Below, piece by piece: positions 1 to 64,000 of a stretch of DNA of 64,000 nt (the stretch's first letter is position 1; each line of letters opens with the position of its first letter). Under the pieces are notes generated by a model. That model worked only from the letters and a program-made list of their open reading frames with translations. It searched no databases and was not told the origin of the DNA. A program made the position numbers and the translations under genes. This DNA comes from Desulfobacteraceae bacterium (GTDB lineage: Bacteria; Desulfobacterota; Desulfobacteria; Desulfobacterales; Desulfosarcinaceae). The stretch spans positions 1-64,000 of the forward strand of contig JABDIN010000080.1 of assembly GCA_013003715.1 (NCBI GenBank), given 5' to 3'.

Positions 1-323
1 TTTAACTGGACATGATCTATTGCTCAACATGAATCACCTCGCAATCAGCGTATGACAACTTAACAACGTATGTAATGACTTGGTCTTTTCCTGATTTATC
101 TTACTTGAACCTAGTTTGGACAACCGATTAGCCGTCTTATTTTACGTCTAAATAGCAGACGAATACGAACTAGACGGCTTAAAAGTCGTCTAGTTCCCCC
201 TATTTCCGATTTAGACGACTGTTTGGTCGTCTATTTTTTTTAATGTTCGTATATGATGATGGTCGTTGTGGAAAAACCTATCTCCAAGGTCGGTTCCTGG
301 AACCTACACTATAAAACGAGCTC
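1..323. other. Non-coding left edge with nested TAGACGAC hairpins
   Basis: No convincing gene is seen. The stretch holds two hairpins built from the same word. The first pairs 167-178 with 185-196 (one mismatch). The second, 212-233, is followed by a T run and is listed separately as a terminator. Partial copies of the word (GCCGTCT near 131, ACGTCTA near 144) also occur just upstream, so the region looks like a decayed or repeated hairpin element. Any gene that the terminator serves would lie left of the window. Confidence 0.5.
212..241 (+). terminator. Rho-independent terminator
   Basis: A perfect 8-bp stem (TAGACGAC at 212-219 with GTCGTCTA at 226-233) with a 6-nt loop is followed directly by eight T residues. 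No + strand gene is seen before it in the window, so it probably ends a transcript that enters from the left. Confidence 0.65.
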
Positions 324-572
324 TTATAGCCCAATAATCTGAAAATAAATCCTTCCGGCCATGCCTTGCTTTCCGATGGCAGCGTCAACGATATTGCGCA
401 GTGACGTGATGACCTTTCCCTTTTTGCCGATCAAAAGGCCATTGTCTTCTTTTGCAATATTCAATTCAATCAACGTCACCTGGCTGCTTTTTACTTCATT
501 GATTTGGATCTGTTCAGGATGGTCAACGATCTGTTCAACGATATTGCGGACTATAATTGAAATAGAATCCAT
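324..572 (-). CDS. khpA: KH-domain RNA-binding protein, KhpA family
   Basis: An 82-residue protein that fits the single-KH-domain KhpA (YlqC) family in length and motif. The GxxG loop is visible as GKKGKV near residues 49-54, preceded by the acidic and hydrophobic strand IELNIAKEDNGLLI. KhpA proteins bind RNA, often with KhpB, and affect cell division, sRNA biology or translation in other bacteria. In many genomes khpA sits between rpsP and rimM. Here it stands alone beside a hairpin-rich stretch and a tRNA scar, so this may be a displaced or extra copy. A purine-rich site (AGGAGAC) lies just upstream of the ATG. The family call is firm; the cellular role is inferred. Confidence 0.85.
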   Translation of the reverse strand: MDSISIIVRNIVEQIVDHPEQIQINEVKSSQVTLIELNIAKEDNGLLIGKKGKVITSLRNIVDAAIGKQGMAGRIYFQIIGL

Positions 573-1173
573 TTTAACTGTCTCCTTAGCGTTTACCGAA
601 CATTAACGATCAACAATGTAACTCTGTAGAGGGTAGCGGGAAGATATCTATTATTAATTCAATGTGCTGGGGTTTGTCAAAGCAGATTTTTTACAGATTT
701 TTGATTGAAATCATTTTATAGTAAAATTTTGACCTTTAATATATGATCATTTTGAACAGTTTTTTTGACATCCCTTCCCTAATGCATTACAGTCAAAATA
801 TTGAATCGTAGGTACCACGTGGTCCCCTTGCATACTAATTTATTATTGTAATTTCAGATAGAAAGAAGTGGGCCCTATAACTCTTAATCAGTAGGTTGAA
901 GGTTCGATTCCTTCACGGCCCACCATTCTTAAATTGCTCACCTCCGGCGGAAAATAATCTCACTTAACGGCAGATAATTCGCTTCTTGCATAAAAATTGC
1001 AGTATCTCCTTCTTTTTATATGAATATAAGGTGCAGCTTAACCCTGAAGTAACATTCATCTCCATTCAACTGATGTTTTCCAGCTTTGCTGCCAACGCCA
1101 TCAGGGTGCTACAAAAGAGACAATAATCCCGGATCGATCAAGGGGTTTCCATACTTGACCAAAGGACATGCCC
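573..1173. other. 600-bp non-coding stretch with tRNA scar
   Basis: AT-rich sequence separating the minus-strand khpA from the + strand signalling cluster. The only recognisable element is the tRNA-Lys fragment at 881-925. No integrase or second tRNA is seen. The promoter of the histidine kinase gene should lie between about 1000 and 1160, but no clear sigma70 or sigma54 box could be picked by eye. Confidence 0.5.
881..925 (+). pseudogene. 3' half of tRNA-Lys(CTT), likely integration scar
   Basis: From 881 the sequence reads as the 3' part of a tRNA. An anticodon loop CTCTTAA (881-887) carries anticodon CTT, followed by the 3' anticodon stem, a variable loop, a T arm (GAAGG, loop TTCGATT, CCTTC, 898-914), acceptor strand ACGGCCC, discriminator A and an encoded CCA (923-925). 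The D arm and the 5' anticodon stem are absent. Only GGGCC at 870-874 could be left of the 5' acceptor, about 27 nt short of a full gene. Integrative elements that use tRNA genes leave exactly such 3' halves at one end. No integrase is in the window. Internal deletion of a resident tRNA gene is the alternative. Confidence 0.75.
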
Positions 1174-3624
1174 ATGAGCCGGAATCCTGATCGTGCCGGT
1201 GCTGTCAGCGGTTCAATCTTAGTCGTTGATGATGATAAAGCGCTCTGTCATTTGTACCGGGAACAACTTGAGCGCCAAGGTTTTGACGTTGTCACCGCAT
1301 TGAGCTATCAGACGGCATTAGAATGCCTGAAGACACATGAGTTCGAAACCATCCTCAGCGATATTATGATTGGCGATCACAGTGGCATCGATCTTCTTAA
1401 ATACTGTGTATCCGCCGTACCGGATGTTCCCGTCCTCTTGATCACAGGCGTTCCATCTCTAGAAACGGCGGTGGAAGCCCTTAAGCTTGGTGCATACGAT
1501 TATCTGGCCAAACCAGTGGTGAAAAACGAACTGGTCCAATCCATACGGCGGGCAGTTGAAGTTTATAAACTCAGGAAGGAAAAAAAACATGTAGAATCGG
1601 AGAATGAAAAATACCGCAATCAACTGGAAAAACTGGTGACCGTCAGAACCAAAAAGCTCAAGGAACAAAATGAGTTTCTTGAAAATGTTGTCGAGTCGCT
1701 AACCCATCCATTTTATGTCATCGATGTTAAAAGCCGTCAGGTGGTGATGGCCAACTCCGCTGCCGAATTTGGCGAATTACACCTGAACAATACGTGCCAT
1801 TTACTTACACATAAGCGACACACACCTTGCAGCGACACCGGTCACCAGTGCCCGCTGGATACGGTCGTCAGGACCGGCAAACCGGCCGTGGTGGATCACA
1901 TGCATATCGATTCACAAGGTGGCAAGCAGCATGCGGAAATCCACGGCTACCCCATACTGGACAAGTATGGAAACGTAGTCCAGATGATCGAATACGCACT
2001 GGATGTAACGGATCGTAAAAAGGCGGAAAATGAACTGGTTCGACGTGGCAAGATTCTGGAGTGCGCCCGATATGCCGCAGAAACCTGCCTGAAAACGAGC
2101 AATTGGGAAGAAATAATCCATCAGGTATTAAAACGCATCGGCAAAACCATTGATGTCAGCCGTGTCTATATCATTGAAAATGCCGCCGCAACGACTGACA
2201 AGAGCATCGCACCGCGACATGAGTGGACCAATACGGGAATAATTCCCAAAAGTACTGTAATGGGTGAAAAGGATGCTGTGTCATATGCGGCGGGATTCAA
2301 AAAATGGTGTGCGTCTTTAAAAAGGGGAGCGCTGGTGCAAGGATCACAGGATGACTTTCACGGCACCGAACGTTCCATTCTGATATCCCACAAAACACTG
2401 TCCACCGTCATGGTGGGTATTTTTGTCAAGCATACACACTGGGGGTGTATCGGCTTCGATGAGTGCCGGACCGAACGGCAATGGTCACCGGCGGAAATCA
2501 ATGCACTCAAGGTAATTGCCCAAACACTTGGTGCCGCCATTTATCACGATGTTCAGAACAAGGAGCGCAGCCGTCTCGCCACCGCCATAAAGCAGTCGGC
2601 TGACAGCATCATCATCATGAACCCGGAGGGAGTGGTCGAATATGTAAATCCGGCATATGAGTCGATCACCGGCTACCATCGAGAGGCTGTACTGGGCAGC
2701 TCTTCACCACTGTTGGATAAGAGCGGGGGCAGCCACGAGAACCATGATGAAATATGGCATCAACTGCAACAAGGACACGTGTGGCACGGGTGTCTCAACA
2801 ATAAAAAAAAGGATGGTACATTATTAAAAGAGGAAGCGACCATTTCTCCGGTAAAGGATGACAAGGGCAACATCATCAATTATGTGGCCATCCAGAGGGA
2901 TATCACCGAACGCCAGCAGCTGGAATCAATCGCCGAGGCGGCCAACCTGATGGATAATCTGGGATACATCTTTGCCGGTATCCGTCACGAAATCGGCAAT
3001 CCCTTGAACTCCATCAAAATGGCCTTGACCGTGTTATATAAAAATATAAAGATTTATCCCCTGCATACCACCACTGAATTTCTGGAACGTACCCTCGGTG
3101 AAGTGGCCCGGATGGAATATCTCCTGAAGGCATTCAAAAATTTCAGCCTTTATGAAAGTCCGGAAATTCAAACGGTCAATATCCGGGATTTCATCACCAA
3201 ATTCATTGCGCTGGTACAGGATGATTTCAATCGCGCCGGCATCGAATTGACCACGAGAATGCCACGCCATCACCGGTATTGTTATGGCGATCCCCGTATG
3301 CTTCATCAGGTGTTGCTGAATCTTTACACGAATGCAGCAGATGCATTGGAAAAATCAGAGAATCCCGGGATCGTCACCGAAATTAGGGACGCCGGCGGAT
3401 ATATCACCATCGATGTAACGGACAACGGATGCGGTATTTCAAAATCGGAAAAAGCGCGTATATTCACCCCTTTTTACACCACCAAAGCCCGCGGAACCGG
3501 ATTGGGATTGGTGATTGTGAAAAAAATGCTGATTAAAATGAATGCCGGAATTGAGATGATTTCAGAAAAAAATACCGGCACAACCGTTTCCATCAAACTG
3601 CCGGAGGCGATGGCCGATGAATGA
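1174..3624 (+). CDS. REC-PAS-GAF-PAS sensor histidine kinase
   Basis: A soluble multidomain kinase with no membrane segment. From the N-terminus: a receiver domain (acidic pocket VVDDDK, phosphoacceptor Asp near 65 in SDIM, Lys in AKPV), a short coiled coil (about 135-165), a PAS domain (about 170-285), a GAF-like domain (about 300-455), a second PAS (about 470-585), and a kinase core with His near 607 (RHEIGNPLNS), an N box (LYTNAADAL) and ATP-lid motifs DNGCGIS and GTGLGL. The N-terminal receiver makes it a phosphorelay intermediate that probably takes signals from another kinase. The ATG at 1174 is preferred over 1168 because AAAGGA at 1161 sits 7 nt from it but only 1 nt from 1168. The stop overlaps the next gene by 8 nt, which points to a dedicated kinase-regulator pair. 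Confidence 0.9.
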   Translation: MSRNPDRAGAVSGSILVVDDDKALCHLYREQLERQGFDVVTALSYQTALECLKTHEFETILSDIMIGDHSGIDLLKYCVSAVPDVPVLLITGVPSLETAVEALKLGAYDYLAKPVVKNELVQSIRRAVEVYKLRKEKKHVESENEKYRNQLEKLVTVRTKKLKEQNEFLENVVESLTHPFYVIDVKSRQVVMANSAAEFGELHLNNTCHLLTHKRHTPCSDTGHQCPLDTVVRTGKPAVVDHMHIDSQGGKQHAEIHGYPILDKYGNVVQMIEYALDVTDRKKAENELVRRGKILECARYAAETCLKTSNWEEIIHQVLKRIGKTIDVSRVYIIENAAATTDKSIAPRHEWTNTGIIPKSTVMGEKDAVSYAAGFKKWCASLKRGALVQGSQDDFHGTERSILISHKTLSTVMVGIFVKHTHWGCIGFDECRTERQWSPAEINALKVIAQTLGAAIYHDVQNKERSRLATAIKQSADSIIIMNPEGVVEYVNPAYESITGYHREAVLGSSSPLLDKSGGSHENHDEIWHQLQQGHVWHGCLNNKKKDGTLLKEEATISPVKDDKGNIINYVAIQRDITERQQLESIAEAANLMDNLGYIFAGIRHEIGNPLNSIKMALTVLYKNIKIYPLHTTTEFLERTLGEVARMEYLLKAFKNFSLYESPEIQTVNIRDFITKFIALVQDDFNRAGIELTTRMPRHHRYCYGDPRMLHQVLLNLYTNAADALEKSENPGIVTEIRDAGGYITIDVTDNGCGISKSEKARIFTPFYTTKARGTGLGLVIVKKMLIKMNAGIEMISEKNTGTTVSIKLPEAMADE

Positions 3625-5011
3625 GTCAATAACGAAACGTACACTTCTCATTATCGATGATGACCAACTGATGTGCGACACCATCATTCAGGGACTGGAC
3701 CTTCCTGGACTGAACATCATGAAAGCCCACAAAGGAAACAAGGGGGTCGACCTCTGCGCGGAGTGCCAGGTGGATGTAGTGTTACTGGATCAGAAATTAC
3801 CGGACGGGGACGGTGTTGACCTCTGTTCTCAGATCTTATCTTACAACGATCAATGCAAGATCATTTTCATTACCGCCTATCCAAGTTTCGAAAACGCGGT
3901 GGAGGCAATAAAGGCGGGTGCCCATGATTATGTCTCAAAACCGTTTGAACTTGAAGAAATAAAATTGTCGGTGCAAAAGGCGGTCCGTGCCATCGATCTG
4001 GAACGTGTGGCGCATTTTCAACAATACAATACCGACCTGGAAAAAAAGGGAAACGTCCTGGTGGGTGCCGGTGGTTCTCTCAACAATGTCTGGCAATTGA
4101 TAAATCTGGCTGCGGAAAACCGTGCCCCGGTGCTCATCACCGGGGAAACCGGAGTCGGCAAAGGTGTGGTGGCCAAACTCATCCATGCCAAAAGTTGTGA
4201 TGTATCTTCTTCGTTTATCAGCGTTAATTGTGCCGCCCTGCCTGACAATCTGATCGAATCCGAATTATTCGGGTATGAAAAAGGTGCCTTTACCGGCGCG
4301 GAAGGTGCAAAAAAAGGATTGTTCGAACTGGCTGAAGGCGGCAGCTTATTTTTAGACGAGCTGGGCGAGTTGCCCATACACCTCCAGTCCAAACTATTGG
4401 GTGTTCTGGATGACAGGAAACTGCGAAGAATTGGCGGCAGGCAGACCCGACATGTGAATACCCGGGTGATCGCCGCCACGAACGTGGATCTGGACAATTC
4501 TATAAAAACCGGCAAATTCCGAAATGATTTATACTACCGGCTCAGTGTCATTCTCATCCATATCCCCCCCCTGCAGTCACGTATCGCTGACATACCCCAG
4601 CTATGCGGGCATTTCATTCACAAAATCGCACCCGACCATGATATTTCTCTCGCAAATGATGAAATGGAAAAACTCAAACAATACGACTGGCCGGGCAATG
4701 TGCGGGAACTGAGAAATATTATCGAACGATCCATTATTATCCGGAAATCCCCGGAAATATTCCCGTCAAAGCTGCTGAATACCAACCACAGTGCCGCAGA
4801 ATACAATACGCTCCCGCCTTTGGGTGAATCCAATGATCTGATTGCATTGCGCGAACTTGAAGAGAGGCACATAAAATTCACTTTAAATCGCCTGAACCAA
4901 AACCACACACAGGCCGCCCGCAGTCTCGGTATTTCCCGATCAACCCTGCTGCGCAAAATGAAATCGTTTGAATCACCCAACCCATCGGAAACAAATACCG
5001 CGTCAAAATAG
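3617..5011 (+). CDS. Sigma54-dependent response regulator, NtrC family
   Basis: A 464-residue activator with the classic three parts. The receiver (about 8-125) has its Asp near 58 in LLDQKLPDG. The AAA+ domain (about 145-375) shows Walker A GETGVGKG, the sigma54-contacting loop GAFTGA, Walker B GSLFLDE and an arginine-finger region. A C-terminal Fis-type helix-turn-helix follows (about 415-455, AARSLGISRSTLLRKM). It should drive transcription from -24/-12 promoters when phosphorylated by the overlapping upstream kinase. A 13-bp near-perfect dyad lies 7 bp after the stop codon and is a candidate binding site. No -24/-12 element was found by eye in front of the next gene. Confidence 0.93.
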   Translation: MNESITKRTLLIIDDDQLMCDTIIQGLDLPGLNIMKAHKGNKGVDLCAECQVDVVLLDQKLPDGDGVDLCSQILSYNDQCKIIFITAYPSFENAVEAIKAGAHDYVSKPFELEEIKLSVQKAVRAIDLERVAHFQQYNTDLEKKGNVLVGAGGSLNNVWQLINLAAENRAPVLITGETGVGKGVVAKLIHAKSCDVSSSFISVNCAALPDNLIESELFGYEKGAFTGAEGAKKGLFELAEGGSLFLDELGELPIHLQSKLLGVLDDRKLRRIGGRQTRHVNTRVIAATNVDLDNSIKTGKFRNDLYYRLSVILIHIPPLQSRIADIPQLCGHFIHKIAPDHDISLANDEMEKLKQYDWPGNVRELRNIIERSIIIRKSPEIFPSKLLNTNHSAAEYNTLPPLGESNDLIALRELEERHIKFTLNRLNQNHTQAARSLGISRSTLLRKMKSFESPNPSETNTASK

Positions 5012-5017
5012 AGCACT

Positions 5018-5046
5018 GTTCCAAAATAGGGCGCCTATTTTAGAAC
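5018..5046. promoter_or_regulatory. Inverted repeat GTTCYAAAATAGG, candidate activator site
   Basis: The arms at 5018-5030 and 5034-5046 are reverse complements with one mismatch in 13, around a 3-nt centre. No T run follows, so it is not a standard terminator. It lies between the sigma54 activator gene and the REC-roadblock gene, 114 bp before the latter's start, a distance typical of enhancer-like sites for NtrC-family proteins. That it is such a site is inference. Confidence 0.45.
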
Positions 5047-5159
5047 GGCCCGTGACGACTTTCACATATAAAACCGTAATTACTTGTTTTTATAGATTTT
5101 TATATAATGTATAAAACGGCATGATCATTGCTAAAGCCATTGGTAAGGAGATAACCGAC

Positions 5160-6359
5160 ATGGACAGGGTTCTGATTGTTGATGATGAAAAATCTTTGTT
5201 GCTCAGCCTCGAGGCCGGCCTGACAGACTATCATGACCGGTTTACGCTTTTCACCGCCGAAAATGGTAAGGATGCGCTGGAAATCCTCGAGAGCAAGCGT
5301 ATTGACCTGGTGGTCACTGATTTGAGAATGCCGGTGATGGATGGCTTTGAACTTCTCGCCAAACTTGCCTCGGATTTTCCATCCATACCCGCCATGGTTA
5401 TGACCGCATACGCAACACCGGAATCACAGCGAAAAATCCAGGATTTGAATAATATCCGCATCATTGAAAAACCGGTGGATTTTGATGAACTCACCCAGGC
5501 CATCCTCGAAAATCTCGAGATTATTAACCGGGGGGGATCGATCACCGGCATTTCGCTTCCCAACTTCATGGACCTGATTGAAAAAGAGGAAAAAACCTGC
5601 CTGCTGGAAATCCTGAAGAACACTAAATCCATTGGCCTCTTGTTCTTTAACAAAGGGCAGATATGGGACGCCGTGTGTGGTAAAACCAATGGTGAAGCCG
5701 CTGTATTCAACCTCCTTGCTAAAGAGGATGTTCAGATCAGTTTCAGAAATCTGCCAAAAAAAAAGATTAAGAGAAGGATAAACGCCAATCTGATATCCCT
5801 CCTACTGGAAAGTGCCAGACGCATCGACGAAGAAAATGATACCGAAACCCAAGAGGCAATATCGGATCAAAAGGACGCCAAAAATAATGAAGTAAACACC
5901 GGGGGTGATGAGGATCCGGGCGAAGCTGAACCGGTCGTACCCCTGTCAACTAAAGGAGAGGAAAAAATGTCACAAATTGAAGAAGTATTGGAAAAGTTTC
6001 GCGACGTCGAAGGTTTTCAGGCTGTGGGTGTATTTTCACCCCAGGGTGAAATGGTATCCCAGGTGAATGCATCCGGTTTGGAAATCGCCGAATTGGGTGC
6101 ATTGGCGAATGATGTGCTGTTAAAGGCACAAAAAGCGACCGAGATCATGGGTGTCGGGCGTGGACAACTGGTTCATGTGGAAGCGCCAAAAGCTCACCTA
6201 ATCGCGCGCTGCTTGAACGAAGCCACCGATTTTGCGGCCAATAGTGAAGGCAGGGCCCACATACACATGGTGCTCGCCATATCCAAAGAAGGCAATCTGG
6301 CCATGGGAAAAATGAAATTGGCGAGCATCATTCAGGAACTTGCCCAGTACTTCAGATAA
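5160..6359 (+). CDS. Receiver-DUF4388-roadblock/LC7 protein
   Basis: A 399-residue signalling protein. The N-terminal receiver (about 1-120) has its phosphoacceptor Asp near 54 (TDLRMP) and Lys in EKPV. The middle (about 130-220) matches DUF4388 (PATAN-like), a domain often fused to receivers. An acidic linker (about 225-265) leads to a C-terminal roadblock/LC7 domain of about 130 residues. Roadblock proteins of the MglB type act on small Ras-like GTPases, but no GTPase gene is in the window. The start at 5160 is chosen over 5121 because AAGGAG at 5145 is 9 nt upstream and the receiver begins there. A second strong ribosome site inside the gene, before Met at 5967, could make the roadblock domain separately. 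Confidence 0.85.
   Translation: MDRVLIVDDEKSLLLSLEAGLTDYHDRFTLFTAENGKDALEILESKRIDLVVTDLRMPVMDGFELLAKLASDFPSIPAMVMTAYATPESQRKIQDLNNIRIIEKPVDFDELTQAILENLEIINRGGSITGISLPNFMDLIEKEEKTCLLEILKNTKSIGLLFFNKGQIWDAVCGKTNGEAAVFNLLAKEDVQISFRNLPKKKIKRRINANLISLLLESARRIDEENDTETQEAISDQKDAKNNEVNTGGDEDPGEAEPVVPLSTKGEEKMSQIEEVLEKFRDVEGFQAVGVFSPQGEMVSQVNASGLEIAELGALANDVLLKAQKATEIMGVGRGQLVHVEAPKAHLIARCLNEATDFAANSEGRAHIHMVLAISKEGNLAMGKMKLASIIQELAQYFR
5953..5969 (+). promoter_or_regulatory. Internal ribosome binding site and in-frame ATG
   Basis: AAAGGAGAGG starting at 5952 is followed by an ATG at 5967, in frame with the surrounding gene and exactly at the start of the roadblock domain (MSQIEEVLEK). The spacing suits efficient initiation. 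It would yield a free protein of 130 residues alongside the full-length receiver fusion. This may be the leftover start of a once separate roadblock gene or a working internal start. Confidence 0.55.
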
Positions 6360-6378
6360 CACTGATCCATTGATTTTA

Positions 6379-6411
6379 CCGGCGGCAGTGCGATTTTGGA
6401 ACTGCCGCCGG
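6379..6411 (+). terminator. Perfect 11-bp intercistronic hairpin
   Basis: CCGGCGGCAGT at 6379-6389 pairs exactly with 6401-6411 across an 11-nt loop. Only a weak T stretch follows (CGATTTGTC). It sits between the roadblock and PHP genes and may be a weak terminator or an mRNA-stabilising stem that lowers expression of the downstream genes. Confidence 0.5.
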
Positions 6412-6424
6412 CGATTTGTCCACT

Positions 6425-7114
6425 ATGTCCACAATGACCGACGCAAGTCACAAGTTGATCCAACCCAAACCATATGATCCAGAATATTGTATCGATCTGC
6501 ATGTGCACACCAACCGGTATTCACCGTGTGCGGAATCACTCGATCCGGCGATGATCCACCGTCAAATGACGGCAACCCGCATCCAGGGCGTGGTGATCAC
6601 TGAGCATGACCGGCTCTGGTCACGTTCGGAAATTCATAAACTCAATAAAAATCTGGTCAATAGGCGTATCTATCGCGGTGTTGAAATCACCAGCATCAAT
6701 GGCCATTTTATCGTTATCGGTCTGGAAAACCTGGAAGGAATCAAACCCGGTATATCGATCTTCGAACTCCTGAATGTAACCCGACAAAAAAATGCCGCAG
6801 TGATCCTGGCGCACCACCACCTGAATTATTCCCAGACATCAGCACCGATTGATATGAAGCGCGCACCAAAAGACATCGACGCCATAGAGGTCGCCAGTAC
6901 AGCGACAACCGGCGAAAACTGTTTTGAAGCGGAAAAAATCGCCGGCATCCACGGGTGGGCAAAGGTTGCCGGCAGCGATGCCCATACGCTGGAAAAAGTG
7001 GGTTCATATTGTACGGGTTTTCGACAACTGCCGGACACTGAACTGGAACTTGCCGCGATGATCAAAGCGGGCCTGTGCATACCACATAACGACCACAGAC
7101 GATACCATGGGTGA
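6425..7114 (+). CDS. PHP-domain phosphoesterase
   Basis: A small PHP protein of about 229 residues. The metal-binding motifs of the family are all present in order: DLHVHT near the N-terminus, TEHD, the triple-His segment AHHH, and GSDAH near the C-terminus. PHP proteins hydrolyse phosphoester bonds using a cluster of metal ions; histidinol phosphatase and nucleotide or RNA phosphoesterases are relatives, but nothing here fixes the substrate. The start is uncertain: TTG 6416, ATG 6425 and ATG 6434 are all in frame and none has a clear Shine-Dalgarno site. It lies 3 bp before the ATPase gene, so the two are probably co-translated. Confidence 0.8.
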   Translation: MSTMTDASHKLIQPKPYDPEYCIDLHVHTNRYSPCAESLDPAMIHRQMTATRIQGVVITEHDRLWSRSEIHKLNKNLVNRRIYRGVEITSINGHFIVIGLENLEGIKPGISIFELLNVTRQKNAAVILAHHHLNYSQTSAPIDMKRAPKDIDAIEVASTATTGENCFEAEKIAGIHGWAKVAGSDAHTLEKVGSYCTGFRQLPDTELELAAMIKAGLCIPHNDHRRYHG

Positions 7115-7117
7115 TCC

Positions 7118-8089
7118 GTGTTATTATTTACCGATATATACACCGTGAAAAAAGCAATTGATTTCACGGACATCATATCGCGCGACACCATTGTGCCTGC
7201 AGAATGCCCACCGATGGAAAACTCACCCTACCGAGCCGGTTATGACTGGTTATTCCGGTACGAACGTAAACTGGCACGGTTTCTCGATCCATGGCTCGGA
7301 GAGTTCCGTCACGAACTCATCGGTGTCAACGGCATTCTCTGTGAAGCCTTATCCAACGCTTTCTGTCATGGTCATCGAAAAGACCCCACCCTGGCTATTC
7401 ACCTCAATGTATACCTGGGAACAAAGGGCTTGGTGTTGGAGGTCATCGATACCGGCAAGGGATTCAATGTTCAGCGGGTGGTGGATGCATGCGAGAAGGG
7501 GAAAGCTTATTACCATGTGGCCGGCAACGGCCTGCGATCGATGATGGCATCGGATAATTTTGCGGTATTTTTCAATCACACCGGAACCGCTTGTCACATC
7601 GTCAGGCTGCACAATGCGGACTACGGCTGTATAAAAAGAATCTCGCACCAAAGACCATTAAATGTCAGCGGCATCCATACAAGCGCCAATGGTAATCATA
7701 CCCGTAACACAGGAGAGGGTTCGATTACTGCCGACGGTAATCCCCCCCTATCCTGGGCCAATGCCGGTATCCTCGCCGGGATAAACGGCCGTGTAATTTC
7801 ATTCTACGGGATTCGGCCGAAAGCGGCCAACCGAATCGCAGGGTTTTGTATCGAATTGGTCCAACAAGCCATTGCGCTGTCCAGAACCCTGGAAACCGGC
7901 GATCCTGAACAACTCTGGATAGAAACCGATTCGCAATACATGCTCGTGTCCTACCCGGCAGACACGGACCGGATAATCATTGCCCTGCTGGATGAAAATG
8001 CAAATCCGGTCCATGCCCGATTTCATCTTCCGGAAATAATTGCTTTTCTAAACGACAATCATCCCCATCATACCGCACCCGGCAATTAA
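7118..8089 (+). CDS. GHKL ATPase, RsbW/anti-sigma-like
   Basis: A 323-residue protein whose first half is a HATPase_c fold. Visible motifs are the N box EALSNAFCHGH, G1 motif DTGKGF and G2 motif GNGLRSM. There is no dimerisation domain, His box or sensor, which resembles serine-kinase anti-sigma factors of the RsbW class more than a histidine kinase. The second half (about 190-320) is not recognised. The start is a GTG next to the previous stop with no strong ribosome site, so translation may depend on coupling; the first ATG lies near 7214, inside the conserved part. Its neighbours suggest it belongs to the same signalling circuit. An STAS-type partner is not seen. Confidence 0.7.
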   Translation: MLLFTDIYTVKKAIDFTDIISRDTIVPAECPPMENSPYRAGYDWLFRYERKLARFLDPWLGEFRHELIGVNGILCEALSNAFCHGHRKDPTLAIHLNVYLGTKGLVLEVIDTGKGFNVQRVVDACEKGKAYYHVAGNGLRSMMASDNFAVFFNHTGTACHIVRLHNADYGCIKRISHQRPLNVSGIHTSANGNHTRNTGEGSITADGNPPLSWANAGILAGINGRVISFYGIRPKAANRIAGFCIELVQQAIALSRTLETGDPEQLWIETDSQYMLVSYPADTDRIIIALLDENANPVHARFHLPEIIAFLNDNHPHHTAPGN

Positions 8090-8249
8090 AAAATCACGTT
8101 GACAGCCAATTGTGTTACTCGGCCGACCATGGTATTTATCCTCATTGAAATTCATGCAAGGAACATGATCCGGTACTATATTCAGGAATACGATTACCGG
8201 GATCCCCAAAATGTCAATTTACCGGACTTTGGATCAGAGGCGCTTGAAA

Positions 8250-10871
8250 ATGTCCAATTATCAGGTTGCAGTGAATAGCGTTGTTCCATGGAAACGACGG
8301 TGGATCTTTTGGATCGCCATATACGTTCTGCTATTGGGACTTTCCCATACGGTAAGAATGGCGGCACCAGACACTCCCCGGCCCGCCGATGGACAACACT
8401 CCATCGCCCTGCAATCTTATGGAGATCAAGAGACAGGAGACTCACCTGTTCACATACGCTACATTGATACTCAACCCGGGGCTTCCGAAAACGAGACGAT
8501 CATTTTGCTATTGCACGGCAGCCCCATGGCGGCAGTGACCGTATTCCCGGAACTGATTCAGCGGTTGTCAACCAACGCCCGCGTCATAGCACCTGATTTG
8601 CCTGGATTCGGCAGATCCACCCGAACCATTCCCGACTATTCCATTCAAGCCCATGCTGAGTATATGAAACGCTTCCTGGAGCGCATAGGTGTTGCCAGAT
8701 ATCATGCCGTTGCCTACAGCATGGGCAGCGGTGTCGCCCTGAATCTGTATGAATTGCATCCGGAAAAAATGCAATCGCTTACCATGTTGTCCGCCATCGG
8801 TGTTCAGGAATTCGAATTGCTTGGAGATTACCATCTCAATCATGCCCTGCATGGCGCACAGCTGCTGTTTTTCCGATTTATCACCGATTGGATTCCGCAT
8901 TTTGGTATCCTTGACCAAATACCGCTGAACCTCGCCTACGCCAAAAATTTCTACCACTCCGACCAGCGGCCTCTCAGATCCATTCTCAGTGGTTTTTCAC
9001 CGGCCACATTGATTATCCATAGCAATGAAGACTACTTTGTTCCCATGGAAGCGGCAAATGAGCATTTTCGTATCGTCCCCCAGGGTGAACTGAAAATTTA
9101 CCCTGGCGGCCATCTCATGATCCTGTCCGAAGGCGAATCTCTTGCTGAGGACATCCATGATTTCATAACCCGTGTGGGGCAAGGAGAGGCCAAAACCCGT
9201 GCGGAAGCCGATACGGATCGGGCCATCGCATCGTCCGTACCGTTTTCAAGCATTCGGGTGCCGGAAGTCCGGGGGACGACCCTGGCGGCGATCATTGTTC
9301 TCATCGCACTGGCCACACTCATCAGCGAAGATGCCACCTGTATCGGGGCCGGACTTCTGACAGCGCGGGGGTTTATCGGTTTTTTACCAGCCGTGTTCGG
9401 CTGCTTTGCCGGTATTGTGATCGGAGATGTTCTTTTATTCTTAGCCGGGAGGTTTTTTGGCAAACCGGCCCTCGGCAGGGCCCCGCTGAAGTGGTTTTTC
9501 AAAAAAGAAGATGTCGAACGGGCATTCCACTGGTTTTCAGCACACGGTCCCGGGATCATTCTTGTCTCGCGGTTTCTGCCCGGAAGCCGTTTACCCACGT
9601 ACTTTGCCGCCGGAATGCTGGGAATGAAGATTCGCACTTTTTTTCTATACTTTTGCATGGCCGGGATAGTCTGGACTCCACTGCTTGTCGGATTGGCAAT
9701 GCTTTTGGGGGATCAGCTGTATGCGCATTATGGATATGTCCAAAAATACGGTATATGGACATTTGCCGGCATTTTCATTGTGTTGATGATTTTCATTCGC
9801 ATCCTGATTCCCCTGTTCACCCATCGCGGCAGACGCCTGTTGTTGTCCACCTGGCGCCGGAAAGTGAGCTATGAATTCTGGCCGCCCTACATTTTTTACC
9901 TGCCGGTTGTCGGCTATATACTATATCTCACTTTAAAACACGGGAATCCTACACTGTTCACTGCCGCCAACCCGTCCATACCCAATGGCAGCGGTTTTCT
10001 GGGGGAATCAAAAAGCCGGATCCTCGACGGGCTGAATGACTCATCAGAATATCTGCCACACTATGATATTGTCAAAAGGCAATTACCGTTTCACGAAAAA
10101 ATCACCAGAGTGGAATCATTCCTCACGAACAATGGGTCTCATTATCCCATTGTGCTGAAGCCCGATATCGGACAGCGTGGCAAAGGAGTTGCCATCGCCA
10201 GATCAATCACGGATGTCAACGACTTTTTCGCGACATCTGAACATGACACCATTGTACAGGAATATGTGGATGGACATGAGTACGGCGTTTTTTACTACCG
10301 GTATCCAGGCTCAACAAAAGGAAAAATTCTTTCGATTACCGACAAAAAACTCCTAACCGTTGAGGGTGATGGCCATCTGTCCCTGGAACAATTGATCCTC
10401 AAGCATGAACGTGCCTTGTGCATGGCGCCGACACACTTTACCAAACACCGGCATCAACTCTACCGGATAATTGACGCCGGAGAGATCGTTCCCCTGGTGG
10501 AGTTGGGCACCCACAGCCTTGGGGCCCTGTTTTTGGATGGAAGCCATGTTCTGACCCCGAAACTGGAAGCAAAAATTGATGGCATCAGCAAATCCTTCAA
10601 GGGATTCTATTTCGGCCGGTACGACATTCGAACACCGGTAGTGGAAGATTTTAAGGCCGGCAGGAATTTTAAAATCCTGGAACTCAATGGTGTAACCGCG
10701 GAAGCCACTCATATATACGATCCCAAGAACAGCATATTTGCGGCATATCAAATGTTATTCAAGCAATGGCGGATCGCCTTTGACATCGGGGCCATAAATG
10801 CCCTGAACGGTGCCAAACCACTATCATTCTTTCAGTTTTTGAAGCTGATAATGCATAAGGACATACCATGA
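8250..10871 (+). CDS. Alpha/beta hydrolase-DedA-ATP-grasp fusion protein
   Basis: An unusual membrane protein of about 873 residues. Numbering from an upstream ATG at 8211: a signal-anchor helix (about 28-48); an alpha/beta hydrolase (about 80-325) with Ser170 in YSMGSG, Asp274 in NEDYF and His301 in GGHLM forming a complete triad; a DedA/VTT (SNARE-associated) membrane domain (about 355-545) with the SEDA acidic motif and SRFLPGSR; then an ATP-grasp domain (about 600-870) with the nucleotide loop LKPDIGQRGKG and a metal-binding LELNG. DedA-type proteins move lipids across membranes and ATP-grasp enzymes join a carboxylate to an amine or thiol, so the fusion could process a lipid-linked substrate. 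ATG 8250 is preferred because AGAGG lies 9 nt upstream. The next gene overlaps by 4 nt. Confidence 0.85.
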   Translation: MSNYQVAVNSVVPWKRRWIFWIAIYVLLLGLSHTVRMAAPDTPRPADGQHSIALQSYGDQETGDSPVHIRYIDTQPGASENETIILLLHGSPMAAVTVFPELIQRLSTNARVIAPDLPGFGRSTRTIPDYSIQAHAEYMKRFLERIGVARYHAVAYSMGSGVALNLYELHPEKMQSLTMLSAIGVQEFELLGDYHLNHALHGAQLLFFRFITDWIPHFGILDQIPLNLAYAKNFYHSDQRPLRSILSGFSPATLIIHSNEDYFVPMEAANEHFRIVPQGELKIYPGGHLMILSEGESLAEDIHDFITRVGQGEAKTRAEADTDRAIASSVPFSSIRVPEVRGTTLAAIIVLIALATLISEDATCIGAGLLTARGFIGFLPAVFGCFAGIVIGDVLLFLAGRFFGKPALGRAPLKWFFKKEDVERAFHWFSAHGPGIILVSRFLPGSRLPTYFAAGMLGMKIRTFFLYFCMAGIVWTPLLVGLAMLLGDQLYAHYGYVQKYGIWTFAGIFIVLMIFIRILIPLFTHRGRRLLLSTWRRKVSYEFWPPYIFYLPVVGYILYLTLKHGNPTLFTAANPSIPNGSGFLGESKSRILDGLNDSSEYLPHYDIVKRQLPFHEKITRVESFLTNNGSHYPIVLKPDIGQRGKGVAIARSITDVNDFFATSEHDTIVQEYVDGHEYGVFYYRYPGSTKGKILSITDKKLLTVEGDGHLSLEQLILKHERALCMAPTHFTKHRHQLYRIIDAGEIVPLVELGTHSLGALFLDGSHVLTPKLEAKIDGISKSFKGFYFGRYDIRTPVVEDFKAGRNFKILELNGVTAEATHIYDPKNSIFAAYQMLFKQWRIAFDIGAINALNGAKPLSFFQFLKLIMHKDIP

Positions 10872-12160
10872 AAAATGACATGACAACGGAACCCATCAAA
10901 AACACTGACATCTCCTCACCAGGCATTTTGCCCCAACGGCAACGTGCAAAGATACGAAACGACTGGCTGAAGGAACGGCTCGACACACTCCTCCCGGAAC
11001 TGATGCACCTGGCAAAAATAGATATGTGGGTTGTCATTGCGCGCGAATACAATGAAGATCCGGTGATCATGAGTTTGCTGCCGGAGCCGAACATGAATGC
11101 CCGGCGCCGGACAATGCTGGTTTTCGCACTTACGGAAACAGGTGTAGAGTGCCTGCACATCGGAAAACAAAAGCTCAAGGGATATTATAAAAATGTCTGG
11201 GAAGAGACATCGGAAAAACAATTCGCTTGTCTTCAACGTATCATACGCGAGAAAAATCCGAAAACCGTCGGTATTAACGTCTCACATATTTTTCCCTTCG
11301 GTGATGGCCTGTCCCATAGCCTTTATCTCCGCCTGATGGAAGAATTAGGCCCGTTCAGCCGCCGGATCAAAAGCGCTGAAAAACTCTGTGTGGCCTGGCT
11401 GGAAACACGGATCAAGCCGGAGTTGAGTGTCTACCCCGATCTGGTCAACATCAACCATGCCATCATCAGGGAGGCCTTCAGCAGAAAAGTGATTTCACCG
11501 GGAGTCACCACGGTCGATGATGTGGCGTGGTGGATGCGGCAGAAAATAACGGATCTGGGTCTTCGCGCCTGGTTTCAACCCACCGTCGATCTGCAGGCCC
11601 GTGACGTGACATTCTCGGACGAAAACCCACGACGAACGATTTTGCCGGGCGACATGCTCCATTGTGATATTGGTTTCTCATACCTGGGGTTGAATACCGA
11701 CAATCAGCAACTCGCCTATGTATTGAAGGACGGCGAAACAGATGCGCCTGAGGGATTGAAACAGGCGCTCACAGCGGGGAACCAGCTTCAGGACATACTG
11801 GCGGGTACGATGAAAACAGGCATGACGGGGAATCAGATTTTAAAAGAAGCCCGGCAAAATGCAAAGGCGGCCGGCTTGGATCCCAGCATCTACACCCATC
11901 CCCTGGGATATCACGGACATGGTGCCGGTCCCGTTATCGGCCTGTATGACAATCAGGAAGGCATCAGTGGAAATGGAGACTATCCTTTAAATGAAGATAC
12001 GGTATACGCCATCGAATTGAATGTGAAGCGAAATATTCCCGAATGGGGTGATCAGCCGGTGGCCATCTATCTTGAAGAAGATGCCAAATGGAGCAATGGT
12101 GAGCTGACGTTTCTGGGTGGGCGGCAGAAGGCTTTGCACCTTATTGGTCCAAATGCATAG
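10868..12160 (+). CDS. M24 family metallopeptidase (Xaa-Pro peptidase-like)
   Basis: A 430-residue protein with the pita-bread fold of creatinase/aminopeptidase P. Likely metal ligands are visible in CDIGF, in NTDNQQ, in the His segment GYHGHG, in AIELNV and in the late YLEEDA. The N-terminal half (about 20-190) fits the creatinase N-domain. There is no signal peptide, so it should be cytoplasmic. It starts with ATGA overlapping the stop of the hydrolase-DedA-ATP-grasp gene, which implies translational coupling and a shared pathway. One inference is cleavage of a peptide or amide bond made or handled by the ATP-grasp domain. The last gene of the + strand cluster, it is followed by a hairpin terminator. 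Confidence 0.85.
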   Translation: MKNDMTTEPIKNTDISSPGILPQRQRAKIRNDWLKERLDTLLPELMHLAKIDMWVVIAREYNEDPVIMSLLPEPNMNARRRTMLVFALTETGVECLHIGKQKLKGYYKNVWEETSEKQFACLQRIIREKNPKTVGINVSHIFPFGDGLSHSLYLRLMEELGPFSRRIKSAEKLCVAWLETRIKPELSVYPDLVNINHAIIREAFSRKVISPGVTTVDDVAWWMRQKITDLGLRAWFQPTVDLQARDVTFSDENPRRTILPGDMLHCDIGFSYLGLNTDNQQLAYVLKDGETDAPEGLKQALTAGNQLQDILAGTMKTGMTGNQILKEARQNAKAAGLDPSIYTHPLGYHGHGAGPVIGLYDNQEGISGNGDYPLNEDTVYAIELNVKRNIPEWGDQPVAIYLEEDAKWSNGELTFLGGRQKALHLIGPNA

Positions 12161-12217
12161 CTTGCCATTGAACTGAGGAAATAATCCGGTACAGCGGGAC
12201 GCGGCTTGCCGTACCTG

Positions 12218-12260
12218 AAAAAAGGGTGGCCCGTCATCCAGCTCCGGACCACCCTTTTTA
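12218..12260. terminator. Bidirectional terminator
   Basis: AAAAAGGGTGG (12219-12229) pairs with CCACCCTTTTT (12249-12259). T runs on both strands let it end the M24 gene on + and the cold-shock gene on -, which converge here. Confidence 0.8.
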
Positions 12261-12274
12261 AAATCTAAAAGTTG

Positions 12275-12475
12275 CTATACAACGACTACATTTACAGCTG
12301 CCGGACCCTTCTGGCCCTGCTCGATGTCAAATGTAACGCGGTCGCCTTCATTAAGAGACCTGAAGCCGGTCATTGCGATCGCTGAATGATGTACGAATAC
12401 ATCCGGACCGTCTTCCTGCTCAATAAAGCCAAAACCCTTACTGTCATTAAACCATTTTACGACGCCATTCGCCAT
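12275..12475 (-). CDS. csp: Cold-shock domain protein
   Basis: A 66-residue single cold-shock domain with both RNA-binding motifs: RNP1 as KGFGFIE and RNP2 as DVFVHHS. Length and sequence match the CspA family, which melts RNA secondary structure. AAAGGAGTG lies just before the ATG. About 150 nt of AT-rich sequence upstream (12476-12640) could be the long structured 5' leader that many csp mRNAs carry, but no fold was computed. Which csp paralogue this is, and whether it is cold-induced, cannot be told. Confidence 0.95.
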
Positions 12476-12735
12476 TACGGCACACTCCTTTCAAAAAATT
12501 CTCGTAATTCCAAACTCAGGGGGACCCATTTCCGTAATCAGATTTTCCCTGAAACATGAAATTGGCCCATTGTTGAGAGCGGACCTTTCATGATTTTCTA
12601 ATTTCATACCATAATTTTTAAAAAAATCAACTGGATTTACTATAAATTTGTGCGTGTTCAATCGTCGGCAGGAATGGAAAATCATCTACGGGAAAGGCCC
12701 GGTTTTCAATTCCACAGGTAGTCGTCCAGTACGTT

Positions 12736-13986
12736 CTAAATCATCTCCAGAGCGCACGCCATGGCCACGCCGCCACCACCGCACAAGGTGGCAAGCCCCA
12801 TGGATTTACCACTGCGCTTCATTTCATACAGCAGCGTGACCATAATCCGGCACCCTGTGGCGCCCACAGGGTGGCCGAGACCGATCCCCGAGCCGTTGAC
12901 ATTGGTAATCTCCCGCTTTAATCCCAGCTCCATTTCGCACCCGAGGTACTGGGCGGCAAACGCCTCATTAAGCTCAATACGCTCAAAATCTTCTATCTTC
13001 AGCTCGCTTGCGTTCATGAGATCATGAACAGCCGGCGTCGGAGATAATCCCATGATGGCCGGATGGCAAGCCCCGTGACCGATGGCTTTTATCCGTGCCA
13101 GCGGCTTGAGGCCCAACGCCTTGGCTTTTTCAGCCGACATGATGAGCATGGCCGCAGATCCGTCATTGATCCCACTTGAATTGCCGGCCGTGACTTTCCC
13201 GGTTTTCGGGACGAATGCGGGGGGCAACGCCTTCAATTCTTCCAGGGTAATGCCGGGACGAAAGTGCTCATCACACTCAAACCGAACTATCCCTTTTTTT
13301 CTGTGGGACATCTCCACGGGAATGATCTCATCCTTGAACAGACCCGCGATGGTGGCTTGTTCGGCGTTCTGATGACTGCGCAACGCCAACTCATCCATCT
13401 GCTCCCGGGTGATACCCAGTTTTTGTGCCACAAATTCAGCCGTGTGCCCCATGATGTATGGTTTGCCGACAAAATAGGATGCGGGCGCCTCACTGGTATC
13501 CAGTGGCGCATCCGCGGTTAGTGGCGAATAATATGAACCGCAATGAAGGGCGTGGATCATTGCGTCGGCAAAGGCCTGATCCTGCAAGCGCGCCCCCCAT
13601 CGCGCCGACGGTACCGTATATGGTACTCCGGACATATGTTCAACACCACCGGCCAGGATAACATCGGCCATCCCGGCCTGGATCATGGCCATACCCGACA
13701 CCACGGCCTCCATACCGGATATACAGACCCGATTGATGGTGACCGCAGGTACGGTATCCGGAATGCCCGCCAGTAAAGCGCCCACCCGGGTGGTATTCAG
13801 GGCATCGTGGTGTTCCACACAACATCCGAATCGAATATCATCAATAATTTCCGGGTCAATACCGGCACGACGGATCACTTCTTTTATAGTCGTTGCCGCG
13901 AGCATGGGACCATTTGCATCTTTCAGACTCCCACCGAAAGCCCCTATGGGCGTGCGGCAGGCAGAAACAATAACCACCTCTTTCAT
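12736..13986 (-). CDS. Acetyl-CoA acetyltransferase (thiolase)
   Basis: A 416-residue biosynthetic or degradative thiolase. It condenses two acetyl-CoA or cleaves 3-ketoacyl-CoA. The nucleophilic Cys is in NRVCISGMEA, the NEAFA motif is present, the catalytic His is in GLGHPVGATG, and the second Cys is in LCGGGG near the C-terminus. The start at 13986 is preferred over a TTG four codons earlier, because GGAGGG lies 5 nt before this ATG. It stands alone between the csp gene and the divergent zinc operon. The family is certain; the chain-length preference is unknown. Confidence 0.93.
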   Translation of the reverse strand: MKEVVIVSACRTPIGAFGGSLKDANGPMLAATTIKEVIRRAGIDPEIIDDIRFGCCVEHHDALNTTRVGALLAGIPDTVPAVTINRVCISGMEAVVSGMAMIQAGMADVILAGGVEHMSGVPYTVPSARWGARLQDQAFADAMIHALHCGSYYSPLTADAPLDTSEAPASYFVGKPYIMGHTAEFVAQKLGITREQMDELALRSHQNAEQATIAGLFKDEIIPVEMSHRKKGIVRFECDEHFRPGITLEELKALPPAFVPKTGKVTAGNSSGINDGSAAMLIMSAEKAKALGLKPLARIKAIGHGACHPAIMGLSPTPAVHDLMNASELKIEDFERIELNEAFAAQYLGCEMELGLKREITNVNGSGIGLGHPVGATGCRIMVTLLYEMKRSGKSMGLATLCGGGGVAMACALEMI

Positions 13987-14149
13987 AATTCCCTCCAATA
14001 CATTCAGGTAAAATCGTCTGCAAAGCCTATATCATAAATTTCGTTCGGATGACCATTTGAATATAACACCCACCGCATTATATGCCGGAATAATTGTCAG
14101 CCCTCGTGGTCAAAAACCGGTTACCACCGGTATCGATCAATCCCCCCAA

Positions 14150-14176
14150 TTTTAATGCAAATTTTTTGCATTAAAA
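14150..14176. promoter_or_regulatory. Perfect 12-bp palindrome, candidate operator
   Basis: TTTTAATGCAAA (14150-14161) and its exact reverse complement (14165-14176) flank a 3-nt centre. It lies in the 342-bp divergent gap between the thiolase and znuA genes, about 150-165 bp from either start. Its core TGCAA/TTGCA recurs in the second dyad closer to znuA. A Zur-type site for the Fur-family gene downstream is a reasonable inference; an AT-rich bidirectional terminator-like stem is the alternative. Confidence 0.45.
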
Positions 14177-14260
14177 GGTTGCCTTCCCATGATTTATGGT
14201 TATTATAGAATATTATTTTATTACAATTAGTTAACAATTTTTCGGGTGGGATAACTAAAT

Positions 14261-14290
14261 ATTGTGCAATATAAATTAAGTTGCAACAAT
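14261..14290. promoter_or_regulatory. Imperfect TTGCAA dyad upstream of znuA
   Basis: ATTGTGCAAT (14261-14270) and TTGCAACAAT (14281-14290) are reverse complements apart from a one-base indel. The element ends 38 bp before the znuA start, where a metal repressor would block transcription. It shares the TGCAA core with the palindrome at 14150. The remaining 13987-14328 sequence is AT-rich and non-coding. Confidence 0.4.
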
Positions 14291-14328
14291 TCGTCGGACA
14301 TAAGTGAATATAGAAAGGAATCCATGGA

Positions 14329-15216
14329 ATGATACATCACCTAAGGATATCTATCATACTGAAACTTTTATTATTATCGCTGATTGTCACATTGTCCGCC
14401 GATGCAAAAGTAGCGGTGTTCGTGAGCGTCTTACCGCAACAATATTTCGTCGAGGAAATCGGCAAGGACCTGGTGGATGTTCAGACAATGGTGCTCCCGG
14501 GCGCTAATCCGGCCACGTATGAACCCAGGCCCCGGCAGATGGCGGCCATTTCAAAAGCACGTTTATATTTTGCCGTTGGCGTCCCCTTTGAATCAGCCTG
14601 GCTCAAAAAAATCGTCTCCGCAAACCCTTCCATGCGGGTCGTCCACACGGACGACAACATAAAAAAAATCCCCATGGCCGTTCATCGTCATGAAGGAGAA
14701 AGTCATTCGGACGATGATCACAACCATGGCATCATGGACCCGCATATTTGGCTTTCACCACCCAATGTTAAGGTGATGGCCGGCCACATTCTCAACGCAT
14801 TGACGGCGGCAGACCCGGAAAACCAAAAAGCGTATGAGTTCAACCACCGGAATTTCATGTCCAGGATCGATATGCTCGACGATCAGCTCCGCACAGTCTT
14901 TTCCGAAAAAAAAGGGCTTGAGTTCATGGTTTTTCATCCGGCCTGGGGATATTTTGCACAGGCGTATGGGCTGCACCAGGTGCCCATTGAAGCGGAAGGC
15001 AAAAACCCCAAGCCCGCCCGATTGAAATCTTTGATCGAGCATGCCCGATCACGTCAGATACAGGTGCTGTTCGTCCAGCCCCAGTTTTCATCAAAAAGTG
15101 CGGAACGGGTTGCACGGGAAATCGGCGGAACAGTGGTGTTTGTTGACCCCCTGGCGCTGAACTGGATGGAAAATCTGCAAATAGTGGCGGAAAACTTCAA
15201 ATCCGCCCTGAGGTGA
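14329..15216 (+). CDS. znuA: Zinc ABC transporter substrate-binding protein
   Basis: A cluster A-I periplasmic metal-binding protein of 295 residues. It has a hydrophobic N-terminal signal (about 8-26), the metal-site segments NPATYEPRP, DPHIWLSP and FHPAWGYF, and a His/Asp-rich loop (about 122-138, HRHEGESHSDDDHNHG) that marks zinc rather than manganese binders. AAAGGAA precedes the ATG by 9 nt. It overlaps znuC by 4 nt and is first in the operon znuA-znuC-znuB-zur. Repression by zinc through the Fur-family protein encoded at the end of the operon is likely. Confidence 0.93.
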   Translation: MIHHLRISIILKLLLLSLIVTLSADAKVAVFVSVLPQQYFVEEIGKDLVDVQTMVLPGANPATYEPRPRQMAAISKARLYFAVGVPFESAWLKKIVSANPSMRVVHTDDNIKKIPMAVHRHEGESHSDDDHNHGIMDPHIWLSPPNVKVMAGHILNALTAADPENQKAYEFNHRNFMSRIDMLDDQLRTVFSEKKGLEFMVFHPAWGYFAQAYGLHQVPIEAEGKNPKPARLKSLIEHARSRQIQVLFVQPQFSSKSAERVAREIGGTVVFVDPLALNWMENLQIVAENFKSALR

Positions 15217-16016
15217 AAAACAGGTTTATTAAAATGGACATCGAAACCCCCATCGTGAAGGTAAACGAGCTTGACTTTTCCTATGGCAACGAGCCGGTAT
15301 TGGAAAATGTAAGCTTCAGTATCCGCCAAGGCGATTTTGTGGCCGTTATCGGTCCCAACGGCGGTGGCAAGACGACTTTGCTTAAATTGATGCTCGGCTT
15401 GTTGAAACCCCAAAACGGGACCATCGAGATCTTGGGATCACCGGCCGGGAAAGTGTCCCATCTCATCGGTTATGTCCCCCAGGACGTCCATATCAACAGC
15501 AGTTTCCCCATAACGACCCTGGATGTGGTGTTGATGGGGAAGCTGGGGCCGGATAAAAGATGGGCCAAAAACTCGGCCGGAAACCGCGAGGAAGCCAGGC
15601 AAGCCCTCGACCGAATGGGTATGAGCGGATACGAAAACCATCGAATCGGAGAACTTTCCGGTGGACAGCGTCAACGGGTGTTTATCGCAAGGGCGTTGGC
15701 CACCAACCCACGATTGTTGCTCCTCGATGAGCCCACCGCCAGCATTGATTCCAAAGGGCAAACCGATTTTTTCAAACTGCTCAAATCGCTCAACGAGCAC
15801 ATGACCATCCTGGTGGTAAGCCATGATCTTCTGGTCATTTCGACACATGTCAAATCCGTGGCCTGTGTGAACCGAAGGCTTCACTATCACAACGATACCG
15901 AACTGACCGGTGATATGCTTGAGACCATGTACCCGTGCACAGTGGAGGATGTATGCCCCGTGGAGCTAGTGGCCCATGGTGTACCTCACCGCGTGCTGAA
16001 ACAGCATAAAGAGTAA
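15213..16016 (+). CDS. znuC: Zinc ABC transporter ATP-binding protein
   Basis: An ABC ATPase of 267 residues with Walker A GPNGGGKTT, signature LSGGQRQR, Walker B LLLLDEP and a switch His in VVSHD. It powers zinc import with the ZnuB permease. The reading frame opens with GTG overlapping the znuA stop; an ATG at 15234 with a nearby purine stretch is an alternative start that removes seven residues before the conserved domain. The extended C-terminus carries Cys and His residues and is typical of metal-transport ATPases. Confidence 0.93.
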   Translation: MKNRFIKMDIETPIVKVNELDFSYGNEPVLENVSFSIRQGDFVAVIGPNGGGKTTLLKLMLGLLKPQNGTIEILGSPAGKVSHLIGYVPQDVHINSSFPITTLDVVLMGKLGPDKRWAKNSAGNREEARQALDRMGMSGYENHRIGELSGGQRQRVFIARALATNPRLLLLDEPTASIDSKGQTDFFKLLKSLNEHMTILVVSHDLLVISTHVKSVACVNRRLHYHNDTELTGDMLETMYPCTVEDVCPVELVAHGVPHRVLKQHKE

Positions 16017-16021
16017 CGGAA

Positions 16022-16891
16022 ATGAATGAAGCGCTGCAATTTGAATTTATGCAAAATGCATTGATGGCGGGTTTGTTGGCCAGTGTCATCTGCGGCATAA
16101 TGGGCACATTGATCGTGGTCAATCGGATCGTATTTCTGTCCGGTGGGATTGCTCACGCCGCATACGGGGGCATCGGACTGGCATTTTTTTTCGGCTGGCC
16201 CTACCTTGTGGGAACACTGGGATTCTCTCTGGTTGCCGCCATGATAATGGCGGCCGTTACCCTTCGGGCCCGGCATAGGGCAGATACCATCATCGGCGTC
16301 ATATGGGCTTTGGGTATGGCCACCGGTATTATTCTGCTGGACCTGACGCCAGGATACAATGTCGACCTCATGAGTTACCTGTTCGGCAGTATCCTCACCG
16401 TACCATCGTCGGAATTGTGGATCATGCTGATCATGGCCGGTCTGATTACAGGTCTTGTGGGCCTGTTCTATAAAGATATACTGGCGCTGTCCTACGATGA
16501 AGAGTTTGCCAGGATCCGGGGCGTGCCCGTGAGAAGTCTCTACTTCACGCTAATCGGCATGCTGGCCGTCACCATTGTTATCGTCATCCAGGTGGTCGGA
16601 CTGATTCTGATCATCGCCCTGTTGACAATCCCGCCGTTTATCATGGAGAAGTATGCCAAATCCATGTTTCAAATGATGGCCGGCGCCAGTGTTTTAGCCG
16701 CCGTTTTCACCATAGCCGGGCTATGGCTGTCGTATGAATTTGACCTTACTTCAGGTGCAACCATCATTCTGGTGGCGGGAACCGGTTTTTTTCTGTCTTT
16801 GGGAATCGACCAATTGTTGAACATACAACGGCGTAGGGCAGTTCGCCCGCCAGAGAAAAAAATAAACAGCGGTTTACGAAAACAGGAGTAG
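16022..16891 (+). CDS. znuB: Zinc ABC transporter permease
   Basis: An integral membrane protein of 289 residues with about eight hydrophobic segments. It contains the conserved permease stretch GGIAHAAYGG and the EEFARIRG loop characteristic of the ABC-3 family (ZnuB/MntB). It starts 5 bp after znuC and ends 4 bp before the Fur-family gene, so all four genes form one operon. Confidence 0.93.
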   Translation: MNEALQFEFMQNALMAGLLASVICGIMGTLIVVNRIVFLSGGIAHAAYGGIGLAFFFGWPYLVGTLGFSLVAAMIMAAVTLRARHRADTIIGVIWALGMATGIILLDLTPGYNVDLMSYLFGSILTVPSSELWIMLIMAGLITGLVGLFYKDILALSYDEEFARIRGVPVRSLYFTLIGMLAVTIVIVIQVVGLILIIALLTIPPFIMEKYAKSMFQMMAGASVLAAVFTIAGLWLSYEFDLTSGATIILVAGTGFFLSLGIDQLLNIQRRRAVRPPEKKINSGLRKQE

Positions 16892-16895
16892 TCAA

Positions 16896-17324
16896 ATGTG
16901 CCATCATTGTGATTACAAGAGCCTACTGGAACAATCCGGATTAGGCGCTTCGGAGAACAGATTATCTGTATTGGAGGTAATCGGTAATAACAGTTACCCC
17001 TTGTCAGCGGGCGATATTTTCAAAACCGTTGAGCGGCATTCCGCCATAAACCGGGTTACGGTTTACCGGATTCTTGACGTGCTGGTCGACCATGGCATCG
17101 TGGACCGCATCAGCACCGGTGGCCGGGCGTTCTATTACGGTCTGGCCCCGAACTCCCACCACCAGCCCCACTCTCATTTTTACTGCAAACACTGCGGGCA
17201 GATGGACTGCCTGAATCCGGAAAGCCTGAGCGTTGATGCAAACCTGTTAAAAAAAACATTTCCCGGACGTATCGACAAAGTTGAAGTCCGCGTCGATGGC
17301 ATTTGCAAAAACTGCATCAAATAA
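16896..17324 (+). CDS. zur: Fur-family metal regulator, probably Zur
   Basis: A 142-residue Fur-type repressor with an N-terminal winged helix (about 15-85, NRVTVYRILDVL) and a C-terminal dimerisation and metal domain. The metal-site segment HHQPHSHFYC and two CxxC pairs (CKHC, CKNC) suggest a structural zinc. An additional CHHC at residues 2-5 is unusual and may add a metal contact. Its place directly behind znuB makes zinc sensing the most likely role; the name rests on this context. GGAGT lies just before the start. Confidence 0.85.
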   Translation: MCHHCDYKSLLEQSGLGASENRLSVLEVIGNNSYPLSAGDIFKTVERHSAINRVTVYRILDVLVDHGIVDRISTGGRAFYYGLAPNSHHQPHSHFYCKHCGQMDCLNPESLSVDANLLKKTFPGRIDKVEVRVDGICKNCIK

Positions 17325-17407
17325 TTGACATAGTGAATAAGATCTTCAACAGCTATTTGTAACCCCGTTACCTGGAATAGATTGCCTCAATTGCCGGATA
17401 AGATACT

Positions 17408-18067
17408 TCATGCGCTGATATAGTAGTTCCGCATCATGCCCATATCCTCATGTTCAAGATTATGGCAGTGATACAGAAATAAACCCGGATAGTCTCGAAA
17501 ATCAACCCGTATGCGGATCTGCTCTCCCGGCATCAGCAGGACGGTATCCTTCCAACCATCATCCACATAGCCCGCATGGGAAACACCACGACGGCTCAAT
17601 ACCCGGAACTGCTTTCCGTGAAGGTGGATGGGGTGCGGCATATCCATCATCCGCATCATGCCCATTCCGTCTCCCGAATTATCGAACTCCCAGATTTCCT
17701 GAGTATCCAGCTTCACCACCTCATCATCGGCGACGGCCTCCATCTGGAAAGACCTGTTGTTGATGGTCCACTGCATGTGCGCCATTGCCAGAAAAAACCG
17801 GCGGGGATCACCGGAGATTACCCGGCCTGCATATCGCCAGACCCGGGTTGGATTCCCCGGCAACAGGCCAAGTTCATCGGGAGCCGCCCGCAACTCGATG
17901 TCCAGATCCGATGCAAAACCGCCATTTCCGGGTAATGGTCTATTGTCCGCCCGGATCACGGACCAGGGTGTCCCCGTACCGGCAAGGAACCCAACCGCCA
18001 CCATACCGGTGGATTTAAGAAAGTGACGCCGGTTCACACATAGCGCACCATCGTTTTTTTTATCCAT
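17408..18067 (-). CDS. Multicopper oxidase reduced to one cupredoxin domain
   Basis: A 219-residue exported protein. It starts with a Tat signal (NRRHFLKSTG), then about 50 residues matching the beginning of a multicopper oxidase (ELRAAPDELGLLPGNPTRVW), then jumps into the last cupredoxin domain. The C-terminal copper motifs are intact: HPIHLHGKQF and YHCHNLEHEDMGMM. The HxHG and HxH pairs of the first domain, needed for the trinuclear copper site, are missing. Family members have about 450-500 residues, so roughly 250 are absent with the frame kept. The type 1 copper ligands (His, Cys, His, Met) remain, so it could work as a small blue copper protein, or it may be a decaying gene. The start at 18067 puts the twin-arginine near residue 13. 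Confidence 0.75.
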   Translation of the reverse strand: MDKKNDGALCVNRRHFLKSTGMVAVGFLAGTGTPWSVIRADNRPLPGNGGFASDLDIELRAAPDELGLLPGNPTRVWRYAGRVISGDPRRFFLAMAHMQWTINNRSFQMEAVADDEVVKLDTQEIWEFDNSGDGMGMMRMMDMPHPIHLHGKQFRVLSRRGVSHAGYVDDGWKDTVLLMPGEQIRIRVDFRDYPGLFLYHCHNLEHEDMGMMRNYYISA

Positions 18068-18319
18068 AGTCGTCACTATATTGCGAATCGAAGAAGAAGC
18101 GTTTGTATAAAAAATTTTCCGCATACATGCTTAATAGTATAATCATTCTGTAGACCAAATGTTCGGTCATTGAGGCGGTGATTGCTTTTTTTGATCGTCG
18201 GTCAAATTCACGCTTGCATGCGCATATCGTCCGGCGCATAATAAAAAGCATCCCAACAAACCAAACAAACCGGTTCATTCGCTTTGACATGCGCAATCAA
18301 AATCTAAAAGGAGGCGCTC

Positions 18320-19156
18320 ATGGATAACACTCTATTGGAAAGACTGCCGAATTTTATGATGACGCTGGGTTTGACGGAAGCCCCCATGGGGATTTTCTAC
18401 ACCGATGAAAAACCAGCCAATGGATTCAGCCCCAAATCAGGCAACCTGCCCACCCGGGAGAAAGAGATCAAAAACGAAATTGACTGGCAGGAGGTATTCA
18501 GCCAATTCTCCTGTGTCATGGGCAACATCTGGCGAGCCCGTAAAAAAAATACAGCCGCCTATTTTTCATCCGAACTCTTCGGGTGTCCGGGCGGTGCCTT
18601 CTGGATGGGATTCAACAAACCCCAGGTGGATACCATCATCAACTATGTATCCACGGGTATCCCCAACCAGACGGATGGTGAGCGGTACTGCGATTCCCCG
18701 GAATCATTAAAGCGGATTTTCGAATTCGTGGACCCCCGCCCTGCTCCCGAATCCTATTGCGTGGTTAAACCGGTGGAACAATTCTCGAAAAGCGAGCACC
18801 CAGAATTGGTGGCCTTTTTCACCAGACCGGAGTCTCTGGCCGGCCTCCATCAATTGGCGGCCTATGTAACCAATGATCCGGAAGTGGTGGTTTCCCCATG
18901 GGGGGCGGCCTGCGGCAATGTAGTCGCGTGGCCGCTGCATTACCTGGAAAAGGGGCGACAAAAGGCGACCCTGGGGGGTTGGGACCCATCGGCGCGAAAG
19001 TTCTTTAAAACAGACGAATTGTCTTTTACGATACCCTATAAAATGTTCAAACAGATGCTGGAACGCTATGAGTCGTCATTTTTGACCACGAAAACGTGGC
19101 AGAATGTCCAACGTAAAATTGAAATGAGTAAAAAAAAATGGGGAGAGGTAAAATAG
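18320..19156 (+). CDS. DUF169 family protein
   Basis: A 278-residue protein of the DUF169 family, common in anaerobic bacteria and archaea but without known function. The family's Cys and Gly-rich segments are visible (FGCPGGAFWMGF and a later AACGNVVAWPL), as is the phrase VVKPVEQF. There is no signal peptide. AAAGGAGG before the ATG is an excellent ribosome site. The divergent 250-bp gap to the multicopper oxidase gene should contain its promoter. It overlaps the DUF123 gene by 19 nt. Confidence 0.85.
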   Translation: MDNTLLERLPNFMMTLGLTEAPMGIFYTDEKPANGFSPKSGNLPTREKEIKNEIDWQEVFSQFSCVMGNIWRARKKNTAAYFSSELFGCPGGAFWMGFNKPQVDTIINYVSTGIPNQTDGERYCDSPESLKRIFEFVDPRPAPESYCVVKPVEQFSKSEHPELVAFFTRPESLAGLHQLAAYVTNDPEVVVSPWGAACGNVVAWPLHYLEKGRQKATLGGWDPSARKFFKTDELSFTIPYKMFKQMLERYESSFLTTKTWQNVQRKIEMSKKKWGEVK

Positions 19157-19581
19157 TCAATCATCGAACGGCAACCGGCACTTATGCACTGATTCTGCGG
19201 TTGCCGCGAAAGACCGTGATCACCATCGGCAAACTGGGGAAGATCGGATTCTCAGGCGGCTGGTATGCCTATGTGGGGAGTGCGTTCGGCCCCGGCGGCT
19301 TGAGGGCGCGTATAAGCCGGCATTATCGCCGTGAGAAGACACTTCACTGGCACATCGATTACCTCCGGGAAAAATCAGAGGTAACGGAAGCCTGGATCAC
19401 CACTGATGATCAGCGCCTGGAGCATCGATGGGCAGGAATACTCGCTGCCGGTCCTTTCTCGGGAACACCTGTTCGCAAATTCGGCAGTTCTGACTGCCGG
19501 TGCATTTCACACCTTTTTTATTATTGCAAACGCCTTCCTGGAAATGATTTAAAGTCCGCATTAAACGCATCAGTGATTTGA
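19138..19581 (+). CDS. DUF123 (GIY-YIG-like) protein
   Basis: A 147-residue protein matching DUF123, a small family related to GIY-YIG nucleases and sometimes fused to endonuclease III. The segments GTYALIL, GWYAYVGSAFG, ARISRHYR and HWHIDYL are family hallmarks, and Cys/His residues occur near the C-terminus (DCRCISHLF). Whether it cuts DNA is not established. The start at 19138 overlaps the DUF169 gene; GGAGAGG lies inside the first codons, so a slightly later start is possible. Its end overlaps the end of the opposing aminotransferase remnant by 12 nt. Confidence 0.8.
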   Translation: MGRGKIVNHRTATGTYALILRLPRKTVITIGKLGKIGFSGGWYAYVGSAFGPGGLRARISRHYRREKTLHWHIDYLREKSEVTEAWITTDDQRLEHRWAGILAAGPFSGTPVRKFGSSDCRCISHLFYYCKRLPGNDLKSALNASVI

Positions 19582-20757
19582 AGGCATCATACCTGTTTCG
19601 CTCTCCACCTGCGAAATACTACGGTCCAGGATATCCACCATCTGATCGATCTGCTCATCTGTACTGATCAGTGGCGGTCCGAAAAGCACCATATCGCCAT
19701 CGCAGCCGCGGTTACATCCGTTTGACGGCAGCACAAGCAGGCCAAGGGACCTGGCAGCATCATATATCCGTGTATGAAAAGAAAGCGCAGGCTCATAAGG
19801 CAACTTTTTATCCCTGTCCCTCACGAATTCAATTCCCCACATCATCCCCAGTCCGCGAACGTCACCGACGCTTGGATGTTCGAAAAGTTCATTTAATCTC
19901 CGCCCTAAATGTGCGCCGGTTTTCGCTGCTTGATGCAACACCTCATTTTTCTCGACATAATCCAAAACCGCGTGTCCTGCCGCCATACCCAATGGATGAC
20001 CGGAATGTGATTGACTGGCGGCATACATACCCTCACCCCGGGAAATGGTTTCTATGATCAGCTGATTACACAGGACGCCGGCCAGCGGATAATATCCAGC
20101 ACCGACGCCTTTGCCGAAGGCGATGATATCCGGTTTTGCATTGAAATGATCGCTGGCGAAAAAAACATCCCCGGTTCTACCCGCTCCGGTCATGACCTCA
20201 TCTGCGATATATAGCACTTCATATCGATCACAAATCTGCCGAATGCGTGTGAAATATTCGTACGGCGGTACAGCCCCGGAGATGGATGTACCCACAACCG
20301 GCTCAGCCATAAAAGCGGCAATTGTCTCCGGCCCTTCTGCAAGGATGGCATCTTCAAGTGCTCCCGCACAGTCAAGATCGCAAGTGCCCGGTGACTTCCC
20401 AAACCAGCACCGATAACAGTATGCCGGCGGAATGTGAAAAGATTCTTTCAGATACGGCTGAAAATCCTTCCGCCGAAGGGTCACACCGGTCCAGGATAAT
20501 GCCCCCATGGTAATTCCATGATAACTCTGCCACCTGGAAATAACCTTATAGCGCTGTGATTGTCCGGTGGACAACCAGTAAGTCCGCGCGAGTTTAACAG
20601 CAGCCTCCGTGGCTTCGGAACCGGAGTTGCTGAAAAATGCGCCGGACATTGGTTCGGTCGTTAGTCTACAATACCGCTCGGCCAGTGATTCGGCAATTTC
20701 ACTTAAAAAAGACCCGGCCAATCTCAAAAAAATGGGCCCGGACAACGCCGGACCCAT
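19570..20757 (-). pseudogene. 5'-truncated class III aminotransferase
   Basis: The readable product (395 residues) matches PLP-dependent class III aminotransferases from about residue 15: NSGSEATEAAVKLAR, the PLP Lys in FGKGVGAG and the IADEVMTGAGRTG motif are present. The first 60-75 residues of the family, including the substrate-side N-terminal segment, are missing. The apparent ATG and the next dozen codons are the stem, loop and T run of the S41 peptidase terminator, so the 5' end was replaced by an unrelated sequence. It keeps a four-Cys insert (YCYRCWF...CDLDCA) also found in the intact aminotransferase at 24023. Expression would need read-through of that terminator, so it is probably inactive. 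Confidence 0.75.
20725..20757 (-). terminator. Rho-independent terminator of the S41 gene
   Basis: On the minus strand a 10-bp stem (20757-20748 with 20741-20732, one G-U pair) and a 6-nt loop are followed by seven T residues. It lies 37 bp past the peptidase stop and overlaps the apparent start of the truncated aminotransferase. Confidence 0.85.
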
Positions 20758-20793
20758 CTCTTGGGATACTATTGGAAAATTGAAATTAATTTA

Positions 20794-23253
20794 TCAGTGA
20801 ATGTTTATGTAATGGAACTTGGCACCCGGAAAGGTGGTATTGGAATCACTGGTGAACCGGAAGTGCAAAACCACCTCATTTTGGCCGGCAAATTCGGAAA
20901 GATCAAAAGAATACGCCCTAAAATCCTGTGGTCCGCTTCCTGCTAACAGGTTCCTTCTGGTCTCACCCTGGGTTACGAACACCCGGACAAAATCCCAATC
21001 GGGTTCGGTGTCAAATTCCAACCCAAATGAAAGCGTTGCATCGGTCAGACCGGTCATATCAAGATACAGAACCGCATCCGAATCCACAAAATTAGCATAA
21101 TCCGGAGTATAACCGACCTGTAGATAGGGTGTCACGAGGTTCCAACCGTCTTCCACCGGATTGCGGTTTATCACGGCAAGCGGCGCGACATCGGTGACCG
21201 ATGAAAAATCGATGGACAGACCGGTCTCATCGAGTACCACGAGTTCACCCAGCACCACAATTTCGCGTTTGAGGTTCCACAACAGGCGATTGCCGCGGCC
21301 AAATCCTTCGAATTTTACGTTCGCGACATCTCCGGCTGAAAGGAGAGAAGTAAAATTAACATCGATAAATTCTTCCCGGCTGCGGGCAAAGACCGGTATC
21401 TGCAACGCCAGCTCACCATCGATGGATACGTTGACATAATCCGTATGTGCGACAAAGATGCCATACTGAAGATCACTCAGCGATAGCGTTACTTCATGAT
21501 CCATCTCTTCGCCGCGGGCATAGCCCTTGTAATGACGGGACATCCGGGCAAGGCCTTTGCTTATTTTGCGGACCTGATCTTCTCCACCGGTAATCACATC
21601 ACGCAGAGTCATACTCACATCCTTGTCCGCGAAACAGCCGTAATCTTCTATCAGTTCCCCTTCATGTGCACCGAAGCGAATGTTCTGACGCCAGGAAACC
21701 CGCATGTCATGGTTGAAGGGCAACGGCACAAAATCGGGTGTCCCATATTCGAGGAAATAACCATGCTCGATGACATTGGCGCCACCGGCGCCGGTCTGAG
21801 GATCTTCACCATATATAACGGCTGCATTATTGTCCTGTATGGAACATGTAAACATATCCGTGGCAGAATAGCTTCTTGCATTGGCCAGCACAGCCACCGG
21901 TTTGTAATAGATCTGACCCAAAAAATTGGCTTCGCTATCATAGGTAAAAGCGGCCCCGTCGCTGTAAATCCGGCTTGTACCTGCCACATCGTTAATGACT
22001 TGCCGAAATTCCGGTAGTTCCCAAATACTCAGGATAGACTCGTTCATGATCTTGCGGTTCAGGTCCGTATTCAGAAATCTCGATTTGAGTACCTGGGCCT
22101 CTTCCGGCATAAACAATTGAGGCAGGCGGTCAGCGAGGTTGATATATCCCCCGCCGTTGTTGCGAACGTCGAAAATCAATCCATCAGTATCGCTTAACTC
22201 TTCCAGGAGCAGTCTCCTGATTTCGTTGACGGTCCGGTTAACATTAAAATAAAAACTGGTTAAATTGATGTAGCCGAATCGGCCGTACCGGTTCTTGATG
22301 ATTCCCCACTTGACTACCCTGACATTGGAAGGATTATCCGGATAAATACTGGGGGGCTCAAGACCATGTGAACGAAGAAAATCGGTGTATTGTTGTTGAT
22401 AGTCATCCATACCAACATTCGGTTCTTTTACATCAAATCGTTTTTTCTCCTCCATTTGGAATCGTCTGGCACCAGGCTCCGGTTCGCTCCATTCTGCGAT
22501 CCATGGCAGGGTGATATGATAGGTATCACCGTCGTCATCATCGTAGTCATCATCATCGTCTTCCCTCGCAGATCTAAGAAGGATGGTGACTTCATTATTT
22601 TCCGGCACCAAATGGCGAACATGGGTTATCTGCGTCATGAGATCAAGGGCGCGTATGAATCCACCAAAATCATTGGCCCCGCGAGCAATAGGGAAAAGAG
22701 ACCGAACCGCTTCCACAATCGGTACACCGTCGTAAGCAATCACTTTGTCACCGACGGCGGGTATCCGTTGACCCGGCGCAAATTGACGCATCAAATCCGC
22801 ATTAACAGCCTGAATCCTCACTTGAAAAAAGTTATCCTCTCCAACTGCTCGGACAAACGTAAGCGGTAAAAAGCTTGTATAGTCAGCGTGAGGAGAAGGA
22901 AAATAATAATTGAGATGCAGGTCACGTTGTACAATAAAAATTTCCCACAATGCCTTCTCCAGTTCAGCAGTGGTCATACTCTCCAGGTTTGCGACAACCC
23001 GATCGATGGCGGGAACCGGGTCATCATTGCCATAGTAATCCATTTTGACATAGCGATGAACATACAGGTCTTTTATGAAAATTTGCGCCTGCTCGGCTAA
23101 AACACGTTTTTCTTCCAGAGACATTTCCGGAAATACGATGTTGTCCCTGACGGCTTCCAGTCTCTCCTGCCTGACAACATCCGCAGTTAAGACACTTGGG
23201 AGAAACAAGAGCGTTATCCCCATAATTACTAAAAATCGCTGTAAAACTTTCAT
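20794..23253 (-). CDS. Secreted S41-family peptidase with C-terminal binding domain
   Basis: An 819-residue exported protein with an N-terminal signal (about 1-24). The core (about 330-560) resembles C-terminal processing (tail-specific) peptidases: GLIFDVRNNGGG and the nucleophile segment ARSYSATDMF are visible. An unusual acidic loop of eleven Asp/Gly/Tyr residues (about 232-244) could bind calcium. After about residue 690 a beta-rich domain (DWDFVRVFVTQG) resembles the MAM-like domain of immune inhibitor A peptidases and may bind substrate or surface. The long promoter side (23254-24022) contains a tandem repeat. It has its own terminator and seems monocistronic. The family is clear; the target proteins are unknown. 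Confidence 0.8.
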   Translation of the reverse strand: MKVLQRFLVIMGITLLFLPSVLTADVVRQERLEAVRDNIVFPEMSLEEKRVLAEQAQIFIKDLYVHRYVKMDYYGNDDPVPAIDRVVANLESMTTAELEKALWEIFIVQRDLHLNYYFPSPHADYTSFLPLTFVRAVGEDNFFQVRIQAVNADLMRQFAPGQRIPAVGDKVIAYDGVPIVEAVRSLFPIARGANDFGGFIRALDLMTQITHVRHLVPENNEVTILLRSAREDDDDDYDDDDGDTYHITLPWIAEWSEPEPGARRFQMEEKKRFDVKEPNVGMDDYQQQYTDFLRSHGLEPPSIYPDNPSNVRVVKWGIIKNRYGRFGYINLTSFYFNVNRTVNEIRRLLLEELSDTDGLIFDVRNNGGGYINLADRLPQLFMPEEAQVLKSRFLNTDLNRKIMNESILSIWELPEFRQVINDVAGTSRIYSDGAAFTYDSEANFLGQIYYKPVAVLANARSYSATDMFTCSIQDNNAAVIYGEDPQTGAGGANVIEHGYFLEYGTPDFVPLPFNHDMRVSWRQNIRFGAHEGELIEDYGCFADKDVSMTLRDVITGGEDQVRKISKGLARMSRHYKGYARGEEMDHEVTLSLSDLQYGIFVAHTDYVNVSIDGELALQIPVFARSREEFIDVNFTSLLSAGDVANVKFEGFGRGNRLLWNLKREIVVLGELVVLDETGLSIDFSSVTDVAPLAVINRNPVEDGWNLVTPYLQVGYTPDYANFVDSDAVLYLDMTGLTDATLSFGLEFDTEPDWDFVRVFVTQGETRRNLLAGSGPQDFRAYSFDLSEFAGQNEVVLHFRFTSDSNTTFPGAKFHYINIH

Positions 23254-23812
23254 GATCTTTCCCCCCCCACTATATGATTAGAAAATAAGTTAATAAAAAG
23301 ATGAGAATTGGGATATACATCCCGCCCTGGCCACGTGGAAGAGATCCGAAATTATCTTGCCGAAAAACGATGTTAACCTCGGAAGACAACCACCTGATAT
23401 GGATAAAATGAATATTGAAATATTTCCGCCCGCACCTTTTCCGCTCTATCCAGAGGTATGATTTCAGTACAGATTCGTTTTGTTTGAGGTGAGAGATGCA
23501 AATCAAAAGAGTTGCTACCGGAAGAGGCACATCCGGTATGCCGTGGTGCAACACCGTGTCAGCGTCTGTCAACCTTTTTTCGGCTGCCGGGTCGGATCCA
23601 ATAAAAATCAACAATATTTATGCTTTACGTTATTTCTTAGTGTTTTTTTGATGTTTTCATCATAATAACCACAATTCCTTAAGCTTATCAACAATTTTTT
23701 TAATAATCGATCATATCGATTTTCCTGCTTTGACAACGAGATTGCGCCCATCCATCTGTTGCTGACAAAGATATCATCGAAGTCGAAGTATTACGCGTGA
23801 GATCTTTCGCCG

Positions 23813-23914
23813 GGAGGAGAATTCATCGGGAGGAGAATTCATCGAGAGGAGAATTCATCGAGAGGAGAATTCATCGAGGGGAGAATTCATCGAGGAAAGA
23901 ATTCATCGAGGAAA
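23813..23914. repeat. Tandem repeat, six copies of a 16-bp unit
   Basis: GAATTC occurs at 23819, 23835, 23851, 23867, 23883 and 23899, exactly 16 bp apart, inside the unit GAATTCATCGAGAGGA. The first copy differs (CGGGA) and the last two have drifted (GGGGA, GGAAA). As the unit length is not a multiple of three and stands in a gene-free gap, it is not protein-coding. It is a likely variable-number site. Confidence 0.9.
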
Positions 23915-23973
23915 TTTCAAGCCAGCCACACTATTGCGACCACCACATTTTTTTGATGCAAATATTGCAGAAG

Positions 23974-24006
23974 ATGCCCTGAACGCTTGACATTCAGGGC
24001 ATTTCT
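23974..24006 (-). terminator. Hairpin after the aminotransferase gene
   Basis: ATGCCCTGAA (23974-23983) pairs perfectly with TTCAGGGCAT (23993-24002). On the minus strand it lies 17 bp after the aminotransferase stop, with only a weak T stretch. It marks the end of the catabolic block. Confidence 0.65.
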
Positions 24007-24022
24007 TCCGTAGCCGAACTCA

Positions 24023-25402
24023 CTATATCGTTCTTAACACGGCCAGCAACACGTCGGTCGCTCTATCGATATAGTCGCGGGTAATGGTCAGTGGCGGCAT
24101 AAATCGGAGAACACTCCCGAAACGGCCACAGGGTACCATGATGACACCCTTGTTGAGCATTCCCATGACCACCTGACCGACGGCATCGGGTTCAAGTGGC
24201 GCTTTGGATGCTTTGTCTCTCACCAATTCTATGCCGATCATCAATCCGCGTCCTCGAATATCCCCGATATATGCGATTTTTGAAGCTTCGGCCATAAGTG
24301 TCGCTTTTGTCTCTTCCCCGACTTCTGCGACCCTGTCAATCATCTCGCTATTGTTTTCGGTCAAAATATCGATATTGGCCATACAGGCGACGGCGGAGAC
24401 GGCATTCCCGGCAAAGGTGTTCGGCTGGGAACTATCGGCAATCTTCTCAGCCAAGTCCGCTCGCATCGTTAAACCGGCCATGGGCATATCACCACCCATA
24501 CCTTTTCCCCAGGTCAGCATATCCGGTACCACACGGCTGTGTTCGATGGACCACATCGTACCGGTACGGCCCGTTCCGGCTTGAACTTCATCCGCCAGAA
24601 ACAAGGCACCGTGCTTGTCGCAGGCCGACTTCAAGGCCTCCATGTATCCCGGCGGCGGTACGATGTACCCCCCCTCACCCTGCTGCGGTTCCACGATCAA
24701 GGCACCGACATCATCAGCGGCCGTGTAGGGTGTATTGAGCACATAATCCACATATTTTGCGCATTGAAGATCACACTCCGGATACGTCATATTGAAACAG
24801 CACCGATAACAATAGGCATACGGCACATGGATAACACCGGGCATGAATGGTCCATACCCTTTTCGATACTGATCCCCGGTCGTCAGTGAACCGCATCCTG
24901 ACCAGACACCATGGTAGGCACCGTGAAAAGCCATTATTTGCGTCCTACCCGTAATGCGTCGAATAAATTTAATGGCGGTTTCAAGCGCCCCGCTGCCACC
25001 CTGGGTAAAATAGGATACGCTGTTATTTCGAAGTCCCTCCGGCATGATGGCGGAAACTTTTTTCGCCAATTGAATCCGCCGGGTATTGGTGATGTCAATG
25101 GCGTGCATTAATTTATGGAGCTGAGCTTCAATGGCCGCCACAACCCGCGGATGACGACGGCCCACGGCATTTACCGCAACACCTGCAGTAATGTCGATAA
25201 ACAGGTTGCCGTCCGGGTCCTTGACAGTGGCGCCTAAGCCATCGTCAAATACCACGGGGAAACGACCGGCTCCCCTGGCCAGGCATTCATATTGAAACGA
25301 ATCATCCAATGCCTTTCGAGCCATTGGTCCTGGAATCTCGCCCGTTATGATATTGGGCGCATCAGGATAGGATAGTTTTGCCAATTCCGATTCCGTAATC
25401 AT
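24023..25402 (-). CDS. Class III (omega-amino) aminotransferase
   Basis: A full-length PLP enzyme of 459 residues. It transfers an amino group, usually from a terminal amine, giving an aldehyde. GSGALETAIKF, FHGAYHGVW, the ADEVQAGTGRTG motif and the PLP Lys in TWGKGMGGD are present. An insert YCYRCCFNMTYPECDLQCA (about 200-218) has four cysteines that could bind metal or an Fe-S cluster. It is last in the minus-strand catabolic block, 109 bp after the AOR gene. Producing an aldehyde next to an aldehyde oxidoreductase is a coherent pair. AAGGAT precedes the ATG. The exact substrate (for example a polyamine, beta-amino acid or arylalkylamine) cannot be told. Confidence 0.88.
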   Translation of the reverse strand: MITESELAKLSYPDAPNIITGEIPGPMARKALDDSFQYECLARGAGRFPVVFDDGLGATVKDPDGNLFIDITAGVAVNAVGRRHPRVVAAIEAQLHKLMHAIDITNTRRIQLAKKVSAIMPEGLRNNSVSYFTQGGSGALETAIKFIRRITGRTQIMAFHGAYHGVWSGCGSLTTGDQYRKGYGPFMPGVIHVPYAYCYRCCFNMTYPECDLQCAKYVDYVLNTPYTAADDVGALIVEPQQGEGGYIVPPPGYMEALKSACDKHGALFLADEVQAGTGRTGTMWSIEHSRVVPDMLTWGKGMGGDMPMAGLTMRADLAEKIADSSQPNTFAGNAVSAVACMANIDILTENNSEMIDRVAEVGEETKATLMAEASKIAYIGDIRGRGLMIGIELVRDKASKAPLEPDAVGQVVMGMLNKGVIMVPCGRFGSVLRFMPPLTITRDYIDRATDVLLAVLRTI

Positions 25403-25511
25403 ATCCTTACTCCTTTTTGTTATGTATGGCTGTCGGTAGATGTTTTGGAAAGAATATCATCTCTCCGTTCCGGTATCCGCTTCGACGGAAAAACCGCTTT
25501 TCCGATCATGT

Positions 25512-27230
25512 TCACAGGACACCCAATACACTGTCCAGTTCCTCATCCGGTACATCGAATCGATTTCCCCCGGGTGGCAGGCTCTCTTCCAAGAAAAACC
25601 CGGGGAGTCGGTCATCGGCCGCGGATAGTCCGGCGGCAGTATTAAATTGTTTTTCAATCCCGAGAACCTTTTCTCCCAGATCCAGCATGTAATTTTCACC
25701 CGGAGATTCTTTTTGGATGGCGTCAATGCCAGACATCAGGAATTGCTGGAGTTCCGGGACATCCAGCATGGGTAAAGACGCAAACAGGCATAATCCCAGC
25801 GTATCCACTGCCGCGAAAAATGTTTGTAAAAACTGGGACATGGCCCCCTGGCCGGTTGAGGATGAAGGATCATAGGCCGGATTATCCGGACTCGGTAATG
25901 CATTTCCGCAAGTATGATCGGCGCCCATAGTGGATGTTGCATAAGTGACACCCGTTCCTTTGAGAATCCGCGGATCGTAGCCGGCAAGGCATTGCCCTTT
26001 AACCACCGGAATTCGTTTGGAACCCAGTTTTTTTCCGGTAAATCCGGTACCATTTCCGATCATCGACCCCCGGTCGGTTCGCTGACCGATTCCCCGGATG
26101 ATCTCCAACGCCGCCGGACCATCACCCCAGGCGAGTACCCCGGCCTCCATCAGCAGCCCTATGGCGCCCCCGACATCCATGGTATCCACTCCGACGTCAT
26201 TACAGATCCGGTTCATCTCTGCTATGCAGTCAATATCATCGATCAGGCAATTGGATCCCATCAGGGCGATGGTCTCAAATTCCAATCCACTCACCAATTC
26301 ACTGCCCCCGGCATCGGTAAACACGTTGGAACAGCGTATCGCACATCCTTTCATGCAGGAATGCATGGGTTCGGCATTGGGCCGGCTATCCATCAACCGG
26401 GCAATATATTCACCGGAAATCTTACCCGCACCGCCAAATGAACCCATGCGATAGTTTTTAGTGGCGAGACAACCCAGGGCATCGTTGGTCAAGCCAACCA
26501 GCAGGGGTGTGCCCAGCGCCTTTAACCCTTGCACTAACGGATGGGCCACAAGACCTTTGGAAAAATGGCGGGCAGCGGTTTTCAGTTTTACCGGGTCCAG
26601 GATGTCAATTCCGGGACCGTTGGTGTCATCCACGACAACGGCCTTAAGATTTTTGGCCCCCATGACGGCCCCCATTCCTCCCCGGGCCGCCATTCGTATC
26701 CGGAAATCCGGTGAAGTAACCGCTACGCCGGCGGCGATCAGCTTATCTTCACCGGCCGGACCAATGGCCGCAACGCCGACATGTTCTCCGAACTGATTTT
26801 TCATATCGATAAAAAAATCATACAGTCCGGTTCGCTTGAATGCCTTGGCGGATTGAAATGCCACTCCTTCTGTGGAGATCTTCACCATCAGCAATTCAGA
26901 AGCGCAACCTTCAAATACCACCGCCCTGACCCCCAGTCCGGCCAGCTTATGAGCCACGGTGCCGCCGACGTTGGCCTCCTTGATGGCACGCGTCATGGGA
27001 CTTTTGGCACCCACGGACAACCGCCCGGTATTGGCAATGGGTGTCCCGGCCAACAACCCGGCAGCGAAAATCAGCTTGCTATCCGCCCCCAGTGGATCGG
27101 TTGTGGGAGGCACTTCTTCGGCAATGATGGCGGAACTGAGCCCTCTGCCGCCCAGCATTTCCTGGTCTGCGGAAAGTTTTTCGAATTGAAATTTTCGGGT
27201 ATTAAGATTTATTCTGAGTAATTTCCCCAT
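25512..27230 (-). CDS. Aldehyde:ferredoxin oxidoreductase (tungsten family)
   Basis: A 572-residue AOR-family enzyme that oxidises aldehydes to acids with ferredoxin, using a tungsto-bispterin cofactor and one [4Fe-4S] cluster. The N-terminal pterin-binding part contains GGRGLSS and ARGGMGAVMG. The cluster cysteines are visible as CMKGCAIRC (near 290) and a late Cys in LGLCLFA (near 495). GAGGAG lies 6 nt before the ATG. It sits between the TRAP permease and the aminotransferase on the same strand, 46 bp after dctM, so it is probably co-transcribed with them. It is a paralogue of the AOR at 43533; alignment would show whether substrate-pocket residues differ. Confidence 0.93.
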   Translation of the reverse strand: MGKLLRINLNTRKFQFEKLSADQEMLGGRGLSSAIIAEEVPPTTDPLGADSKLIFAAGLLAGTPIANTGRLSVGAKSPMTRAIKEANVGGTVAHKLAGLGVRAVVFEGCASELLMVKISTEGVAFQSAKAFKRTGLYDFFIDMKNQFGEHVGVAAIGPAGEDKLIAAGVAVTSPDFRIRMAARGGMGAVMGAKNLKAVVVDDTNGPGIDILDPVKLKTAARHFSKGLVAHPLVQGLKALGTPLLVGLTNDALGCLATKNYRMGSFGGAGKISGEYIARLMDSRPNAEPMHSCMKGCAIRCSNVFTDAGGSELVSGLEFETIALMGSNCLIDDIDCIAEMNRICNDVGVDTMDVGGAIGLLMEAGVLAWGDGPAALEIIRGIGQRTDRGSMIGNGTGFTGKKLGSKRIPVVKGQCLAGYDPRILKGTGVTYATSTMGADHTCGNALPSPDNPAYDPSSSTGQGAMSQFLQTFFAAVDTLGLCLFASLPMLDVPELQQFLMSGIDAIQKESPGENYMLDLGEKVLGIEKQFNTAAGLSAADDRLPGFFLEESLPPGGNRFDVPDEELDSVLGVL

Positions 27231-27276
27231 TGGATTCTCCTCTCTTTTCCGGATGAATCCGGATTACGATTGTTTT

Positions 27277-28581
27277 CTAAAACATCTTTTCAGGTAACCA
27301 GAGCGCCAGTTGCGGAATCAGCATCGTCAGGACCAGCACGATGAGCTGAATGGCCACGAACGGCGGAACGGATCGCCATATATCTCGAGTGGTGACTTCA
27401 GCCGGCGCCACACCGCGCATGAGAATCAGCGCCCACCCAAACGGTGGTGTCAGGTAAGCCACCTGCATGTTCAGGATGAAGATGATCGAAAACCAGATGG
27501 AATCGAATCCCAGTAGCACGGCAATGGGAATAAATATCGGTGCGCAAATGGTAACCACCGCATAATCATCCATAAACATGCCGAATAACAAAAGGATACC
27601 CTGCATGGCGAATAGTACGAACCACCGGTTTACAGGCATCTTCTCCACGATGGACATTACCATGTCCTGAGCACCGGCACTTGTGTAGACGACACCAAAC
27701 AGGGTGGCCGCAACCAATATCCACAACACCATGCCACTGATTTTCATGGTTTCCATGCATGACACGGTGATCACTTTCATCGTAAGGCGGCCATAAAGCA
27801 CACAAATAGCCATCGATCCGAACGCACCGATGCCGGCGGCCTCGGTAGGTGTGGCGATTCCCAAAAATATCGATCCCAGTACTAATATGATCAACATACC
27901 GGGCAACAGGATATCCGCTGCCGACAACCACCGGTTGGACTCCCGCAGCATGGCCGCGGTAACCTTGGGCGCCAACTCCGGTTTCAGGCGGGTGCGGACG
28001 ACAATGTACACGATGTAAAGCATCGCACAGATAAATCCCGGGATTGCGCCGCCGAAAAATAATTTACCGATGGACACACGCGAAATATAACCGAATACGA
28101 TCATCAAGATACTTGGTGGAATGATGCAGCCCAGAACCCCCCCGGCCATTACGCTGCCGAGTGCAAGATTTTTATCATACTTGCCGGCCAGCATCGCCGG
28201 TACCGCGATGAGCCCCATGGTGAGAATTCCGGGACCGAATCCACCGCACATGGCCAGCGCCACGCAAACACAAATGGACACAATAGCCAATCCACCCCGA
28301 ACGCCGCTGAGCCACAAGTTCAACGCCTTGAACAATCTGTCGGAAATGCCTGAGTGAACAAGAAAATTTCCCATGAGCAAAAAGAGCGGTATCGTGATGA
28401 GACCCGGATCCGTGATTTGACGGTAGGTGGTCGTCGCCACGATAAAAAAATCGTTTGCGCCGCCGATGATGAATATGACCAATACACTGATACCCCCAAG
28501 GGCAAAGGCCACTGGAACGCCCAGGGCAAGCAGGAAGAGGAGTCCGCCGAACAACAGCAAGGTAATCAGTTCTGTACTCAT
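27277..28581 (-). CDS. dctM: TRAP transporter large permease
   Basis: A 434-residue DctM subunit with about 12 membrane segments. Family patterns include the early GVPVAFALG, GGFGPGILTMG and the late PPFGWALILMRG. With DctP and DctQ it imports carboxylates, amino acids or related anions using the sodium or proton gradient. The ATG at 28581 is chosen over a TTG two codons earlier because GGAG lies 9 nt upstream. It follows dctQ by 24 bp. Confidence 0.93.
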   Translation of the reverse strand: MSTELITLLLFGGLLFLLALGVPVAFALGGISVLVIFIIGGANDFFIVATTTYRQITDPGLITIPLFLLMGNFLVHSGISDRLFKALNLWLSGVRGGLAIVSICVCVALAMCGGFGPGILTMGLIAVPAMLAGKYDKNLALGSVMAGGVLGCIIPPSILMIVFGYISRVSIGKLFFGGAIPGFICAMLYIVYIVVRTRLKPELAPKVTAAMLRESNRWLSAADILLPGMLIILVLGSIFLGIATPTEAAGIGAFGSMAICVLYGRLTMKVITVSCMETMKISGMVLWILVAATLFGVVYTSAGAQDMVMSIVEKMPVNRWFVLFAMQGILLLFGMFMDDYAVVTICAPIFIPIAVLLGFDSIWFSIIFILNMQVAYLTPPFGWALILMRGVAPAEVTTRDIWRSVPPFVAIQLIVLVLTMLIPQLALWLPEKMF

Positions 28582-28605
28582 GAACAATATCTCCGGAAGT
28601 GGAAA

Positions 28606-29145
28606 TCATACCAGGGGTGTGCCGGGACCATGGTTTGAGGCATCCTCTTTTTTAAGGTGTTCGCGCTCGCGCCAGAACACAGCGATTCCCTGGACCAGGA
28701 ATAGAAAAGCGAATACCGGAATGAGCAATTTAAACGGATAAAGAGGAATACGAAATACGCCGGCCAGCAATTCCCGGCTCATGAATGAATTAATGCCCAT
28801 CCATCCGGATTGCCAGACGAGAGTGCCCATGAACCCAATGAATGCTGAAATCCCAAGAAACCACCCGCACCATTTCAGAGCCTTCGGCAAACGATCGTAT
28901 ATTAGTTCAATGCGTATATGCCCTCTGCGGGACATGGAATATGAACCGGCCACAAGGATGAAAATACCGAATAACTGTCGATTCACCGGCCATGCCCAAA
29001 TGGTCGGCCGGTTGAATACGTAACGCCCGACAACTTCAACGGTGGTCACCCCCATCATCGCGCAAACCAGGAAACTGACCGGTTTGCTGACCCAGAGGGT
29101 GATGTTATCCACCATGCTGAGAATCGTTTTTTTGTCCTCGCCCAA
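28606..29145 (-). CDS. dctQ: TRAP transporter small permease
   Basis: A 179-residue DctQ subunit with four predicted membrane helices and the conserved segments VVGRYVFNRPTIWA and RRGHIRIELI. It stabilises DctM and connects it with the binding protein. The open frame begins at TTG with AGGGGG about 11 nt upstream; an internal ATG (MVDNITLW) is an alternative without a ribosome site. A strong hairpin separates it from dctP. Confidence 0.85.
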   Translation of the reverse strand: MGEDKKTILSMVDNITLWVSKPVSFLVCAMMGVTTVEVVGRYVFNRPTIWAWPVNRQLFGIFILVAGSYSMSRRGHIRIELIYDRLPKALKWCGWFLGISAFIGFMGTLVWQSGWMGINSFMSRELLAGVFRIPLYPFKLLIPVFAFLFLVQGIAVFWREREHLKKEDASNHGPGTPLV

Positions 29146-29180
29146 GGTTCAAGTCCCCCTGTGCCTGAGACACCGTATCT

Positions 29181-29207
29181 TCACCCACCGGTTTTCCCGG
29201 TGGGTGA
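29181..29207 (-). terminator. Intercistronic hairpin between dctP and dctQ
   Basis: TCACCCACCGG (29181-29191) pairs perfectly with 29197-29207 over a 5-nt loop. On the minus strand there is no T run after it, so it is more likely an mRNA-stabilising or attenuating stem. That would leave more transcript for the binding protein than for the permeases, a common arrangement in transport operons. Confidence 0.6.
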
Positions 29208-29213
29208 CTGTTT

Positions 29214-30266
29214 TTATTTTAGAGATTCCCGCCATTTCCGTACCATTTTAATTGCCTCGGCAATGGCGGGGTCCCGTTCGGACACCTCATCGAATAATTG
29301 ATATGCCGCCTGTGTATACATTTCGGTGCAGCGCGTATCCAGTGGACTGTTGATGAGCTTGCCGGCCTTCACAAGTTCCTCAACCTTTTTCATCTCATCC
29401 ATGTAGGCATCATTCAGAATATGAAAATAATCTTCCGCCGCACCTGCCAAAGCAGCCTTAAGGTCATCCGGTAGAGACTTCCAGGTTTTCATGGACACAA
29501 CGATCTGGCCGGGTATAACGTCGTTGCCGCCCGGAATCATGTTGTAGGGTGCGACTTCATGCCAATTCAATCCGGTGATACCGCTGACATCCCATTGCGA
29601 AGCATCGATGGTGCCCAGTTTCAACCCCATATAGGCTTCCATACCGCTGATAAAGGTGCCCCGCGCGTTCAGGTTATTATAAAAATCCATCCATGCGCCC
29701 TCAACGCGGAACTTTTTGCCTTTAATATCCTCACAGGTTCTGAATTGTTTGGTGGTCAGGGTGAATAACCGTCCGTAGGAATGCATATCCAGCCAGTAAA
29801 GGTCCTGTTTGGCGTATTCCCTGCGCAGAAGATCGGCAAAGCCGCTTTGGAAAAAGAATTTTCGAACGATTTCGGAATTTGCCTTGACGGTTTCCCCCCC
29901 CGGATCATTCCACATCATCGGCAGACCGAATTCGATCTCACCCACCGGGACAATACCGCCCCACATAACGCCCACGGCATGCATCATGTCCAGTGTGCCC
30001 TTCTTGGTGGCTTCAAACAATTGTTCCGCGGGAACCAGTTCCGGATCGGCAAAAACCGATATCCTGATCCGGTCATTGCTTCTTTTGGCCGCGGACGCCG
30101 CGAATTGTTTGAGCAATTCCATGGACACATCGCCATGGGGATAAGCGGATTGAATTTTTAACCGATAGACCTTGTCGGCGGCAATCACGCTCTGTCCGAA
30201 ACCCGGAACTATAATGAAAATCGCAAGAATGATTACACCGGACAATAGAAGTTGTATCCCTTTCAT
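29214..30266 (-). CDS. dctP: TRAP transporter substrate-binding protein
   Basis: A 350-residue periplasmic DctP protein with a signal peptide (about 1-29). It contains the family patterns RIKFRVEG-like KGKKFRVEGAWMDFY and the MEAYMGLKLGTIDASQW segment, with an Arg positioned to bind a carboxylate. AGGAGG precedes the ATG. It stands between the CoA-ligase gene and the permeases, so the ligand is probably the acid or amino acid metabolised by the surrounding enzymes. Confidence 0.92.
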   Translation of the reverse strand: MKGIQLLLSGVIILAIFIIVPGFGQSVIAADKVYRLKIQSAYPHGDVSMELLKQFAASAAKRSNDRIRISVFADPELVPAEQLFEATKKGTLDMMHAVGVMWGGIVPVGEIEFGLPMMWNDPGGETVKANSEIVRKFFFQSGFADLLRREYAKQDLYWLDMHSYGRLFTLTTKQFRTCEDIKGKKFRVEGAWMDFYNNLNARGTFISGMEAYMGLKLGTIDASQWDVSGITGLNWHEVAPYNMIPGGNDVIPGQIVVSMKTWKSLPDDLKAALAGAAEDYFHILNDAYMDEMKKVEELVKAGKLINSPLDTRCTEMYTQAAYQLFDEVSERDPAIAEAIKMVRKWRESLK

Positions 30267-30510
30267 TTTTTCCTCCTATTTCATCTGCTACCATGGATGA
30301 TGATTTCCCTGCCAAAAGGAGTTACCTTCCCTGCCATAATACATGCACTTTACCTCCATCAGCACGTATTTTTCGGCGGCACACAACACTTATCACCGGT
30401 GTCTGCCGATTCTTATGCAAACCGCGCGCACGCACATAAACACCAACGGCACCGATTAGACGTCGATCGATCTCTTATAGATATGTAAGGACTATAAACT
30501 GAGAAACGGA

Positions 30511-31806
30511 TTATCGCTCATCCACAACTCGCTTGGCCTTGCCCTCCGAGCGTGGAATCGTATTCGGTTCAACCAATTTTATTCCGATGGTTATACCGAT
30601 CAGGTCTTTGATGCGTGCCGTCATCTTTCCTATCAGGGCGGCGTTTTGATCTGGATTGCCGCTGATTGAGAATCCCGGAACCGGTTCAATTTCAACCGTG
30701 ATACGATCACGCCGGTGTTCTGTGGTCAATCGGATGAGATAGTGTGAGCTGGCTTCTTCGAACTCAAGGAGCAAACTCTCCAATTGCGATGGAAAGACAT
30801 TCACTCCGCCGAATATGAGCATATCGTCCGTTCTCCCCAAAATGGGGGCGTGACGTATGAGCGTGCGACCGCAGGCGCATGGCCCGCGGTGCAGCCGCGT
30901 GATATCCCGTGTGCGGTATCTTATGAGGGGCATGGCGTGTTTCTTGAGGGTGGTCAGCACCAGTTCACCTGTTTCACCTTCCGGCACAGGTTCCAGTGTT
31001 TCAGGGTTGACAACCTCGGGGAAGAAGTAATCTTCATTTATATGATACCCGGCTTTGGCCGGACATTCTATAGAAACACCGGGTCCACCGAGTTCGGTGA
31101 GGCCGTAGTCTCCCAGGGCCAGTGTACCGAGCTTTTCCTCGATTTCACTGCGCAGAGAGTCAGACATGGGTTCAGCCCCATGGACGCCCACCCGCAGGCA
31201 GAGATCCTCCCGGCTGATGCCCATCTGATCCATTTTTTCCGTAATCGTAATGGCATAGGATGGTGTACAATGTAACACCGTAGTCTTGAAATCACGCATC
31301 ATCAGGACCTGACGCTCGGTCTGTCCCGAGCTTGCGGGAATGACCATGGCCCCGATGGTATCCGCCCCCAGGTGATGACCAAAGGCGCCGGTGAACAGGG
31401 TATACTTGAAGGCTATCTGGCAGATATCCTCCTTCCGGACACCGGCCATATATAAATTTCTGGCCATGCAACCGGACCAATTGTCCAAATCGATCCGTGT
31501 ATTGAACACAGGTGTGGGTTGGCCGGTGGTCCCGGAGGATGCATGCAGACGCTGGATGTCGCTGAGGGGCACCGCGCAAAGGCCATAAGGATACTGGTCT
31601 CTCAAATCCGCTTTTACCGTGAACGGCAATCGAACGATATCGTCGAGGGTATTGATTTCATCGGGGTTGATATGGAGGCTGTCAATTCGTTGCCGGTAGA
31701 ATGGCACGCGGTCGTAGGTATACCGTATTGTTTTTCTCAAGGCGGCGCTCTGAAGGTCGATCATTTCCCCTGAAGATAGTGTTTCAATACGCTCATTCCA
31801 ATACAT
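30511..31806 (-). CDS. paaK: Phenylacetate-CoA ligase-like enzyme
   Basis: A 431-residue AMP-forming acyl-CoA ligase of the PaaK family, which activates aryl- or alkyl-acetic acids with ATP and CoA. Visible motifs are the phosphate loop SSGTTGQPT, DYGLTELGGPG, the hinge region RTDDMLIFGGVNVFP and the catalytic Lys near the C-terminus (SEGKAKR). A Cys pair (CACG) lies in the same place as in other anaerobe homologues. The start at 31806 is taken because GGAGG is 6 nt upstream; an upstream ATG adds 13 non-conserved residues. It follows the Fe-S subunit and precedes dctP. Phenylacetate itself is only one of several likely substrates. Confidence 0.85.
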   Translation of the reverse strand: MYWNERIETLSSGEMIDLQSAALRKTIRYTYDRVPFYRQRIDSLHINPDEINTLDDIVRLPFTVKADLRDQYPYGLCAVPLSDIQRLHASSGTTGQPTPVFNTRIDLDNWSGCMARNLYMAGVRKEDICQIAFKYTLFTGAFGHHLGADTIGAMVIPASSGQTERQVLMMRDFKTTVLHCTPSYAITITEKMDQMGISREDLCLRVGVHGAEPMSDSLRSEIEEKLGTLALGDYGLTELGGPGVSIECPAKAGYHINEDYFFPEVVNPETLEPVPEGETGELVLTTLKKHAMPLIRYRTRDITRLHRGPCACGRTLIRHAPILGRTDDMLIFGGVNVFPSQLESLLLEFEEASSHYLIRLTTEHRRDRITVEIEPVPGFSISGNPDQNAALIGKMTARIKDLIGITIGIKLVEPNTIPRSEGKAKRVVDER

Positions 31807-31886
31807 GACGGCCTCCTTCGTATCCGTATTTTCACCAAATGCCATCGACCCGACCGCTCATCGCGGTGTTGGTGTTTGACCTTGTA

Positions 31887-32345
31887 TCATGTTGAATCGA
31901 AGGTCGATGTAAATTGGATACACCGTGCCAGGCAGATATTATCCGCACATGCCGGTATCAACCCCTGATTCACACGTGAACTGCACATATTGCATTTACG
32001 GGCAACCCCGTTCGCTTCGTCGAAACTGATGGCATCGTAAGGACAGGCATCGATACACGCCTCACAACCCGTACATTCCGCCGTATCCAGAATCACCATA
32101 TGATCGGATCTTCGGGTAATGGCAGCAACCGGACATTCCGCCACACATGGCGGATCTTCACAATGACGGCAGACACGGACATGATATTCGAAAAACGGTT
32201 GTTCACCGGCCATTCTCGGGCCGTCTTCGACGATTTCAATCAATTTGATACCATCCGGGGCATTGTTCTCCTGCTTGCAGGCCACCTCGCATGCTTTACA
32301 CCCCCAGCATTCAAAATGATCTATGATCAGTGTTTTCTTATCCAT
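31887..32345 (-). CDS. Four-cluster Fe-S electron-transfer subunit
   Basis: A 152-residue ferredoxin-like protein of the DmsB/PsrB/PadC kind. Cys groups for four [4Fe-4S] clusters are visible: CWGCKACEVAC, CRHCEDPPCVAEC, CTGCEACIDAC, and CNMC paired with a distal CADNICLARC. It has no signal peptide. It passes electrons between the Mo subunit and a quinone or soluble carrier. The ATG at 32345 overlaps the end of the Mo-subunit gene by 8 nt, which means tight co-expression; a longer frame reaching 32675 would lie inside the upstream gene and is rejected. No membrane-anchor gene of the PadD/DmsC type is adjacent. Confidence 0.9.
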   Translation of the reverse strand: MDKKTLIIDHFECWGCKACEVACKQENNAPDGIKLIEIVEDGPRMAGEQPFFEYHVRVCRHCEDPPCVAECPVAAITRRSDHMVILDTAECTGCEACIDACPYDAISFDEANGVARKCNMCSSRVNQGLIPACADNICLARCIQFTSTFDST

Positions 32346-34503
32346 GGGATACTTCCGATTCCGAAACCGGGTATATCCGGCACAGCAGGGTACGGACCGA
32401 AGTGGCCCCCATTGCAGGATCGCAGGTTTCATACCGGTTGTCCGTGAGAATATTGATGTTGGATTCATCCCATCCCCTGCCCGGTATATTCTTTTCCGGA
32501 AACCACCAACCGTGTTCCGCGCTGACGATCCGGGGATCCATACCGGAAAAATATTTGGCCCGTTGCCGGATTCTGCCGCGAGGGGATTCGATATACACCC
32601 ATTGCCCCTCTTCGATGCCTTCTTTCCCGGCGGCATCCGGGTGGATTTCCACAACAGGATCGCGGTGGAGCTCACGCAACCACGGCACCTGCCGGTTTTC
32701 CGTGTGAAAGAAACCGGGTTGTCTTCGGCCGGTGATCAATATATATGGAAATTCTTCACATAATTCCGGTGTACTATATGGGCTTTCCGGTGGTTCACGG
32801 AACCGGGGCAGCGGATCATACCCCCAGGTTTCCAGGACAGTGGCGTAAAGCTCAAATTTTCGGGTCGGAGTTGAAAACCCACGTGCCTTATATTTCTGAC
32901 TGACAACATCGCCCCGCAGGTAATCCATTTTTTTAAACTCCTGCCAGGTGATGTTCATTGGCTCCAGAATCCAATCCAGGGCCTGTTCAAAATTCTCCCA
33001 CCAATGTGCCTCCTGCCCCACCCGGCGTCCCAGGTCATTGAGCATTTCGTGATCGCTGCGGCATTCACCGACCTGTATGGCTTTACGACGCGGCAGAATG
33101 TATCCATGTCGTTTCCAGTAATCCCCGATATAATCCATCTCAAGCCATGTTGCCGCCGGTAGTACGATATCCGCCAATTCAGCCGTCGGGGTGATGAAAA
33201 AATCCGCCACCGCCATGAATTCCACCTTCTCAAGAGCCCGGTATACTTCCCGTGCATTGGCCCGCGTAATCACCGGATTTGAGCTGATGAAAAACAACAT
33301 CTTCACCGGGTATGGCTTTTCCTCCAGAATAGCATCCCAGACACATTTCGGGTTGATAATGGCAAAATTATCCGCCATTCGAAAACGGTCGCCGCCCAAC
33401 CGCTTATCCCGCTGTACATCAGTGAGCATACGATGGGCGCCGAACTGGCCTACATTTCGTACTTTCGGCGGCTGGAAGAGAACTTGCCCTCCGGGCACGT
33501 CGATATTCCCGGTCAATCCCATCAACGCCATGAGCAGACGGTCGTTGTCCGCGCAGGTGATCTGCTGTTCGATGGCCACCCCCCACTGAATGGCGGCCGG
33601 TTTTGTTGTGGCAAATAACCGGGCGGCGGCGGCAATCTTCTCGCTGGGCACCCAGGTTATCTCTTCAACCTTATCCAGGGGATACTGCCGGACACGTTCC
33701 TTAAAAGCATCCCAGCCGAACACATGGTTTTCGACAAACTCATGGTCATACAGTTTTTCGGTAATAATCACATGCAGCATGCCCAGGGCCAGAGCCGCAT
33801 CGGTACCGGGTCTCAACGGAAGCCAAATCTCCGAGCGGGCGGCAATTCTTGTCAATCGTGGGTCTACTGCAATCAACTTTGCACCCTTTTTAACGCTGTT
33901 TGAAAAGGGTTCGCCCTTGTAACAATCCGGATTGCTGATGACCACATTATTTCCCCAGACCATGATGCATTTCGGGTGGTGTTCGTAGTCAACGATGGGA
34001 TTGGTACCGCAGGTGATAATGCTCGTGGCGATGCGGGGGCCGTAACAGAAATGCCCGGCCGTTAATACATTGGGAGAGCCGAGGAGATTGGCAAAGCGAT
34101 AAATGGCCGCTTCGTTTTCGCGCCCGGTGCCGTAACCCATGACGATAGATTCGGCACCGAATCGGGATTTATAGTCCAGTATCCGTTCGGCGATGGTATC
34201 CAGCGCTTCATCCCAGGAAATCCGTGCCCACCTGCCGCTGCCCTTTGCGCCGATCCGTTTGACCGGGAAAGTGAGCCGGTCCGGGTGGTATGCCATTTGG
34301 GCGGAAGCGAGACCTTTACTGCACAAGCTGCCGTGATTTATCGGACAATCCGGGTCTCCTGCAATTTTGGCAATTTTTTTGTCCTTCAGATAAATCAGGA
34401 CACCGCAACCGCCGTGACACATTCGGCAATGGCTTTTAACAAGGCTATCATAACCGTATACGGCCATCTCACGTTCGATATTCGACTGCATAAATTCGGT
34501 CAT
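32338..34503 (-). CDS. Molybdopterin oxidoreductase catalytic subunit
   Basis: A 721-residue DMSO-reductase-family enzyme with bis-pterin Mo or W. The N-terminal [4Fe-4S] motif is CRMCHGGC...CSKG. The probable metal-ligand region is GHFCYGPRIA, with Cys the likely ligand. Further family segments are TGNIDVPGGQ and ITGRRQPGFFHTENRQ near the C-terminus. There is no Tat signal, so it should be cytoplasmic. With the Fe-S subunit and the PaaK-like ligase it recalls phenylacetyl-CoA:acceptor oxidoreductase (PadBCD) of denitrifiers, although other family members (acetylene hydratase, reductases) have similar sequence. No clear ribosome site precedes the ATG; Met13 is an alternative start. Confidence 0.85.
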   Translation of the reverse strand: MTEFMQSNIEREMAVYGYDSLVKSHCRMCHGGCGVLIYLKDKKIAKIAGDPDCPINHGSLCSKGLASAQMAYHPDRLTFPVKRIGAKGSGRWARISWDEALDTIAERILDYKSRFGAESIVMGYGTGRENEAAIYRFANLLGSPNVLTAGHFCYGPRIATSIITCGTNPIVDYEHHPKCIMVWGNNVVISNPDCYKGEPFSNSVKKGAKLIAVDPRLTRIAARSEIWLPLRPGTDAALALGMLHVIITEKLYDHEFVENHVFGWDAFKERVRQYPLDKVEEITWVPSEKIAAAARLFATTKPAAIQWGVAIEQQITCADNDRLLMALMGLTGNIDVPGGQVLFQPPKVRNVGQFGAHRMLTDVQRDKRLGGDRFRMADNFAIINPKCVWDAILEEKPYPVKMLFFISSNPVITRANAREVYRALEKVEFMAVADFFITPTAELADIVLPAATWLEMDYIGDYWKRHGYILPRRKAIQVGECRSDHEMLNDLGRRVGQEAHWWENFEQALDWILEPMNITWQEFKKMDYLRGDVVSQKYKARGFSTPTRKFELYATVLETWGYDPLPRFREPPESPYSTPELCEEFPYILITGRRQPGFFHTENRQVPWLRELHRDPVVEIHPDAAGKEGIEEGQWVYIESPRGRIRQRAKYFSGMDPRIVSAEHGWWFPEKNIPGRGWDESNINILTDNRYETCDPAMGATSVRTLLCRIYPVSESEVSHG

Positions 34504-34530
34504 GTCAGTTCAGCCGGTTGTAGATAAGGA

Positions 34531-35337
34531 TTAGGTTTCTGACTTCAGGCACGGGTAGAGCAACTGCGTGTCAGCACCGATTTTATCGGACATTTTAACC
34601 GCTGTTTCGGCTACGATTGAACCGAATTGCTGGACCCGTTTCTCTTCAAATGTACCGAGTAAGATGATACACCCGATCAACCGTTGGTCCGGTCCGAAAA
34701 CCGCCGAGCTCACGGCATTGATGCCCGGGCTGAGCAATCCGAGGTCCACCGCATACCCGAGTTCTCTGCACCTGGCCAGTTCGTCAGACAATTTAGTCAC
34801 CTCAACCGGTTGGGAATCACCATAAAAAAACAACCGGTCTCTTTTCAGCAACGCCTCACGCTCGTTCTCGGGCATATGGGCCACAAGGACTTTTCCGTGG
34901 GCACCCGAGGTAATATGAAACCGGTGCCCCAGGCGTATGGTCACCCCGATCTTACGGTCTCCTTCATGTTTTGCCACAGTGAACACCTGCTCGGAACTGA
35001 TCAGACAGAAAAGTGCCGTATTGTGGGTGGCCAGGGCCAGTTGTTTCAGAAATGGTTCACTGATGTCCCGCAGATTCAGATTGTCCAGAACGTTTCGCGA
35101 TAAGAACAAAAGACCGACCCCAAGCGAATAGGCCTTTGACATCGGGTCTTTTTCAACAAACCCGTATTTCATCAGTGTATTGAGGATGGAAAATCCCTTG
35201 CTCTTGTGGATACCCACGGTTTTACAGATGTCTGTGAGCGACATCTTGTGCTGTGAGTTCTTACCAAGACAGACAAGAATCCTGGAAGCCTGGTCAACTG
35301 CCGGTACCAGTGAATTGTATTTGGGTGGTACGTTCAT
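34531..35337 (-). CDS. IclR-family transcriptional regulator
   Basis: A 268-residue IclR protein with an N-terminal winged helix (about 12-75, SLTDICKTVGIHKSKGFSILNTL) and a C-terminal GAF-like effector domain (about 90-255, including AHGKVLVAHMP and AVDLGLLSPGINAVSSAVF). It is first in the minus-strand catabolic block, 27 bp before the Mo-enzyme gene, and a perfect palindrome lies 38 bp upstream of its start. It probably senses a pathway intermediate and controls the whole block and itself. The ATG at 35337 is preferred to a TTG two codons earlier. Confidence 0.9.
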   Translation of the reverse strand: MNVPPKYNSLVPAVDQASRILVCLGKNSQHKMSLTDICKTVGIHKSKGFSILNTLMKYGFVEKDPMSKAYSLGVGLLFLSRNVLDNLNLRDISEPFLKQLALATHNTALFCLISSEQVFTVAKHEGDRKIGVTIRLGHRFHITSGAHGKVLVAHMPENEREALLKRDRLFFYGDSQPVEVTKLSDELARCRELGYAVDLGLLSPGINAVSSAVFGPDQRLIGCIILLGTFEEKRVQQFGSIVAETAVKMSDKIGADTQLLYPCLKSET

Positions 35338-35374
35338 ATTCAAGAATACACGTTAGGGAAGGATATAATTTAAC

Positions 35375-35402
35375 AATAATGTTCTGCATACAGAACATTA
35401 TT
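35375..35402. promoter_or_regulatory. Perfect palindrome, likely IclR operator
   Basis: AATAATGTTCTG (35375-35386) and its exact reverse complement (35391-35402) flank CATA. The inner GTTCTG-N4-CAGAAC has the layout of IclR-family sites (GTTC-N6-GAAC). It is placed just before the IclR gene and nothing else in the 297-bp gap is noteworthy. Autoregulation is inferred. Confidence 0.7.
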
Positions 35403-35634
35403 CTCTATATAAAACCAATAGTACGATTATCGAACACAAGTCAAGATAAAAATAAATGAAGTTGCAGGAAGCCAGGGCAGGTATATCGATAATGGCTCTC
35501 CATAACATTTCAGAAAAAGAAACATTGTAGAGGTAAGATGGAACTCGTTGATGAGTTAGCTAGTGGACGGGTGAAATGGCAAGCGGAATTCTATCTGATT
35601 ATCCCGGATTCAGTGGGTAAAAAAAATGGGCGAT

Positions 35635-36393
35635 TCACCGTGAAAGTCTGAATTTATTCCAAATAATTTCAAGTTGTCCGGTGTTTTGCATTTCCAGAAG
35701 CGCTTCGCTTATCTTTTCGTTTAGTTCTTTTCCTCTTTTTGACGCTCTGGAGGATGCGATGTAGTATTTTGCCTCGATTAGAACGTATGATACAGGCCGA
35801 ATTCCGGCCAAGGCGTTCTTTTTGATCGTATAAAATACAACGGCCTCATTACCCAGGGCGACCGGGAAACGGCCGGCTTCCATCTTTTTCAACAACATAT
35901 CATAACCGGTGGATTGATCCCTCAAACAATCCTCGCATGAATCAAATTCTTCTCCATACATATGCCCGCTGAGAACCCCGACTACCAAAGGTTTTAGATC
36001 TTCCAGGTTTTTAATATCATCTTTTATACTGGTATTCACAAACGCCCGCACAACTCCCATCGAGGAGGGTATTGCCGGATAGTAGAATAAGCTCTCCCTC
36101 TCTTTTTTATAACCTATGGTGAGAATTCCGTCGGCGTCACCGGTCTCCACCATGCTGTAAGCTCTTTTCCAAGGCATCAGCGTAATTTGGATTTCTATTT
36201 TCGCCAGTCTTGCGGCCTCCTCGAGCACCTCCACATCCATCCCGATGATCTCGCCTTTTTCCTCGTAGATATATGGCGGGAAAGCTTCGGTTACGATTTG
36301 AAATGGTTCAGCGTATGTTGGGATACCGCATAAGAGTGTGAAGAGAATTGTCAGGAGCGAAACAATCCGTTTCGGATTTGGATAAAGGTTCAT
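35635..36393 (-). CDS. Periplasmic solute-binding protein (SBP_bac_3 type)
   Basis: A 252-residue exported protein of the type 2 periplasmic-binding fold seen in polar amino acid transport. A signal peptide (about 8-29) is followed by TEAFPPYIYEEKGEIIGMDVEVLEEAARL, the opening signature of the family. The Cys pair CEDC in the middle could form a disulfide. No permease or ATPase gene is near; such orphan binding proteins often feed sensors instead of transporters, and a hybrid kinase lies 369 bp upstream. The start at 36393 is used because GAGGAGG lies 6 nt before it. Confidence 0.8.
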   Translation of the reverse strand: MNLYPNPKRIVSLLTILFTLLCGIPTYAEPFQIVTEAFPPYIYEEKGEIIGMDVEVLEEAARLAKIEIQITLMPWKRAYSMVETGDADGILTIGYKKERESLFYYPAIPSSMGVVRAFVNTSIKDDIKNLEDLKPLVVGVLSGHMYGEEFDSCEDCLRDQSTGYDMLLKKMEAGRFPVALGNEAVVFYTIKKNALAGIRPVSYVLIEAKYYIASSRASKRGKELNEKISEALLEMQNTGQLEIIWNKFRLSR

Positions 36394-36550
36394 TTTTACC
36401 TCCTCGGGGAAAAATGGTTTCTTCAATAATAATTAGTCCCGGAAGGTTTGTCCAGAGCAATCGAACATCGTATCAGGATGATCGCATGTGGATTTAGCAT
36501 GGATCAGATATCTTAAAATTCCGTTCATACTTTGATATAAGGCATGGTTA

Positions 36551-36684
36551 TAATGTCAAATGACAAAATCCAAATGCCAAATGAAGGAATGCTGTCGTTT
36601 AATCTTCACTTTATTGTCAAAGCGATCCTTTAAAATGGATAGGCATACCGCCATTTGAAATTTGAGCTTTGTCAAATGACATTA
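36551..36684 (-). repeat. MITE-like element, copy A (134 bp)
   Basis: The element starts and ends with a perfect 17-bp terminal inverted repeat, TAATGTCAAATGACAAA. If the outer TA on each side is a duplicated target, the ends begin ATGTCAAATGAC, which suits TA-targeting IS630/Tc1-type transposition. It is homologous along its length, in opposite orientation, to copy B at 39149; both flank the hybrid kinase gene. No coding capacity is seen. Confidence 0.8.
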
Positions 36685-36695
36685 CCTGTGACTTT

Positions 36696-36739
36696 ACCTT
36701 TTTTCATCGGACACTTTTCCAACCGTGTCATTTTTACAT
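36696..36739 (+). repeat. 44-bp dispersed repeat, copy 1
   Basis: This sequence (ACCTTTTTTCATCGGACACT and onward) matches 59416-59458 at about 80 percent over 44 positions with one gap, by manual alignment. Both copies lie in gene-free gaps upstream or downstream of unrelated genes. It may be a shared regulatory site or part of a small repeat family. Confidence 0.5.
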
Positions 36740-36761
36740 GCGCTTAGCCTGCATTTTGTAT

Positions 36762-39068
36762 TCACTTCCCGGGCCGTTGCTCCCCGGCGTCCTGGTTTAA
36801 TACACTGCGAATGGCGGTGCCGAGTGTCTCCATGAGGTATGGCTTTTTGACGTAGGTTCCCGCCCCCAGGCGTTGAGCTGTTTTTACCCGATCTGTTTCG
36901 GAAAACCCGCTGGCGATGACCGCCTTTTGGCCGGGATGCAGGCGCGTAACGGCCTCGTATGTCTCCAGCCCGTCCATCCCGTTGGGCATGATCATATCCA
37001 AAACAATCAGATCTACCGTATGCGTCTCCAGGTACGCCACGGCTTCCTCACCGCTGCCGACGGTGATCGGCTGGTAACCGAGGTCTTTTAAAATGCTGGA
37101 GGCGACTTCGCGTTGCAGCCCGACATCGTCGACCACCAATATGGTTTCATTGCTGCCCAGAAATGCCTCCCGCGGCAACGCCTGTTGTGGCCGGGTTTTC
37201 CCGGACCTGACACCGGGAAAAAGCAGTGTGAAGACCGTGCCCTGATCAGGGGTGCTGCGGACATCAATATGGCCGTTATGATCCTGTGCTACACCCCAGA
37301 CAACGGAGAGCCCCAGCCCCGATCCACTGCGCCCCATGATCTTGTTCGAATAGAAGGGTTCGAATATCCGCCCCAGGTCCTCGGACGGGATGCCTTTTCC
37401 GGTATCGCTGATCTGCAATTCGACATATTCTCCCTCTGAAACATTGATGGCCGTACCGGCTTCTCCGTCCACATAACGGTTTGCGGTATGGATGATCAGT
37501 CGACCGCCTCCCTGCATAGCCTCGCAGGCATTGAGCATCAGGTTCATGATAAGCTTGGACAAGTGTGTCGAAGAGCCTTCAATATTCAACAAAACCGACT
37601 CGAGCCGAAGATCGACATGCACTCCCGGATATTCGCGGGCGGTTTTATGCCATTGCGGGGTCAGCAGGAATTCGTGTATCTGCTCGTTCAGATCCACAAC
37701 TTCAATGGTTTCCACACCGCGACGGGCAAGGGTCAGCAAGTCCTGCACGATGCTGGCGGCCCTTTCGCCGGACGTTTGAATGGTGTGCAGGGGTTTCCGC
37801 AATGGGCTGTCTTCAGCAAGTCCCTGCAGGAGCAACTCCGGATAACTGACCAACCCGGTAAGCAGGTTATTCAGATCATGCGCCACACCGCCGGCGAGCG
37901 CGCCAATGGCTTCCATCTTTTCAGCCCGCATCAGTTTTTCATTCAACAGCCTGCGCTCTTTCTCCGCCAGACGCTGTTGGGTCACATCCCGGCTGACCCC
38001 GACCAGACCGATCAGTTGCCCATCTCCGCCAAACAGCGGTGCTTTGTATGAGTCGTAGAAAATTTCAGATCCGTCTTGACTGTGAGAACATTCTTCGAAG
38101 CGTTGCACATTGCGGGTTTGTAATACTTTGTCATCACTTTTTTGACAGGACTCAGCCAATTGAGGAGAAAAAAGGTCCGCGTTTGTCTTGCCGAGAATTT
38201 CCGTCCGCGGTTTCCCGGTCATCGCCTCAAATGCCTTGTTGACGATCAAATTATGACCCTTAAGGTCTTTGAAGTAAATGATGTCGGGAAGGGCTTCTAT
38301 CAGCGCCTCGAGCCGGGCGTTGACTTCCCTCAGGGCGGTTTCGGTACGGCGCCGGCCGGCAATGCTCCAGGCGGCGATCAACGACAGCAACAGACCGAAA
38401 GCCGTTCCCATGCCCATGGTGGCAAAAATCAACCGGGTCTGGCGATCGGCTCCGGTGGCCTGTAAAATCTCCGGCAGCGGGGTTGACAGACCGATGGTCC
38501 AGACATGGGTGCCCATCCGAACCGGGCTCCAGGCGGCGATCTCGCGGCCCTTTTCCGGCAACCATACATACCACCCGACACCCTCGCGGGCATGGCTGAC
38601 ATCGTATGTCATGGCTTCGTAGTGCCAGGCACCGTTCGCCGCCTGCAAAGCGAAAATCTCGGCCATACTCTTGTTCCGGTATGCCTCCGGAAAGTCCGAG
38701 CTCAGGTCGAAAACCACGTAATCGGGAGCGTAGATCCACGCGTCTCCATTTTCCAGCAGATGGATCGGCGCCACGAACCGTTTTAGAATTTCCTGCTCGA
38801 TGACCTCAATCTCGACCCCGTCTCCAAGCTTATCCTGAACATAGACCGTGATACTGCGCGCCACGGAGCGAACGATTTCGAGCTGGGTCTCCTGATATGA
38901 AGCGATCACGGCGGTTTCCAGCGCCTGTTGGGCGCGCATCGCGACAAACCACCCGAAGGATAGAGCGCCAAGCACGAACAACGGCAGCGCCATCAGGACA
39001 TAACGTTGGAAACGAACCAGGGAAGTGGATGTATGGGCATCAGCGATGAAACTGTATTTTGTGGTCAT
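36762..39068 (-). CDS. Membrane hybrid sensor histidine kinase
   Basis: A 768-residue kinase. Two membrane helices (about 25-45 and 215-237) enclose a periplasmic sensor of about 170 residues with a Cache-like pattern (GDAWIYAPDYVVFDLS). Then come a PAS domain (about 255-370), a His kinase core with His in GGVAHDLNNLL, an N-box (NLMLNACEAM), DTGKGIP and GSGLGLSVV, and a C-terminal receiver (about 645-755) with Asp in LDMIMPNG and Lys in KKPY. AGGAA lies 8 nt before the ATG. The gene has no adjacent output regulator and is enclosed by inverted copies of a MITE-like repeat, which hints at a mobile past. The orphan binding protein at 35635 could be a partner. Confidence 0.88.
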   Translation of the reverse strand: MTTKYSFIADAHTSTSLVRFQRYVLMALPLFVLGALSFGWFVAMRAQQALETAVIASYQETQLEIVRSVARSITVYVQDKLGDGVEIEVIEQEILKRFVAPIHLLENGDAWIYAPDYVVFDLSSDFPEAYRNKSMAEIFALQAANGAWHYEAMTYDVSHAREGVGWYVWLPEKGREIAAWSPVRMGTHVWTIGLSTPLPEILQATGADRQTRLIFATMGMGTAFGLLLSLIAAWSIAGRRRTETALREVNARLEALIEALPDIIYFKDLKGHNLIVNKAFEAMTGKPRTEILGKTNADLFSPQLAESCQKSDDKVLQTRNVQRFEECSHSQDGSEIFYDSYKAPLFGGDGQLIGLVGVSRDVTQQRLAEKERRLLNEKLMRAEKMEAIGALAGGVAHDLNNLLTGLVSYPELLLQGLAEDSPLRKPLHTIQTSGERAASIVQDLLTLARRGVETIEVVDLNEQIHEFLLTPQWHKTAREYPGVHVDLRLESVLLNIEGSSTHLSKLIMNLMLNACEAMQGGGRLIIHTANRYVDGEAGTAINVSEGEYVELQISDTGKGIPSEDLGRIFEPFYSNKIMGRSGSGLGLSVVWGVAQDHNGHIDVRSTPDQGTVFTLLFPGVRSGKTRPQQALPREAFLGSNETILVVDDVGLQREVASSILKDLGYQPITVGSGEEAVAYLETHTVDLIVLDMIMPNGMDGLETYEAVTRLHPGQKAVIASGFSETDRVKTAQRLGAGTYVKKPYLMETLGTAIRSVLNQDAGEQRPGK

Positions 39069-39148
39069 GTATCAATTCCTAAAGGATCAAGATCAATTTA
39101 TAGGTTATGGCTGGAATCGTGTCCCCCTGAAAACAAACCATGTTACGT

Positions 39149-39261
39149 TAATGTCAAATGACAAAGCTCAAATTTCAAATGAAGGTATTCTATCTATTGT
39201 AAAAGACCGCTTTGATAACAAAGTGACGATAAAAACGACTGTATTCCGCCATTTGACATTA
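39149..39261 (+). repeat. MITE-like element, copy B (113 bp)
   Basis: It begins TAATGTCAAATGACAAA and ends CATTTGACATTA. In opposite orientation it aligns with copy A over its full length; the first 33 bases are identical, and copy B lacks about 21 bp near the right end. It lies 80 bp upstream of the hybrid kinase start, so it may also affect that promoter. Confidence 0.8.
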
Positions 39262-39343
39262 TCTCCGTGTCTTGTATCAACCCATAGACGATGTTCTAAG
39301 GCATCTGCTGCCATGCCAAATCTTTGCGCGATCACCCTTGCAT

Positions 39344-41266
39344 CTACGGTCCTTGAACCTTGGCAACAATCCTGGACAGCGCGTCCCCAAGGGTTTTGGA
39401 ATTATCCGCCGTGAGAAACAAGCCGCCGGTTTTTTCGGCCAGACATTCGAGATACCCCTGATCTTCCTTTTTTATTTGGAGACCGATCACATGCACGGTA
39501 ATATCCACGCCGTCCGTGGCCAACTCTCCGGCAAGCTCACAGGGATCCATATCACAGGTTTCCAGACCGTCGCTGATCAACACGACGATTGCCCGTTCTT
39601 CGGTGTAACGCAACTCCTGTGCGGCTCGCTGTACTGCGGCACTCAAAGGGGTTTTTCCTTTAGGAATGACGGCGTCAATCTGATGTTTCAACGTGGTTGC
39701 CGCCAAAGTCCCCACGGGAACCACGGTTTCGATATCCCGGCAATCCCCCTTCCGGCGATGACCGTACACGGTGAGCCCCACTTTCATATCTCCTGGCAGA
39801 CGGTCGATCAGATCCGACAATACTCTCCTGGCAATGCTGATTTTAGGTTGACCCCGGATCCGCCCCCACATGGAGCCGGAGGCATCCAGAACCAAAACCA
39901 TGCGCCCGGGCCCCATTTTCTGAGCGGCTAAGGTTTTTCCGGATACTGCGCCTTGCGCGGCTTGTCCGGCAGATGTGGCCAGATACGTCTCAACCGGTGA
40001 AATTGGCCAGGATGGCGGCCGTACACCGGCTATCTCCGGTTGTTCCAGTCGAAGATCAAGGGCGCCGGTTGAGACCCTGACATCGATGGTGCCGATCTGA
40101 TGTTCCGCCTCGAATTGCCATATTTTCACGGCACCATCCTTAAGGTTCAGCGGTTCGCGGTGAAATTCTTTTTTATCATAGACGATCGTCCCACCGCCAA
40201 GATCCGTGGTAATAGTGGTGAAGAGGATGAGTTCTCCGCTTGCCTCGACCCCGTCATCGGGGACATCGGTAACGGAAAAACGGGTTGGCTTTTTATGATC
40301 GATGGGAAATTGACGCCCGGTGTTTGCCTTCTGTCGGTTTTTTTTGAGCACGATACCTTCAGGGGCTTCGGCGAGGTCTGCCCTGACGATGATGTCCCCG
40401 GAATTGGCCCGTACAATGATAACATCAGCCTGGGACGGCGATTCCTTGTGGGTGGAAAGGGTTCCGCTGGAATTGGCTGACAGGTTGTACCCGGATGTTC
40501 TTCTCAATGGACGGCTATCTTTGAACGCGACAGACAGGTAGTTACTCATCCGGCTTGTTGGATTTTGAAAAACAAGATGAATATCATAATCCACCACAGG
40601 TTCAACGCGAAGCATCTGGCCGGCGGCCAGTCTTTTTTCAAAGGGCGGTTTTAACACAGGCGCATCTTTGATATCCCCCGCCCATACCGGTAACGGTATG
40701 GGCATCTGATCAACTTTCTGATAATCTACCGGCACCCGGAATCGGGACAAATCGACCGAAATGCCTTCGATATCGGTGAGTTCAACGATGCCGTTGTTCG
40801 ATGGGTTTTCAAGTTTGACCGGGAACCCGAGAATCGTTGAAACCCAGGCGATCATCACTTTTTTTCCCTGGGTGGAATAAACTCTTTTCTCACAGACCAG
40901 CGAACCAATGCTTTCCTCTCCGAATGACTCAGCCTTATAATTGTCCGCCACAAACGCATGGGCTTCAAAGGGATTGTTCATGAGGCTGACCACATCCTGG
41001 TTATCGGATTGGATATATACCTTTTCGGAAGGAACAAGCACACGTGTTTGCCCGCTTTGACGGTCGACCAGGATATTGAGTTGCCGTCCATCCTCGACCA
41101 CATCGATGCGGTATTGATCATCACGCAGGTAAAACCGGCCGGTGCGGATACCATCATTATCCGTCTCCAGCAGTGTGGCGGTAAAAGAGGCAGCGGGGCA
41201 AATCGAAGCGGAGAGGATGGATACCAAACACATGACACTTCCAATAACAGATATATCGCATCTCAT
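39344..41266 (-). CDS. Secreted von Willebrand factor A-domain protein
   Basis: A 640-residue exported protein with an N-terminal signal (about 1-27). The first 400 residues are beta-rich with no clear family. The C-terminal vWA domain (about 445-640) contains a complete metal-ion-dependent adhesion site: DASGSMWG, a Thr in KTPLSAAV and Asp in ISDGLETC. Two Cys (CDMDPC) near 580 may form a disulfide. Such proteins bind other proteins on the cell surface or in the periplasm. It follows the ThiF-like gene by 108 bp on the same strand, but no functional link is apparent. ATG 41266 is preferred; GAGGTG is close upstream. Confidence 0.8.
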   Translation of the reverse strand: MRCDISVIGSVMCLVSILSASICPAASFTATLLETDNDGIRTGRFYLRDDQYRIDVVEDGRQLNILVDRQSGQTRVLVPSEKVYIQSDNQDVVSLMNNPFEAHAFVADNYKAESFGEESIGSLVCEKRVYSTQGKKVMIAWVSTILGFPVKLENPSNNGIVELTDIEGISVDLSRFRVPVDYQKVDQMPIPLPVWAGDIKDAPVLKPPFEKRLAAGQMLRVEPVVDYDIHLVFQNPTSRMSNYLSVAFKDSRPLRRTSGYNLSANSSGTLSTHKESPSQADVIIVRANSGDIIVRADLAEAPEGIVLKKNRQKANTGRQFPIDHKKPTRFSVTDVPDDGVEASGELILFTTITTDLGGGTIVYDKKEFHREPLNLKDGAVKIWQFEAEHQIGTIDVRVSTGALDLRLEQPEIAGVRPPSWPISPVETYLATSAGQAAQGAVSGKTLAAQKMGPGRMVLVLDASGSMWGRIRGQPKISIARRVLSDLIDRLPGDMKVGLTVYGHRRKGDCRDIETVVPVGTLAATTLKHQIDAVIPKGKTPLSAAVQRAAQELRYTEERAIVVLISDGLETCDMDPCELAGELATDGVDITVHVIGLQIKKEDQGYLECLAEKTGGLFLTADNSKTLGDALSRIVAKVQGP

Positions 41267-41374
41267 AAGCACCTCGTTTCCAGGACAAGAAGATCAGCTG
41301 AGAATATAACGGCATACAAAAAAACGGGAGTATCGCCGGACCCGTATGAACTTATTCTGAAACCCGATGAATGG

Positions 41375-42259
41375 CTATCCGGTTGTTTCCGGGAAACTCA
41401 TGATATTGAACCGGCTCGATTCCAGGTCGATGTAGATTAATTTGTTTCGAAGAAGCTGGCCCCGGTCGAGTAAAATTTTGACCACCTCCATCGCTTGCAG
41501 GGAAGCGACCACCGACGGTGTAATGGCCGGTACGCCCATTATGGCTTCAGGGCTTTCGGGATCTTTCTTCCCGGCGTCCGAAGGATAGATCAACTCCAGC
41601 CCCGGATCCCCTGGCAAAATGGTCATCACCTGGCCGTTAAAGCCGGCCAGCGCGCCATGCACCAAAGGGATATTCAAATTTCGGGCAACGCGTTGCAGGA
41701 CCAGACGATCCGGTATATTGTCCAGGGCATCCACGATGACATCGGCATCGGAAAGCACATCCGGGGCGCTCTCTTCATCAATCTTGACCTGTTCCGACCG
41801 GACCCGAACACCCGGATTGATATCCAATGTCATTTTACGGCCGGTTTCGGATTTCGATGTTCCCATGTTTTGCATTCCGGAAAGGGCTTGACGATTCAGG
41901 TTGGTTTCGTCGAACACATCATAATCCACCAGTGTCAGAAAACCGACACCGCTGCGGGCCAATAACAAGGTGACCGTACCCCCGAGGCCGCCGCATCCCA
42001 CGATGGCGGCGCGGGCGCCGGCCAGTTTCAATTGGTCATCCCGGGAGTAGCCATCGCGATTGCGGATGTACCGATACGGCCATACGCCGATTTTCAAGGC
42101 CTCGGTATAGATCTCTCCGGTATGGCACTGATATCTATCGGCCAATGTCATCGCATCGCCATCCTCGATTATCCGAACATTTCTGCCGGCGGGGTCGGTT
42201 ATCGGTTTTGCGATATCACGAATCGAATTCGTTAGTTGAACGGGGTTGACGGAGTTCAC
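41375..42259 (-). CDS. ThiF/MoeB-like E1 adenylyltransferase
   Basis: A 294-residue ATP-dependent activating enzyme that adenylates the C-terminal Gly-Gly of a ubiquitin-like sulfur carrier. It shows the nucleotide loop GCGGLGG, the adenylation residues in ETNLNRQ and ALDNIPDR. The paired CxxC zinc motifs of most MoeB/ThiF proteins and the catalytic Cys loop are absent, replaced by MGVPAITPSVV. It lies next to a MoaD-like gene and an AOR, which suggests activation of MoaD for pterin dithiolene synthesis of the tungsten cofactor. The start is a GTG without a good ribosome site. About 80 N-terminal residues precede the core. Confidence 0.83.
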   Translation of the reverse strand: MNSVNPVQLTNSIRDIAKPITDPAGRNVRIIEDGDAMTLADRYQCHTGEIYTEALKIGVWPYRYIRNRDGYSRDDQLKLAGARAAIVGCGGLGGTVTLLLARSGVGFLTLVDYDVFDETNLNRQALSGMQNMGTSKSETGRKMTLDINPGVRVRSEQVKIDEESAPDVLSDADVIVDALDNIPDRLVLQRVARNLNIPLVHGALAGFNGQVMTILPGDPGLELIYPSDAGKKDPESPEAIMGVPAITPSVVASLQAMEVVKILLDRGQLLRNKLIYIDLESSRFNIMSFPETTG

Positions 42260-42566
42260 AATCTACGGTTCCCCCAAGTGAAAGGATTGACATGCACTGG
42301 ATGATCATTTCCGTATCGCTACAGCAACGATTTTTTATACTGAAATCAATACCTGTTTCAACGGGAAAATGCAACCGGCTTGAACCCGCAACAGCCAGCG
42401 CATTTGAACACGGCTAAGATTCTTAATGTTTTCATTTTTGAAAGAAGACGGTGAAAATGCCAAGTTAAAAAAGACAAATGAAGGATGGTTGAAATATCTT
42501 CAAGGGATAGTTATGATGGCCCATGGATCAACTGAAAACCTTCTCTGCTTTTTGCGAGGTGACCGC
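42260..42566. other. Leader region upstream of the MoaD-like gene
   Basis: This 307-bp stretch has no supported gene; an open frame from 42426 runs into the MoaD-like gene but its upstream part looks non-coding. A nested stem can be drawn at 42368-42405 (AATGC with GCATT, GGCT with AGCC), near a CCCGCAAC word. It may be a structured leader, but no known riboswitch could be assigned. Confidence 0.4.
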
Positions 42567-42806
42567 GTGAAAATAGAATTGAATCTCTATGCGACATTGT
42601 CCCGCTATCTCCCTGACGGACTGTCAGGTGAAGAAAAAGAGTACGATGTAAACCGGGGCGCCACCGTCGATGACCTGTTACAATTGTTGAAGATCCCCGT
42701 CGGGCAGGTAAAACTGGTGTTCCTGAACGGCGTGCACGCCAACCGTGATACCGTGTTGAGTGAAGGCTGCCGGGTGGGGATATTCCCGCCGGTGGGGGGC
42801 GGATAG
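42567..42806 (+). CDS. MoaD/ThiS-family sulfur carrier
   Basis: A 79-residue beta-grasp protein ending in PPVGGG, the exposed Gly-Gly tail that is adenylated by an E1 enzyme and turned into a thiocarboxylate. FLNGVHANRDTVLSEGCRVGIFPP matches the MoaD pattern. It would give sulfur to precursor Z to make molybdopterin. A GTG start at 42567 is chosen: GAGGTG lies a few bases upstream and family alignment begins here. It is on the opposite strand to both the E1-like gene and the AOR, but between them. Association of MoaD, ThiF-like and AOR genes is known from comparative genomics. Confidence 0.85.
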   Translation: MKIELNLYATLSRYLPDGLSGEEKEYDVNRGATVDDLLQLLKIPVGQVKLVFLNGVHANRDTVLSEGCRVGIFPPVGGG

Positions 42807-42824
42807 ACGATTACCTGCGGCCGG

Positions 42825-43412
42825 TCAATTCTCCACCACGCGTAGGTGTATCTGATCGATGGTTTTCAAGGTCGCCACAAGATTTTCCATGGATACTTCC
42901 CCACCGTCCAGCTCCATCGAGCGACAGTCCTGGCGGAAACGCTTCGCAAACATCGTCAACACATCAACCATATCCGACGCACTCACCTGTACACCGTGGT
43001 TCAGGAAAACCGGACCCAGTTCATGTGCGATTAAATTAAACAATTTGATCCGGATCCGGATTGCATCGGCGGGAGGCGATGATGTGGAATTTTCGTAGGT
43101 GATCTCCTTGCGCATGGCGGCCAGATGTCCGCCCCGGCGCAATGTTGCGCCCACCAGTCCCGGCATGGCGGCGGATAGCGCCAATACTGCACCATCGCCG
43201 ATCATGGCTGCACGAACATCATCAACCGGTCGACCGTTCATGAAAACCGTTTGAATTCTGTGGTCGAGATACGCATCCGGGATACCGATATCAAGGCACA
43301 GGAAGTCGCGAATGGATCGATTATCTTCCATCGGGAGATCGACACCTTTTGAAAAAATCTGAGCGAACAGGGTATAGAAATCCTTTTGGATATGCAGAGA
43401 TACGCTTCTCAT
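42825..43412 (-). CDS. AOR-adjacent protein with MoaD-like segment
   Basis: A 195-residue protein that I do not fully recognise. Residues about 55-85 (VFMNGRPVDDVRAAMIGDGAVLALSA) look like the C-terminal half of a MoaD/ThiS fold, but the chain continues for another 100 residues instead of ending in Gly-Gly. A short GATLRRGG occurs within. The C-terminal half is mostly helical by eye (IRIRIKLFNLIAHELGP). Position 120 bp after the AOR gene on the same strand and opposite to moaD suggests a role in AOR maturation or as an accessory subunit. No signal peptide or membrane segment is seen. Confidence 0.65.
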   Translation of the reverse strand: MRSVSLHIQKDFYTLFAQIFSKGVDLPMEDNRSIRDFLCLDIGIPDAYLDHRIQTVFMNGRPVDDVRAAMIGDGAVLALSAAMPGLVGATLRRGGHLAAMRKEITYENSTSSPPADAIRIRIKLFNLIAHELGPVFLNHGVQVSASDMVDVLTMFAKRFRQDCRSMELDGGEVSMENLVATLKTIDQIHLRVVEN

Positions 43413-43481
43413 GGTTTCATTCCACTTCCCGGAGGTCTACGGCGATTTCTTCCGACCACCCCTGCCCGCCGGATGAATCAG

Positions 43482-43518
43482 AAAAAAAGGGAATCCCCCG
43501 AAGAGGTTCCCTTTTTTA
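43482..43518. terminator. Terminator between AOR and the accessory gene
   Basis: AAAAAAGGGAA (43483-43493) and TTCCCTTTTTT (43507-43517) form an 11-bp stem with T runs on both strands. It lies 15 bp after the AOR stop, so the accessory gene downstream would be expressed less, or from its own promoter. Confidence 0.8.
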
Positions 43519-43532
43519 AAAACACCGGGTAT

Positions 43533-45275
43533 CTAAAAATTGAAAACCTGGTCCATGTCCGCGTCGGTGACCTTGAACGTAATGTTATGGGGCGGCAGTT
43601 CCTCGTTTTTAAAATAGTCCGGCAGACGGTCGTCTTCTTTTGTAAAGCCGGCTCTTGCATTGAAATCCCGTTCCACTCTGAGGACTTTCTTACCCAGTTC
43701 GACGACGTCGTCCGCCGTCAGGCTCAGCCCGTAAAACGCGTTGATCATGTCGATCAGCGCCTGGAATGTCTCCTCCTGGTCCATGATGGCGAAGGCGATG
43801 AAGAGGCACATGCCCGTGGAATCGATGGCGGCGGTGGCAATTTGAAGGTTCCGGGACAACTCCACCTGCCCTTCCGCGGACAATGGATCAACCGTTCCCC
43901 CCACGCCCAGCAGATTCGTGGCAACGGCATAACCGGCCGTGTGATCCGCGCCCATGGTGCTTGTGGCATAGGTCACCCCAATGCCCTGAACACCCCGCGG
44001 ATCATAGGCGGGCATGGCCTGTCCTTTCACTGTGGGTATCCGCTCCACACCGAACACCTTACCGGTAACATCGGCACCATTACCTAAAATGCGACCCAGC
44101 GGCGTACCCTGACCGACCTCTTTGACAAGGTTGATGGCGGCTTCGGCATCCCCGAATTCGGCGACACCGGCTTCCATGGCCACACCGATGGTGGCGCCCA
44201 TCTCGATGGTGTCGACGCCATAATCATCATCCAGCCGGTCCAGCATGGCGATGGCATCGATATCGTCAATACCGCAATTGCCGCCATGCGCCCAGACGGT
44301 TTCATACTCGGGTTGTTTGGTGAGAAATTGACCGTCCTTGTTATAAAAGGTACCGGAACACCGGATGACACAGCCCCGATGGCATCCATGGGTGGCCGAA
44401 CCGTCGCCACCCCGCTCATTTTCCAGAGCGGCCACGGTTTCGCCGCTGATCTTGCTGCAGGTATCAAAGCGGCCCCACATGAAATTCTTGGTGGGATACC
44501 CGCCGGCCTCGTTGACCACATTGGTGAGCACATTGGTGCCATACGCCGGCAACCCTTCACCGGTAACCGGATGTTTCCGCAACCCCTGGACGAATTTCTT
44601 GTTTGCCGCCTTGAATTTGTCGGGGTCCTTGGGTTGACGCATGCCCATGCCCGCGTCATCGAGCACGATGACTTTGACCCCTTTGGTGCCCATTACCGCA
44701 CCAACCCCACCACGCCCCGCATGTCTCGTGGGCCGCATTTCCATATCCGTAAACGCAATGGAAGCCGCGGACAATTTCATTTCGCCGGCAGGGCCAATGG
44801 AAATACAGGCAACCTTATCCCCGTATTCGGCTTTCATTTTTTCCACCAGATCATAATTCCCTAGCATGCCCAGACTATTGTCCTCGGTGATTTTTACGCC
44901 GTCCTTGTTAATAAAAACTTTATAAAGCGTCTCCGCCTTGGGTTTACCCTCGAGCACAATGGCTGCGTATCCCAGCCGGGCTAGTACCTGGGCCCCCTGC
45001 CCTCCTGAATTGGATTCCTTGATGCCACCGGTTAACGGGCTTTTGCAACCAACGGATATACGCCCCGACATGGCGCCGGTGGTGCCGCTGAGCATACCCG
45101 GGGCGATCACCAGTTTGTTCTCGCCGCTCAATGGATGGCAGGAGGCCGGAACTTCCTTGCCGATGATCGACGATGTAAGCGCTCTGCCGGCTAATCCGTC
45201 ATAATCGCCATGCGTTTCCGTCTTTGCAGCAGGACCGCCGTCTGAGCCCACATTAATTCGTAGGATTTTATCCAT
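43533..45275 (-). CDS. Aldehyde:ferredoxin oxidoreductase, second copy
   Basis: A 580-residue tungsten AOR-family enzyme. It has the same layout as the AOR at 25512: AGRALTSS, ARLGYAAIVLEG, GRGGVGAVMG, cluster Cys in GCHRGCVIRCSG and a late Cys in TGMCLFIAF. GAGGAGG precedes the ATG. It is flanked by genes for pterin sulfur transfer and an accessory protein, so this locus may be the housekeeping AOR, with the other copy tied to a single catabolic pathway. That division is inference. Upstream 45276-45471 is AT-rich and should hold its promoter. Confidence 0.93.
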   Translation of the reverse strand: MDKILRINVGSDGGPAAKTETHGDYDGLAGRALTSSIIGKEVPASCHPLSGENKLVIAPGMLSGTTGAMSGRISVGCKSPLTGGIKESNSGGQGAQVLARLGYAAIVLEGKPKAETLYKVFINKDGVKITEDNSLGMLGNYDLVEKMKAEYGDKVACISIGPAGEMKLSAASIAFTDMEMRPTRHAGRGGVGAVMGTKGVKVIVLDDAGMGMRQPKDPDKFKAANKKFVQGLRKHPVTGEGLPAYGTNVLTNVVNEAGGYPTKNFMWGRFDTCSKISGETVAALENERGGDGSATHGCHRGCVIRCSGTFYNKDGQFLTKQPEYETVWAHGGNCGIDDIDAIAMLDRLDDDYGVDTIEMGATIGVAMEAGVAEFGDAEAAINLVKEVGQGTPLGRILGNGADVTGKVFGVERIPTVKGQAMPAYDPRGVQGIGVTYATSTMGADHTAGYAVATNLLGVGGTVDPLSAEGQVELSRNLQIATAAIDSTGMCLFIAFAIMDQEETFQALIDMINAFYGLSLTADDVVELGKKVLRVERDFNARAGFTKEDDRLPDYFKNEELPPHNITFKVTDADMDQVFNF

Positions 45276-45471
45276 GGACTACCTCCTCAATATATTTAAG
45301 GTGTTAAGAGAGCAAAAGTCATACGGCATGGGAAGGGAGATCAAAATGCAATACAGAAGTCATAATTCGTATCTATAAGTCATGTCAAGAAAAACCAAGA
45401 TTGACACCTCCACCCGTAAACGGCCACCCGAAGCCGGCTCTCTTTTTTCCGGCAATTTTCCCTGAACATGA

Positions 45472-45509
45472 ATTATATTAACGTAGCCTATTGACTACGT
45501 TAATATAAT
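45472..45509. promoter_or_regulatory. Perfect 15-bp palindrome before the MFS gene
   Basis: ATTATATTAACGTAG (45472-45486) and its exact reverse complement (45495-45509) flank an 8-bp centre. It ends 52 bp before the preferred MFS start. The second gene of the operon encodes an ArsR-type helix-turn-helix protein, which makes this a strong candidate for its operator. No T run makes a terminator unlikely. Confidence 0.75.
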
Positions 45510-45561
45510 GTACTACCCTTCGTTTAAATCAAATTTCCTGCAAAAGAAAGGCAATCATTCA

Positions 45562-46800
45562 ATGAAACCAATATACAAAAATCGAAATATCATGATTCTC
45601 GGCATTGCGGAAACCACCAGTCAGGTAGGGGCTTGGATCACGCTGATGGCCATCCAGTCCCTGATCATGTTCAACGGCGACGGTTCGGTGTGGGATTCCA
45701 GCAGCATCATGCTGGCCATGTTTTTGCCGACGATGATTTTCAGCCCCATGGCCGGAAAACTGGTGGACAACCTGGATAAAAAAAGAGTGATGATTTTCAG
45801 TGAACTGGGAGCGGGCCTATTGGTGTTATGTATTTATTCAAGCGCTTCCCGGTCACTGATCATACCGCTCTTTGCGGTAGCCGCTATTTTGAGCACGGTA
45901 ATGATCCCCGCCAGAACCGCACTGGTCACTGTTTTCATCACCGATGAAACCCAGTATGAACAGGCCAATGCATTTCTGAATCAATTGAACAGCTTAGCAA
46001 AGATCGGCGCCCCTATTCTGGCGGGAACTCTGGTGGGATTCATCGGGGCATATAAGGCCATGATAATTGACATCGTTTCATTTGCATTGTCGGCCATTTT
46101 GCTATTTTTTTTATCCGATCCACCGACGGATCCGGTGCCGGCATCGACGAAAAAGGCGAAAGAAGGCGGTTCCGGAGCGTTTTCATTTATCGTAAACAAC
46201 CCAGCATTGATGTTCCTGTTCTGCACGACCATTCTCGCCGCCGGGCTCATCATTTCCGCAGATGTCCTGGGCGCTATATACGTAAGGGATATTTTGGGCA
46301 AAGGGGAGCTGTTTTTCGGTGTATTTATCGGCGCCACCGGGCTCGGAAACGTGTGCGGCGGTTTATATATCCTCAAAAGGGGGAAAAGCGTTCCGGAGTG
46401 GATCGACCTTCGTCGTTCGCTTCTATTGGCTTCAGTGCTGCCATTGACCCTGGGTATTGTTCCACTCCTGCAAATCGAAAATACCGGTGTCGTGATTATA
46501 CCGGTCGCCTCGTTTATCGGTGGCATCGGGATAAGTATCTATTTTATTCAGCGTATAACAATGATACAGAAGATCTGTCCGTCCCGTGTGATAGGCGCAA
46601 TGGCGGGCTATCTGGAATCGGCCACCACCGCCGGTTTTCTATCGGGATTTCTCATTGTGCCTGTCCTGGTCCCGAAATGGATCGGCATGGACATCTTTTT
46701 TTTGATGTGTGCTGTTTTAATCCTCTTTCTGTGGGCGTGTATAATGCTGGCAATAAAACTTTTTCGAATCCGACCGGCTCCTGCTGCAACGGAGCATTAG
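45562..46800 (+). CDS. Major facilitator superfamily exporter
   Basis: A 412-residue membrane transporter with about 12 helices, related by layout to the MFS_3/EntS-like exporters. The loop between helices 2 and 3 contains GKLVDNLDKKRVM, the MFS motif A. The start at 45562 is chosen because an upstream ATG at 45508 lies inside the palindromic operator and adds 18 non-conserved residues; AAAGG lies about 11 nt before 45562. It is followed 11 bp later by an ArsR-type regulator. The pair looks like a ligand-induced efflux unit. Substrate unknown. Confidence 0.85.
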   Translation: MKPIYKNRNIMILGIAETTSQVGAWITLMAIQSLIMFNGDGSVWDSSSIMLAMFLPTMIFSPMAGKLVDNLDKKRVMIFSELGAGLLVLCIYSSASRSLIIPLFAVAAILSTVMIPARTALVTVFITDETQYEQANAFLNQLNSLAKIGAPILAGTLVGFIGAYKAMIIDIVSFALSAILLFFLSDPPTDPVPASTKKAKEGGSGAFSFIVNNPALMFLFCTTILAAGLIISADVLGAIYVRDILGKGELFFGVFIGATGLGNVCGGLYILKRGKSVPEWIDLRRSLLLASVLPLTLGIVPLLQIENTGVVIIPVASFIGGIGISIYFIQRITMIQKICPSRVIGAMAGYLESATTAGFLSGFLIVPVLVPKWIGMDIFFLMCAVLILFLWACIMLAIKLFRIRPAPAATEH

Positions 46801-46811
46801 GAGAACAATTC

Positions 46812-47936
46812 ATGACACCAAAAACAACCGGGAAAAAGGCGATGGGCTGGGAAGTGTGTGAATCCATCCTCATGGAACTGGATATTTTCATTAATATCCT
46901 CAGCGGTTATTTCAGTCCGGTCTTTTTTGATGATATCGACAAACAGAAACTGACGAATATACCCAAGGATCTCCTGACGGATTTCAACAAGTTGATGCCC
47001 CGCTCCGATCGTCTTATTTTTGTTCTCTCCCGTATGGCGCTCCCATTGGGCCTAATGGTAGGTACCGATTATAAGGAAATCAGTCTCCGGTTCCGAAAAA
47101 CAACGCCTGAAAAACTCATGGCCTCACATACCGGCTTATTCGGGCAAACCGGTATTACCCCCAATGCCTCCCTTGATATGGCGCATCGTCTGGCTGACCT
47201 TCTTTTCAGAGGAGAGAAGCTGACATCTGAACTGCTTGGATTGAGGCCGGACGAATCCTTTCTAAAAAAAACAATCCGGCTCGATGTGCAGATGGCGCTG
47301 AAAATCATAAAAGGCGGTGCGATGGAATACGAATTCTGGCATTGGATGGATCGATTCCATTACGAATTCTATCTCCCCTGGAGGGCCTCCCAACTGCACA
47401 TCATCGGAGAACAACAAAAGGAGGCAATCAACCATTTGGGCGGCAAATCATCATCCACCGGCTTTCCAACGCTGTCCTGGCTCAAAGGCAGGCAACCACT
47501 CACCGAAAGAGATAGCGTTATCCAGGGACTGCAAAGGGCCGGTGCCCGGATGTACCTTGTCGCCACACCCTTCAAATATATCGACCTCTTCCACTTCATC
47601 CCCGGCCACTGCCTGCTCACATTGGCCCGGAGTGCATTTGTCCAGGACGAAATAAAGGGTAATATCTCACGAATTGCGACGGCCGCACGGGCGGTTTCCG
47701 ACCCGACACGGCTCTCCATCCTTCGCAGTATCCGTCACAACGGGATGTACACAACTGAACTGGCAACCCTGATGAATTTGTCCCGGCCGACCGTGAGCGA
47801 GCACTGCAAGATTTTAAGAAATGCGGACCTCATTGAAACCTATCCGGAGGGGCGGAAAAGTTTTCACCGGCTACGGCCTGAAAATGTGCGGAATCTTTTT
47901 ACCGACCTGGAGAATTTTCTGGACCTGCCCTTCTGA
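46812..47936 (+). CDS. ArsR-type regulator with large N-terminal domain
   Basis: A 374-residue protein. The last 100 residues are an ArsR-like winged helix (AVSDPTRLSILRSI, TTELATLMNLSRPTVSEHCKIL, with a wing rich in basic residues). The first 270 residues are not recognised; they contain aromatic and charged stretches (EYEFWHWMDRFHYEFYLPW) and are probably a ligand or protein-binding domain. No Cys metal site typical of ArsR/SmtB is seen. AGGAGA lies 8 nt before the ATG at 46812; a longer frame within the MFS gene is rejected. It probably controls the MFS gene and itself through the upstream palindrome. Confidence 0.8.
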   Translation: MTPKTTGKKAMGWEVCESILMELDIFINILSGYFSPVFFDDIDKQKLTNIPKDLLTDFNKLMPRSDRLIFVLSRMALPLGLMVGTDYKEISLRFRKTTPEKLMASHTGLFGQTGITPNASLDMAHRLADLLFRGEKLTSELLGLRPDESFLKKTIRLDVQMALKIIKGGAMEYEFWHWMDRFHYEFYLPWRASQLHIIGEQQKEAINHLGGKSSSTGFPTLSWLKGRQPLTERDSVIQGLQRAGARMYLVATPFKYIDLFHFIPGHCLLTLARSAFVQDEIKGNISRIATAARAVSDPTRLSILRSIRHNGMYTTELATLMNLSRPTVSEHCKILRNADLIETYPEGRKSFHRLRPENVRNLFTDLENFLDLPF

Positions 47937-48028
47937 CCCGATGACCGGCAGCATCCTTATGGTGACCAAGCTATCGGAAGGTCTCCCAATATGCCGTGGA
48001 TAGGATCCTGAATAATTTGCGCCACTTG

Positions 48029-48060
48029 TTAAAAAGAGGCCCGGTCGGGCCTCTTTTTAA
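48029..48060. terminator. Bidirectional terminator
   Basis: TTAAAAAGAGGCCC (48029-48042) pairs perfectly with 48047-48060 across GGTC. T runs on both strands serve the regulator gene on + and the secreted-protein gene on -. Confidence 0.9.
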
Positions 48061-48070
48061 TGAACCAACG

Positions 48071-48817
48071 CTATTTCACAAACAAACTACCGATGAAGCA
48101 GCCGCCGCCACCGCCACCGCCGCCACCGCTGCTACCGCCGCTGGATCCGGTGGAACCGCTCACGGTGCCTTCATTACCACTCTCCGATTCCCATGTACCA
48201 CTGACGGAGGAACCGGATATCGCACCATAAAACAGAAAATCGTCGTCATAGACGTCTGTCCCCATGCCGATTACATATCCATCCGGATGTGTGCCGCCTT
48301 CAAAGTCAGCCGAAACTCCTTCGGACGTCATGGTCCCCGATACCCATCCGTTGGAGGCGATCGTGCACGACCAGGTCCCTTCGGCATCCCCACTGAATGA
48401 TCCGGATAAGGAACCGGCCTGGCTTACCGATGTAACTTGTTGGCCGGTAAGGTCGCCGGAGTTGCTGGCATTACTCCAGGAACCGCTGACGGAACCACTC
48501 GATGAATCGATAGAGGCGGTTACCGATGAACCTTGTATTTCAGTGGTCGTTCGGATGGTGCCGGTATCTCCGTACTCGCCTACAAAGGAGAGCCACCCGC
48601 CATCTCCTGCCTCCAACCCAAAGGAATAGGACAGGAATAGGCTCTCGTTGGAATCAGACGAAAAAGTTGCCACCCATACACCCGAATCGTCGCCCGTGAA
48701 TCTACCTGCGTAATTCCCGTAGTAATCCGATTCAGCACCCCAACCCACAGGCGCCATCGCCAGACTTACAAGAATACAAATTGAAACCGCAATCCATTTT
48801 GAGTTCAAACCATTCAT
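48071..48817 (-). CDS. Secreted protein with Gly-rich CFIG C-terminus
   Basis: A 248-residue exported protein not matched to a known family. A signal peptide (about 1-28) precedes a Ser/Gly/Thr-rich, beta-type body with repeated WxATFSS, GSVSGSW, GSLSGSFSGDAEGTW and SGTWESESG motifs, which resemble short lipocalin- or beta-barrel-like strand repeats. The C-terminus is a run of nine Gly followed by CFIGSLFVK. This matches the GGGGCFI-type tail recurrent at the ends of surface proteins in Desulfobacterota, which may be a sorting or anchoring signal. AAAGGA lies upstream of the ATG. It stands alone with its own terminator. Confidence 0.75.
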   Translation of the reverse strand: MNGLNSKWIAVSICILVSLAMAPVGWGAESDYYGNYAGRFTGDDSGVWVATFSSDSNESLFLSYSFGLEAGDGGWLSFVGEYGDTGTIRTTTEIQGSSVTASIDSSSGSVSGSWSNASNSGDLTGQQVTSVSQAGSLSGSFSGDAEGTWSCTIASNGWVSGTMTSEGVSADFEGGTHPDGYVIGMGTDVYDDDFLFYGAISGSSVSGTWESESGNEGTVSGSTGSSGGSSGGGGGGGGGCFIGSLFVK

Positions 48818-49744
48818 TCTTTAATCCTTTCCATTAGTAATGTTCACGATAATGTTCACCTTAAATTGATAAACGCCATTTTTTCACTATCATTTCACCT
48901 GATCTTAATTGCGAACGGAGTATATCTTATTCTGCAGTGTTGTGCAAATTCAATCTTTAGCATCCCCGGCGATATCCTCCTGCTGCCGGTACATTCTCCG
49001 TTTGATATAAAACTCGTATAAAAAACATACCGGCCGGTATAGGTGCAACCTTATAACCATCACCAGCTACCAAGTTCGTCGAACCGCTTTCAGAGGCAAT
49101 GCGTCCCCATCCGGCCTTTAAGGGGTGGGCCGAACGGCCGTTCACCCCCCCCACCTTTCTTCGAGTTGCCGATGTGCCGGGTATAGCCATTTTTCCGCCT
49201 TAAAAAATAATACGTATTGGCGTTCAATACAGATACACCGCCCCGGAAGTCGCTGAGGTATTATCTGTCTGGTCACCGCCGATGCCGGTGGCGGAAGAGT
49301 CCTCGTCGACGGCACCCACCGCCAGGGTGCTGCAGTCGGCGGACAACGCCACTTCGATCCCAAAATATTCACCTGCCCCGGTATTGGAGGCCTTGACATA
49401 GGCCTGCTGCAAACCAAGCGCGCCGCCCCCGATGCAAAGACATCGTTGTATGGCCGGCCGCCATCACCCGGAGCGGGAAAAGTCAATGGCCGATAATAGT
49501 ACAAAAGTATGGGATACAGATAGGATACAGATAGCAATTTTTTTGATGATTTTTATTTCGAATCACGCAGATCACAAGCCTTAGGGCCTGTATTATTATG
49601 ACTTTTGACTTTGCATTTTTTTTCTTGTATTGTTCGCACGGTCTTTCGAACGGTTCTTGTTGTATCGCGACAAATGCACTCCCTGCCTGCGCGGACAGAA
49701 GCAGGGAACGAAATATATCTATCTGAATCTGAAAGTTGGAACTC
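48818..49744. other. Gene-poor 927-bp stretch with FG-GAP remnant
   Basis: Apart from the FG-GAP fragment at 49224-49412, no intact gene is supported. The remaining sequence has frames broken by stops. Short direct repeats (GGATACAGAT, twice at about 49513-49532) occur before the STAND regulator gene, whose promoter should lie near 49600-49730. Confidence 0.5.
49224..49412 (-). pseudogene. FG-GAP (integrin-like) repeat fragment
   Basis: The 62 codons read as one FG-GAP beta-propeller blade: QQAYVKASNTGAGEYFG, then VALSADCSTLAVGAVDEDS and SGAVYLY, ending in a stop right where the next blade should begin. Family members have several blades in a row and a signal peptide. No start, signal or further blades were found on either side in any frame. 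It is probably the remnant of a larger secreted protein. Confidence 0.7.
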
Positions 49745-52700
49745 ATGCCTCGAATATTGGAACGGTCAGCGAAGGTAACACGTCCTGCTGCAACGGAGAT
49801 TTTACACCGACAACGGCTTTTTCAACTGCTGGACCGCTGTCTGGACCGGCCGGTGATATGGGTGTCCGGTCCTGCCGGTTATGGCAAAACGACACTGGTC
49901 AACAGCTATCTTAAGGACCGCGGCCACAACTGCCTGTGGTTCCAGATTGATGAAGGCGATCACGACCCGGCCACGTTTTTCTATTACCTCGGTTTGGCCG
50001 CCAAAAATGCAACACCACGGCGTCAGCGGTTGCCGTTTTTCAAACCCGAGTACCTTCCCAGTCTGCCGACTTTCACCCTGAGATTCTTCGAGAAACTATA
50101 TCAGCGCCTGAAAAGCCCTTGTTTTCTTGTTTTTGACAATTACCATGAAGTGTCCGGTAGTGCGCCTTTTCACGATGTGATGTTAAACGGCCTGTCCCAT
50201 ATCCCTGCGGGCATGACCGTAATCCTGATCAGCCGACAGGAGCCCCATGCAAATCTTGCGCGGTTACAGGCCAACCGCCGGATGCATGTTGTCGGACAAA
50301 AAAATCTGCGTTTGAACCTGGAGGAGGCGGCTGCCATTGCCCGGCTTTTGTCCAAAAAGACCCTGCCAAAGGAAAGGGTCCGCCGGTTGCACCACGGCGT
50401 CGACGGCTGGGTCGCGGGTCTGGTGCTGGCCCTGGAAACAGGCACACGGGAGGAGATCGATTTTGATGTGGTGGCCAGGCACGGCACAGAGGAGATCTTC
50501 AACTATCTCGCCGGCGAGGTATTTGACAAGCTTGACTCCCGGACCCGGACGTTTTTGCTCAAAACAGCCCTGCTGCCTCAGATGACCGCACGGATCACCG
50601 ACCCCTTGACCGGCATCTCCCGTTCGGGCCGAATTCTGGCCGGGTTGTACAAGGGCAATCACTTCACCGAACGGCGCTTTCGGCACAAGCCTGAGTATCA
50701 GTATCACCCACTGTTCAAAAATTATCTGCAGGAGCGGGCAAAAGATACCTTTGCGCCCGAAATCCTTTCGGAGTTACAGCACCGTGCCGCCGCTCTCCTT
50801 GAAGAAGACGGGCAGGAGGAAGCGGCGATCCAAATCCTGCAGGAAGCCGGTGAGTGGCAGGGCCTTTTCCGCCTGGTCCTGAAAGTGGCGCCCCGGATGC
50901 TGGCCCAGGGAAGAAGCCGCCGCCTTCAAGACTGGCTGGAGCTGTTTCCCGGGACAATGGTGGATGAAAATCCCTGGATTTCCTACTGGCTGGGGATATG
51001 TCGCCTGGCTTTTGATCCGCTGTATAGCCGGCAACGGTTTCAAAAAGCATTTGAAACCTTCAAGGCCCAAGGCGATGAGGCCGGCGTGTTTCTATCCTGG
51101 GCGGCATATGCCGATTCCATATACATGGCACTCGACGATTTCGCCCTTTATGACCACTGGATCCTGGTTTTCGAGCAACTTCTTGAGACTTTCGATCCCT
51201 TTACCACGGAACCCGTCGAGGCCCGGATCGTCGCGGCAATGTTGACCGCCCTGACCTTCAGACAACCACAGCATCCGGATATCAACACCTGGGTCGATCG
51301 CGCCACCGCGGTCTTGACCAAAACGCCCGATGTACACGCCCAAAACCGCATCCTTCAGGCTCTGATCTATTACAAAATAAATCTTGGTGATTTCAACAGC
51401 GCCAGTCAAATCCTGCTAATGGCCAAACCGCTGCCCGTCCCCGCCGATGTTGATCCCCTGGCCTGGATTACCCGAAATATTCACGAGGCAACGTATTTCG
51501 CCTGCCTGGGGATGCACACGACCTGCTTTGAAAAACTTGATGAAGCCCTGAACATTTCCGAAAAAACCGGCGTTCATATTTTGGATTACCTGCTGCACGA
51601 AAACAGGACCTGGTGGCTTTTGAATCAAAACGATCTTGAGGCCGGGGGCGCTTCCCTGGAAATACTAGAGCCCTTTGTGGATTCGGTACCATTGGTGAAA
51701 CAGGCTTTCTATCATGATTTGAAATCCCAGGAGGCCTTGTGCCGCAAAAACCTGCCCGAAGCGGCAAGGCACGCGGATTTGGCTTTAAAATTGAACTGTA
51801 GCGCCGGCATCTTCTGGGTCACCTGTTTTAATTATTATAAAACAGCGCAGGTATTGACCGAGATGGGTCGGTTCAGTGAGGCAGCACAGCACCTGGAGCA
51901 AGCCGCCGGCATGGCTGAACAGATCGACTCCAAACTGATTGATTTCTACATCCTGATGTCCGTGGCACACCTGCGGCTTGCGCGTGGAGAAAAAGACGCC
52001 GGGCTGTCCTGCCTCCGGGAGGCCTTGCAATTGGGCAAAGCCCATCGCTTTAATTATGTGTTTCTCGATCACCCTGCCGTTTCAGCTAAACTGTGTACCA
52101 AAGCCCTCGAAGAGGGCATCGAGGTGGCCTATGCCCGGGAGTATATCCGCAATAACAACCTGATCCCGGCCACACCGCCGTTGCATCTGGAAAACTGGCC
52201 ATGGCCGTTGAAGGTATTTACCCTCGGCCGGTTTCAAATCCTGAAAAACGACCGGCCGGTCCGATTTCGGCGCAAAACCCAGGAAAAACCGCTGGCGCTG
52301 CTCAAAGCCCTCATCGCCCTTGGCGGCCGGGACGTCCGAAAAGAACAGGTCGCCGATTTTCTCTGGCCGGATACGGATGGCGACATGGCGCATCGCGCCT
52401 TTAAAACCACCCTGCACCGGCTACGCAAGCTGGTGGGCATCCCCGAGGCGGTTGTGCTCAACGGGGGTGAAATCACGCTGAATCCGCAGTATTTCTGGGT
52501 GGATGTCTGGGCACTCCAGCACCTGCTCGAATGCGCCGGGACCGCCTGGCAAAAAGCATCAACGGCGGAGACGGCGGCCGAAGCTGCTGAAACGGCACAA
52601 AAAGCGATCGACCTCTACAAGGGACGGTTTTTAAACGGAACGGACACGCCCTGGGCGATCGCCTTGCACGAACAGGTACGCAACGGAGTGATACGAAATA

Positions 52701-52957
52701 TCGAAAACCTTGGGCGGTATTGGCAGGAGGCGGGTATGGTGGATAAGGCCATTTCCTGCTACCAGCACGGTCTGGAACTGGATCCCCTTGCCGAGCCATT
52801 GTATCAGCAATTGATGCGCTGTTTAGGCCAAACGGGCCGTAAAACCGAAAGTATGAGCGTATACGAGCGATGCAAGACAAACCTGGCCGATAAGTTAAGC
52901 ATCGCACCTTCTGCCGAGACGGAAGCAATTCGCGCATCACTGCTGGCCGGCGAGTAA
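49745..52957 (+). CDS. MalT/AfsR-like STAND transcription regulator
   Basis: A 1070-residue regulator. The N-terminal part (about 15-330) is a STAND-type ATPase of the MalT class with Walker A GPAGYGKTT and Walker B FLVFDNYHE. The middle (about 340-810) is made of helical TPR-like repeats that usually bind the inducer. The C-terminus is an OmpR-like winged helix (about 820-920, LKVFTLGRFQI) followed by a bacterial transcriptional activation domain (BTAD) with further TPRs. MalT has a LuxR-type HTH instead, so this is an AfsR/SARP-like output on a MalT-like body. ATG 49745 is taken; TTG 49736 is in frame. The next gene follows after 1 bp. Target genes are not visible. Confidence 0.88.
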   Translation: MPRILERSAKVTRPAATEILHRQRLFQLLDRCLDRPVIWVSGPAGYGKTTLVNSYLKDRGHNCLWFQIDEGDHDPATFFYYLGLAAKNATPRRQRLPFFKPEYLPSLPTFTLRFFEKLYQRLKSPCFLVFDNYHEVSGSAPFHDVMLNGLSHIPAGMTVILISRQEPHANLARLQANRRMHVVGQKNLRLNLEEAAAIARLLSKKTLPKERVRRLHHGVDGWVAGLVLALETGTREEIDFDVVARHGTEEIFNYLAGEVFDKLDSRTRTFLLKTALLPQMTARITDPLTGISRSGRILAGLYKGNHFTERRFRHKPEYQYHPLFKNYLQERAKDTFAPEILSELQHRAAALLEEDGQEEAAIQILQEAGEWQGLFRLVLKVAPRMLAQGRSRRLQDWLELFPGTMVDENPWISYWLGICRLAFDPLYSRQRFQKAFETFKAQGDEAGVFLSWAAYADSIYMALDDFALYDHWILVFEQLLETFDPFTTEPVEARIVAAMLTALTFRQPQHPDINTWVDRATAVLTKTPDVHAQNRILQALIYYKINLGDFNSASQILLMAKPLPVPADVDPLAWITRNIHEATYFACLGMHTTCFEKLDEALNISEKTGVHILDYLLHENRTWWLLNQNDLEAGGASLEILEPFVDSVPLVKQAFYHDLKSQEALCRKNLPEAARHADLALKLNCSAGIFWVTCFNYYKTAQVLTEMGRFSEAAQHLEQAAGMAEQIDSKLIDFYILMSVAHLRLARGEKDAGLSCLREALQLGKAHRFNYVFLDHPAVSAKLCTKALEEGIEVAYAREYIRNNNLIPATPPLHLENWPWPLKVFTLGRFQILKNDRPVRFRRKTQEKPLALLKALIALGGRDVRKEQVADFLWPDTDGDMAHRAFKTTLHRLRKLVGIPEAVVLNGGEITLNPQYFWVDVWALQHLLECAGTAWQKASTAETAAEAAETAQKAIDLYKGRFLNGTDTPWAIALHEQVRNGVIRNIENLGRYWQEAGMVDKAISCYQHGLELDPLAEPLYQQLMRCLGQTGRKTESMSVYERCKTNLADKLSIAPSAETEAIRASLLAGE

Positions 52958-52958
52958 A

Positions 52959-53699
52959 ATGGCTTCAGCGGCGGTCTTTATGTCTATACTTAGAAGATAC
53001 AGGCGGTTGGTCATTATTTTGACAAGCGTCCTTGTTTTCATTCTCCCTGGCTTTCCGGCCCCCCTCTTGTCATCCCCATATCACCATTTATGCCCGGGTG
53101 ACCACTGCGACTTTATCATCATCGGCTGGTCTAAAGGCGGCAATCGTCTTGCATACGCATGGTTCCAATACTCAACGGTGGTGTCCAACCAGAGCCGGCT
53201 GATGGTCACGGTTCGCGATCTGGTATCCGATGAAACGCTTTTGGAAGAAGAGATCGCCTGGGACCAGGGCAATACAGGCATCGGAGATGTAACCCCTCCC
53301 CCTTTGACCGTGAATGAGGCCTGGCAACGGGAGGGGAAAAGGATCAGCGAAACGTTGCAGCGGTACGGCGTTCAGGTTGCGGTTGACAAAACGGTTTTTT
53401 ACTTGTCCGGGAACGATGATTCGGACTTCAATATTGAGTTCAAAAAATCGGATAAAGTAACATCAGGTGTGGGATTATTTGTTGCATCGGTATCACACGG
53501 GGAGGAGTTGATCTGGAGTTCTGCGGACAATGAAATTGAGATGTTTTCAATTGTGGGATATGTCCTGAATCCGGACCGAACGATGATGGGGGTGATCCTG
53601 CACGGAAAGGACAGGCTCCCGCCCTATTCCCATGTGCGGGTGGTCGGCGGTCATGTGAGCCGGCAAATCCTCCCGGTAAAAACTGATACGGTACGCTGA
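52959..53699 (+). CDS. Exported protein of unknown function
   Basis: A 246-residue protein I do not recognise. A basic N-terminus and a hydrophobic segment (about 16-38) form a signal peptide or anchor. The mature part contains CPGDHC, a Gly-rich strand pattern (GWSKGGNRLAYAWFQYS) and a final GYVLNPDRTMMGVIL, GGHVSRQILPV, resembling a small beta-domain protein. It starts 1 bp after the STAND regulator gene and is likely co-translated with it; an ATG at 52980 is an alternative start. Its job may be related to the regulator's signal, but nothing in the sequence shows it. Confidence 0.6.
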   Translation: MASAAVFMSILRRYRRLVIILTSVLVFILPGFPAPLLSSPYHHLCPGDHCDFIIIGWSKGGNRLAYAWFQYSTVVSNQSRLMVTVRDLVSDETLLEEEIAWDQGNTGIGDVTPPPLTVNEAWQREGKRISETLQRYGVQVAVDKTVFYLSGNDDSDFNIEFKKSDKVTSGVGLFVASVSHGEELIWSSADNEIEMFSIVGYVLNPDRTMMGVILHGKDRLPPYSHVRVVGGHVSRQILPVKTDTVR

Positions 53700-53812
53700 A
53701 GGGAACCGTTGTATGGAATCTATCGCTATTATATCATGGATGGACATTAGATAGTTGATCGGCTGTCTGCTTAGAAAAACTCCTGTTGTGCGCCCTTCAC
53801 TTCCACCTACCA

Positions 53813-54250
53813 TCACTTTGCATCCATTGTTTTTCCGGCACCATCCAGTAATATGTAATTTACCTGTGCCACGGCCACATGTTTCCGGTTGTCATCAAAA
53901 AGATCCACCGCCACCGGGCACATGGTCCGGCCTTGTTTGATGACCCTTGCCCGGGCAGTGACGTCGGTCAAGCACGGGGCGAGAAACCGGATATTCATAT
54001 CCGTCGTGGTCAATTTCACATGCGGGCCGGTTCGGGTGAAAATGGCGAAACAGGCCGTGCTGTCCGCAATGGTCATCAGCAGGCCACCGTGAAACGAGTT
54101 AAACACGCCATCGTAGCTGATTTTCCGGGCAACTTTCGATTCACAGATGCCATCGGCAAGGGTCAGGATCTGAATTTGAAGTGTGTCCACAATGGGGATT
54201 TTGTTGATGACATCGAGGATGCTTTTCTGAAATTCCGGTACCAGGCTCAT
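53813..54250 (-). CDS. PaaI-family hotdog thioesterase
   Basis: A 145-residue hotdog-fold acyl-CoA thioesterase of the PaaI/YdiI type. The active-site region FHGGLLMTIADSTACFA and the segment MNIRFLAP are characteristic. These enzymes remove dead-end acyl- or aryl-CoA thioesters. Start 54250 is preferred over an ATG 13 codons upstream, as the conserved domain begins soon after. It follows the Cys-rich ferredoxin gene by 67 bp on the same strand. Confidence 0.85.
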   Translation of the reverse strand: MSLVPEFQKSILDVINKIPIVDTLQIQILTLADGICESKVARKISYDGVFNSFHGGLLMTIADSTACFAIFTRTGPHVKLTTTDMNIRFLAPCLTDVTARARVIKQGRTMCPVAVDLFDDNRKHVAVAQVNYILLDGAGKTMDAK

Positions 54251-54317
54251 ATCGCTATCATATCCTTGTTTGCGATGTATTGGTTTCAATCCATTGATGT
54301 ATTGGTTTCAATCCAAA

Positions 54318-54980
54318 TTAGACGAGAGTTGCTTTTTCCTTTAATTCAATGGCGTGTTCCGGGCAAGTGGTGATGCACAGGCCGCACCCATAACACTTTT
54401 CCATGTCTACCTGTAATCCGTCGTCCGTCAGGCACCTCGCATCAAACACACACCGTTCCGTGCAACGCCCGCAGTTCGTACAGGACGATTCACTTGTAAC
54501 CGCCACGTATCCGGATTGTGCTATGAGATCGTTTCTCCGGGTCGATCGCATCAGTTGCAGATCATGACAGCAACAGGAACAGCAACTGCAGAGGGCATAC
54601 AATTTCTCACCGGGTTCATAGAAGGTCAGGTGAATCAGGCCGTGGTCATTAGCCTTTTGTAAAACCACTTCCGCCTCGCCCACGGTAATTCGGTCCGCGG
54701 ACCCCTTTTTGACTTGCCGGTCGGCACTGTCGTTCAACAACAGGCATACCCGCACCGGGTTGTCACAGCGTTTGTATTCCGTCCGGCAAACACAGTCGGT
54801 TACGGCAAAGGATCGCTCGTTCCCGATGATCTCCATTACCCGTTCGGTGGGGATGACATGTTGTTCCATGGATATCGACTGTTTTACGGGAACCACCTTT
54901 GAAGGGAACAGAACCTCTCCATTTTCAAGCCACGCGTCATATTGATCGAGTCTCTCCCGGAGAAACTTATCGATGGGTGT
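54318..54980 (-). CDS. Cys-rich 4Fe-4S protein with damaged or unusual start
   Basis: The protein carries two typical [4Fe-4S] motifs at the C-terminus (CTNCGRCTERC, CYGCGLCITTC) and an upstream Cys-rich stretch (CVCRTEYKRC and CSCCSCCCHD). This layout is common in cytoplasmic ferredoxin-like proteins of sulfate reducers. The sequence from 54980 to 54897 reads as the expected N-terminus (PIDKFLRERLDQYDAWLEN), yet no ATG, GTG or TTG precedes it in this frame before a stop near 55021. The first in-frame GTG is at 54896, with no ribosome site. An ATG with AAAGGATG lies one frame off just upstream, so a one-base frameshift (mutation or sequencing) is the simplest reading. The coordinates give the conserved span. 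Confidence 0.75.
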   Translation of the reverse strand, partial: TPIDKFLRERLDQYDAWLENGEVLFPSKVVPVKQSISMEQHVIPTERVMEIIGNERSFAVTDCVCRTEYKRCDNPVRVCLLLNDSADRQVKKGSADRITVGEAEVVLQKANDHGLIHLTFYEPGEKLYALCSCCSCCCHDLQLMRSTRRNDLIAQSGYVAVTSESSCTNCGRCTERCVFDARCLTDDGLQVDMEKCYGCGLCITTCPEHAIELKEKATLV

Positions 54981-55270
54981 CTTCCTGGCATCCTTTATGT
55001 GTTGAATTGGCTTAAAGCATTAGAAAATCCTCGGTTGTTTTATGTGTATATCGCTTTTGATGCGAATGTTCAAGACTGCCCGCGGGAATCACATTCTCCT
55101 TGCACCTCTTCAGAAATATCGACGGAGATGTTGGATCTCGAAACAGGAGGCCGTAAAAAAAATTACAAGCGCCTGCTGAACACGAATGTTATTGAGCTGC
55201 CGATAAAGTTTCTGTATGTTCACCGCAGACACCGAGTTGCAGGCACAAGCTCACCAGATCGGAGGGACGA

Positions 55271-57121
55271 ATGGCCGGGAATCATCATTGGGTAGACAGG
55301 GTTGTTGAAACGGATGTGCTGGTGGTCGGCGGAGGTGCTGCGGGTACGATGGCGGCGGTGGCCGCGGCGCAGGAAGGCTGCAGGGTCGCCATGGTGGTGA
55401 AAGGATCGTTGGGGCGCAGTGGAAATACCATCATGGCCATGGCCACCTTCCGTGCCGACGGCGAGAGCGCAGCGGAATGCGGCGAAAAAAAGGCCGATCC
55501 GAAATACACGAAAGATGTTTTATTTGAGAATATCATTAAAGATGGATTCTACCTGAGCGATCAGAATCTTGTCCGGCAATATGTGGCTGATGCCGGTAAA
55601 CGTATTTCCCAATTTCTGGGGTGGCTCAGACAAAAAAAACAGCGCGTCATCTTCATGCCGCCGGGTGTCTGGCTGACATCCGGAAAGGCCGTTGGAATGG
55701 CCTGCAGATACGGCGTGAGACAGGAATCAAATGTCGATGTACATGGGGACATCCTGATTCACGAACTTTTGGAAAAGGATGGCCGCATTGTCGGTGCGCT
55801 GGGCGTAAAAATATATACGGGTGAACTGATCGCATTCAAGGCGCGATCGGTGGTATTGTCCAGCGGCGGTTTCGAGCCGTATTCGTTCAAATGCAGCCAC
55901 AGTGATATGACCGGCGACGGCCCGGCCATGGCGTTTCGCGCCGGTGCAGAACTGGCGGATATGGAATTTTTGTTGCAAATGCCGGGTGCCCTGCTCCGGC
56001 CCCTTGTCCATCGTGGATCGATCCTGCCGTTTGTTTTAAATGTCGGCCGGTTGATAAGCCCCGGTATCATGAATACGGCGGGTGAGGATATCCGTAAAAA
56101 AATTCCGCCGGATTTACGGGATATGGCCCAGGGCAGCGAATGGATGAAGCTGATCTACAGCTACTATTGGGCAATGGAAATTTCAGCTGGGAAAGCCACC
56201 GCGGACCATGGGCTCTATTTTGACTTTTCGGCATCGTCACGGTTACGGCAAAGCCCGGGCGCCATCAAAGCCTTTATCCTGTTGAAACTGCTCTATCGTA
56301 ACCGCTGGCAATTTCAGGGCAAGGATATTCGAGACTTGTTCCGCACCGCCAAGGAAGGCGGGCGCTGGGAGGTGGGCCTCTCCAATCAATACGCTTTCGG
56401 GGGTATCGTTGTGGACAACCATATGTCCAGCAATCTGCCCGGTCTATATGCCGCCGGTGAAGCGGCCAGCGGGGTTTTCGGGGCCAATCGGGTGGCCAGT
56501 GCGTTGACCGAGGCAATTGTTCAGGGCCACCGTGCCGGCCGGTCGGCGGCGGCATATGCCGCTCACAGCAGTGATGCTCAAATCGACAATAACCAATTGG
56601 CGGCGGCAGCGGAAAACATCCTCCGTTTTTTTCGAAATACCAACGGCAGGAGTGCAGCGGGGGTAAGATCGGCAATGGAAAAAGCTGCTGATACGGGGTT
56701 TGGTTTGATCAGAGATGATTCCGGCTTAAATCTGTCACTGGAGAAAGTCATCAGCCTGCGCCAAATGGATTTACCTGAAGTGTCGCTGAGGAATCAAGCG
56801 CGGGCTTACAACCTTGAATGGTTCCAGGCATTGCAAACGGAAAACCTTCTCACCTGCGTTGAAATCGGAATGCGATCAGCCCTTCTCCGGAAAGAGAGCA
56901 GGGGATTTCATGTCCGGACGGACTTTCCCCGGGTAGACAATGAAAACTGGGCACAACGCATATATTGCCGTAAGCAGGGAGGAGAAATCACCTTGTCGAA
57001 ACATGCGCCCTCAACAGATCACCTGGCCGTACCGATGGATAGATGGAACGATGTGATGGCCTATGCCGCCTTCAGACAAAAGGAGATGGCCGACCGCAGC
57101 AAGGGAAAGGAACGCCCATGA
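55271..57121 (+). CDS. FAD-dependent fumarate reductase/SDH-like flavoprotein
   Basis: A 616-residue flavoprotein. The N-terminus has the FAD-binding VVGGGAAGTMAAV. The family segments SSGGFEPYS, TGDGPAMAFRAGAELADMEF and the second FAD contact GLYAAGEAASGVFGANRVASALTEAIVQG are present. The C-terminal helical domain is shortened. It resembles soluble fumarate-reductase or aldehyde/enoate-type flavoproteins paired with Fe-S subunits. GGAGGG lies 4 nt before the ATG. The 2Fe-2S partner follows with an ATGA overlap. Divergent from the ferredoxin gene, which could supply electrons. The true substrate is open. Confidence 0.85.
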   Translation: MAGNHHWVDRVVETDVLVVGGGAAGTMAAVAAAQEGCRVAMVVKGSLGRSGNTIMAMATFRADGESAAECGEKKADPKYTKDVLFENIIKDGFYLSDQNLVRQYVADAGKRISQFLGWLRQKKQRVIFMPPGVWLTSGKAVGMACRYGVRQESNVDVHGDILIHELLEKDGRIVGALGVKIYTGELIAFKARSVVLSSGGFEPYSFKCSHSDMTGDGPAMAFRAGAELADMEFLLQMPGALLRPLVHRGSILPFVLNVGRLISPGIMNTAGEDIRKKIPPDLRDMAQGSEWMKLIYSYYWAMEISAGKATADHGLYFDFSASSRLRQSPGAIKAFILLKLLYRNRWQFQGKDIRDLFRTAKEGGRWEVGLSNQYAFGGIVVDNHMSSNLPGLYAAGEAASGVFGANRVASALTEAIVQGHRAGRSAAAYAAHSSDAQIDNNQLAAAAENILRFFRNTNGRSAAGVRSAMEKAADTGFGLIRDDSGLNLSLEKVISLRQMDLPEVSLRNQARAYNLEWFQALQTENLLTCVEIGMRSALLRKESRGFHVRTDFPRVDNENWAQRIYCRKQGGEITLSKHAPSTDHLAVPMDRWNDVMAYAAFRQKEMADRSKGKERP

Positions 57122-57435
57122 CAATTCATTTGAAAATCAAACGATTCGATCCATCCCGGAGTGCCGACTCCAGATTCGAGAAGTTCGACATCGATATTCC
57201 GCCGAACGAGAATTGGACCGTGCTTGACCTGCTGGACCATGTGCAGGAACACATGGACAGCTCTCTGACTTACTATCGTCACAGCATATGCAATCGCGGT
57301 ATTTGCAAGCGCTGCCATGCGAAAATAAACGGGATAACCGGGCGGATCTGCGAAAGCATAATTCCCGATGACGGTGACATCTCGCTGGAACCCATCGAAG
57401 GGAAACCGGTTATCAGGGATCTGTTGACACAATAA
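57118..57435 (+). CDS. Minimal 2Fe-2S partner of the flavoprotein
   Basis: A 105-residue protein like the first domain of SdhB/FrdB. The 2Fe-2S Cys pattern is visible in YRHSICNRGICKRC and a later Cys in GRICES. The C-terminal half of SdhB with the [4Fe-4S] and [3Fe-4S] clusters is absent, so electrons reach the flavin through a single cluster. ATGA overlaps the flavoprotein gene, and AAAGGA lies 10 nt upstream, so the two are made together. No cytochrome or membrane subunit is next to it. Confidence 0.8.
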   Translation: MTIHLKIKRFDPSRSADSRFEKFDIDIPPNENWTVLDLLDHVQEHMDSSLTYYRHSICNRGICKRCHAKINGITGRICESIIPDDGDISLEPIEGKPVIRDLLTQ

Positions 57436-57929
57436 GCCCCGGCATCCTCCCTGGGCCTTTGATGGATAATCATTTGCCCGTAATCTCCGTCGTATGTTCA
57501 CCGAACAACAATCATCACCACCTGCATCACACCTGACAGAATTTTACCCCTCAAGAGTTCTTTTTTTTGGAATAAATTACCCAAAATGTGCATCTGACTG
57601 GGTAACGAAACATTCGTCCAATGCACCAAAAATGGAAAAATCGAATCAATCCCGCCATCATCTTAAGTTGAAATTTGGGGATAAAATCGAGATGGCAAGA
57701 GTATTGCTATGTTCCTTTATCATGCATCTCCGCAATCTCCAAACCACCGGGCTGAAAGGAGATCGCAATAAAGTGTCAAACTGTTGTTTTATAAGTAATT
57801 TTTCATCAGTCTCCACCTTGCACATATATTCAGAAGTAAATCGAACCCGGGCTGGTGGTGCAAATCGCATTACAATTATGCAATTTGAGAGTACCGATTT
57901 TGCACCGTCAGCACGCAGGCATCAAATAG
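57436..57929. other. 494-bp gap without supported gene
   Basis: Open frames here have no convincing composition or homology. The sequence becomes AT-rich from about 57540. It should hold the promoter of the response regulator. Nothing else is noteworthy. Confidence 0.5.
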
Positions 57930-58556
57930 ATGAGACATAAAATGGAATTAGCAAAGATTCTAGTTGTGGAGGATGATATAAATGTCGCCACCGTTCTACA
58001 GGCCAGGCTGGAGAGCTTCGGCCACAAGGTATGTAGTATTGCGGCCAATGGCGTCAATGCTATCCGATATGCAAAAAAATACAACCCCGATTTGATCCTG
58101 ATGGATATACTGCTGGATGGGGATATGAATGGTATCGAGGCAGCGGAGCAAATCAATGAATACCGGGACTTTCCGATTATTTTCCTGTCATGCCTCAGCG
58201 ACCAGGGTATCCTTGATCGCGCCATGCGAACCAAGCCGTTTGCCTATATCGTCAAACCCTACAATAATGCTGAATTGCGCTCGACCATAGAGATTACGAT
58301 GGTGAAACACCACGCGACCAAAGAACGCGAAGAATTAATTCAGGAACTGGAAAATGCCCTCAGAGAAATTAAAAGACTCAGCGGCTTGCTCCCCATATGC
58401 GCCTCATGTAAAAAGATCCGGAACGAGGACGATCGCTGGCAACCGGTGGAGGATTATATCGCCTCACGTTCGGAGGCGGATTTTTCTCATGGCATTTGCC
58501 CTGAATGCGCCCACAAACTTTACCCGGATCTATACAAGGTTGAGAAATCTTCATAA
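57930..58556 (+). CDS. Response regulator with C-terminal Cys motif
   Basis: A 208-residue protein. The receiver (about 5-120) has acidic pocket VVEDD, phosphoacceptor in LMDILLDG and Lys in VKPY. A coiled linker leads to a short C-terminal module (about 150-200) with two Cys pairs (CASCKKIR, GICPECAHKL). This tail is common behind PAS or receiver domains in Desulfobacterota and may bind zinc. No DNA-binding domain is present. Met5 is an alternative start; no good ribosome site precedes either. No cognate kinase is adjacent. Confidence 0.8.
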   Translation: MRHKMELAKILVVEDDINVATVLQARLESFGHKVCSIAANGVNAIRYAKKYNPDLILMDILLDGDMNGIEAAEQINEYRDFPIIFLSCLSDQGILDRAMRTKPFAYIVKPYNNAELRSTIEITMVKHHATKEREELIQELENALREIKRLSGLLPICASCKKIRNEDDRWQPVEDYIASRSEADFSHGICPECAHKLYPDLYKVEKSS

Positions 58557-58817
58557 TCGAATTTCGAGGCATCGATCTTCCTTCACTTAATATCATGTGT
58601 GTCACATCACATCCGACACAAGTTGATTGCGGTCATGGATTGCCTGCGGCCTCACAACAAGCGCTCTAAGGCGTCCAATGATGTCATCCGCAACCGGGGG
58701 CCATCGCAGGTCTAAGGATACGGTTGAATCTACATGAACAATGCTTGCCAAATCCCGTAAACGACCTTAGATTCGAATAACCATGAATAGCCAATCAATC
58801 GCGAAAAGGAGTTTCAT

Positions 58818-59222
58818 ATGGACAGGAAACAGATTATGAAGATGTTCAACAGACAATCGAGAATCGGTGTCTTGTCAACCGCCAACAAAAATGGGGAGGT
58901 CAATTCCGCTGTATTCGGATCCCCCCAGATGTTAGACCGGGAAACCGTGATTATGGCCATCGGCAACAATCGTTCCTACCGCAACCTGCAGGAAAATCCC
59001 AAAGCCACCTTCATCGTGGTGGAACCCGGCGGAAATCCCTCGGAATGGAAAGGGGCCCGTGTCTATCTGGAGGTGGATTCATTTGAAAGGTATGGCGAAT
59101 TGTTGGACTCGTTCCGGGATAAGATACGAAAAATGGCGGGAGATAAATCCGCCAACGCCATCGAATCGGCCATACGGTTCAAGATCACCGGTGTCAGACC
59201 GCTCATCGATGCGAACCCATAA
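58818..59222 (+). CDS. Pyridoxamine 5'-phosphate oxidase-like FMN protein
   Basis: A 134-residue split-barrel flavin-binding protein. The pattern GVLSTANKNGEVNSAVFG and the FMN-contact segment NRSYRNLQENPKATF are characteristic of the family. These proteins bind FMN or F420 and are often poorly understood oxidoreductases. AAAGGAG lies 9 nt before the ATG. It is monocistronic with a hairpin 16 bp after its end. Confidence 0.88.
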   Translation: MDRKQIMKMFNRQSRIGVLSTANKNGEVNSAVFGSPQMLDRETVIMAIGNNRSYRNLQENPKATFIVVEPGGNPSEWKGARVYLEVDSFERYGELLDSFRDKIRKMAGDKSANAIESAIRFKITGVRPLIDANP

Positions 59223-59667
59223 AAAATAGCCGTTCCAGTGCCCCGGTGATCGTTCTGATGCCGGGGCAAGGTCACCCTTATCATCACCCAACCGGCGACG
59301 TGAATTGCAATGCCGGCCGGACCGGCGGATTGCCCGCATCAGTCAGACGGTCCATACGAAATATTCCTCTCATGATATATTTGTTGATACTTTTTTAAAT
59401 GTAAGATTTGACATGACCTGTTTTTATCAGACATGATTCCAATCGTATCATTTTACATTCGTCAGCATGCCCCGGTTTGCTTTCTTGACATCAAGACCCG
59501 TCTTTGATAGCAAGATAGCTACTGCTATACATTCTCCGTCGGTCTTCTTTTCCTGGCCTGCACCCGAATCCGTTTCACGTTTCATTCTTTTCGTTTATTT
59601 CAATTCCCACATATGAGTTCCTGTATTGTTCCAATTTCAATCAATCCCTAACGATAGGAGAAGGAAC
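59223..59667. other. 445-bp gap with hairpin and dispersed repeat
   Basis: The gap contains a hairpin (59239-59246 with 59261-59268, TGCCCCGG stem) without a T run, probably a weak end signal for the flavin-protein gene, and a 44-bp repeat at 59416. No gene is supported. The peptidase promoter should lie toward the right. Confidence 0.5.
59416..59458 (+). repeat. 44-bp dispersed repeat, copy 2
   Basis: It matches 36696-36739 at about 80 percent by manual alignment, with the common core GACA, TTCCAA, CGT, TCATTTT, ACAT. Partial dyad symmetry with 59399-59409 (AATGTAAGAT against ATCATTTTACATT) suggests a larger palindromic element. Possible roles are a regulatory site or a small repeat. Confidence 0.5.
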
Positions 59668-61653
59668 ATGAATCAAAGACATCCAAGACAACACGCTTTT
59701 TTTATCGAAAATTCCGGTACCGGCCAGGTCGCTGTGGATCGGCCGGATGTGAAAACGATACTCACTCGCAGGGGCAAGCCGGTGAAATGGGCTAAAACGT
59801 GGCGTTTATTGATGCTCCTAACGTTGAGTGTGGTATTCGGATTCTTGACGAGTGGTGCCGGTCAGGCACAGGAAACACTGAAAACGCAGATCCTGGAAGC
59901 CAAAACCGGGTCCATGAAAAAGATCGGCCCCGCACTGTTTGAGATCTACCAACAGTATGGTAATAACCGAAAAACCGCGACACAGCTCAAAACCACAGGC
60001 AACTTTGAAGCGGCAAATCCCGTGCTCAAGACTGAAAACGGCCGGGTTGTGATCGACGCGGTGGCTTCCGGAGAAACAGAAGCGCTCTTAGAAGATCTCA
60101 GTGAACTCGGGTTCGAGGACAGCGCAGCCTTCGGACGGATGGTATCCGGTACCCTCCCCATTGAAGCACTGGCTGGTCTGGCTCAGCTCAAGACTTTACA
60201 ATTCGCCCGGCCGGCCATGGCCGCAACCCAGGTCGGTCTCGTTACCAGTGAAGGCGATCCGGCGATGAACGCGGATCTTGCAAGGGAAGAGTCCGAGGTC
60301 AGCGGCAGGGGGGTGACCGTCGGCGCGATGTCGGACAGCTATGATTGTCTCGGTGGCGCCGCCGACGACATTGCCACCGGAGACTTGCCCCGTGAGAGCC
60401 GTATCACCATCTTGGATGACAGCGCCTGTCCGGGCAGCGATGAGGGTCGTGCCATGATGCAGCTTATTCGTGATGTGGCGCCACGTTCCGACCAGGCGTT
60501 TCACACCGCATTCGGTGGTCAGGCCGATTTTGCCTGGGGAATCATCGAGCTTGCGATCCAGGCAGGGTCGGATATCATCGTGGATGATGTCTTTTACTAT
60601 GCCGAGCCAATGTTTCAGGACGGCATCATTGCCCAGGCGGTGGATTTGGCGAAGACCTCGGGTGTCGCCTACTTCTCCTCGGCCGGAAACGGCGGCCGCA
60701 ACGCATGGGAAACCGAAGAAGGCGGCTTTGTTTCATCGGGTATCCCAGGGATTTTCGGCGGCATGCGCCACGATTTCGATCCCGGCCCGGGGGTGGACGA
60801 TCTGCAGAGCGTACTGATCGGCACAGGCCTCACGATCTTCGTCTTCCAATGGGACGAACCGTTCTTCTCGGTGAGCGGTGCGCCGGGATCGGCCAGCGAT
60901 ATGGACATCATTCTCTACCTGCCCGGTGGTACTTTCATCGGTATTGGCGGTTATTCCTTTAACATCGGCGGGGATGCCGTCGAGGTGTTCGGTGTCCGTA
61001 ATTCAGGTCCACCGGCGATCCTGGAGATCGGTTTGGAACTCTGGGAGGGTCCGGCACCGAATTTCATGAAGTACGTTGTCTTCGATCCCCGTACGGACAG
61101 CATCGATGACCCGCCATCCTCTTACGTCATCGACTTCCCGACTGACAGCGGTACCAACTACGGCCACTCGAACGCCGCCGGCGCTGCAGGTGTGGGTGCG
61201 GCCTTCTGGCGAAGAACACCGCGTTTCGGCGTTTTCCCGCCGATGGTGGAGGCCTTCTCCTCAGCCGGCGGCACACCGATCCTGTTTGATACCACCGGCA
61301 GTAGAATTTCACCCGAAATACGGTTAAAACCGGATTTTGTCGCCCCCGACGGCGGTATCACGACCTTCTTCGGCACTCGCGATACCTACGGTAATGTCGA
61401 TCCCGACGGCACCAACTTCTTCGGCACTTCGGCCGCCGCTCCTCATGCCGCTGCCGTGGCCGCACTCATGCTGGAAGCCAACCGCCGGCTCACACCCGAC
61501 GACATTTTTGATATCCTCAAGGACTCGGCCATTGATATGGATGATCCGGTGACACCGTATTTCGATTTCGGATTCGATTTCGGAACCGGATTTGGCCTGA
61601 TCGAAGCCATGGAGGCTGTTGAGGAAGCCGAAGAATTTGAAGATGATGACTGA
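59668..61653 (+). CDS. Subtilase (S8-like) lacking the usual His motif
   Basis: A 661-residue exported protein. A signal segment (about 42-66) precedes a long N-terminal prodomain, then a subtilase fold. The Asp region is VGAMSDSYDC, the Ser is in FFGTSAAAPHAAAVAALM and the oxyanion Asn in SSAGNGG. The HGT His motif that should follow the Asp is replaced by GSDEGRAMMQLIRDVAP, so a Glu/Asp stands where His is expected. Such a change recalls the Ser-Glu-Asp triad of sedolisins and also occurs in other bacterial S8 homologues. The end is a tail of Glu and Asp. GGAGAAGG precedes ATG 59668; an upstream ATG adds 14 residues without a ribosome site. Confidence 0.85.
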   Translation: MNQRHPRQHAFFIENSGTGQVAVDRPDVKTILTRRGKPVKWAKTWRLLMLLTLSVVFGFLTSGAGQAQETLKTQILEAKTGSMKKIGPALFEIYQQYGNNRKTATQLKTTGNFEAANPVLKTENGRVVIDAVASGETEALLEDLSELGFEDSAAFGRMVSGTLPIEALAGLAQLKTLQFARPAMAATQVGLVTSEGDPAMNADLAREESEVSGRGVTVGAMSDSYDCLGGAADDIATGDLPRESRITILDDSACPGSDEGRAMMQLIRDVAPRSDQAFHTAFGGQADFAWGIIELAIQAGSDIIVDDVFYYAEPMFQDGIIAQAVDLAKTSGVAYFSSAGNGGRNAWETEEGGFVSSGIPGIFGGMRHDFDPGPGVDDLQSVLIGTGLTIFVFQWDEPFFSVSGAPGSASDMDIILYLPGGTFIGIGGYSFNIGGDAVEVFGVRNSGPPAILEIGLELWEGPAPNFMKYVVFDPRTDSIDDPPSSYVIDFPTDSGTNYGHSNAAGAAGVGAAFWRRTPRFGVFPPMVEAFSSAGGTPILFDTTGSRISPEIRLKPDFVAPDGGITTFFGTRDTYGNVDPDGTNFFGTSAAAPHAAAVAALMLEANRRLTPDDIFDILKDSAIDMDDPVTPYFDFGFDFGTGFGLIEAMEAVEEAEEFEDDD

Positions 61654-61676
61654 CACTCACCCTATATAGCCACATT

Positions 61677-61705
61677 CCGGGTGGAGGTAAAAAACCTCCG
61701 CCCGG
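61677..61705 (+). terminator. Hairpin after the subtilase gene
   Basis: CCGGGTGGAGG (61677-61687) pairs with CCTCCGCCCGG (61695-61705) with one G-U pair and a 7-nt A-rich loop. No T run follows. It lies 23 bp past the stop and likely shapes the mRNA end. Confidence 0.55.
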
Positions 61706-62283
61706 TGCCATACGTCCACATCTGAACTCTCGGAATCGAATCATAGGCCACCGCCTTTCCCCACAGGGTTCGGCAAAATGTAATCATATGCGGAAACAGC
61801 GATTACGGCCGTCGAATACCGGATCAGAACAACTCTCGCTGAGAGCGATTTTTTCGAAGCCCAATCATCCCCTTCAGCGGCGTTGCGAAGATACGAAATA
61901 GGTAAACCATGTCCCATATTGACGCGCCTTGCGGATTGGGCATCTGACCCCAAAAAATTTGCCACTATAATTTTGCGCACCCCTTAGAAGGCGTGTTTTT
62001 GTTCATAATCGGTCCCTTGAAAACCGCCTTTTGATGTTTCGGGTCGCCTCCCATCCAAACCCTTTCTGCACGATATCAGCGTCATTACGAATATTCGTGT
62101 TGAATCATATGTTTTTTTTCAATCTGTATCCTTTCTGTATCCTTCTATTTGGTATTTTTCCGCGGCTCATTTGGGATGGTTTCGAAAGATTACCGAATAA
62201 GGTCTAAGAAATGACCATATTACCTGAATTAAATATGAGGCATGGTCTAAATTCAGCAACCGCGATAAATACGAGAGGGTACG
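61706..62283. other. 578-bp gap without supported gene
   Basis: No coding frame looks real. The sequence contains the short direct repeat CTGTATCCTT (about 62125-62145). The promoter of the cadherin-like lipoprotein gene should lie in its right part. Confidence 0.5.
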
Positions 62284-64000
62284 ATGAAAGAGCTGAAATT
62301 ACAAAAGGGACGAAGTTCCATATTGTGGCTGATTTGGGCTTTCACCATGACACTGATTATTGCAGCGTGTGGCGGTGGCAGCGGTGAAGGTGATGTAAAT
62401 GGAGAACCTGAATCCGGAGAATTGGTGTGCGACATACCCATACCATCCGATCCGATCATCGAGACCATCAGTATCGATATCTGGACTGTGAGCGAAACGG
62501 CGGTTTCCTTTAAACTTCCGGATCTGGGCATAGGAAACGAATCACTCGAATATACGATTGAAGATCCGTGTTACGGTTTTTTATCCGGTACTCCACCGCA
62601 CATGGATTACCAGCCTGAAGCTGGGTTCAAAGGGAGAGACCGTGTCATTTATGAAATTACCCCATCCACAGACGAGGGGAAAAAAATCATTGGTGTATAT
62701 AACATTGATGTAAAACTGGCGGGAGAGACACCACAGGCGATCCCCCAGTTTGTTCAGGTCATGGAGGATACTTCCGGCAACATCACTCTTTACGGTTTTG
62801 ACCCTGAAAACGATCCACTCACCTATACGGTCCATCCACCGGAAATCGGGACACTTTCGGGTATCGCTCCTGAACTGGTCTATCAGCCGGCGCCTGATCA
62901 CTATGGTGAGGACAATTTCTACTTTTCGGTCAATGACGGAACCTCGGAGAGTGAACTGGCCCAGGTTCATATTCATATTCTCCCGGTCAATGATCCGCCC
63001 GTGGCCAGTGGCACCAGCCAAACGACGGAAGAGGACAAGTCATTGACAATCAATCTCGCGCAGCTTGTATCGGATCCCGATTCTCCCGACCTGACCTACA
63101 CCCTGAGCCCCCCCGAACATGGCAACCTTGCCATCGATGGCGCACAAGTCACTTACACACCGGCATTGAATCACAGCGGCAGCGACCACTTCAGCTACCA
63201 GGTCAGTGACGGTGAGTATCAAAGCCAGGCAGCCATGGTGAATATCGTCATCCAGTCGGTTAACGATCGTCCGACCTGCTCGGATTTGAGTGTTGAAATG
63301 GCGGAAGACCAGGTACTCCCGTTCACGCTGCCGGCCATTGACGTGGACAATGATTCCCTCACATATCGGACAACCTCTCCCCTGTACGGGCGTCTGACCG
63401 GCACGGGACCTGATTTCAGTTACACACCGGATCCGGATTGGCACGGAACCGACCGGTTTTTCTATCATGTGAACGACGGCACTTTTGATAGCGATACATC
63501 TGAGGTTGTGATCACAGTCGCTCCTGTTCCGGACGCACCCCAGGTGTATCAGCCTCACCTCTCCGTCAAAGAGGATGATACTTTAACCATCATACTGGGT
63601 CATGATATCGATAATGACAGTCGGCTGTCTGCCCATCTCGTGAGATCTCCGAGCTTCGGACAAATCAGGCTTACCGATTCTATCCATGACTATGTGCCTG
63701 TATGTACGTTTATTCCCAATCAGAATAATCGCAACCTTTCGGACAGCTTCGATTTCTACGTCACCGACGGGCGCCATCAGAGCCATGGAACCATCAGGAT
63801 CGATGTGGAGGAAGTCAATGATCCTCCAGTGGCCCAGGACACTGAACTTATATTGGAAAACACGGCCCCTATTCACGGGTACATGTCGGGATATGATCCG
63901 GAAAGAGACGATTCAACAACCCGATTCCGGATACTTACCCCACCGCGTTGGGGTGAGGTGATTATCACGGATCCAAGGCTTGGTGGCTACACGTACACAC
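62284..64000 (+). CDS. Cadherin-like repeat surface lipoprotein (5' part)
   Basis: The frame is open from ATG 62284 to the window end (over 570 codons), so the gene continues beyond. GAGAGGG lies just before the ATG. The N-terminus is a lipoprotein signal with lipobox Cys at residue 29 (IIAACGGG), so the protein should be lipid-anchored. Then come tandem cadherin-like/Ig-like repeats of about 85-95 residues, each with a DPENDPLTYT-type start, a GxLxG turn, YxPxxxxxGxDxFxYxVxDG and a VNDPPVA-type linker (linkers near residues 240, 330 and 515). Asp-rich positions suggest calcium. Such repeats act in adhesion or as spacers of very large surface proteins. Total size unknown. Confidence 0.88.
   Translation, partial: MKELKLQKGRSSILWLIWAFTMTLIIAACGGGSGEGDVNGEPESGELVCDIPIPSDPIIETISIDIWTVSETAVSFKLPDLGIGNESLEYTIEDPCYGFLSGTPPHMDYQPEAGFKGRDRVIYEITPSTDEGKKIIGVYNIDVKLAGETPQAIPQFVQVMEDTSGNITLYGFDPENDPLTYTVHPPEIGTLSGIAPELVYQPAPDHYGEDNFYFSVNDGTSESELAQVHIHILPVNDPPVASGTSQTTEEDKSLTINLAQLVSDPDSPDLTYTLSPPEHGNLAIDGAQVTYTPALNHSGSDHFSYQVSDGEYQSQAAMVNIVIQSVNDRPTCSDLSVEMAEDQVLPFTLPAIDVDNDSLTYRTTSPLYGRLTGTGPDFSYTPDPDWHGTDRFFYHVNDGTFDSDTSEVVITVAPVPDAPQVYQPHLSVKEDDTLTIILGHDIDNDSRLSAHLVRSPSFGQIRLTDSIHDYVPVCTFIPNQNNRNLSDSFDFYVTDGRHQSHGTIRIDVEEVNDPPVAQDTELILENTAPIHGYMSGYDPERDDSTTRFRILTPPRWGEVIITDPRLGGYTYT

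Follow-up and report, generated by a model that had tools for sequence, protein, structure and literature searches.

The gene at 8211-10871 of the window, by which we mean the whole 64,000-nucleotide stretch analysed here, encodes an alpha/beta hydrolase, a VTT/DedA membrane domain and an ATP-grasp ligase in one chain. Relatives of this fusion recur in fused and split forms, and they cluster and co-occur with aminolipid acyltransferases. We give roughly even odds (about 0.5) to the reading that this is an enzyme of aminolipid head groups in which their synthesis, translocation and turnover are combined. The features of the locus are listed below; residue numbers count from 8211, and 13 is to be subtracted for a protein that starts at 8250.

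8211-10871, + strand: gene of the hydrolase-VTT-ATP-grasp fusion, likely start 8250 (uninterrupted 886-codon reading frame, Pfam, full-length model)
8304-8360, + strand: N-terminal membrane helix, residues 32-50, with positive charges ahead of it (model, hydropathy)
8382-9188, + strand: alpha/beta hydrolase domain, residues 58-326 (Pfam, alignment, fold match)
8718-8720, 9030-9032 and 9111-9113, + strand: hydrolase triad Ser170, Asp274 and His301 (alignment)
9258-9818, + strand: VTT/DedA membrane domain, residues 350-536, with Glu373, Asp374 and Asp406 (Pfam, alignment, model)
9567-9590, + strand: SRFLPGSR motif, residues 453-460, with invariant Arg454 and Arg460 (alignment)
9900-10013, + strand: moderately hydrophobic predicted helix and conserved NPxI...GESK segment, ahead of the ATP-grasp core (alignment, models)
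10038-10868, + strand: ATP-grasp ligase domain (alignments, domain model, fold matches)
10155-10187, + strand: nucleotide loop LKPDxGxRGxG (alignment)
10623-10688, + strand: Asp805 to Asn826, likely metal-binding residues (alignment)
10868-12160, + strand: gene of an M24 peptidase, overlapping the fusion gene by ATGA

The in-frame ATG at 8250 (Met14) has AGAGG nine bases on its 5' side. Because of this better ribosome-binding site, we prefer 8250 as the start, and a protein of 873 residues is likelier than the product of the 886-codon frame. The full-length model had a mean pLDDT of 91.6 and a pTM of 0.75, with values below 50 in residues 1-24 only. In a Pfam domain search, the hydrolase and VTT domains scored above their cut-offs and the ATP-grasp models below theirs; the 10 Pfam families listed at E 1 for this protein include no MprF-type family. 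A sequence-only reading had proposed three domains in one polypeptide, and this is confirmed by the uninterrupted frame, the Pfam matches, the models and the retained catalytic residues. Structure prediction of the window copy left none of the domains without its key elements.

The Abhydrolase_1 model matched residues 97-198 (E 1.8e-24). The window copy possesses the alpha/beta hydrolase fold and, as had been claimed, a complete Ser-Asp-His triad, with Ser170, Asp274 and His301 all present. Across 45 fusions, of which 43 are distinct, Ser occupied the nucleophile position in 36 and Gly in 7, and 2 had a gap there; Asp274 was kept in 41 of the 45 and His301 in 40, with gaps in the other five. 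The hydrolase was less constant than the VTT and ligase residues across the fusions. Gly or a gap at the nucleophile position, together with VTT-ligase forms that have no hydrolase, suggest that cleavage is likely an accessory step and not an obligatory one.

VTT matched residues 381-495 with an E value of 2.5e-16 and a score of 60.7 bits (cut-off, 33.9). We aligned 51 rows, comprising 34 fusions and 17 two-domain forms (50 distinct, as L002 and L027 are the same gene). Asp374, Asp406, Arg454 and Arg460 were present in 51/51 rows and Glu373 in 50/51. The Pfam score, the membrane acids and the two arginines place the domain in the DedA/VTT family, and the earlier identification of a DedA domain with an SRFLPGSR motif holds. 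A sequence search for solved structures gave no meaningful relative of the VTT segment.

The distribution of charges was used to predict the topology. The window protein carries seven Lys/Arg residues ahead of its first helix and two in the 46 residues that follow; the loop at residues 413-480 has 11, and the C-terminal portion 42. A hydropathy test detected a helix ahead of the hydrolase in 33 of the 45 fusions and none in 12. Further, the excess of Lys/Arg lay before the N-terminal helix in 28 fusions and after it in 2. This distribution predicts that the hydrolase is outside and the ATP-grasp domain inside, so that the protein could work on both faces of the membrane.

The best Pfam ATP-grasp match of the window protein had an E value of 0.02 and, like all the others, was below its cut-off; in all three family members scanned, the domain stayed below Pfam's ATP-grasp cut-offs. 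With no Pfam ATP-grasp cut-off reached, the domain was assigned to no named family (Ddl, RimK or CphA), and none of the best 25 of 48 NCBIfam families reached its cut-off. Lys650 in the nucleotide loop, Arg803, Asp805, Glu824 and Asn826 were invariant in 51/51 rows (50 distinct), and an alignment of seven relatives also backed the ATP-grasp identity. By analogy with ATP-grasp enzymes in general, Asp805 to Asn826 are likely to bind metal. Because fold searches with the whole model gave hydrolase matches only, among the matches listed, the ligase domain was modelled alone (mean pLDDT 92.8). The best fold match of this model was cyanophycin synthetase (Z 17.5, rmsd 5.0, 273 aligned residues), and further matches were bifunctional glutathione synthetase (Z 16.0), ArgX/LysX (14.7/14.5) and RimK (14.3). 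Ligases of these types couple amino acids to carboxylates. The fold matches and the residues Lys650, Asp805, Glu824 and Asn826 place the domain in the ATP-grasp superfamily, and the invariant residues and the domain model bear out the intact nucleotide loop that had been read from the sequence. The predicted helix ahead of the core has a hydropathy of 1.23, which is under the helix threshold used.

To survey the homologues, we scanned with the ATP-grasp alignment and obtained at least 593 pattern matches, of which at least 423 were confirmed; we retained the best 80 loci. Together with plasmid loci and further genome loci, these gave 131 ATP-grasp rows, from which a quick tree was built. Two pairs of rows are identical (L002 and L027, L060 and L146), so that 129 rows are distinct and the counts over the 131 rows and the 45 fusions contain copies. 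The rows comprised 45 triple fusions (43 distinct), 30 VTT-ATP-grasp forms (two of which, L066 and L085, start at the edge of the locus), 54 ATP-grasp domains alone and 2 TANGO2-ATP-grasp forms. The architecture changed at the fewest 25 times on the quick tree, and the well-supported branches force only five changes for the fusion label. Going by record titles, fusions were found in eight phyla, represented by Desulfobacterales, Calditrichota, KSB1, Bacteroidetes/Balneolaceae, Acidobacteria, Planctomycetota, Gemmatimonadetes and the verrucomicrobial genus Cerasicoccus. Homologues as separate adjacent genes were also found: VTT and ligase are encoded by overlapping genes in Salinivibrio, and ligase, hydrolase and VTT by separate neighbouring genes in Paracoccus denitrificans PD1222. 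Azospirillum carries a two-domain gene of the VTT-ATP-grasp form. A tblastn search of plasmids detected split forms and no place that covered 80% of the query. The recurrent fusions and the two-domain and split forms among the homologues rule out an annotation error as the source of the triple fusion. Two fusions, L040 and L047, have lost the hydrolase triad, and their VTT and ATP-grasp residues are still invariant.

Among 60 genomes (that of the window and its relatives), a complete fusion was found in two, the window genome and one whose copy is the L027 gene (G031). When 198 genomes of the window's own phylum were searched at E 1e-3, 26 had a match, and all except the window genome were weak (best 2.3e-8). 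These weak matches look like generic ATP-grasp hits and were rejected as family members.

The ATGA overlap with the M24 peptidase gene is real, at 10868, and the sequence-only reading had taken it to point to amide chemistry. However, a search of the first 135 loci and the window at E 1e-3 detected an M24 homologue only in the window and in its two re-fetched copies (L001 and L106). The overlap as a pointer to chemistry is therefore not supported, and M24 was rejected as a functional partner, being seen only at the window locus among the loci searched. The M24 'map' gene near the Paracoccus genes did not match the window M24 protein, and a sequence search gave no solved relative of the latter. 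On the other side of the fusion gene, at 3617-8089, there is a run of regulators: a sigma-54 response regulator, a receiver-DUF4388 protein, a PHP-associated protein and a histidine-kinase-ATPase protein with a sub-threshold roadblock match.

The neighbours of the ATP-grasp gene were clustered and representatives were named; genes were picked mechanically, which can miss some. The families found most frequently in the best 80 loci were TANGO2-like (34 loci), DinB (31), OlsB/OlsF-like (28), OlsA-like (17) and DoxX (14), followed by Rieske/ferric-reductase-like proteins (12), one unnamed family (9) and YHS (5). At least one of the TANGO2-like, DinB, OlsB/OlsF, OlsA and DoxX families was present in 61 of the 80 loci and none in 19, several of which lie on short contigs. 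Enzymes of the OlsB/OlsA and OlsF types belong to ornithine- or glycine-type aminolipids. Representatives matched models of OlsF (4.9e-128), OlsB (1.4e-38) and OlsA (2e-37), all below the NCBIfam equivalog cut-offs, and these names therefore do not fix the amino acid of the lipid. The two distinct nearest relatives of the window protein on the tree are the L027 fusion (identical to L002) and L026, a VTT-ligase form without hydrolase. In both, an OlsF-like gene is adjacent and divergent, and that of L026 is cut by the end of the contig. On a Vibrio plasmid (L023, 9313-15052), the genes for VTT, ATP-grasp, DinB, TANGO2, YHS, DoxX and an OlsF-like protein form one same-strand run; the gene table of this record holds three features in all.

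Cys2 and the Arg-Asp-Glu of the NRDE motif were kept in 20/20 aligned TANGO2-like proteins, and four histidines in 20/20 aligned DinB proteins. Judging from these residues, both are probably active enzymes. A TANGO2 match in the window genome was set aside: this short protein is encoded outside the window and in no such cluster. Other arrangements were also observed. In L032 (2947-4925), L042 and L093, a Rieske-ferric-reductase-like protein is followed by another family near OlsB-like genes, and the tested member of that family had no Pfam match. In L155, L157, L165, L169, L192 and L193, a compact Bacteroidota run holds YHS, DoxX, DinB, TANGO2 and ATP-grasp together with a small membrane protein; TANGO2 and ATP-grasp are fused in L192 and L193.

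We used PF13444, the acyltransferase domain of OlsB/OlsF, as the marker for co-occurrence. It was found in 46 of 50 genomes holding ATP-grasp loci (L026-L075, the first 50 of the 80 as listed), compared with 1 of 14 named controls. We also compared genomes within three phyla, whose labels follow the record titles of the samples' centre genomes. In Acidobacteriota, the ligase was present in 19 of 149 genomes and PF13444 in 36; PF13444 accompanied the ligase in 18/19 genomes and occurred in 18/130 without it, and the two lay on the same contig in 15 of those 18, with gaps of 1.1-4.0 kb. In Verrucomicrobiota (145 genomes, 15 with the ligase and 84 with PF13444), the frequencies were 14/15 and 70/130, and the ligase match of the one exception is in three pieces. 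In Bacteroidota (394 genomes, 71 with the ligase and 156 with PF13444), they were 54/71 and 102/323. One-sided Fisher tests gave p values of 2e-12, 0.002 and 6e-12 for Acidobacteriota, Verrucomicrobiota and Bacteroidota, respectively, which overstate independence, since members of the same phylum share ancestry and the samples include genomes in which loci had already been detected. All 30 Bacteroidota genomes with fusion-length frames, which were counted as fusions by length alone, possessed PF13444, with match starts 3.0-4.3 kb apart. OlsF-like matches occurred in 14 of the 60 genomes of the window and its relatives, including both fusion carriers. The window genome holds an OlsB/OlsF-type partner, an OlsF-like gene with PF13444 and PF19576 on another contig (C42).

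The sequence-only reading had one lipid-linked substrate cleaved, translocated and ligated. Of this, the link to a lipid gained support, because the relatives cluster and co-occur with aminolipid acyltransferases, while obligatory cleavage was weakened. The substrate is probably a lipid of the acyl amino-acid type and not a polyprenyl-linked one. On the aminolipid reading, it would be an acyloxyacyl amino-acid lipid whose alpha-carboxylate is free, produced by enzymes of the OlsB/OlsA or OlsF type on the cytoplasmic membrane's inner face. VTT would anchor the ATP-grasp domain to this membrane on the cytoplasmic side, and the ligase would activate the carboxylate as an acyl phosphate and couple it to a small amine (an amino acid or a taurine-like compound), so that the head group has two residues. 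VTT would then move the lipid to the outer leaflet. There, a periplasmic hydrolase that retains its triad may control the product by cleaving either an acyl ester or the residue that was added. This model would explain the fusion of ligase and VTT, the predicted outward position of the hydrolase and the acyltransferase partners. Against it, TANGO2 and DinB, the commonest neighbours, are left without a step, and the OlsF-like gene of the window genome is not on the contig of the fusion.

These two neighbours are the starting point of an alternative that we consider unlikely, in which the conserved unit is a TANGO2-DinB-ATP-grasp pathway that makes an acyl-peptide or another small amphiphile, exported by VTT or a LysE-like protein, with OlsB/OlsF as one acyl source. 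The occurrence of TANGO2-ATP-grasp fusions agrees with such a pathway, as do the short-frame ligases of Bacteroidota: PF13444 was found in 24 of their 41 genomes and was missing in 17, and in the 40 regions examined of these 41, DinB was present in 29, TANGO2 in 27, YHS in 22, DoxX in 17, all four in 16 and an OlsB/OlsF gene in none. A small membrane protein is often encoded next after the ligase in these regions, and of four tested, two matched LysE and two matched nothing in Pfam. These regions without OlsB/OlsF, and the ligase genomes that lack PF13444, indicate that the ligases, taken as one family, do not serve the aminolipid route exclusively; those with short frames may act on a different acyl substrate or depend on an OlsF gene at another place in the genome. 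However, the alternative is opposed by the PF13444 found near every fusion-length Bacteroidota frame and within 4.0 kb of the ligase in 15 of the 19 Acidobacteriota genomes.

A reversed reaction on the same lipid appears quite unlikely. Here, the carboxylate activated by the ATP-grasp domain would be that of a free amino acid (or small acid), and an ornithine-type lipid would accept it through its side-chain amine. An ornithine-like lipid in which this amine is free is suggested by the partners of OlsB/OlsF type, and the co-occurrence data do not fix the direction of ligation. In cyanophycin synthetase, RimK and LysX, which have the nearest folds, the carboxylate comes from the bulky partner, however, and glycine-type lipids have no side-chain amine of that kind. 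A polyprenyl or cell-wall-linked route, with VTT as an undecaprenyl-phosphate flippase and the ligase as a D-Ala-D-Ala-type enzyme, is very improbable: some members of the DedA superfamily are described as flipping undecaprenyl phosphate and some plasmid homologues are annotated as D-alanine--D-alanine ligase, but the scores are far below the NCBIfam cut-offs (59.1 against 250 bits for the UptA equivalog, 32 against 500 for the one Ddl-like model listed) and none of the ten named neighbour families is a cell-wall family.

We return to the aminolipid reading. Cerilipin is an ornithine-taurine lipid. In the literature on such lipids, glycine-serine and ornithine-taurine head groups are listed as two-residue aminolipids (PMC12493201, PMC10191378), the flavolipin route is called unknown (PMC10191378) and a Ser ligase gene 'remains to be identified' after a Pfam-domain search (PMC12746155). 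An aminolipid review contains the term ATP-grasp once, in its reference list. We tentatively propose that the missing ligase class for dipeptide-type aminolipids (such as those with glycine-serine or ornithine-taurine head groups) may be a self-contained unit of ATP-grasp ligase, VTT translocator and periplasmic editing hydrolase, which would have arisen separately from tRNA-dependent MprF and is present in many phyla. The fusion family is put forward as a widespread candidate for the enzyme that adds the second residue of two-residue aminolipids. A DedA survey names fusions with rhodanese, PAP2 and oxidoreductase, and its main text, as available, contains neither 'ATP-grasp' nor 'hydrolase' (PMC10127716). 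In the open-licence literature, we found no paper on an architecture of DedA/VTT (SNARE-associated), ATP-grasp and hydrolase. The parts are all of known kinds; their combination and the tie to aminolipids appear to be new.

The VTT domain is similar to the DedA/VTT flippases (UptA, YqjA) in its Pfam score, conserved acids and two arginines, but is under the UptA cut-off. Cyanophycin synthetase, RimK and LysX are the best-matching solved folds for the ligase; however, the ATP-grasp core alone matches, and the NPxI...GESK segment is conserved in the fusion's family. The aminolipid synthases OlsBA, OlsF and GlsBA make a one-residue lipid and are partners of the fusion by neighbourhood and co-occurrence. 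In MprF, a synthase aminoacylates phosphatidylglycerol inside and a flippase moves the product, according to a source that also cites, by title, a periplasmic aminoacyl-phosphatidylglycerol hydrolase of Pseudomonas (PMC11980842). The fusion would resemble MprF in joining head-group modification at the inner face and translocation in one chain (PMC11980842). In contrast, MprF uses charged tRNA, another flippase domain and phosphatidylglycerol, whereas the fusion combines ATP-grasp and VTT, probably acts on an aminolipid and has the hydrolase fused to it. Our best model, consistent with the predicted topology and the partners, is that the fusion follows an MprF-like logic with unrelated parts. 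Such a family would suggest a second natural solution to the building, flipping and editing of membrane lipid head groups.
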